Shown here: positions 1 through 34,791 of the stretch, piece after piece
Position numbering within the stretch: position 1 is the first letter of the stretch
How the letters are laid out: each line of letters starts with the position of its first letter
NCBI GenBank assembly: GCA_012034615.1
Contig: JAAUPA010000018.1
Location: 1-34,791 of the forward strand
Length of the DNA: 34,791 nt
Reading direction: 5' to 3'
DNA from: Leptolyngbyaceae cyanobacterium CSU_1_4
Lineage (GTDB): Bacteria > Cyanobacteriota > Cyanobacteriia > Elainellales > Elainellaceae
Program-made: the position numbers and the translations under genes
The notes under the pieces: model-generated
Database searches by the model: none
Told to the model about the DNA's origin: nothing
The model's input: only the letters and a program-made list of their open reading frames with translations

Positions 1-1
1 C

Positions 2-72
2 TCTAACTCTGTTTGAATTTACAAACACTCTCTAACTCTGTTTGAATTTACAAACACTCTCTAACTCTGTTT
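2..72. repeat. 29-bp tandem repeat, about 2.4 copies
   Basis: Two perfect 29-base units occupy 2-30 and 31-59, and a third is cut short at about 72. Each unit holds an inverted repeat, GTTTG-6 nt-CAAAC, so each could fold into a small hairpin. The array starts at the window edge and may extend further left. It lies just beyond the stop codon of the DUF815 gene. There are no spacers, so it is not a CRISPR. It resembles the short tandem repeats common between cyanobacterial genes; no function can be assigned. Confidence 0.85.
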
Positions 73-110
73 TAGGGTTTGAATTTTGTATAAGTCCTAA
101 CCTCAGATCC

Positions 111-1451
111 CTAATGCGCTGGGTCTGCTCGCAAAAAATCGACAAACTGCCTGGCTGTCCGTCCCGATCGCCCATTTTGCCGAGTTGCCCACTGCAACGC
201 CCGAAACTCCAAATCCGCATCACTAATCTCGATCGCCGCTTCTTTCACCAAATGGCGAACAATTTCTAAATAAGTAGTTTGATCCGCAGGCTCAAAGGTC
301 AGCGTTAAGCCAAAGCGATCGCTAAACGACAGCTTTTCCTGCAACGTATCCCAGTGGTGGATCTCATCCGCATCTTTGGGCGTGGGGCGATCGCCGTAAA
401 ACTCCCGCACCAAATGCCGCCGATTGGAGGTCGCATACACCACTACGTTTTCGGGTCGCGCCGTCAAGCTGCCTTCCAAAACTACCTTAAGCGCCTTAAA
501 CGCCTCATCATCTTCCTCAAAAGACAGGTCATCGACAAAAATAATGAACCGATGGAGCACCGGGCGCAACTGCTCGACGATCGTGGGCAGATCTTTCAAA
601 TTCGCCTTGCCCACTTCAATCAGCCGCAAACCGCGATCGCCATATTCATGCACCAAAGCTTTAACCAGCGAAGACTTCCCCGTGCCCCGACTGCCATAAA
701 GCAATACATTCAACGCCGGGTAGCCTGCTAGGAGCGCTTCCGTATTTTTCAGCAACGCCGCCCTAGGAATCTCATAGCCTACCAGCGATCGCAGTCGAAT
801 TGGGTCGGGGTAAGCAACGCCCACAAACTGCCCATTTTGCCAGCGAAAAGCTTGATACGTCGCAAACACACCAATTCCAGCTTGGCAATAATAATTGGCT
901 AAGTCGGGCAAAACTTCTGTCCAATCTTCTAAAGTTTGGAATTGCTGCCAAAGATTGGGGTCAAGAACCTGACTAGGCGTGCGCTCTGCAAAATACCCAC
1001 CAGGAATCGTCCACTCGACTAGCGGCGCAGACAGGGAAAACCCAGCTTTCATCCACAGGTTAAACTGATGACCACTGCATTGATACAAACTTTGCAACCG
1101 CCGTAAATCCTCCTGTGCTGCCAGTACTAAGGCGGGGGGCAAATCTGACAGGGGCGACCCCTTGGGGGTTACTCGAAGCGATCGCTGTACCTGTCGAGTA
1201 AACGGGTTATCTGCCCGCACAATCTGCATTAACAAATAATCCTGCCAACTCAACCCCGCCGCCGCCATTGCCCGAAACCATTGACCATAAGCCTCTAAGC
1301 AATCCAAGCCATCCTGATCCTGTTGCCGAAACGCCCGCAGCAACCGTAAAAATGCTTGCCCAATTTCATCATCTAAAACTGCCTGATAGAGCAATAAGGA
1401 TGCCACCTGACGCTGCAAAAACTGAATGGAGGAAGAGACAGAATCGTTCAT
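111..1451 (-). CDS. DUF815-family AAA+ ATP-binding protein
   Basis: A protein of 446 aa. A Walker A motif, GSRGTGKSS, lies near residues 253-261 and a Walker B motif, FIIFVDDLSF, near 302-311, followed by a conserved YATSNRRHL segment. This order is typical of DUF815, a family of P-loop ATPases related to AAA+ proteins. The N-terminal 250 residues are helical and variable; the C-terminus is a small helical lid. The family's cellular role is not established; a remodelling or regulatory ATPase is only an inference. It begins with ATG at 1451 and is divergent from the TMEM14-like gene, 115 bp away. No signal peptide or membrane segment is visible. The reading frame is intact. Confidence 0.88.
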   Translation of the reverse strand: MNDSVSSSIQFLQRQVASLLLYQAVLDDEIGQAFLRLLRAFRQQDQDGLDCLEAYGQWFRAMAAAGLSWQDYLLMQIVRADNPFTRQVQRSLRVTPKGSPLSDLPPALVLAAQEDLRRLQSLYQCSGHQFNLWMKAGFSLSAPLVEWTIPGGYFAERTPSQVLDPNLWQQFQTLEDWTEVLPDLANYYCQAGIGVFATYQAFRWQNGQFVGVAYPDPIRLRSLVGYEIPRAALLKNTEALLAGYPALNVLLYGSRGTGKSSLVKALVHEYGDRGLRLIEVGKANLKDLPTIVEQLRPVLHRFIIFVDDLSFEEDDEAFKALKVVLEGSLTARPENVVVYATSNRRHLVREFYGDRPTPKDADEIHHWDTLQEKLSFSDRFGLTLTFEPADQTTYLEIVRHLVKEAAIEISDADLEFRALQWATRQNGRSGRTARQFVDFLRADPAH

Positions 1452-1566
1452 TAATACCAGATGTTACAGAACATTGATTCCAGACGAATTAGAGGCTGAA
1501 CAATGAGAATATGGGCGATAGTTGGACATTCGCCAGCTTACCATCACCCTATCATTCCTATTCGCT

Positions 1567-1878
1567 ATGACTCCCGGAACCCTTGCAGCGATCGCTTACG
1601 CCCTCCTCGCCATCATTGGCGGCATCATTGGCTACACCCAAGTCCAGAGTAAAGTTTCTCTCATTTCTGGCATCGTCAGCGGCTCACTTCTTTTAGCTGG
1701 AGGAATTGCCCAACAGCAAGGCATGGTGTGGGGTCTACCGCTATCGGTTGCCATTACTGCTTTACTGATCGTCGTCTTTGCCGTGCGTTGGTTCAAAACC
1801 CGTAAGCTCATGCCCGCCGGGCTGATGATTGCCGCAGGGATTGCTGCTTTAGGCGGAATGCTAGTGCAATTCACTTAG
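1567..1878 (+). CDS. TMEM14-like small membrane protein
   Basis: A protein of 103 aa made almost entirely of hydrophobic segments: four predicted membrane helices separated by short loops, beginning MTPGTLAAIAYALLAIIGG. The glycine-rich first helix and the SLISG motif after it match the TMEM14/Tmemb_14 family, which includes the plastid fatty-acid exporter FAX1 in plants. Bacterial members are uncharacterised, so fatty-acid or small-molecule transport is inference. I chose ATG 1567 because the family starts there; the frame could be extended upstream to a TTG at 1522, but the added residues look non-conserved. It is divergent from the DUF815 gene. Confidence 0.82.
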   Translation: MTPGTLAAIAYALLAIIGGIIGYTQVQSKVSLISGIVSGSLLLAGGIAQQQGMVWGLPLSVAITALLIVVFAVRWFKTRKLMPAGLMIAAGIAALGGMLVQFT

Positions 1879-1931
1879 ACTAAAATTTGCTCTAAGGATT
1901 TTAACAAGCAACCGCTAATTCCTCAGATGCC

Positions 1932-2108
1932 TTAGGAAGCCTGGGGAGTTTTTGCACGGCTACCTCTTTCACTAGGGTCAACCTGCCCCAACCCATGCTT
2001 CAGCTCAGAGGCTAAGAAAACAGGATCATTGAAAGGATCAACATCCCCTTTACGGGGGGGATTAAAGAAATCACGTACATTTTGGCGATCGCGCTACTGA
2101 TCCGTCAT
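1932..2108 (-). pseudogene. small conserved-looking ORF interrupted by an amber codon
   Basis: An ATG at 2108 preceded by AGGA reads MTDQ and then TAG (2096-2094). The same frame then runs open for 53 codons to TAA at 1934-1932. The open part is protein-like (RDRQNVRDFFNPPRKGD, then VDPFNDPVFLASELKHG), with an acidic-aromatic middle and a basic end. There is no alternative ATG, GTG or TTG upstream of the conserved-looking part in this frame, so it was probably one 58-aa gene. A single C-to-T change (CAG to TAG) would explain the stop, as would a base-calling error. It sits 52 bp downstream of the Mo-nitrogenase-domain gene, probably in one transcript. I do not recognise the family. Confidence 0.5.
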
Positions 2109-2160
2109 TTTTCCTAAATTAAACTCTTCGGAGAATTTAAACAAGAGCGCTGAAACCCAT

Positions 2161-2538
2161 TTAACAGTAGATAGAAATGTCTTCGCCACAAACGTCTGCT
2201 AGGTAGCAGAGCGCCCGAAACCGTAAGGCAACAACTTCGTCGTAAACAGGATTTAGCTTACACAGAGGCGGAATGTAAAGCAGAGTATAGCCCTTAAACT
2301 GAACTCGTCTTTCAAACGGGCATTGAGACGGAATTCGCTGACACAAAAAGTGAGCAAATCTTGCCTCTTTAACTTCAATTTTGTCCAACCATCGCCGTAC
2401 TGGAGAGAAAAAGTCGATCGCAGGCTTGGCGGATGCCTTGGAAGGCGATACTGCGCTGGAGATCGCATTGGTCTGGTTAACCCAACCCCAACTAACAAGG
2501 GTAGAGGTTTTTGTGTCGTCATTTTTTGATGAGTTCAT
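2161..2538 (-). CDS. Mo-dependent nitrogenase C-terminal domain protein
   Basis: A protein of 125 aa. After about 45 variable residues it carries a compact conserved block, from PVRRWLDKIEV through HFLCQRIPSQCPFER and YIPPLCKLNP to FRALCYLADVCGED, with several cysteines. This matches the domain named after the C-terminus of some Mo-dependent nitrogenase proteins, which is widespread as a stand-alone small protein in cyanobacteria, including non-fixers. Its biochemical role is unknown. It does not by itself indicate nitrogen fixation, since no nif gene is in the window. The start at ATG 2538 is supported by an AAGGAAGGA ribosome site just upstream. Confidence 0.85.
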   Translation of the reverse strand: MNSSKNDDTKTSTLVSWGWVNQTNAISSAVSPSKASAKPAIDFFSPVRRWLDKIEVKEARFAHFLCQRIPSQCPFERRVQFKGYTLLYIPPLCKLNPVYDEVVALRFRALCYLADVCGEDISIYC

Positions 2539-2689
2539 CGTTCCTTCCTTGATTCCAACTGGCTAGTGACCTAGATGGGATAAATCACTTGTAAAGTTCC
2601 CCTAATAGACTCATACACCGGTCAAAGCGACCTTATCGGAACGAATTGTTAATGCTTAAAGCGAGAAAAAATGGTAAGCCTAATACTTT

Positions 2690-2817
2690 TTCAAGACTAG
2701 AAAAACCCTCACTTAAGTAACAAGTGTAGAAGGCTACAGTTCATTCCATTGCTTCAACTGACATGGCTATTGTGTCCGAAGTAAATCGGATGGAAGTTCG
2801 TGGAAACACGGATTTTT
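2690..2817 (+). ncRNA. candidate small RNA ending in an intrinsic terminator
   Basis: The 2539-3035 gap has no plausible protein gene. On the plus strand it holds three successive hairpins: CACTT/AAGTG (2710-2726), TCCG/CGGA (2775-2790), and TTCGTG-GAAA-CACGGA (2797-2812), the last with a GNRA tetraloop and directly followed by TTTTT (2813-2817). That final element has the form of a Rho-independent terminator with no gene upstream on this strand. A TAATAC hexamer near 2681 could be a -10 box, but no convincing -35 is visible. The 5' end is a guess. No known RNA family was recognised. Confidence 0.3.
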
Positions 2818-2970
2818 GAGATTGATAAACCTTTGAAATAGGGCAGCTTCACCTGATATTTTGTTGATGAAGTGTGTCGGAAGCTACAGTTTTAAAGTGA
2901 GTCGAGACTCGAAGTAAAAAAAGCAATTAAAATATTTTCGTGGTGATTTCCGACTAACACCATAACACTC

Positions 2971-2997
2971 AAAAAGGCAACCTGTCGATCGCCTTTT
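2971..2997 (-). terminator. probable intrinsic terminator of rnj
   Basis: Read on the minus strand, AAAAGGC, a 12-nt loop and GCCTTTTT form a 7-bp stem ending in a T-run, 38 bp beyond the rnj stop codon. The stem is AT-rich at its base and could also act weakly in the other direction. Confidence 0.55.
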
Positions 2998-3035
2998 CAA
3001 ACTTTACTTGAACTTAAAGAGAAGTGATACTGCCC

Positions 3036-4872
3036 TTAAGAAGCAACCTTCGCTGTCGATCGCTGTCTGCGAGAGCTACTAGGGGAAGTAGACTGTGGGG
3101 TCGGAACCTGCGCGGTTTGGGCAGTCGGCGGGGGGGGCACCGAGGGCTTCTGAGAGGAAGGCTGTTCAGTAGTCTGCATCATGAACACCAGCGTAGGACT
3201 AGACTGAAGTTCGCGTCGGAGCAATCGCCGTAAGTCCGCTTCAATGTCTGCTTGTAGCTTCACCCAGTTCACTTCAGCCGCTTTGCCATTCCCTGAGGCA
3301 GGGGCAATTTCTGACCAACCATTTTTAACAACATTCTCAATGCTTTGAGACACCGCCTTTTCGAGACGAGCCTTTTCAATGTTAGTCACCACACCGCGCA
3401 AATGAACCTCAGGCTTTGCTATTAATTCACCCGCCCCGTTAATAGCAGCAGCAATGGTCACAATCCCTTCTTCAGCCATCTGCTGCCGCTCTTTAAGCAC
3501 GCGCTCTTGAACAATTCCTGAGCGAGAAGCATCTACCAACTCAATCCCGGAAGGCACCTTCCCTGAAACCCGAATGCGATCGGGAGTCAGTTCCACCACA
3601 TCCCCATTGTCAATAATAATCATGTTCTCTGCCGGAATGCCCATGCTCTGAGCAGTTTCAGAATGCTTAACCAACATCCGATGTTCGCCGTGGACGGGCA
3701 GAAAGAACTTAGGACGGGTCAGGGCAATCATCATCTTTTGATCTTCCTGGGCTCCGTGCCCAGAAACGTGAATGCCTTTATCCTTGCCGTACACCACTTT
3801 TGCGCCTTGCATCATCAGCTTGTCGATGGTGTTGACGACGGCGATCGTGTTGCCCGGAATGGGGTTTGCCGAGAACACAACGGTATCACCTTCGCGGATT
3901 TTAACCTGGCGGTGTTCTTGGTTAGCGATACGAGTCATGGCTGCCATCGGTTCGCCTTGTGACCCAGTAGTCAGAATCAGAACGTTGTTGTCCGGTAATT
4001 TATTAACGGTGTTGAGGGGCACAAAAATATCGTCGGTGCACTTGATGTACCCTAAGTTCCGCGCATGGGCAATCACGTTGAGCATTGAGCGACCCAGAAC
4101 AGCCACCGATCGCTTGTTCTTTTTCGCCAGTTCTAGAATCATGTTGACGCGATGTACAGAGGAGGCAAAGGTTGTAACCAGTAGCCGTCCTGGAGCCTGG
4201 GAAAAAATGCGATCGAGGTTAGGAAAAACGGCTCGCTCAGAAGGCGTAAATCCTGGCACTTCCGAGTTAGTCGAATCGCTAATCAAGCAGAGCACTCCTT
4301 TCTCACCATGCTCTGCTAAGCGCTGCAAATCAAAAGTTTCGCCATCCACAGGCGTATGGTCAATCTTAAAAATCGCCCGTGTGAATCACCACGCCTAAGG
4401 GAGTATGGATGGCGACAGTGAAGCTATCCGCCATAGAGTGGGTATTGCGAATATATTCTACGAGGAAAGAGGAGCCAATACGAACCATATCGCGGGGACG
4501 AACCGTGCGCAGTTCAGTGCGATCGGAAACGCCTGCTTCTTCTAGCTTGTCTTGCAAGAGCGCCATCGCCAAGCGAGGTCCGTAGATCACTGGAATATCA
4601 AATTGTTTGAGGTGGAAGGCAATCCCACCAATATGATCTTCGTGACCGTGAGTGACAATCATGCCTTTAATTTTGTGACGGTTTTCCCGCAGGTAGGTCA
4701 TGTCTGGCAAGACAATGTTGACCCCGTGCATGCCATCCGAAGGAAAAGCAAGCCCAGCATCTAGGAGAATAATTTCGTCGTTGTACTCAAACACGCAGGT
4801 ATTTTTACCAATTTCGTGGAGTCCACCAAGAGGGATAACTTTTAATACGTTGGCTGAACCGGTTTGACTCAT
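3036..4872 (-). CDS. rnj: ribonuclease J (frame broken by one extra base)
   Basis: RNase J is a metallo-beta-lactamase/beta-CASP endo- and 5'-exonuclease that matures and degrades RNA in the cytoplasm. The N-terminal part shows GGLHEIGKN (residues 16-24), the metal site HGHEDH (75-80) and HTGDF (164-168). The rest holds the beta-CASP region (ISDSTNS), the LTTGSQGEP motif and the HVSGH and PVHGEH metal motifs, then a Pro/Gln/Ser-rich tail. The gene reads as two pieces, 4872-4366 and 4349-3036. Removing one T from the run at 4372-4368 (minus strand) restores ...HTGDFKIDHTPVDGE... and gives about 611 aa, normal for cyanobacteria. It is the last gene of asd-dapA-rnj. A sequencing error is more likely than a true mutation in this essential gene. 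Confidence 0.93.
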
Positions 4873-5053
4873 GGGTGTCCTTAATTCTTCAAGATGGTTA
4901 GAAACTTTTGCAACGAAGGCGTTGCGAGAAAACAGAACCGAGAGTTCATGGAAATGACAGAACTCAGGGTGTAGAGATGAAACTCTTGGGTGACCTATTT
5001 AGTTGTGAGCAAATCTGTAGGTGCGATCGCCTGAGTGACTCACAAGCTCTGCA

Positions 5054-5944
5054 CTATAAAGGAAGTAATCCCAGTTCTTCCATCACTGTCCGAAGGATTT
5101 GATCAATGTCGAGGGACTGATCTGCCAAAGGGGGGCGAGTATTGCCGACTTGCCAACCCTGTAGCCTTAGCGCAGCTTTCAGAGGGATAGGATTTGCAGT
5201 TACAAACAGAGCTTTGAACAACGGAACAAGCTGTAAGTGAATTTTACGAGCATCCAGAACTTGACCCTGTTCAAATGACTGAACCATCTGCTGCATGAGA
5301 TCTCCCACCAAGTGACTCGCCACGCTCACGACTCCTTTTGCCCCCACTGCTAACATGGGTAAGGTTAAAGAGTCATCACCGGAGTAAATGCTAAACTCGG
5401 GTGGGGTTGAACGTCGAACCTGACTCACTTGGTCAAGGTTGCCACTCGCTTCCTTAATTGCCACAATGTTTGGGATTTTAGCAAGGTGAACCACAGTTTC
5501 AGGCGCTAAGTTTTGACCTGTACGTCCTGGAATGTTGTAAAGCATCATGGGGAGATCGGGACTAGCTTCGGCGATCGCCTGAAAATGCTGATAAAGCCCA
5601 TCTTGGGGGGGCTTGTTGTAGTAGGGAACGACTTGTAGCGTTCCATCTAATCTTAGCTGATCCGCCTTTTGTGTGGCAGCGATCGCTTCTTGGGTAGAAT
5701 TTGATCCTGCCCCTGCAATAATTTTAGCTTTCCCAAAAATTGCCTTTTGAACCACCTGAAAGAGTTCAAATTCTTCGTCCCAGGTGAGGGTAGGCGATTC
5801 GCCAGTTGTCCCACAGACCACTAGGGTATCACTGCCATGTTCAACCAGGTGAACGGCTAGCCGCTCAGCTAAAGCATAATCAACACTACCGTCCTTCGCA
5901 AACGGCGTGATCATTGCAGTCACCACACGTCCAAAATCTACCAC
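5054..5944 (-). CDS. dapA: 4-hydroxy-tetrahydrodipicolinate synthase
   Basis: Condenses pyruvate with aspartate semialdehyde, the first committed step of the diaminopimelate/lysine branch. The 296-aa protein is a complete TIM-barrel enzyme of usual length: GTTGES (45-50), the catalytic tyrosine in [11 protein letters not shown] (Tyr136), and the Schiff-base lysine in AIKEASG (Lys164), followed by the YSGDDS loop. The start is a GTG at 5944 with AGGAG about 10 nt upstream. It lies 46 bp downstream of asd, which makes its substrate, and about 180 bp upstream of rnj, so the three are probably co-transcribed. The frame is intact. Confidence 0.96.
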
Positions 5945-5990
5945 ACGTCACTAACTCCTCGATCGTTAAGCTTGAATTTTCTATTTCTGA

Positions 5991-7034
5991 CTAAGCCGTT
6001 GCTACCCGTTTGGTCGGGCGAATTAAATCTTGTGCCACCAACAACTCAGCAATTTGGATGGCATTCAAAGCGGCTCCCTTCCGAATCTGATCACCACTTA
6101 ACCAGAGTTCTAGACAGTTAGGGTCAGAAAGGTCTTGGCGAATTCGCCCGACCAACACCTCGTCTTGTCCGCTCGCTTCACTGGGCATGGGGAAATGGTT
6201 GGTCTGCCAATCATCAACTAGCTTGACTCCCGGAGCCTGACTCAAAATCTCACGGGCTTGAGCCCTGTCAAAAGGCGACTCAAATTCTAGGTTAAGGGCT
6301 TCTGAGTGGGCACGCAATACGGGAACCCGTATACAGGTTGCTGTTATCCGTAGATCAGGTGCTGCGAAGATTTTTCGAGTTTCGTTGACCATTTTCAGTT
6401 CTTCTTCACAATACCCCTGATCGTTGACTGGGGTATTGTGGGGAAAAAGGTTAAATGCCAAAGAGTAGGGAAAGATTTCAGCTTTAGGGTCTTCCCCATT
6501 CAGAATTGCTTGTGCTTGTACTTTGACTTCTTCCATGGCTCTAGCCCCAGCCCCACTGGCAGATTGATAGGTTGCTGCGACAATCCGGCGGATGGGTTGG
6601 ACTTGGTGTAAGGGATAGACTGCGACTGCCATCAAGATAGTGGTGCAGTTGGGGTTGGCAATAATGCCTTGATGCTGAGTAGCGGCGATCGGGTTGACTT
6701 CTGGAATGACCAAGGGGACATCAGGACGCATTCGGAAGGCGCTGGAGTTGTCGATTAGGACAGCCCCGGCTGCCACAATTTTGTCTGCCCAAGCTTTGGA
6801 AACAGAGCCTCCGGCAGAAGCCAGAACCAGGTCAATCTGGTCGAAGGAGCGATCGCCCACTGCTTCAACCCCATGCTCTTTGCCTGCGAACATCAACGTT
6901 TCACCTGCTGAACGAGGCGAGGAGAGTAACTTTAAGCTAGCGACTGGAAAATTACGCTCAGACAATAACCTTAGAAGCTCAGTACCGACTGCTCCTGTCG
7001 CACCCAGAACAGCCACTCGATAAGTTTTGGGCAA
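5991..7034 (-). CDS. asd: aspartate-semialdehyde dehydrogenase
   Basis: Reduces aspartyl phosphate with NADPH to aspartate semialdehyde, the branch point to lysine, threonine and methionine. The 347-aa protein has the N-terminal Rossmann motif GATGAVG (11-17), the SAGGSVSK loop, and the catalytic cysteine in ANPNCTT (Cys130). The SASGAGA segment and C-terminal VGRIRQD region complete the family pattern. The start is TTG at 7034, chosen because GGAGG sits 9 nt upstream and no ATG is suitably placed. It heads the asd-dapA-rnj transcript and is divergent from tig. The length is normal. Confidence 0.96.
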   Translation of the reverse strand: MPKTYRVAVLGATGAVGTELLRLLSERNFPVASLKLLSSPRSAGETLMFAGKEHGVEAVGDRSFDQIDLVLASAGGSVSKAWADKIVAAGAVLIDNSSAFRMRPDVPLVIPEVNPIAATQHQGIIANPNCTTILMAVAVYPLHQVQPIRRIVAATYQSASGAGARAMEEVKVQAQAILNGEDPKAEIFPYSLAFNLFPHNTPVNDQGYCEEELKMVNETRKIFAAPDLRITATCIRVPVLRAHSEALNLEFESPFDRAQAREILSQAPGVKLVDDWQTNHFPMPSEASGQDEVLVGRIRQDLSDPNCLELWLSGDQIRKGAALNAIQIAELLVAQDLIRPTKRVATA

Positions 7035-7043
7035 CCTTAGTAT

Positions 7044-7048
7044 CCTCC
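7044..7048 (-). promoter_or_regulatory. Shine-Dalgarno GGAGG that fixes the TTG start of asd
   Basis: GGAGG on the minus strand lies 9 nt ahead of TTG 7034. It is the main reason to accept a TTG start for asd. Confidence 0.65.
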
Positions 7049-7512
7049 AACCAAACGATGAATGGACTTTTTCTTAAGAACTAGATGAAGATTTTTCAGA
7101 ATTATTCCTCACCCACGAGGGTTTAGTTAAAAGGAGGACAGGAGCGAGGCACAGGTTCATTACTTGGCAGGTACAAAGCTTTAGAGGTACGCCTGAAATC
7201 AGGGTGCGATCGCCTTCCCTTCACTAAAAACCCTATCAAACCTTACAGATTTGCCAAAGTCTAACATTGGCGTATGCAAACTGACCGTATTTATTTCTCC
7301 AAATCATAGCGGATCTCTGGCTGCTTTTTGAAGAAGACGATATTAAGAGATACATTACTAAAGTATCCCCCAATCCTGACTTCTTGATGCCAAAGCGTGA
7401 CGAGATTTGTTGCACTCCTGAGCAGTGGGGTCAGAATCAGCTACTATAGCTAATTGCGGCAAAGCTGAATAGTTTCAGCCCCTTAAGAAGCGACACGCAA
7501 CGAGAAATTCTA
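7049..7512. other. divergent intergenic region between asd and tig
   Basis: About 460 bp without a plausible gene. It must hold the promoters of both the asd and tig operons. An AT-rich TACTATAG lies around 7441-7449 ahead of tig, but I see no well-spaced -35 for it. No strong hairpin or repeat was found. Confidence 0.5.
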
Positions 7513-9180
7513 ATGAAAGTTACCCAGGAAAAGCTCCCCGCCAGTCAAATTGGTCTAGAAATCGAGATCACCCCTGAGATGTCATCAAAGGCTTACGAGA
7601 AGGCTCTCCAGGAGTTTACTCGGAATGCTAACATTCCTGGGTTTCGTAAGGGCAAAGTGCCCCGCCAAGTTTTGCTACAGCGGTTTGGTTCAAGCCGGAT
7701 TAAGGCCACGGTGGTTGAAGATTTGATTCAAGACAGCTTGAAAAAGGCGGTCGAGACCGAAAAAATTCAAACGATGGGGCAATTTAGTCTCCAGTCCTCC
7801 TTCGACGAGTTAGTAGAGCAATTTGAGCCTGGTTCACCCTTAACCTTTGCCGCCGCGATCGATGTTCCGCCGGAGGTCAAGCTGGGTGAATACACGGGGT
7901 TGACGGTTCAAGCAGAAGAAGTAAAGTACGACTCTGGCAAAGTGGACGAGGTGCTAGAAAACTATCGGAAGCGGGCTGCAACACTGGTTCCGGTTGAAGG
8001 ACGAGTTGCTGAACCCGGCGACATGGCGATCGTAGACTTTGCTGGACGATTTGCAGAAGGGCCCGAAGGGGAAGAGGCTGGCGAAATTCCGGGCGGCAGC
8101 GCCGAAGATTTTCAGGTTGAACTCTCTGAAGGTAAATTTATTCCGGGATTTGTGGAAGGAACGTTTGGGATGAGTCCCGGCGAAACCAAGGAAGTCGAGG
8201 TGACTTTTCCCGAAGACTATCCTCAGCAGGACTTGGCAGGCAAACCCGCTATCTTTACGATCACACTGAAGGAATTGAAAGCCCAAGAGCTGCCCGATTT
8301 AGATGATGATTTTGCTCAAGAAGTCAGCGATTTTGAGACTGTGGCAGAACTGCGAGAATCCTTAGAAACTCGTTACCAGAAAGAAGCCGAGCAAAAAACC
8401 AAGGATAACAAGCAGGAAGCTTTGCTCACAGAGCTAGTGAAGCATGTTGAGGTTGAACTGCCTGAAACCTTGGTGAAACAAGAAATTGACTACTCTGTTA
8501 CCCAAACAGCCATGCAGTTTAGTCAGCAAGGAATGGACGTTAAAAAAATGTTCACTCCAGAAATTGTTTCCATGCTGCGACAGCAGGCTCGCCCTGAGTC
8601 GATTACACGGATTCAGCGCACTCTGGCTTTAGGAGAAATTGCGAAGCAGCAATCTTTGGAGGTGGAGGCTAGCGCGATCGAAGCCAAAATGAATGAAATC
8701 TTGGCTGAGTATGCGGGGCAAGATCGGGAGTTCGATATGGAACGGTTGCGGGAAGTGGTTTCGGAAGATTTGCTGAAGGATAAAATCTTGAGTTGGTTAG
8801 AGGAGCATGGCTCGGTAGAACTGGTTCCAGAGGGTTCGTTGAAGCCGACTGAAGCAGCGGAAGAGGACTTAGAAGAGAGTCAGGGATCTCCTGGGGAAAC
8901 TGAGGTTGCTTCTGATGCGGCGATCGTCGATGTTGTAGCTGAAGTGGTAGAAGAGGGTGCTGAAGCCGAGGAGGCTGAAGTAGAGGGGGCAGAGGAGAGA
9001 ACCGAAGCGATCGCTGAAGAAGCGATCGACGCGGCGGCTCCTGAAACTCCCAAAAAACCAAGGGGAAAGCAGGGAAGCCAACGCCTTAATCTGAATCGAA
9101 GTAGGATAGGGGAAGGAGGGAGCGGTTCTGAGGAGAGATCTCAAGCGATCGCGTTTCATCCTTCCTCACGTCCTCCCTGA
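7513..9180 (+). CDS. tig: trigger factor, with an uncertain C-terminal tail
   Basis: Ribosome-bound chaperone that receives nascent chains at the exit tunnel. The ribosome-docking signature GFRKGKVPR is at residues 43-51. The FKBP-type prolyl isomerase domain follows at roughly 165-250 (start GDMAIVDFAGRF), then the helical C-terminal arms. After about residue 440 comes a low-complexity acidic tail. The last 40 residues as read look like out-of-frame sequence. Adding one A to the run at 9052-9057 would instead give PKKTKGKAGKPTP and a stop at 9087-9089, closer to the usual Lys-rich ending. It is the first gene of tig-clpP-clpX, divergent from asd. Confidence 0.95.
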   Translation: MKVTQEKLPASQIGLEIEITPEMSSKAYEKALQEFTRNANIPGFRKGKVPRQVLLQRFGSSRIKATVVEDLIQDSLKKAVETEKIQTMGQFSLQSSFDELVEQFEPGSPLTFAAAIDVPPEVKLGEYTGLTVQAEEVKYDSGKVDEVLENYRKRAATLVPVEGRVAEPGDMAIVDFAGRFAEGPEGEEAGEIPGGSAEDFQVELSEGKFIPGFVEGTFGMSPGETKEVEVTFPEDYPQQDLAGKPAIFTITLKELKAQELPDLDDDFAQEVSDFETVAELRESLETRYQKEAEQKTKDNKQEALLTELVKHVEVELPETLVKQEIDYSVTQTAMQFSQQGMDVKKMFTPEIVSMLRQQARPESITRIQRTLALGEIAKQQSLEVEASAIEAKMNEILAEYAGQDREFDMERLREVVSEDLLKDKILSWLEEHGSVELVPEGSLKPTEAAEEDLEESQGSPGETEVASDAAIVDVVAEVVEEGAEAEEAEVEGAEERTEAIAEEAIDAAAPETPKKPRGKQGSQRLNLNRSRIGEGGSGSEERSQAIAFHPSSRPP

Positions 9181-9295
9181 ATGCTCTAGGACAGTTAGTC
9201 CATCATTGTCGGGTAGAGTAAGGGTGCTGAAGCCAGCAGACCTGCAAAGCTGATTTTTATCTCAAAAACAAGAGTTCATCGTATTTTCAGATCCT

Positions 9296-10003
9296 ATGCC
9301 CCAGTCCAACGATTTCAAGTATTCCCTATCTAGCACTAGAGATTTGAGGTTTAACTCCTCAAGCTCGTACCCCCTTTCCTCCAGCCTTGAGGTACAAAAC
9401 GTTGTTCCCATGGTTTTAGAGCAGTCAGGACGAGGTGAACGCGCCTTCGACATCTACTCTCGCCTCTTGCGGGAGCGCATTATTTTTCTGGGCACCCCCG
9501 TCACCGACGATGTCGCAGATTCGATCGTGGCTCAACTGCTCTATCTCGATGCCGACGATCCTGAAAAAGACATTCAAATCTACATTAATTCTCCAGGCGG
9601 CTCAGTTTCGGCGGGCATGGCAATCTACGATACGATGCAGCAGGTTCGCCCCGATGTCGTTACGATTTGCTACGGTTTAGCGGCAAGCATGGGCGCATTT
9701 TTGCTCTCAGCCGGAGAACACGGAAAACGGCTATCCCTCCCCAGCTCTCGGATTATGATTCACCAGCCCTTAGGAGGCGCTCAGGGTCAGGCAGTCGATA
9801 TTGAAATTCAAGCCAGAGAAATTCTATACATCAAACGTACATTGAACGAATTGTTGGCTTATCATACAAAGCAACCTTTTGATAAAGTTGAGGCGGATAC
9901 AGAGCGTGATTTTTTCATGTCGGCAGAAGAAGCCAAGGACTATGGTCTGATTGATCAGGTGGTCACTCGCAAAGATTTACCCACGATTACCGCAGTGAAA
10001 TAA
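9296..10003 (+). CDS. clpP: ATP-dependent Clp protease proteolytic subunit
   Basis: Serine peptidase that forms the double heptameric chamber of the Clp protease and degrades proteins fed by ClpX or ClpC. In the 235-aa product the catalytic triad is visible: Ser131 in GLAASMGAF, His156 in MIHQPLGG and Asp205 in TERDFFM. The N-terminus is about 35 residues longer than minimal ClpP, Ser-rich, and could be a processed propeptide. An internal ATG at 9410 ([14 protein letters not shown]) is an alternative start. Only 9 bp separate it from clpX. This position next to clpX corresponds to the clpP2-type gene of other cyanobacteria. Confidence 0.96.
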
Positions 10004-10012
10004 GGGGCGAAT

Positions 10013-11347
10013 ATGTCTAAGTATGACTCCCATCTCAAGTGTTCGTTCTGCGGCAAATCGCAGGAGCAAGTTCGGAAACTCATTGCCGGACCTGGAGTTT
10101 ACATTTGCGATGAGTGTGTTGATCTGTGCAACGAAATTTTAGATGAGGAACTGTTCGACTCGACGGCGGCCGTTCCTCAGCCTTCGGCACGGCGAGACAG
10201 TCCTGAGAAGCGTCCGGCTCGTTCAGCTAATATGTCGATGAGCCAAATCCCTAAACCCCGTGAGATTAAAAAGCATCTTGACGGGCATGTGATTGGGCAA
10301 GATGAGGCAAAGAAAATCTTGGCGGTGGCGGTTTATAACCACTATAAGCGTCTCAGCTTTTTGCAATCGAAGGGTACGGCAAAGACCGAAGACCCAGTAG
10401 AACTGCAAAAGTCAAATATTTTGTTGATTGGTCCTACGGGCTGCGGTAAGACTTTGTTAGCCCAAACCTTAGCTGAAATGTTGGATGTGCCTTTTGCTGT
10501 GGCAGATGCCACGACGCTGACTGAGGCGGGTTATGTCGGGGAGGATGTTGAAAATATCCTCTTAAGGCTTCTCCAGGTTGCAGATTTAGATGTGGATGCG
10601 GCGCAGCGCGGCATTATTTACATTGACGAAATCGATAAGATTGCTCGTAAAAGCGAAAACCCTTCCATTACCCGAGATGTGTCGGGAGAGGGGGTTCAAC
10701 AGGCGCTTCTGAAGATGTTGGAGGGAACAGTTGCTAATGTGCCGCCGCAAGGAGGACGCAAGCACCCTTATCAGGACTGTATTCAGATTGATACGAGCAA
10801 TATTTTGTTTATTTGCGGTGGAGCGTTTGTGGGTTTGGATAAAGCCGTAGAGCAGCGGATGGGCAAGAAGTCGATGGGCTTTGTGCAACCGGGTGAGGGA
10901 CAGATTAAGGAGAAGAAATCGTCGGATGTGCTGAAGCATTTAGAGCCAGACGATATGGTGAAGTTTGGGATGATTCCTGAGTTTATTGGGCGGGTGCCTG
11001 TAATGGCGGTGGTGAACCCTCTGGATGAGGATACGTTGACAGAGATTTTGACGGAACCCAAGAATGCGCTGGTGAAGCAGTTCCAGAAGCTGATGCGGAT
11101 GGATAATGTGAATCTGGAGTTTAAGCCGGATGCGATTCGGGCGATCGCCAAAGAAGCATTTCGCCGCAAAACTGGAGCCAGAGCATTACGCAGCATTGTG
11201 GAAGAATTGATGCTAGATGTGATGTACGAGCTACCCTCCCGAAAAGACGTGACTCGTTGTGCTATCACTCGCGAAATGGTTGAGAAGCGATCGACTGCCG
11301 AACTGTTGGTGCATCCGTCCTCTTTGCCGAAGCCAGAGTCTGCCTAG
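10013..11347 (+). CDS. clpX: Clp protease ATP-binding subunit ClpX
   Basis: AAA+ unfoldase that recognises tagged substrates and threads them into ClpP. The 444-aa protein has the N-terminal zinc finger with Cys10, Cys13, Cys32 and Cys35, Walker A GPTGCGKT (140-147), Walker B IIYIDEID (201-208), the pore-loop GYVGED segment, and the sensor-2 region TGARALRSI near the C-terminus. Length is typical. It starts 9 bp after clpP, so the two are probably translationally coupled. The frame is intact. Confidence 0.97.
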
Positions 11348-11443
11348 GCTGCCATCGCTGAGCTGAATTGGATTTGAGCACAGGTGACGTTAGGCTAACC
11401 CTGAGCGGAATCTGTCTTTTTGCCTTTTATTACCTTTCAGAAA

Positions 11444-12316
11444 ATGCCTGAGATTACTATCCGTGGTGTGGATCACTACTACGAATGGATTGGCGTTCCC
11501 GGAGAACCAGTTCCGTCGGGTAAGCCTGTATTAGTTTTTATTCATGGCTGGGCGGGTTCGACTCGTTATTGGCAGAGTACGGCACTGGCTTTTGCAGAGC
11601 AGTTTGATTGCCTGTTGTACGATATGCGAGGCTTTGGGCGATCGCTTCTGCCTCGTCCAATTCCTGCCGAGGTAGAAGCCTTGGGTTGCGAACTTGATAG
11701 TTTTGCCGATGATTTAGCCCTGCTGCTAGATGCCTTAGGCATTGAGAAGATTTATCTCAATGCCCACTCTACAGGCGGCTCAGTGGCAGTGATTTTCCTC
11801 AATCGTTATTCGCAGCGGGTTGAACGAGCGATTTTGACTTGTAATGGAGTGTTTTCTTACAATGCTTTGGCATTTAAGACCTTCCACTTTTTCGCAGGCT
11901 ATGTCGTTGCGTTTCGCCCATCCTGGCTCAAGAGCATTCCCACCGTCGATCGCCTTTTCATGGCGCGTTTTGTCCGGCAGCCTTTGCCTAAAGCTACCAA
12001 CCGAGCATTTCTAGAAGATTTTTTGACGGCAGATCAGGAAGTGGCATTGGGAACAGTCTACACGGCAGTTAGCCAAAAAGCGGCTGAGGAAATGCCCGGT
12101 GAGTTTGCGCGGCTAACGGTACCGACGCTGCTAATTTCGGGAGAGTTTGACCAAATTATTCCGGTCGAGTTGGGGCGAACCGCAGCGGCTCTCAGCGACA
12201 AAGTAGAGCATGTGATCTTGAAAAACACGGCTCATTTCCCCATGTTGGAAGATAGCGAGACCTACTTGAAGGTGACACGATCGTTTTTGCGGGAAAGCGC
12301 GATCGCCTCCGCCTAA
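11444..12316 (+). CDS. alpha/beta-fold hydrolase
   Basis: A 290-aa predicted soluble hydrolase. The oxyanion loop HGWAGSTRYW is near residue 34, the nucleophile elbow AHSTGG places the catalytic Ser at 109, and Asp236 (GEFDQIIP) and His264 (NTAHFPMLED) complete the triad. The substrate cannot be predicted; relatives act on esters, thioesters or haloalkanes. I chose ATG 11444; the frame can extend to a TTG at 11420, but those residues are not family-like. It lies 96 bp downstream of clpX and may be read from the same promoter. Its stop codon overlaps that of the convergent hydrolase gene. Confidence 0.85.
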   Translation: MPEITIRGVDHYYEWIGVPGEPVPSGKPVLVFIHGWAGSTRYWQSTALAFAEQFDCLLYDMRGFGRSLLPRPIPAEVEALGCELDSFADDLALLLDALGIEKIYLNAHSTGGSVAVIFLNRYSQRVERAILTCNGVFSYNALAFKTFHFFAGYVVAFRPSWLKSIPTVDRLFMARFVRQPLPKATNRAFLEDFLTADQEVALGTVYTAVSQKAAEEMPGEFARLTVPTLLISGEFDQIIPVELGRTAAALSDKVEHVILKNTAHFPMLEDSETYLKVTRSFLRESAIASA

Positions 12317-13224
12317 GGGGATGATTTTGCCGCCAACCACTCGATTAAGATGGCATTGACCTGCTCTGGAACTTCATCTTGGGGGCAATGTCCTGCGCCT
12401 TCCAACGGGATAAACTGCGTCACGGCAGAGTATTTTGTGAACGCTCGACCCAAGGCGATCGGTTCCCATGGATCGCGATCGCCCCACAGTAAAGGGCAGG
12501 GCAGGGCAGCACCTCTAGCAAGTCTTCGGGCAAAGGACCCTGAGAGTATCGAGTAAATGCCAAAAATACATCTGCGGCACCGGGTTCGGCGGCAGGAGCC
12601 ATCAGCATATCCACCAGCTCATCGGTCACCGCTTCGGGATGGGCATAGGCTTGTAAAAGAATTTTGCGAATGGTTTTGGGTTTAGCGAGGAGACTAAAAA
12701 AGCTGTGCCCAATCCAGCGAATGCCTAGAATCTTTTGCAGAATCGGCGTTCCTAGGTTGCGATACCAGGGAAGAGTGGTGCGCCGGCGATCGTGTAAAAG
12801 CCGCAAAGAACAATTCAGCATTGCCACTTCCCGCACCCAGTCTGGATGAGCAACGGCTGTTTGCATTGCCACAATGCAGCCAATAGAGTTGCCGATCAAG
12901 AATACCGGTGTGCCTACAACTTCGCGGCAAAAGTCGGCAATTTGCTGTGCCCAGGTTTCAAAGGTATAGTTTATTTCGCTGCCCGGCGTAGGCTTGGCTG
13001 AGCCACCAAAGCCAATCAGGTCAATAGCATAGACTCGGTACTGTTGTGCCAGGGTGGGAATATTTTTCCGCCAGTGTCCCCAAGAGGCTCCAAAACCATG
13101 AATCAACACGACGGCTGCTCCAGTTTCGCCCTGAGTTTGATAACAAATGGGAAACCCCTCGCCATGTCCAGTTTTTTGGAGCGGCAAGGGTTTCTAAGGA
13201 AGAAGCGATCGGAAGGGAGGTCAT
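12313..13224 (-). CDS. alpha/beta-fold hydrolase, dephytylase/pheophytinase-like (two frame breaks)
   Basis: After repair it is about 303 aa, starting MTSLPIASSLETLAAP. The frame is restored by removing one G from the run at 13158-13155 (giving WRGFPICYQ) and adding one T at 12493-12491 (giving PALLLWGDRDPWEP). HGFGASWGHWRKNIP is the oxyanion region, GNSIG carries the nucleophile Ser113, and the repaired tail supplies GAGHCPQDEVPE with the catalytic His. These motifs resemble the subgroup containing plant pheophytinase and chlorophyll dephytylase, so an ester of chlorophyll or pheophytin is a possible substrate, by family inference only. It lies 57 bp after pstB on the same strand. Without repair only 13187-12420 reads. 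Confidence 0.82.
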
Positions 13225-13281
13225 GCCAGAATAAGGAGATAGATTTACATTTCTTTACTCTTTATTCTGACAGGTTTTCTT

Positions 13282-14103
13282 TTAGCCGAAGCGACCGCTG
13301 ACATAATCCTGCGTGGATTTTTCTTTGGGTTGGTTAAAGATGTTTTGGGTGCGATCGTGCTCTACCAAGTATCCAAATCGTCCGCCACTTTCAGACGCTT
13401 CGGCGTTAAAAAATGCCGTCATATCTGCCACACGGGATGCCTGCTGCATGTTGTGGGTCACGATAATAATGGTGAACTCTTTCTTGAGTTCGTGCATGAG
13501 ATCTTCCACCCGTAGGGTAGAAATGGGGTCAAGGGCAGAACAGGGCTCGTCCATGAGAATGACTTCGGGCTTAATGGCGATCGTGCGGGCAATACACAAG
13601 CGCTGCTGCTGTCCCCCCGAGAGGGATAAGCCACTTTGCTTCAGCTTATCTTTCACCTCTTCCCAGAGCGCTGCACTTTTAAGCGATCGCTCGACCAACT
13701 CATCCATGTTGCCTTGGTAGCCATTAATCCGAGCCCCAAACGCAATATTGTCGTAAATTGATTTAGGAAACGGGTTAGGCTTTTGAAACACCATGCCAAT
13801 CCGACGGCGCACCTCGACCGGATCAGTTTGTTTAGAGTACAGGTCAACCCCTTCAAAGGTAATGCGACCCTCAACCCGGGCGCTAGGAATGAGGTCGTTG
13901 AGGCGGTTGTAGCACCGCAACAAGGTACTTTTGCCACAGCCAGAAGGTCCAATAAAAGCTGTGACCTGGTTCCGAGGAATATCTAAGTAGACATCTCGAA
14001 CGGCATGGAAGGCACCGTAATAAATATTGACTTTCTCGGTGCGAATCACCACATCCGACAGGGAGGGGTGGGTAGAGTTAGGTTGAGTATCGGAAACAGC
14101 CAT
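13282..14103 (-). CDS. pstB: phosphate ABC transporter ATP-binding protein
   Basis: ATPase of the high-affinity phosphate importer, on the cytoplasmic face of the membrane with PstC and PstA. The 273-aa protein has Walker [10 protein letters not shown] (52-60), the Q-loop in [11 protein letters not shown], the signature LSGGQQQR (161-168), Walker B VILMDEP (181-187) and the switch His in VTHNMQQ. The [11 protein letters not shown] segment is specific to PstB. It is the last pst gene in order pstS-pstC-pstA-pstB and lies 53 bp from pstA. The length is normal and the frame is intact. Confidence 0.97.
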
Positions 14104-14156
14104 AGGTTTCGGAGGATTGACAGGACAAGGTGAAGGTTTTAATGAGAAATTGCCAC

Positions 14157-15053
14157 TTAACCAAACGTTTGGCGGCGGGAAAGACTACGGGCGATGATGC
14201 TAACGACCAGAATCAGCATGACTAGCAACAGAGAAGCCGCCCAGGCTAATTCTTGTTGATTCTTGTAGGGTGCACCGGCAAAGTTATAAATCAACACCGG
14301 CAGAGTCGCAATGGGTTCGAGTACACCCTTAGCATAGTATTGGTTAAACAATGCCGTGATCAGCAAGGGAGCCGTTTCGCCCGATGCGCGCGCCAAGGAG
14401 AGGGTCACTCCTGTCGCAATAGAAGGAAGAGCGGCGGGCAGCACAATTTGGCTGATGGTTTGGAAGTTAGTAGCACCCACCCCGATCGCCCCTTGACGAG
14501 TCTCCATCGGCACTGATTTCAATCCCTCTTCTGCCGTCCGTTCCACAATAGGAACCATGAGGATGGCTAGCGCGATGCCTCCTGCCAATGCCGAAAAGCT
14601 GCCAGTTGTGAGCACGACCACCCCATAGGCAAACAATCCCATGATAATGGAAGGCACGCCGCTGAGAACGTTGATACCAAAGCGAACAAAGTTAGCAAAT
14701 TTTGTCCCTCGGGCAAACTCTGAAACAAAAATGGCTGCCATAACGCCGAAGGGAACGCTAATGAGGGCAGCGATCGCCAAGACAATCAGAGAACCAACAA
14801 TCGCATTTCCAAAACCGCCGCCTTTCATCAAGGGCGGCGGCGGCAGTTGGGAGAACAAGTCTGGGCTAAAGCTAGGAGCGCCCCTAGAAATAACTGTCCA
14901 AAGAATCGAAAATAAGGGCAGTGCCAGCAATAAAGCACAACCCGTCACCAGAACAGTCATAAAGGTGCCAAACCATTTCCGCCGAGGCGACACCGTATAA
15001 GACATTGCCTCTTGACTCGAACCAGGATGGGGCTGATCTGAAACCGGAGCCAT
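14157..15053 (-). CDS. pstA: phosphate ABC transporter permease PstA
   Basis: Membrane subunit of the phosphate importer, 298 aa, with about six hydrophobic segments. The first membrane helix follows a charged 30-residue N-terminus. The [13 protein letters not shown] segment is characteristic of PstA, and the cytoplasmic EAA-type loop that contacts PstB is seen around [20 protein letters not shown]. It pairs with PstC, whose gene is 29 bp upstream, so co-transcription is likely. The frame is intact. Confidence 0.95.
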
Positions 15054-15082
15054 AATATACCTGTACCCAAGTGAATAAAAAA

Positions 15083-16039
15083 CTATTCGATTTGCTGAAA
15101 GCGACTGATGACAACTTCTGCCAACACGTTGACCGCAAGAGTCAGAAGCATCAAAATTAATCCGGTGTAAAGCAAGGAAGAAAGCTGTAAACCGCTAGCC
15201 TCGGAAAACTGGTTGGCAATTAAAGAGGCGATGGTTGAGGCCGGATCGAACACTGAAGCGCTAATTCTGGGCGCGTTGCCAATTAACATCGCGGCTGCCA
15301 TAGTTTCGCCCAATGCCCGACCTAGGGCTAGCATCACTGCGCCAATAATGCCTGACAGCGCCGCTGGCAGCAGCACCTTTAAAATGGTTTCCCACCGAGT
15401 CGCACCCAGCGCCAATGAACCTTGGCGAAGCTGAGGCGGCAAAGAAATTAAGGCATCTCTTGAAATTGCAATAATAATAGGAGAAATCATAATGCCCAAG
15501 ACTAGACTAGCCTGGAACAGACCTCTGATATCAGGGGCTGTGCTAAAAAGCGGAATCCAACCGAAGGCTTGGTGAATTCCTTCTAGAACAGGTTGAATCG
15601 CTGGAACCAATACAAAAATGCCCCAGAGCCCGTAAACCACGCTAGGGACAGCCGCCAATAATTCGATGATGAACGCCACAGGTGTACGCACCTTGGCAGG
15701 CAAGAAATCTTCGCTGAGAAAGACCGCTACCCCTACCCCTAAAGGAACTGCAATGAGCAGTGCAATCACGGAACTCATGATGGTGCCGTAGATTTGGGGC
15801 AGAGCGCCGTAGAGATCTTCAACAGGGCTCCAACGACTGGCAGTAACAAACCCTAGACCATATTTGGCGATCGCCGGATACGCGATGGAAAACAGAGAAG
15901 CTGTGATCCAAAGCAAAACAACCGCAATAAAACAAGCAAATGCGCAGGTTAAGCCTAAGAATATCCGATCAATCCATCGAGCGATCGCGATCGATTGTTT
16001 CTCGGTTCCAAAAGACTCATTGGCTGTGGACACACTCAT
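15083..16039 (-). CDS. pstC: phosphate ABC transporter permease PstC
   Basis: Second membrane subunit of the phosphate importer, 318 aa, with about six hydrophobic helices. AAVPSVVYGLWG is the PstC counterpart of the PstA motif. The EAA-type loop is seen at SLPPQLRQGSLALGATRWE, and GRALGETMAAAMLIG is also typical. It starts with ATG 16039, 187 bp downstream of pstS; this longer gap may hold an mRNA processing or attenuation site, as pstS is usually made in excess, but I saw only weak hairpins. The frame is intact. Confidence 0.95.
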   Translation of the reverse strand: MSVSTANESFGTEKQSIAIARWIDRIFLGLTCAFACFIAVVLLWITASLFSIAYPAIAKYGLGFVTASRWSPVEDLYGALPQIYGTIMSSVIALLIAVPLGVGVAVFLSEDFLPAKVRTPVAFIIELLAAVPSVVYGLWGIFVLVPAIQPVLEGIHQAFGWIPLFSTAPDIRGLFQASLVLGIMISPIIIAISRDALISLPPQLRQGSLALGATRWETILKVLLPAALSGIIGAVMLALGRALGETMAAAMLIGNAPRISASVFDPASTIASLIANQFSEASGLQLSSLLYTGLILMLLTLAVNVLAEVVISRFQQIE

Positions 16040-16226
16040 AAATTAGCCCTGAGAGAACAAAAAGCTCAACCTGAAACCTTTAATTGAGACCCTAATCCCG
16101 AAAGTAGCCCTGAACCTGATTTTTAATGGACAAGAAAAAACAAGTTCAAGACCCGTCATCAATCCTGTAATTCAAATAGCCAGCCCTACAGGCTCATCAG
16201 GATGCCCATAGGACTGACCCATTCAT

Positions 16227-17326
16227 TTACTGAATCTTGGTCACAGCTTCGGTCACCTTACTGTTCACGCCACCCGGCAAGGGAATATAGCCCAGTTCAT
16301 CGGAGAACTTTTTGCCATCGGTCAATGCCCAGTTAACCACCGAGGTCAATGCCTCTTTCTTAGCCGCATCTTGGTACGTGGGATACAGCAACAGCCAGGT
16401 CAAGCTAGTGATGGGATAAGCCCCAGCATCAGTAGGATCAGCAACTTGAAGAGCAAAGTCAGCCGGAAGTTCAGCACCCTCAAAGGTCAGAGCCCCTGCT
16501 TCTGGAGAAGGAGCAATGATTTTGCCAGATTTATTTTCAATGGCTGCCATCGATAAGCCATTTTCTTTGGCATAGGCATACTCAACGTAGCCTACCGAGC
16601 CTTCAGCTTGTTGAACTTGCGCAGTCACACCTGGATTTCCTTTAGCCCCTGTCCCAACTGGCCATTCCACTGTTTGTTGGCTCCTGCGGTCCAGTCGGGG
16701 CAGGCTGCTTTAAGGTGAGTGGTAAACACAGCAGTGGTTCCACTTCCATCAGAGCGGTGAACAAAGCTAATGGGTTGGTTGGGCAAAGATGCACCCGGAT
16801 TGGCAGCAGCGATCGCCGGATCATTCCAGGTGGTAATTTTGCCTGTAGCAATGCCACAATAAGCATCGCGTGAAAGCTTCAAATCCTTGACTGCTGGAAG
16901 ATTGTAAGCAAACACAACGGAACCTGCCGTCATAGGCACTTGAACAGGATCAGCCCCATACTTTGCCTTAAACTTTGCCTTCTCTTCATCCTTCAAAGGC
17001 GAGTCAGTGGCTCCAAAATCGACGGTGCCTGCAAGAAATTGTTCAACGCCTGCGCCGCTACCCACGCCCTGGTAGCTGATTTGAACACCGGGTTGAAGCT
17101 TGTTGTACTCAGAGAACCAGCGAACATAAAGAGGTTCAGGGAAAGTAGCTCCTGCACCATTAAGTGAAGCAGCTTTGACAGTGCCACTGGCAGCACCGCT
17201 CGTAGCAGGAGAGCCGCTGGTTGCGGAGGGCGCTTCAGGGGTGGTGGATTGACATGCCGCAAAGCCTAGGGAAACCAGTGCCAGAGAAGCCAAAAAAGCT
17301 CGACGCTTTAAGCGAGTTGAAGTCAT
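16227..17326 (-). CDS. pstS: phosphate-binding protein PstS (one-base frame break)
   Basis: Periplasmic phosphate receptor of the Pst importer. The N-terminus has two arginines, a hydrophobic stretch and GFAAC, a likely lipoprotein signal with the lipidated cysteine near residue 25. A Ser/Thr/Pro-rich linker follows. Phosphate-binding family motifs are present: NGAGATFPEPLY, GVGSGAGVEQF, DFGATDSPL and HRSDGSGTT. The frame breaks at the A-run 16675-16673; adding one A joins GANK to TVEWPVGTGAKG and yields about 366 aa, a normal length. As read, the pieces are 17326-16625 and 16670-16227. It is the first gene of the operon, behind a candidate Pho box. Confidence 0.95.
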
Positions 17327-17370
17327 ATGTTCCTGTCAGTTTCGTATATTCTTATCAGGGTCGCGCCTGA

Positions 17371-17425
17371 ATACTAGCGTCCAGTGGTAAAGAAGACCTG
17401 AGCATTAGGTAAAGAACAGTTTAAG
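17371..17425 (-). promoter_or_regulatory. candidate Pho box and -10 element of the pst operon
   Basis: Read on the minus strand, four octamers begin exactly every 11 bp: CTTAAACT (17425-17418), CTTTACCT (17414-17407), GCTCAGGT (17403-17396, degenerate) and CTTTACCA (17392-17385). Three fit the cyanobacterial Pho-box pattern of 8-bp PyTTAAPyPy-like repeats with 3-bp spacers, the binding site of the phosphate-starvation regulator PhoB/SphR. Eight bases further on is TAGTAT (17376-17371), a good -10, so the last octamers take the place of a -35 as in Pho-activated promoters. The pstS ATG is 45 bp downstream. Regulator binding is inference. Confidence 0.75.
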
Positions 17426-17512
17426 TTTTTAGGAATTTTAATGCGACTGTCATCAGCGCTATGCTGTGAATATACCGATCCTTAAAGTCCTAATGAGGCT
17501 TGAGCCCACGAT

Positions 17513-17917
17513 ATGTATCATGTGATATACGACGGAAACTGTAACTTATGCGTCAATTTGGTCAAAACTCTAGAACAGCTCGATCGCGGTAAGCAGTTTC
17601 AGTATGCTCCCATGCAAGATCAAAGCGTTCTAGACCAACATGGCATCACACCCCAGGATTGCGAAATGGGAATGCTGCTGATTCACCGCGAGCACCCAAC
17701 GCAGCGGTGGCAGGGCAGTGAGGCGGCTGAAGAAATTGGGCGGTTATTGCCTGGAGCAGAGGGGCTTGTGGCGGCTTATCGGGCAATTCCAGGCGCAAAA
17801 TGGATGGGCGATCGCCTCTACGAACAAATCCGCGACCATCGCTACACGCTCTTTGGCAAACGAGATCGCCTCTACCAATCCACCTATCCCACCTGTAATG
17901 CTGGAACTTGTTCCTAG
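17513..17917 (+). CDS. DUF393 / DCC-family thiol-disulfide oxidoreductase-like protein
   Basis: A 134-aa protein whose N-terminus reads MYHVIYDGNCNLCVNLV. The D-x-x-C-x-x-C arrangement after a beta-strand is the signature of the DCC (DUF393) family, predicted to have a thioredoxin-like fold. It ends with two more cysteines in YPTCNAGTCS. Activity in this family is poorly defined, and redox function is inferred from the CxxC pair. It is divergent from pstS across 186 bp that hold the Pho box, so phosphate control of this gene is possible but not shown. No membrane segment is evident. Confidence 0.82.
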   Translation: MYHVIYDGNCNLCVNLVKTLEQLDRGKQFQYAPMQDQSVLDQHGITPQDCEMGMLLIHREHPTQRWQGSEAAEEIGRLLPGAEGLVAAYRAIPGAKWMGDRLYEQIRDHRYTLFGKRDRLYQSTYPTCNAGTCS

Positions 17918-18008
17918 AAATTGCTTCTACATTAAGGTAGCCCTAGAAGATGGAGCAGCCACACAAAGCGGCAAGAAGATTGATCAGTAAAAGGGTGCAA
18001 CGTTTCGA

Positions 18009-18014
18009 TAATAT
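18009..18014 (+). promoter_or_regulatory. possible -10 element of psbI
   Basis: TAATAT within GATAATATAAG lies 46 bp before the psbI ATG. No well-spaced -35 accompanies it. GGAGG (about 7 nt ahead of the ATG) is a strong ribosome site for psbI. Confidence 0.35.
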
Positions 18015-18059
18015 AAGAAGGCTTATTTTTTAGAACACCCCGCTGGCGGAGGCTCTCCC

Positions 18060-18176
18060 ATGCTGACCCTTAAAATTGTCGTTTATATCGTTGTTGGTAT
18101 CTTTATTTCTCTCTTCGTATTCGGCTTTCTCTCTAACGATCCCTCTCGTAACCCCAATCGTCGGGATATGGAATAG
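18060..18176 (+). CDS. psbI: photosystem II reaction centre protein PsbI
   Basis: A 38-aa single-helix thylakoid protein. It opens [19 protein letters not shown], then [14 protein letters not shown], the near-invariant PsbI sequence: one membrane helix and a short charged stromal tail. PsbI sits beside D1 and CP43 in photosystem II and helps early assembly and dimer stability. GGAGG lies 7 nt upstream of the ATG. It stands alone between the DCC protein and the DUF3769 gene, probably with its own promoter. It is short enough to be missed by automatic gene calling. Confidence 0.97.
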
Positions 18177-18329
18177 GCTCTTTAGAAACCGGGTGTAGGG
18201 CTGGGGTGTAGTTTTTTCTGCTCAAAGAAATCATTTCTATTCCCCGTTTCCCTTCTCCCTCAGACCCAAGTTGTTGAGGATGTCCTAACGTCCTCAGGTT
18301 GGGCTGCTTGCTGTGTTCGCCTGAAGATT

Positions 18330-20835
18330 ATGCCTTACCCGGTTTTACCGCCTACTCCACCACCTCTGATTCAATTTCAACCGCAAGGGGAATCTCTTCC
18401 TTTTGTTCCTGTTGATCCCTCTCCTTTCACAGCGCCCCTATCGCCAGAGTTTAGTTCTACAGCGTCCTCTCTATATCGCCCCCTAGAAGTGGGCATGAGC
18501 CGTAATGGGGTGAAACCCGAGAGTTCTCAGCCTCTTCTCATTCGGCTTCCTCCGGCACTCGATCGCTTGGCTGAGGCGAGGGAGATCTCTCAAGACGTTG
18601 TTCTGCCCTCTGTGCCGCCGACCTCTCTACCAGAAGGCGAGGCGTTGCCGTTGCCTACTCAGCCGCTGCCCCCATCGGCTCTGCCCGATGAAGCTGTACC
18701 CAATCCTGCTGGGGTGGATGAGAATCGGGTGGATGAGAATCGGGTGGATGAGAATCGGGTGGATGAGAATCGGGTGGATGAGGCTTTACCCGATAGAACT
18801 TTGCCAGATGGAGATTTGCCAGATAATGCGCTGCCAGATTATGTGCTGCCAGACAACATACTCCTAGATAATTCGCTGCCCGATAATATCGAACAGCAGT
18901 TTCCTTTAGAAATCCCCCGATCGCCCCTTCCCAGCAACATACCCGCCACTCCAGCGCCGAGGCTGCCCCCGCTTCCGAGTCCGCCCATACCCGGTGCTGA
19001 AAATGTGATTGAGCTGAATGCCGATCGCCAAGTTTATGATGAGCGCGGGCAGGTTTATCGGGCTCAAGGCAATGCAGTGATGCGGTTTCGGGGAGCAATA
19101 CTGAGCGCCGATCGCATTCAGGTCAACGTGCCGAACCGCATTGTGGTGGCTGAAGGTAATGCAGTGCTCACCCGAGGACAGCAAGTGATCAAGGGCGATC
19201 GCTTGGAATATAACTTGGTGCAAGGCGAAGGCATTTTCTTAGGAGCGAGCGGCGAGTTAGATTTGGGGGCGGCTGAATCGGATTTTTCTTCCGCCCTACC
19301 CACCGATGATGCGGCGCAGCGAGTTGCGACCCAAACAACGGGCGATCGCGTGACGGCAGCTCAGCCGGTGCAGGTCACTGGGGCAAATTCAGGCATCACG
19401 TTTGGCTTGACAGCAGGGAACAACCGCAATAACACCGCCACCGGCACAACGGGCGAAGTCCGACGACTGCGCTTTGAAGCCGAACAGATTGACTTTACTG
19501 CCGAAGGTTGGCAAGCCAGTAATGTTCGCATTACCAACGATCCTTTTTCACCGCCAGAGTTAGAGTTGCGATCGAACCGCGTTACGTTTACTCGTCTATC
19601 GCCGACTCGCAGCGAAATTCGGGCACGTCGTCCAGTTGCAGTTTTTGACCAAGGGCTGCGGCTGCCCTTACTGCGCGATCGCATCATTCTAGATAGCAGC
19701 GAACGCGACCCTGGCTTATTGCAATTTGGCTTTGATCAAGACGAGCGGGGTGGTTTTTTTATTGAGCGCACCTTTCAGGTTATCGCTAGCCCTTTAGTCA
19801 ACTTCAGCATCACACCGCAGGTTTTGTTGCAGCGCAGTTTAGACCAAGGGAATTTTTTTGATCCCTCCTCCTTTGGCTTAACCTCTCGCCTTAACGCCAC
19901 CCTGGGTCGCAATACCTCGATTGTGGGAAACGCAGTTTTGACCAGCCTTGATCTTCAAGATGTAGAAAATTCTTTACGAGCAAGCCTCCGGGCAAGACAA
20001 CGAATTGGCGATCATACGCTGGCGCTGGAGTACACCTACCGCGATCGCCTCTTCAACGGCTCTCTGGGCTTTCAAAACGTGCAGAGCAGCATTGGGTTTG
20101 TCATTACTTCTCCCATTATGCCCTCGGCACGACAGGCATTAACCTCAGCTATCAAGGGGGTGTGCAATACATTAATGCCAACACGGATCGCCCTGAACTG
20201 TTGGCAATATCCCGCGAAAACGATCGTGTTGATCTCACCCGCTATCAAGCCAGCGCTTCGATCAGTCGTCCCTTTACCCTTTGGCAAGGCACTGCGCTCC
20301 CTGCAACGCCCACTGAAGGCTTGCGATATAGCCCCGTACCCATTACGCCCTATTTAGTGCTTGCTCCTGGCGTTACGGGCGTATTCAGCGGTTACAGCAG
20401 CAACGAAACCCAATCAAGCTTGACCGGCTCTATCGGACTGTATGGGCAATTGGGTCATTTTTCAAAGCCAATTTTTGACTACACAGCCTTTAACATTTCC
20501 TACTCTAACCGCTTGCTCACTGGAGAATCCCCTTTTTATTCGATCGTATTGTCGATGAACAGGTTCTTTCGGCAGGCATCACGCAACAGATTTATGGACC
20601 GTTTCGCGTCGGCATCCAGACCGCTCTTAACCTCGATACAGGACGACAAATTGACACCACCTACTCGCTAGAGTACAAGCGTCGCGCCTATTCTTTATCC
20701 TTCAGCTTTAGCCCCGTCCGAGAAGCGGCAGCCGTCTCGCTCCAAATTAGCGACTTTAACTGGACAGGCGACCCAGGGCGGTTTTCAGGGCTGGGGGCAG
20801 ACACAGTCGATGGCGGGGTCAGGACAAGAAATTGA
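18330..20835 (+). CDS. DUF3769 LptD/OstA-like outer-membrane protein (two frame breaks)
   Basis: Repaired length is about 835 aa. The N-terminal 230 residues are Pro-rich and disordered, including four perfect VDENR repeats and LPD-type pentapeptides. An OstA/LptA-like beta domain follows (near ADRQVYDERGQVYRAQGNAVMRF, roughly 230-320). The remainder resembles a beta-barrel, with alternating residues and short turns, as in LptD, which inserts lipopolysaccharide in the outer membrane. The role is inferred from that resemblance. Frame breaks: one C missing at 20121-20123 (restores MPLGTTGINLSYQGG) and one T missing at 20533-20537 (restores SPFLFDRIVDEQ). The repaired stop is TGA 20833-20835, 15 bp from the convergent comFC end. 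Confidence 0.85.
18714..18890 (+). repeat. 15-bp coding minisatellite (VDENR x4, then degenerate LPD repeats)
   Basis: Four identical 15-bp units encoding VDENR span 18714-18773, with a partial fifth. They are followed to about 18890 by imperfect 15-bp units encoding LPD-x-x pentapeptides. The array is in frame, so gain or loss of units would change only the length of a disordered linker. Confidence 0.9.
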
Positions 20836-20850
20836 CAGCGACAAAATAAC

Positions 20851-21536
20851 TCAGGGCGATCGTCTGCCCGCGATCGCCACTGCACCCACGCCCCAAACCG
20901 AAATCTGTTGCCGTCGTAGTACCTGTGCCGCCGATTGCACGGTTGCCCCCGTCGTATAAATATCATCTAATAGCAGAACGGTTCCCGTAGGGCGTTGCCG
21001 CAGAAAATCTTTCCCCAAGGCAAAGGCTCCCGCCAAATTTTGCTCCCGGGCTTGGGGCGACAGCTTAAACTGTGCCTCTGTCGCTTGAATCCTGGCAAGC
21101 CCGAAGCGTTTCAGCGGCAGCCCTGCGGCTTCACAAAATGCTTCGGCAAGGAGTTCGGCTTGATTAAAACCCCGTTGCGCCATTTTGTCAGGATGCAGGG
21201 GAATGGGGACGACAATCACCGAGCTCTTGATGGGCAACTGAGCGCTGAGCCACGATTGAGCTAACCATTGCCCCAGAGGACGGGCTAACTCAGGATGATT
21301 ATCGTATTTAAGGGAGGCGATCGCCGTTTGAGTGCCCCACCATATTTGCCCCAAGCCACGATCGGCAAAGCGCCCTGCTGAGCAGGCTGAGGGAGTTGGC
21401 ATTGCTGCAACTGCCGCTGGCAAGGCGAACAAATCACTTTAGGTGCCGATCGTCCACACAGCGGACACGGAGACTCTAAAAAGATATCCAACCAGCTTCG
21501 TAGCCCTTTTCCTAGCCCTTTAGCCCAACGGTTCAT
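20851..21536 (-). CDS. comFC: ComFC-like phosphoribosyltransferase (one-base frame break)
   Basis: ComF proteins take part in natural DNA uptake. The repaired product is about 228 aa. A zinc ribbon is formed by Cys24, Cys27, Cys36 and Cys39 (CPLCGR and CSPC). The phosphoribosyltransferase domain shows VPIPLHPDKMAQRGFNQAELLA and the PRPP-binding loop VLLLDDIYTTGAT. The frame breaks in the A-run 21329-21327; adding one A joins YGGALK to TAIASLKYDNH. As read, the pieces are 21536-21285 and 21432-20851. It converges on the DUF3769 gene. Many cyanobacteria carry this gene; competence in this strain is not proven by it. Confidence 0.9.
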
Positions 21537-21792
21537 AACGGCTCATCCCATTAAAATATACTCAGCCTTCAGCCCTGAGAATGTGTGATATTTCCCCTTC
21601 AGCGTTAACTCTGGTAATAAAACTGAACAGAAGACGAAAGAAGGTCGCTAGAATGGCTGTAACAAATCTATAGTTCCACTTTTCTACATGGGACTTAACA
21701 TGATTGTTATCCTAGGTCTAACTCAAGTAACGTCAAGCTACAAACTGTAAACCTACATTTAGTCACAGAGCAAAAAACATCAGAAATACCCT

Positions 21793-22320
21793 ATGGCTTT
21801 GATCAAGCAAAATCGCGATTTACCAACCATCAACGAACGGATTCGATTCCCAAAAATTAGGGTCATTGATACAGACGGTGGGCAACTCGGCATCCTGACT
21901 CCCCGGGATGCCTTGCGAATGGCAGAAGAAAAAGAACTCGATCTTGTTTTAGTGAGCGACAAGGCTGACCCGCCCGTCTGCCGCATTATGGACTACGGTA
22001 AGTTCAAGTTTGAGCAAGAGAAAAAGGCACGCGAAGCTCGCAAAAAACAGCATACTTCCGATGTCAAGGAAGTGAAAATGCGCTACAAAATCGAAGACCA
22101 CGATTACAACGTGCGGGTGACCCAGGCTGAAAGGTTTCTAAAGTCGGGTGATAAGGTTAAGGCAACCATTATGTTCCGTGGACGAGAAATTCAGCACAGC
22201 GATCTAGCTGAAACCTTGCTGAAGCGGATGGCGACGGATCTTCAGGAGTTTGCTGAGGTGCAGCAGGCACCTAAGCGGGAAGGACGCAACATGATGATGA
22301 TGCTTTCTCCTAAGAAATAA
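21793..22320 (+). CDS. infC: translation initiation factor IF-3
   Basis: Binds the 30S subunit, prevents early 50S joining and checks start-codon/initiator-tRNA pairing. The 175-aa protein has both domains: the N-terminal one ([22 protein letters not shown], then [16 protein letters not shown]), the lysine-rich linker, and the C-terminal one ([29 protein letters not shown]). Length is typical. It starts at ATG 21793. The 256 bp upstream hold no gene and presumably its promoter. An intrinsic terminator follows at 22338. Confidence 0.97.
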
Positions 22321-22337
22321 ATCTCCCTAAGAAGTAG

Positions 22338-22394
22338 CCCAGAGGTCAAGAAGACGCATTTATTTTGCGATCGCTTGCTCTGGGTTTTATTTTT
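22338..22394 (+). terminator. intrinsic terminator downstream of infC
   Basis: CCCAGAG (22338-22344) pairs with CTCTGGG (22378-22384), with a smaller inner hairpin around the HIP1-like site, and is followed by TTTTATTTTT. It lies 18 bp after the infC stop and should separate infC from the decayed TIR gene. Confidence 0.7.
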
Positions 22395-22437
22395 GGGCGT
22401 GTCTATACTCGGGAGCATCCTGCCCCTGCTCGTCCGC

Positions 22438-23529
22438 ATGAACTCCCCATCTGAGTCTGATTCATTCCAATCATTCGATGTTTTTCTCTGCTACAACAGC
22501 AAAGATAAGTTGGCGATCCGGGCGATCGCCCAACAGCTAAGCGATCGCGGCCTTTCCTACTGGCTCGACGAGGAGCAGTTGCTCCCTGGTCGGCATTGTC
22601 CGTGCGACTCAGGAACAGGACATGCTGCGGCTGGGCGCGGTGGCGGTGTTTGTGGGGAAACATAGCATTGGCAAGTACCAAGATTTAGAAATCTCCACTT
22701 TCCTACCCGTGAACCGCGATCGCGGATTGCCCATTATTTCAGTGGTTCTCAACGATGCTCCACCCCAAACAACGCTACCGGGATTTCTAATGCCGTTTAC
22801 TTGGGTTGATTCGCCTGACTGATCCGAATCTGTTGGAGCAGTTAATCGTTGGGATTACGGGGGGGCGATCGCGGGGGGATCCGGTCGTGATTATCGAAAC
22901 GCCCCAAATTATTGACGCGGCGATCGCGGCGAATATTCCCAATAATTTAACGCGACAAGGGGCAATTGCCTTCGTGGGACGTACCCCCGAACTCGCCCAA
23001 CTGCATGATCTATTGCAACAAGAAACTCCCGTCGCCCTCTGTGCGGTGCAGGGTATGGGCGGCATTGGCAAAACCGAATTGGCGTTGCAGTTTGCTTATC
23101 AGGAGCGCGATCGCTAAACCTATCCCGGCGGCATCGCTTGGCTGGATGCGCGGCAAGCCATGCGATTGGGAAGCCTGCTCAATTTCCTGCAACAACTGCT
23201 CTTTCAGCGTCATAACTCTGCTCTCCGTCCATGCTGCTGGTTCGCATCCACAAATTGCCCAAGATTCTTTGCCCCAATCTTTTATTATTGTATCAAAAGA
23301 TCCTTCTCAAACAGCTCAAAGAGGCATTGCTGAATCACGTATGAATTTGCCCCCTAAATCTCCCATTCTGGGGGACTTTGAAAGGTTCGGAAGTCCCCCA
23401 GAATGAGGGATTTAGGGGGCGATCAGAGCCATAGCATCTCAAGGATTCATACTTCCATTCAGCAATGCCCTCAAAGACATAGGACAAGCGATCGCCTATT
23501 TGCACGCAGCCATAGAAGAAGGCACCTGA
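22438..23529 (+). pseudogene. decayed TIR-NB-ARC (STAND/NLR-like) gene
   Basis: Starts MNSPSESDSFQSFDVFLCY, with a TIR domain continuing through WLDEEQL and, in another frame, AVAVFVGKHSIGKYQDLEIS and LPIISVVLNDAP. A third frame carries an NB-ARC/STAND P-loop region: AFVGRTPELAQLHDLL and AVQGMGGIGKTELALQFAYQ. The breaks are a frame change near 22595-22600, another near 22810-22816, and a TAA at 23115-23117 followed by the family-like TYPGGIAWLDARQA. Only scraps follow, interrupted by a MITE-like element at 23323-23469. TIR-NLR proteins are NAD-consuming or abortive-infection sensors in bacterial defence; this copy is almost certainly inactive. Several lesions are not homopolymer changes, so this is real decay. 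Confidence 0.8.
23315..23477. mobile_element. 147-bp MITE-like element with 8-bp target-site duplications
   Basis: Element 23323-23469 begins GGCATTGCTGAAT and ends with the complement ATTCAGCAATGCC; the arms continue with GTATGAAT/ATTCATAC. Inside is a second inverted repeat of 30-bp arms (23349-23378 and 23391-23420, 28 of 30 matching, GCCCCCTAAATC at the tip) with a 12-nt loop. The octamer CTCAAAGA directly flanks both sides (23315-23322 and 23470-23477). Removing the element and one octamer joins a continuous reading frame, LLKQL before and KDIGQAIAYLHAAIEEGT after. No transposase is encoded, so it would depend on a related IS elsewhere. The parent family is not identified. Confidence 0.85.
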
Positions 23530-23667
23530 GATTGACTGGGTATCGCCCTTAAAAAAACCACCGCAGCCACAGCATCCGATCGCCTTGCAGCGCGGCATCA
23601 AGCCGAAAAACGTCCATGAGTCAGCTCGACAGGCGTGAACTTTCTCGCTGTATTCTTTAGGACAAAC
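23530..23667. other. decayed coding remnant
   Basis: In the same plus frame as the residue run ending AAIEEGT, after TGA-GAT-TGA, the sequence reads LGIALKKTTAATASDRL and ends AARHQAEKRP-stop at about 23619. It looks like the eroded end of a gene, possibly that of the TIR-NB-ARC protein. Nothing else is recognisable before the GT2 gene. Confidence 0.35.
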
Positions 23668-24603
23668 TTACCGAAAAAGTTGAAACCCTTGCTGGCGCAA
23701 TCCCATCGGCAATAACGATAAGCCTAATCCTGCCCATGTCTTGGCGGGGTTTGCTCTTTTCCCCGCGCGTACTAACGATCGCCCCAGCTCAGTCTCTCCC
23801 GTCTCAATTAATCGCAGTCCCAGCAGCAACTTGGTTTCAGCAAGGCGGCTCTGACGAACTTTTTCTAGCTCCAAGTCTTCAAACTGAAAGTTTTCTAGAT
23901 AGCGAATTTTGTCTTGAAAGTAGGGAATGGCGCGGTGGATGCCTTGTTGCTCGGCATGAAAACGGTATTCCATGAGGCGATCGCCCCAGTAAAATGCTTG
24001 TTTTCCTGCCAGTGCCAGCCGCACCAACAAATCATTGTCTTCGCAGTTTTGCATGTTGGGACGCATGTAACCCACATCTAGCAAAGCTTGCCGCCGAAAT
24101 AAAGTTGCACCGACCTGTAAGCATTGTTGAACAAATATCACTTTCAATAGATCGTTAATTATGCCGTTGGGTAGCTCAGTACGTCCCCATTTTTTAGAGT
24201 TGATATCGGTCAGTTGCAAATCCCGATCGCCTTTGCCATTAATCACCCAATGGTCGGTGCTAACAAAATCGACCTGAGGATCGCGATCGAGAATTGCGGC
24301 AGTTTGGGCAAGAAACTGAGGAGTGAGGCGATCGTCGTCGTCAAATTTCAGGAAGTATTCTCCGGTTGCGGCTTCAAACCCCGATCGCATGTTGTTGCTC
24401 TTGCCAATATTTTGTAAATGGCGAATGTAGTGGATTCTGGGATCGCGATATTCTGCCAATAGGTTCGCCGTGCCGTCTGTAGAGCCGTCATCACAAATAA
24501 TCAATTCAAAATCTAATTCGGTTTGTTTCAGCACACTATGAATCGCGTGGGGCAATAGTTGAACCCGATTGTAGGTGGGAATACAAACGCTAATTTTGGG
24601 CAC
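23668..24603 (-). CDS. glycosyltransferase family 2
   Basis: A GT-A fold transferase of about 311 aa that moves a sugar from a nucleotide donor to an acceptor. Seen: the nucleotide-binding start ISVCIPTYNRVQLL, ICDDGSTDGT (37-45), the metal-binding acidic run DDDD (88-91), and the acceptor-side CEDNDLLVRLALAG. No membrane segment is obvious. I chose GTG 24603 because GGAG lies 8 nt upstream and the protein then starts MPKISVC; a TTG at 24627 would add eight residues. It is divergent from the GT4 gene, suggesting a surface-polysaccharide locus. Donor and acceptor are unknown. Confidence 0.9.
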   Translation of the reverse strand: MPKISVCIPTYNRVQLLPHAIHSVLKQTELDFELIICDDGSTDGTANLLAEYRDPRIHYIRHLQNIGKSNNMRSGFEAATGEYFLKFDDDDRLTPQFLAQTAAILDRDPQVDFVSTDHWVINGKGDRDLQLTDINSKKWGRTELPNGIINDLLKVIFVQQCLQVGATLFRRQALLDVGYMRPNMQNCEDNDLLVRLALAGKQAFYWGDRLMEYRFHAEQQGIHRAIPYFQDKIRYLENFQFEDLELEKVRQSRLAETKLLLGLRLIETGETELGRSLVRAGKRANPAKTWAGLGLSLLPMGLRQQGFQLFR

Positions 24604-24763
24604 GGTAAACACTCCAACAGAGTTCAACTTGAGATGATCTGGAACTAAAAAGTCTGGGAATCTTAAGCTTGCATTCGACGGCTCTATGGTTCCCAGAGGC
24701 TCTGTGGAGTTAACGGAATCGAGCTATAGAATCGCAGCTCGGCAATTTAAGCGATCGTGGTTC

Positions 24764-25975
24764 ATGAATATTTTAATGATCTCCTCGACTTTTCCCTATC
24801 CGCCCACTCGGGGTGGAACTCAGGTGCGGACGTTTAACTTGCTCAAGTATTTAAGCCGAAATCACTCGGTCACCCTGATGACCCAGCGATCGCCCGATGT
24901 CACCGATGAGGAAATTGCGGAACTGAGCCACTGGGTAGATCATCTCAAAGTCTTTCCGCGCCGTCAGGATGGTGGGGGCGGTTTTGCGGCGAAGCTTCGG
25001 CGCTTTGGACGATTTGCCCTCGAGGGTACGCCGCCCAATGTGCAGGGACTTTACCTGCAAGAAGCCCAGAACTGGATGGATACGGCGGTTGCCGCCCAAA
25101 CGTTTGATGTCATTACCTGTGAACACAGCGTTAATGAGATTTTTGTGCGCCCCGAATGGCGATCGCACTTGCGAACAGTGGTTGACATTCACAGCTCGGT
25201 TTATGGCACCTGCAAAAATCAACTAGAAACCCATACCTCTGAGAACACTTGGCGCGATCGGCTCAACCTGCCGCTGCTCAGACGCTATGAACGCCGCTAC
25301 TGCACCAAATTCTCCACCCTCGTGGTCACCACGCCCGACGATCAGCAGCAAATTCAGAAATTTTGTCCCCATGCTTCCATTGCAGTCATTCCCAATGGCG
25401 TAGACTTTAGCCATTTTCCGGTTCGCCCGGTTGATCCGGGGGGGCACCGCCTTGTCTTTATGGGCGCAATGGATAATGTCGCCAACATTGATGCCGCCCG
25501 ATTTTTCAGCCATGAAGTTTTTCCAAACATTCGGCAGCAATACCCCGAAGCCGTCTTAGAGCTCGTCGGTGCGCATCCAGTTCCCGAAATTCTAGCCTTG
25601 GGCGATCGCCCTGGCATTTCGGTGACGGGCAAGGTGCCTTCCATGGTGGAATACCTACATCGGGCGACAGTTTGCGTGGTGCCCATGCGAACGGGCTTTG
25701 GCATCAAAAATAAAACATTGGAGGCAATGGCGGCTGGGACACCGGTGGTGGGAAGCGATCGCGGCTTAGAAGGATTGGCGGTAGATGGGACAAATCCCTT
25801 GCGGGCTCTGAGAGCTAACCAGGTGGACGACTATTGTGGGGCGATCGGTCGGCTCTTTGAAACCCCCCAACTTCGACAACAGTTGTCCAAAGAGGCGCGA
25901 TCGCTGGTGGAACGAGAATATACTTGGGAGCAGGCGGGTCAGCGATATCAACGGGCGATCGAGGGCACGGAATAA
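24764..25975 (+). CDS. glycosyltransferase family 4
   Basis: A GT-B fold retaining transferase of 403 aa. It starts MNILMISSTFPYPPTRGG, the glycine-rich acceptor loop typical of GT4, and has the donor-site segment GFGIKNKTLEAMAAGTPVV (311-329) with the key glutamate and AGTPVV run. The central IPNGVDFSHF is also a GT4 hallmark. ATG 24764 was chosen over a TTG at 24686, whose extra residues are not family-like. The 160 bp before it are shared with the divergent GT2 gene. It is 31 bp upstream of a large single-pass membrane protein. The sugar is unknown. Confidence 0.9.
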   Translation: MNILMISSTFPYPPTRGGTQVRTFNLLKYLSRNHSVTLMTQRSPDVTDEEIAELSHWVDHLKVFPRRQDGGGGFAAKLRRFGRFALEGTPPNVQGLYLQEAQNWMDTAVAAQTFDVITCEHSVNEIFVRPEWRSHLRTVVDIHSSVYGTCKNQLETHTSENTWRDRLNLPLLRRYERRYCTKFSTLVVTTPDDQQQIQKFCPHASIAVIPNGVDFSHFPVRPVDPGGHRLVFMGAMDNVANIDAARFFSHEVFPNIRQQYPEAVLELVGAHPVPEILALGDRPGISVTGKVPSMVEYLHRATVCVVPMRTGFGIKNKTLEAMAAGTPVVGSDRGLEGLAVDGTNPLRALRANQVDDYCGAIGRLFETPQLRQQLSKEARSLVEREYTWEQAGQRYQRAIEGTE

Positions 25976-26006
25976 ACGACGGGTGTTTTGAGTTGAGATT
26001 GACACA

Positions 26007-28022
26007 ATGAGTGGTGAAATTAACCCGGAAAAGTCGAGCACTTCTAGAAGTATGAAGAACAGAGGGGAATCTGCGTCTATTCCGTCTTTGCGGTTGAGTC
26101 GGCTTCGAGGGCGGGTTGTGAGCAAAGTTCCAGTCAAGGTCAAACTGTTGGTTTCAGAGCAACCGCTGCTTTCCCATCCGGCTCATCCAGTAAAGATCTT
26201 GGTTTCTGAGCCCCTGACCGTCTCACCCGCTCCGCCCGATCGCCGCAAAGTCAATGTTTTAATTGCTCCCAAACCTTTTTGGCAACGCACCTTGCGTCCA
26301 CCCATGCCCCAAGCTCGTCTCCACAAGGCTCGTCTCCACACCGTAGGAAGTTGGAAAGTCAATCTGCTGGTGACTACGCTTCTGCTTAGCGCCCTGGTGG
26401 GAGTAGGGGGCGGCGGTTTTCTGGCGGCGCAGTTCATCTTCAACCCCACCGCCTTGAGCTGGCTCCCTGGAAATAAGCCGCCGAAAGCAGAACATTTTGC
26501 CCAAACCTTGAAGGAAATTCAGGCAGAGGCGTACCGGGCGGGAGGAGTTGCAGGGAGCGCGCTTTATGTCAGCACCTATCCTGGTTTTCCCAAAGGAGCA
26601 TTGGGTCAAGATGATTTTCTGCTCCCTATTTATGCGTCTTCGATGTTGGAGCAGATGACTGAGCTACGGGTTTATCGCCAAGTTAAGAGTGCGGGAAAGA
26701 CTGTTTTTGAGTTGAAAGATCGCATTGCGATCGAGGAACCTACTGAGGCGGAAGCGATCGCCCCTTTAGCCACATCGGCACAACTGATTCAAGGCTCTAA
26801 TCGTCTTTTGGCTTTAAGCGAAGTAGAGTTTGTGGAAGGCAAAGCCCCAGTCTCGGGCATTTGGCTGCAAATGAGTGGCGAATGGGCACGCAGTGGCAGC
26901 CAAGTAGTTTATGGACGGGTGTTGCACTACGACCCTCTGCGGACACGCTTTCAGACCCTGCTCACCTGGACGAGCCCCGCTGGAGAACTCCCTCGCTGGC
27001 AGCAAATTACGGGAGATGCCCAAACAGAACTTCTGGTGAATCAAACAGTGGGTTTGGAACCGCATTTCCAGGTATATCAGATTAAGGCGCGAAAGTCTAA
27101 GGCTGAGCCATTGCAGCTTGGGGCGATCGCCCTCACCCAGCCTGTCGCCAAGGGTCGGACTTACGAAAACGCCCTGCTACTGGCACAAAAGGGTTTGTGG
27201 GCATCGGCAAAAGAGCTTTTAGAAATCGTCAAACAAAATAACCCCTGGTCAGCCGCCGCCCAAGCTCAATTAGATTTAGTCAAACTCCACGCCCAAGCGA
27301 CCCAAGCCCAAGCCGATCGAACTTGGGCAAGTCCTACTCAGCAAATTCTGGCGCTGCTGACGGACGGTCGCTGGACAAAAGCCTTAAGTCAACTCAAAAT
27401 TGCCCACCAAAATGGTCATGACATTATCAATCTTCTCCATGCTAACGTTGATCAGTTTCTGCCCCGGATCGAAACTTCCCTTTTAGTCAACCCTGGTGAA
27501 GCCGATGTTTTGCGGTGGGGCACCTTGATGAAAGCGATCCAAACTAATAATCGTGATGCCGTCATTTGGCTACAAAAGCATCAAGCTCCGGCAGATATTC
27601 AGCAAGTTCTGGCATTGCTCAGCTTGCCCAGTGATAACACGTTTGCGACTCAAACCAAAGTTCAGCCGAAGCCTAGTCCAAAAATTTCGAGCAAAGTAGC
27701 AGAGAAAAAACCTGTCCTCGCTTCCCCTGTTCCGGCGGCTCCCCCCCGGTTGAATCGACCGCTAGATTTAGGCTCCGAGCCTCTAAATTTATCTTCTCCT
27801 CAACCGATCGCCCCATCGTCCGCCGAAACCCGATCGCCTGCCCCCGAGTTTCAGCCAGTGATAGAATCGCCGACCGACCAACAGATGCCACCGACCCCAT
27901 CCGAAATTCCTAAGAAAGAAGAGGAGCCTCGGGTTGAATCGGTTGATCTGGTGAATCCCATTGAGCCAGTTGAGCCGGTTGAGCCAATTAATCCAATCGA
28001 GCCGAAGCGGTCAGAACTTTAA
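26007..28022 (+). CDS. large single-pass membrane protein of unknown function
   Basis: A 671-aa protein whose family I do not recognise. A basic, Pro-rich cytoplasmic region of about 115 residues is followed by one membrane helix (about 118-144, LLVTTLLLSALVGVGGGGF). An extracytoplasmic region follows, with a beta-rich middle (residues about 150-390) and a helical TPR-like stretch (YENALLLAQKGLWASAKELLEIV, then DGRWTKALSQLKIAHQNG). The last 115 residues are Pro/Ser-rich and end in PVEPVEPINPIEP repeats. This layout suggests an envelope-anchored scaffold. It follows the GT4 gene by 31 bp, so a link to polysaccharide assembly is inferred from position. A 15-bp direct repeat encodes ARLHK-ARLHT near residues 103-112. 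Confidence 0.8.
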   Translation: MSGEINPEKSSTSRSMKNRGESASIPSLRLSRLRGRVVSKVPVKVKLLVSEQPLLSHPAHPVKILVSEPLTVSPAPPDRRKVNVLIAPKPFWQRTLRPPMPQARLHKARLHTVGSWKVNLLVTTLLLSALVGVGGGGFLAAQFIFNPTALSWLPGNKPPKAEHFAQTLKEIQAEAYRAGGVAGSALYVSTYPGFPKGALGQDDFLLPIYASSMLEQMTELRVYRQVKSAGKTVFELKDRIAIEEPTEAEAIAPLATSAQLIQGSNRLLALSEVEFVEGKAPVSGIWLQMSGEWARSGSQVVYGRVLHYDPLRTRFQTLLTWTSPAGELPRWQQITGDAQTELLVNQTVGLEPHFQVYQIKARKSKAEPLQLGAIALTQPVAKGRTYENALLLAQKGLWASAKELLEIVKQNNPWSAAAQAQLDLVKLHAQATQAQADRTWASPTQQILALLTDGRWTKALSQLKIAHQNGHDIINLLHANVDQFLPRIETSLLVNPGEADVLRWGTLMKAIQTNNRDAVIWLQKHQAPADIQQVLALLSLPSDNTFATQTKVQPKPSPKISSKVAEKKPVLASPVPAAPPRLNRPLDLGSEPLNLSSPQPIAPSSAETRSPAPEFQPVIESPTDQQMPPTPSEIPKKEEEPRVESVDLVNPIEPVEPVEPINPIEPKRSEL

Positions 28023-28068
28023 GGACTCAGTATCAAAATTGGTTGCCTAGATAATCCTTTGTCTGCAG

Positions 28069-28098
28069 CCCCTTCGCCCCGGTAGGAGAAGGGATTTT
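28069..28098 (+). terminator. possible intrinsic terminator after the 671-aa gene
   Basis: CCCTTC (28070-28075) and GAAGGG (28088-28093) form a 6-bp stem with a 12-nt loop, followed by ATTTT. It lies about 45 bp after the stop codon. The T-run is short. Confidence 0.4.
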
Positions 28099-28188
28099 AG
28101 GGATGAGGGAGAAAGAGTGGTCAGTTAACCAGGTATCAAAACCCAATAGAGAAGAAATATATCTGGTGTGGACTCAGGTTTTCATTCA

Positions 28189-28386
28189 TCAAGAATCGGC
28201 TGAAGGGAAGTCAGGAGGCGTGATTTTAAGAATGGGCAGCCGATCGCCCCGAAAAATTTCCTCACTCGCTGTGCCCAACTCTTGCAAGGCAGTGGCGATC
28301 GCTTTCGCCCCCAATATTCCCAGTAGCAAAGGAGCCGTGCCCAAGCCGACCCAAACCCCAGTCCATTGTTTCGAGTGTGTCTTCAT
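28189..28386 (-). CDS. small single-helix membrane protein, conserved-looking
   Basis: A 65-aa protein starting MKTHSKQWTGVWVGLG, with one hydrophobic glycine-rich helix (about residues 10-32) and a short amphipathic end containing EEIFRGDRLPIL. The clean start, membrane helix and amphipathic follow-on look like a genuine small envelope protein; the function is unknown. It lies alone on the minus strand between two plus-strand genes. It ends at 28189. No strong Shine-Dalgarno is seen near its ATG (GAGGG lies about 13 nt upstream). Confidence 0.6.
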   Translation of the reverse strand: MKTHSKQWTGVWVGLGTAPLLLGILGAKAIATALQELGTASEEIFRGDRLPILKITPPDFPSADS

Positions 28387-28413
28387 TGTTTCGATCGCCC
28401 TCGCGTCTTTTCA

Positions 28414-28438
28414 TTTAAAGTCCAATTTTAAAGTCCAA
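28414..28438. repeat. 13-bp direct repeat upstream of the small membrane protein
   Basis: TTTAAAGTCCAA occurs twice, one base apart (28414-28425 and 28427-28438), 28-52 bp upstream of the small membrane protein's ATG. It could be an operator half-site pair or simple duplication. Confidence 0.5.
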
Positions 28439-28586
28439 ATCCTTTGGATTCCCAAGGCTCACTTCCGTAGCTTATGGTAAAACATCATTAAGATCACGCG
28501 AGACTTATGTTGTATTGCCAAGTTGAGGGTATGCTTTATCGCTATGCTCCAGCGTCTGTGAAATCCGCGAAAGCGGTAGGGTTTCC

Positions 28587-31500
28587 ATGTCCAACACTGC
28601 TCAAAAATATGCCTTCTCAGGTCAAGAATCATCGTTAGGACGATGGATTATCGAAACGATCGGCTTTCCCGGAATGCGGCTTAAGCTACAAGTTCGAGGC
28701 AACGACTTACGCATTCTCTGTGAAGGAGAACCTTGTCCTAGACGCACCGATATTCAGTTGCGGTTAATTCCTGCCCTTCAGAAAAAAGACCTCAACACCC
28801 TCATTCCAGCCTATCAGCCACAGATCTATCGAGTTCAGCTTTATGGACGGTTAAACGGACAATCTGCACCCGATTGGAAAGCTTCCATTCACCTTGACCA
28901 GATCGATCGCCACCTAGAACAGCTCAAGCGTTCCCTCCAGCTTTTGCCACCAGAATTAGGGGTAGCCGCGAAAGAGCCAGAAGAGCCACCAGAACAGCTT
29001 TCGCCAGAGGCTTCTGCTCCTTCTTCTGATCCCTTTATTACCACGGCAGAAGAAGCCGCTCTTTTCCTTTCTAACCGCAACTTGGCAAAGCGCGGCAATG
29101 AAATGGCGATCGCCCTCTACCTCAGCGAAGCCTTAACCGACTTGGGCGTTGCCGTGCAAGTTAGTGCCAAAACTCTCCCTTATGCACCCGCGGCTGCCGT
29201 TCATGCTCTGCCCGACGATGTGCCCGACTTGTGGACTACGAAACGGCTATGGGTCATGTGCGAGGCTCCCTATAGTCCAGAAGCGTCTTTGATTAGCGAA
29301 CCTTTAACCCAAAAGCTACGAGATTTAGAAGTCGAAGGGTTTCGGGATGCAGTCATTATGTTTCGGGTGGTGGGCGAAACCCAAACCGACTGGCTGCTGC
29401 GAGTAGATCTGACTCCGCCGGGCGAAATGCTGCGTGAGTGGGCACGCTGGGGCGATGCAGAGGCAATTCAACGATTGCTGAACCAGGAATTGCAGCCTGC
29501 TGGGTTTCAAGTGTGTACGGCAACCTTGACCGACTTGACCTTGCATTTATTTTGTGCCACTTTGCCGCTTTCTTCCACAATTCCTGATCAAAAGCGAATT
29601 CGCGCAGAAGTGGGTTTGTTCCTAGAAGCTCTTGCGCCTCAAGGCATTCAGGCTGCCAGCCTATATGGACAGGTTAAGGGCAGCGAGGCTCCGGCATGGG
29701 TGGAATGGTTAGATTTACCGGCTTCAGTTCATTCAGAGTTGGCAGAACCGGTGTTGACCTTGGCACAGAGCCAAGATTGGGGGCGATCGCCTTTTTGCTC
29801 CATCGGTTGCTCAATCCTAATTTGGGTCAGTACTTGGCAACGGGCGGGACACGGCTTCAGCTTTTGCCCAAGAACAATCTGCTGCACATTATGAGCGAGG
29901 CGTATCTTTGTCCGGATAAGCAAGCCGTGTGTAGCACAGTCATTCGGTTTTTAAAGCCACTCCAGCTTCCTCATTTGGCTGGCGTGCGCATTTATGGGCG
30001 GCGATCGGGCGAAAAGCATCCACTGTGGAAATTTGGCTCAGATTTTATCAGCCGCGACTCTTTGTCGGTTGCTCAACAAGACAGTCTCGAACCTGAAGCA
30101 ATGCCAGAGTTTCTTGCCACAGCAGACTACCTCAATGATCTATTGCCGCCCCAAGAAGACTTAGACTTGACCTTGACCGAGATTCAGGTGACTTGGCAGA
30201 AGTCACGCAACTGGATTCATGCTCTACTTCAGACTGGATTAACCCGATCGCAGCTTTTCTCAGTGCCCCCAGAAGCTCAAGCGGCGATCGCCCTGCCGGG
30301 ACAAGTGAGCTACCACGGCACAAAAGTCGCCCTCGTTTGGAGCGCCATTGGGGTTGTCTTGACCCTCCAAACTAATTGGCTGTTGGGTCAAGTGGTGCGT
30401 GCCCAACCCAATCAAACCGTGGCACAAACGCAGCCCATTGTTGTTTCTGCACCCAGCCCACTCAGCCCAGCGCCCCCTCTAGTGTCTCCCGCTTCTCCCC
30501 CCCCTCAAAAACACGGAGGCTGTATTCAACTCTGACGGCTTTACCCAATGGGGATCTGAACCTGCCACTAAGGGTTCCATTAGCACCGTTACAGATCCAA
30601 CGACCGCGCCGATCTTGCCATCTTTGCCCTACACGCCCCCCAACCCCAAAGCCGATCTTGCCACTGCGGCGCTCTTGACCCAGTTGCCCTTACCCACCTT
30701 CAACAGCCGTCAAATCGACGAAAAGATCCAGCTTTACTATCAGTATTTGGAAAAATTTGGCACGCCAGATGTCTTGATAGTGGGCAGTTCTAGGGCTCTA
30801 CGGGGCGTTGATCCGATCGCCCTGAGAGAAGCTTTGGCTGCCTTGGGCTATGCCAATGTTAAGGTCTTTAATTTTGGGCTCAATGGGGCAACAGCTCAAG
30901 TAGTTGATTTATTGGTTCAAAAGATTTTGACTCCCACGCAACTTCCCCGCATGATTTTGTGGGCAGACGGGGCGCGGGCATTGAACAGTGGCGCTGTAGA
31001 CGCAACCTATGATGGCATTGTGTCATCTGCGGCTTACCGCCAACTCATGGCAGGCACATTGCCCATTCCTAAAACGGCTCTTGCCCCCGATGCACCTGAT
31101 CCAACCCCGATCGCCCCTCGCAGCAGCATCAACCAAACCTTAACTGAAAGCTATGCCACGATCGATCGCACGTTTAGCCAACAGTTGTCCAATATTTCAG
31201 GCACCTATTCAGAGCGCGATCGCTTAAAGCATCTCTTTCAACAGCAATTTGGAGCCTTTTTTCCTCAGTCTGCCCCCCTAGCACCTGAAGGCATACCTGA
31301 TCCCCTGCAACCACCGCCTCACCCCAGCGATTCTGCCCCAGTCGCCAAGCCAAGTGAGCCACTGGTCAATAGTGATGGATTTCTTTCCTTAGCGTTGCAA
31401 TTTAACCCTGCCACTTATTATCAAAAATATGCCAAAGTGGCAGGCTCTTACGACAGCGACTATGAACAGTTTCAAATTGCGGGTAAGCAAGAGGCGGCGC

Positions 31501-31802
31501 TGCAATCGTTGCTCCAGTTTGCTCAAGCTCAAAAAATCCCGGTCGTGTTCATTAATCTGCCTCTGACCGATCAGTATTTAGACCCCGTGCGATCGGAATA
31601 CGAGCAACAGTTTAAACAATCCATGTTGAGCCTTTCCATGAGCCAGTCGAGGGGGTTTACGTTTAGAGATTTGGGCGATCGCTGGATCACCGAACACCGC
31701 TACTTCTCCGACCCTAGCCACCTTAATCGCTATGGAGCCTATGCCATTTCTAAGCACCTCGCCCAAGACCCCATGATTCCTTGGATCAAGAAAAAGAAGT
31801 AA
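28587..31802 (+). CDS. DUF1574 protein: four N-terminal repeats, one TM helix, SGNH-like C-terminal domain (two frame breaks)
   Basis: Repaired length is about 1071 aa. One G is missing at 29779-29783 (restores DWGAIAFLLHRLL) and one C is extra at 30497-30504 (restores PPLKNTEAVFNSDG). The first 500 residues contain four degenerate modules, each with a strand like LRILCEGEPCP and a later strand like VQLYGRLNGQSAPDW. A membrane helix lies near 580-604, then a Pro-rich linker. The C-terminal domain has GSSRALRG (serine near 734), NFGLNG and DPSHLNRYG (Asp and His near 1042 and 1045), matching the Ser and DxxH blocks of SGNH hydrolases and O-acetyltransferases. Activity on cell-surface sugars is inferred from the fold and nearby glycosyltransferases. 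Confidence 0.85.
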
Positions 31803-31837
31803 GACTCGAACTCTCTGACTATTGCCCCAACTTACAG

Positions 31838-32461
31838 CTAATCTCCAGAAAAAATATCCCGCCGCACGTAAGGATAATCAGACACCCACAAGTTATACTC
31901 TGGCAAATAGATGTCCGACACCTTCGCAATACGTCCCAAATCCGCTCGTTGAGACATCACAATCATTTCTGCAATATCACCCGGACGAATGGCTCGATGA
32001 TCCCGCTTCAGAGGCACTTGCAACCGGGTCGAAAACCCCGACTCGTCACCCACTTCCAGGTTCAAACAACGCTCCCGATTTTCTACTACAACCAATTCGC
32101 CCCGTTTATTAGTTTTTTCTTCAGTGCCCACCAGTTCTTCAGTAATAAAAATATCTAAAACCTCGCCCTGCCAAAAGCCACAGTATTGATAGCGACGATT
32201 GTCAAAATTGCGGCGACTCGCCACCACCACCGGGCTCCAAAACCAGTAGAAGCCTGCCCCAATGCCCAATACCAACGCAAACACATCAAACCACTCGCCC
32301 AAAAAGGTTCTGAGCGTCAGTGCTGCCACAATACCAGTGACCGAGATCAACACTCGCCGTAGCAAATCAGACAAATTGCCCCAGCTATAGCGATATTGAT
32401 CGCCTGTGGCGGTTAGAGGAATCAGTTCTTCAAATTTTTGGCGAGTCAGAGGAATCAGCAT
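31838..32461 (-). CDS. conserved cyanobacterial two-helix membrane protein
   Basis: A 207-aa protein starting MLIPLTRQKFEELIPLTATG. Two hydrophobic helices lie close together (about residues 35-80, around VLISVTGIVAALTL and DVFALVLGIGAGFYWFW). A beta-rich cytoplasmic or stromal domain follows (GEVLDIFITEEL, CLNLEVGDESGF, RLQVPLKRDHRAIRPGD), ending in VSDYPYVRRDIF. Proteins of this type have sometimes been labelled as transport permeases without evidence; I assign no function. ATG 32461 is preferred to an upstream TTG because the family begins at MLIPLT. It converges on the DUF1574 gene with 35 bp between. Confidence 0.8.
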   Translation of the reverse strand: MLIPLTRQKFEELIPLTATGDQYRYSWGNLSDLLRRVLISVTGIVAALTLRTFLGEWFDVFALVLGIGAGFYWFWSPVVVASRRNFDNRRYQYCGFWQGEVLDIFITEELVGTEEKTNKRGELVVVENRERCLNLEVGDESGFSTRLQVPLKRDHRAIRPGDIAEMIVMSQRADLGRIAKVSDIYLPEYNLWVSDYPYVRRDIFSGD

Positions 32462-32825
32462 AGAGGGCAAAAGGAGAAGCTCAGTAAATCTAATGGGTCA
32501 ACTTGTAGATCATGGACGGAGTCATCTTCTAAGAGGCGGCAATGGCTCATTGTCTCATGCTCGATAAAAGTATATCCACTGATTTTTCCTGGCTTTCAGA
32601 AAACAAGTTCAGTGCTTATGAGGACGTGTGGCTAGGGCGGCTTAGGACACAATCAAAACAATTCTGAAGAACGCATTCGGAAGAGCTAAGCAACTAGGGG
32701 GCAATTCTGTTGTTTTAGCTTTTCTGGTTAGGAAAGCGTCCTTACAGTCAAACTGCCTGACCTCGGGGGCTTATGGGGTCAGGCTATTTTTGTCTGCCTA
32801 ATTTTTTACTTTTTGTGATGAAAAC
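32462..32825. other. gene-free region between the two-helix protein and the CAAD gene
   Basis: About 360 bp with no convincing protein gene; the short open frames lack ribosome sites and family-like sequence. It holds the minus-strand promoter region of the two-helix protein and the plus-strand hairpin and terminator elements listed separately. Confidence 0.55.
32684..32791 (+). ncRNA. candidate plus-strand RNA with two hairpins and a strong terminator
   Basis: Two structures follow each other in a gene-free gap: AGCTAA-g-CAAC paired with GTTG-tt-TTAGCT (32684-32720, followed by TTT), then GCCTGACC (32755-32762) paired with GGTCAGGC (32777-32784) followed by TATTTTT (32785-32791). The second is a textbook intrinsic terminator, yet the only plus-strand gene upstream ends 950 bp away, with an opposing gene between. 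An independent short RNA starting in about 32500-32680 is the simplest reading. No RNA family was recognised and the promoter is unclear. Confidence 0.35.
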
Positions 32826-32852
32826 AGCCCTCTCCCCACAGGGAAAAGGGCT
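32821..32852 (-). terminator. strong intrinsic terminator of the CAAD gene
   Basis: On the minus strand AGCCCTTTTCCC and GGGGAGAGGGCT form a 12-bp stem (two G-T pairs) closed by the triloop TGT and followed by GTTTT. It begins about 48 bp past the CAAD stop codon. Confidence 0.8.
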
Positions 32853-32900
32853 TTGTCAACCAGGAATCTGGGTGAGTATGGGTCAGGAGTCACTCAGGCT

Positions 32901-33344
32901 CTAGATCTCAGAGCGTTTACCGAGAACCTGCTCTTTCAGAGATTCAAACCCTTCACCCAATTCTTTGCGAGTGGACTCTTTTAAGGCATAGCGGTAAATG
33001 AACCAGGCAGAGTAGGACATGCCGACTAGCTCAAATAAGGGAGATAGAAGAGGAATGTCGTTAATGGCACCAATGATTGCCAATAAAAGCTTGACTGCAA
33101 TGATGGATGCAATCACAAGGCTAACCGTAATAATGGGACGGCGATATTCCCCAAAGAATTCTGTCAAATAGTCGGGCAAATTCGCTAGGAACGTTGAGAT
33201 TTTATCGGTGGCTTCTTTCCATTGTTCGTTAGTTTCAGACGACGAGTAAGAAGTCAGACTTCCCCGTTCTTCATTGTCATTCATTATTATTTGCTCCGTT
33301 ACGTATTCTGGTGAGTTGGTATCTTGCATGACTTCAGACTCCAT
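32901..33344 (-). CDS. CAAD-domain (CURT1-like) thylakoid membrane protein
   Basis: A 147-aa protein. After a polar, acidic N-terminus of about 65 residues comes an amphipathic helix (ATDKISTFLANLPDYLTEFFGEY). Two closely spaced membrane helices follow (about residues 70-115, IITVSLVIASIIAVKLLLAI and LLSPLFELVGMSYSAWFIYR), then a charged amphipathic helix (RKELGEGFESLKEQVLG). This is the CAAD layout, shared with plant CURT1 proteins that bend thylakoid membranes at grana margins. The start at ATG 33344 is set by AGAGG 7 nt upstream. It has its own promoter and terminator, so it is probably monocistronic. Confidence 0.9.
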   Translation of the reverse strand: MESEVMQDTNSPEYVTEQIIMNDNEERGSLTSYSSSETNEQWKEATDKISTFLANLPDYLTEFFGEYRRPIITVSLVIASIIAVKLLLAIIGAINDIPLLSPLFELVGMSYSAWFIYRYALKESTRKELGEGFESLKEQVLGKRSEI

Positions 33345-33386
33345 AGTGATACCTCTTAATGGCAATCTAAACAACTTTATTGTGAG

Positions 33387-33415
33387 AGAATAGCTCAGAT
33401 TTGGACTAGCGCCAA
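33387..33415 (-). promoter_or_regulatory. sigma-70-type promoter of the CAAD gene
   Basis: On the minus strand TTGGCG (33415-33410) and TATTCT (33392-33387) are separated by exactly 17 bp and lie 43 bp upstream of the CAAD ATG. Confidence 0.6.
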
Positions 33416-33668
33416 CCTTGAGTTACAAAATTGTTTTTTCGAGGATTGGGTAATCACAACTAAATGCTAAAGCTGGACAAATCTTTGCTGACTTAATTCA
33501 TTCTTTATCTCAATGTTTATCCCCATGGAGGTGAACTAAAACTTGGTTAGTCTGATACCAAAGCCAATCTTAGGTTTTAGCTTATATGACCCTAAGATAG
33601 AGTTTGGCGAATTGCAAGTAGGGGTTACAAATTTGTGATGATTAGGGGCAATTTTGTTGGGCTAGCCT
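33416..33668. other. intergenic region between lpxB and the CAAD gene
   Basis: About 250 bp of AT-rich sequence with no plausible gene. I found no clear terminator for lpxB in it. Confidence 0.5.
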
Positions 33669-34791
33669 CTAGCGATCGCCATTCCTATTGACCATGCTTA
33701 AGACCTCTTGGGCAGCGCGATCGCACACGCCGACGGTTCCTAATTCTTGCCGCATCCGTTGATACCCTGCCAGCATGGTGGCGCGCCGCTGTGGGTTGGA
33801 AAGAATTTCTAAAGCTTCTTGAGCAATTCGATCTGGCGTGGCAGCGGTTTGGAGCAGTTCAGGGACGATTTCCTCCATAAGCACCAGGTTGGGTGGTGAG
33901 GCGAAGGGAATCGCTAGTTTGAGAAGATGTTTGGCAATCCAGGCGGTGAGGTCATTGAGCCGATAGGTGATGACTTGAGGAACATTAAGCAAAGCAGTTT
34001 CGAGGTTGACTGTACCCGATTTAGCGATCGCCAAATCAGTGGCTGCAATGACCGTTTGAGAGGAATGAGACTGTTTCGAGACAATGGTCGCTTGCAGTCC
34101 ATATTGTCGAATGGCTTGTTCTAAGGGCGGTCGGTAAGTTTCTAAAGACAACGGAATCCAAAAATGGACGAGGGGCAGCTTTGCCTGAATCTGCTGGGCG
34201 GCGGCAAAGATGAGAGGCAGAACATACTGGATTTCTTGGGGGCGAGAGGCAGGGATCAGGGCGATCGCCAGTTGAGCTGATGCGATCCCCAGGGCTTGAC
34301 GCGCTTGTTCGCGAGTAGGAGCCGTTGCCATACAATCGACCAGAGGATGCCCAACCCAAGTGACATTGCCGCCTTTTTTGGTAGTATTCTGCTTCTCCTT
34401 TAAAGATGGCAAGAAGGCGATCGCTCATGCGGAGGATGCGCTGGGTATTGCGATCGCTGAGAGACCAAACCCATTCTTGGGGAGCAATGTAATAAACAGT
34501 AGGAACATGGGGGAGGCAGGTGCGAATGAAGCTGCCAATCCCTAGGTTAGGGCCAAAGTAATCAATCAAGATCACGATATCGGGAGGATGGACTTGGAGG
34601 TGGCGTTTGGCTCGGCGCTGAACTTGGAGGGTGGAAAAAACATGGGGAAGAGATTCGAGGATGCCGATGGAACTAATGGTGGTGGTGTCGGCGAGGAGAG
34701 TGGCACCCGCCTGGGACATGCGATCGCCCCCAAAGCCGTAATTTCAAGCGTGATCCCTTGGCTCACGGCTTGGCGATGGAGGGATTGGATG
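33669..34791 (-). CDS. lpxB: lipid-A-disaccharide synthase, 5' end missing (two frame breaks)
   Basis: Transfers a UDP-linked diacylglucosamine to lipid X to make the lipid A disaccharide, at the inner membrane. The window holds about 374 C-terminal residues; about 15-20 N-terminal residues lie beyond the right edge. Motifs seen: LADTTTISSIGILESLPH, ILIDYFGPN, YYIAPQEWVW, VGHPLVD, IPASRPQEI, and the C-terminal AKSGTVNLETAL and PNLVLMEEIVPELLQ. Frame breaks: one base missing in the run at 34731-34727 (restores LGGDRMSQAG) and one A missing in the run at 34379-34374 (restores YYQKKGGNVTWVGH). As read, the pieces are 34719-34036 and 34412-33669. It is normally preceded by lpxA in cyanobacteria. 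Confidence 0.92.

Follow-up and report, generated by a model that had tools for sequence, protein, structure and literature searches.

A MITE with IS1-type ends in a Leptolyngbyaceae cyanobacterium, and its shared palindromic core with a loop in either orientation

In a stretch of 34,791 nucleotides from Leptolyngbyaceae cyanobacterium CSU_1_4 (the window), a 147-bp insert that has no transposase gene lies between two copies of the octamer CTCAAAGA and carries one set of inverted repeats nested inside another. This locus raises the question of what kind of element it is, what could have moved it, and what the inner palindrome represents. The duplications, the element, its inverted ends and its inner arms match base for base what the earlier note had described (Table 1). 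The 13-bp outer repeat GGCATTGCTGAAT is 100% complementary to the right end, while the inner arms of 30 nt each are 93% complementary and stand 12 nt apart, the whole core being a palindrome of 72 bp; an extra inverted pair, GTATGAAT / ATTCATAC, is located between the outer and the inner repeats.

Table 1. Parts of the insert and its host site, in window coordinates
Feature	Position	Strand	Remark
Left 8-bp target duplication CTCAAAGA	23315..23322	+	Equal length in other copies and in IS1-family IS
Left terminal inverted repeat GGCATTGCTGAAT	23323..23335	+	Matching ends in IS1-family IS
Left subterminal piece of IS1-type shell, contains GTATGAAT	23336..23348	+	
Core palindrome, left arm (GCCCCCTAAATC...)	23349..23378	+	Common to other MITE shells
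Core loop	23379..23390	+	Inverted in about half of copies
Core palindrome, right arm	23391..23420	+	
Right asymmetric shell piece (GATCAGAGCCATAGCATCTCAAGGATTCATAC...)	23421..23456	+	Several other copies 100% identical
Right terminal inverted repeat	23457..23469	+	
Right 8-bp target duplication CTCAAAGA	23470..23477	+	
Decayed TIR / NB-ARC (STAND-type) gene remnant, holds the insertion	22375..23667	+	Pfam TIR_2 2e-7, AAA_16 9e-6; frames broken

The answer that we favour, with a probability of about 0.85, is a joint one: a MITE moved by an IS1-type transposase would have inserted here recently, its core, shared among MITE families, would be exchanged between them, and the loop of that core would be inverted by switching between the two arms.

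When folded as single-stranded DNA, the 147-bp element reached −50.3 kcal/mol, compared with −19 ± 2.85 kcal/mol for its shuffles (z −11), and the 72-bp core folded alone was still nearly 9 standard deviations better than shuffled sequence. Such a very stable hairpin could be read as a regulatory or terminator element of the neighbouring gene; however, the sequence is multi-copy and has target duplications, and no terminator or promoter pattern is present at the element, so that we give this reading practically no weight. An intrinsic terminator was rejected, as the GC stem lacks a following T run, and an Rfam search returned nothing at threshold, the hairpin by itself having only weak matches to microRNAs. 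In the window, the HIP1 octamer GCGATCGC occurs 59 times against 0.5 expected, which marks the DNA as cyanobacterial, as do the hosts in which its IS relatives are found.

From the rest of the genome, it is clear that the insert is a repeated one. There are 110 pieces matching the 147-bp element, corresponding to dozens of full or partial copies, and the closest of them are 99, 94 and 93% identical to it. Exact ends of the GGCATTGCTGAAT type are found 52 times, compared with none for the reversed pattern. Perfect 8-bp duplications flank 11 of the 28 tabulated candidate end pairs, with about 0.0004 expected (the 28 rows stand for 27 elements, since row L022 re-pairs a left end already counted), and further pairs have an 8-bp duplication with one or two mismatches. 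This recurrence, together with the perfect duplications, makes the observation more than a matter of chance. The perfect duplications are 73% A+T, against 52% in the sampled background. Three kinds of element have these ends, namely the form of about 145 bp, a short form of 113 bp, and F2, a second family whose interior is different. The element is thus short, without a transposase gene, bounded by terminal repeats and fixed-length duplications, and dispersed in many copies, which are the properties by which bacterial MITEs are recognised. To judge from its sequence, the insert is best regarded as a non-autonomous MITE that is ordinary apart from its core, and the earlier view of a MITE with genuine target duplications is borne out by the 11 perfect pairs and the many genomic copies.

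The insertion had also been called fairly recent. The window copy is 6% off the family consensus, the nearest among 20 copies, which agrees with a recent insertion, and its 99% identity to another copy points the same way. Across the family, divergence and broken duplications have a rank correlation of 0.43 (p 0.07).

The claim that removing the element restores a gene did not survive. The frame joined across the site, with the element removed, has 52 codons and is not continuous with the NB-ARC frame of the host, while the other two joined frames, of 69 and 148 codons, are open as well; since all three are open, a restored open frame is uninformative about a gene. The host, moreover, is itself a remnant disrupted by stops and frame changes. 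It sits between infC and a glycosyltransferase gene, and in a congeneric genome (G001) these two genes are only 28 bp apart. There, the whole intervening block is missing, and hence there is no empty site to compare. The TIR/NB-ARC gene would thus have been decaying before the element inserted into what was left of it, at a fairly recent date. Elsewhere in the window, an outer-membrane-type protein encoded at 18330-20357 was noticed to contain in-frame repeats in tandem (VDENRVDENR..., followed by LPDxxLPD...) at 18580-18900.

What could have moved such an element was sought among full-length insertion sequences. In its own assembly (379 contigs, which may miss some), no full-length IS with the MITE ends was found; the IS1 copies present there have other ends or are fragments, and a profile search of the genome for Pfam DDE_Tnp_1_3 gave none. 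In a relative (G018), a MITE end stands directly before the reading frame MQCPECGSTHIRKNGKKRGKQNH, and this pointed to IS1. The congeneric genome then provides an IS1 copy of 756 bp (L174) with the ends GGCGTTGCTGAAAGAGTAATGAA / GGCGTTGCTGGAAGAGTAATG and an intact ORF for a 229-aa transposase (Pfam DDE_Tnp_IS1, 2e-24). A scan of named genomes revealed many single-ORF IS1-family elements, mostly of 754-757 bp, that share the MITE ends, their hosts being Nostocales, Microcoleus, Gloeocapsa, Leptolyngbya, Nodosilinea and others. Perfect 8-bp duplications were found at 23 IS1-family copies in named cyanobacterial genomes, and the duplications of these relatives are 69% A+T. In its ends, in the length of its duplications and in its preference for AT-rich targets, the MITE agrees with the IS1-family elements, and the full-length IS with equal ends and 8-bp duplications that the earlier note had proposed to look for has been found, in the IS1 family.

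Compared with the single-ORF cyanobacterial IS1-family elements (about 755 bp, PF03400), the MITE has the same kind of ends, GGC(A/G)TTGCTGAAT, a GTATGAA-like subterminal sequence and 8-bp AT-rich target duplications, but it lacks the transposase gene and has a palindromic core instead. Because the ends and the 8-bp duplications are shared, IS1 is the likely transposase family for the MITE, mobilisation in trans being what we infer from these matches. The shell would derive from, or mimic the ends of, such an IS1-family element, and an IS1-type transposase would move the MITE in trans, duplicating 8 bp of AT-rich target.

IS6 and IS1595 elements both give 8-bp duplications and have GG ends, and the IS6 ends (GGCACTGTTGCAAA) resemble those of the MITE. 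An IS6- or IS1595-type transposase acting on the outer repeat would fit this likeness and the duplication length, but at the IS6 and IS1595 loci of relatives the MITE ends are not paired around the transposase, whereas at IS1 loci they are. We consider this alternative to be very improbable, and the IS6 and IS1595 elements of relatives were rejected as MITE partners since their ends do not match.

With IS1 as the likely source of the outer shell, the inner palindrome turned out to have a distribution of its own. Exact matches to GCCCCCTAAATC in the genome number 226, compared with 5 for its reversed control, and 40 of its sites outside the known MITE copies were read for their flanks. In the window's own genome, the same core is found between other flanks, in families with TAAGAGGATGTTTGAAAAGT, GGGCTACCGTGTATACACAAGT and TAAGAGAGTGTTTGTAAATA ends, and also within the IS1-type F2 and in what is left of a GGGAGTTGC-ended family. 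In G001, cores 95-97% identical to that of the window lie almost only inside the GGGAGTTGC-ended shell, which has 3-bp duplications in 11 of 13 cases, mostly TTA or TAA. One and the same core has thus been multiplied in two sister genomes, but in shells that are not the same and that different transposases would move. The inner palindrome had been suspected to be a second, older or functional, unit; a second unit it is, separable, shared and modular as judged from its presence in several shells, while "older" stays conjectural. It is a distinct module that several MITE families have in common, although their ends and their target duplications differ. A search of a plasmid collection gave a single weak hit, which was confined to the core.

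A few elements seem to be made up of halves of two different shells. L030 (1501-1670) and L031 (2001-2160) each consist of an IS1-type half and a TAAGAGGATG-type half joined at the core, and L285 (295-424) has a GGGAGTTGC-type half joined there to an IS1-type half; L081 in G001 is possibly another such case. L030 has no target duplication, as is expected of a recombinant. The cores would probably pass between shells by recombination or by template switching inside the near-identical hairpin.

One core within shells of unrelated ends, with 8-bp or 3-bp duplications, would also be seen if the core were an independent mobile element that inserts into MITEs without using their transposases. However, the core flanks show neither a duplication nor a common short target across contexts, no IS turned up that has GCCCCCTAAATC at its ends, and no clear or convincing core-less form of a shell was found among 60 genomes; the half-swapped elements are also better explained by recombination than by independent insertion of the core. 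We regard independent insertion as unlikely. One core-less candidate of 82 bp (L108) still has GGAGGC left over from the core and could have arisen by deletion.

Within the shared core, the loop was scored for its orientation against the asymmetric shell. In the 35 copies of G001 with the GGGAGTTGC shell, it points one way in 21 and the other way in 14. On a tree built from the shell only, this orientation needs 11 changes, compared with 11.2 when the labels are shuffled, and at least three orientation changes are forced by well-supported branches. Pairs of shells differing at one or two sites have equal orientation in 42% of 33 cases. The window's own family is similar, with 10 loops versus 9, and 7 changes versus 6.6 with shuffled labels. 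The loop orientation thus carries no trace of descent, so that inversion must be roughly as frequent as transposition, if not more so. Co-variation of the two arms is weak, with 4 double changes versus 1.1 in shuffles; as the shuffle maximum was 5, compensatory change does not clearly exceed chance. Smaller units flip too: inside one arm of L027, L373 and L374, the 5-nt centre of the sub-palindrome CCCCC(ATTCT)GGGGG reads AGAAT, which makes a second level of loop inversion.

Template switching between the hairpin arms would invert the loop and is the simplest mechanism; it would have to be frequent enough to erase the memory of descent from the orientation. Template switching at short inverted repeats has been described to homogenise the arms and to invert the spacer (PMC8604942). 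As in that yeast system (PMC8604942), a short spacer between near-perfect arms is inverted reversibly, but here the inversion affects dozens of MITE copies scattered over two genomes, in near-even proportions.

Both the loop orientations and the half-swapped elements might instead be artefacts of short-read assembly at hairpin repeats. The genome of the window is a draft in 379 contigs, several of which terminate within the element, and half-swapped elements could, in such a genome, be misassemblies at the repeated hairpin. The orientation is likewise near-even over the 35 copies of G001, however, which is in 30 contigs, and a core of 72 bp is short enough for ordinary reads to span together with unique flanks. 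Artefacts are therefore an improbable source of the pattern, and we prefer exchange of the core and inversion of its loop by switching between the arms. A stronger proposal, that the core is a recombination-prone cassette hopping between differently mobilised MITE families, making chimeras and having its loop inverted about once per transposition, is put forward tentatively and is doubtful as it stands; if true, individual events of transposition or hairpin processing could be read from the orientation of the loop.

The kinds of element and process involved here are already known, namely IS-derived MITEs, cyanobacterial MITEs, dispersed palindromes and spacer inversion. Nezha, which is reportedly a cyanobacterial MITE from the work of Zhou and co-workers in 2008, is likened to the present element by description, not by sequence. 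Both Nezha and the MITEs of Anabaena sp. 90 resemble it in being small and multi-copy, with terminal repeats, a stable secondary structure and occasional gene disruption. The latter MITEs are described in PMC3542288. Neither a core shared between MITE families nor loop inversion is described in the few cyanobacterial MITE reports covered. The core is also like REP and the GTAG- and CGTC-tagged palindromes (PMC3733652) in being GC-rich, dispersed and palindromic, but it begins and ends as GCCCCC...GGGGGC with no GTAG/CGTC tag, and it sits inside MITE shells. Searching the literature with the sequence of the element itself returned no relevant paper, the main cyanobacterial small-repeat papers (Zhou 2008, Elhai 2008) being outside its reach. 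Within that scope, a shared core with a randomised loop would be new. What is unusual about the element is this shared core with its flipping loop, the MITE itself being ordinary.

MITE classification usually rests on the ends. If one core is common to MITE families with different transposase types, MITEs would evolve by module exchange, and the sharing hints that the core itself may aid spread. Evidence for hairpin-mediated inversion has mostly come indirectly, through reporter assays and the genomes of organelles, and the near-random loop orientation offers a natural, countable record of it in bacteria.

The core is itself a target of other elements. ISAs1-like and other elements with (C/T)AGGG(C/T)TG-like ends have inserted repeatedly at nearly one point of it, within CCCCC-ATTCT-GGGGG (L006 1501-2858, L025 1501-2811, L303, L318, L320, L321, L322 and, in G001, L376), and two of these carry DDE_Tnp_1_assoc / DDE_Tnp_1 transposase genes; the pattern suggests that the palindromic core is a hot spot for insertion. 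In L006, an exact repeat of 20 bp, CCCCCGAATGGGGGATTTAG, borders the ISAs1-like element on both sides, at about 1600-1619 and 2808-2827, which exceeds the usual duplication length of the ISAs1-like family.
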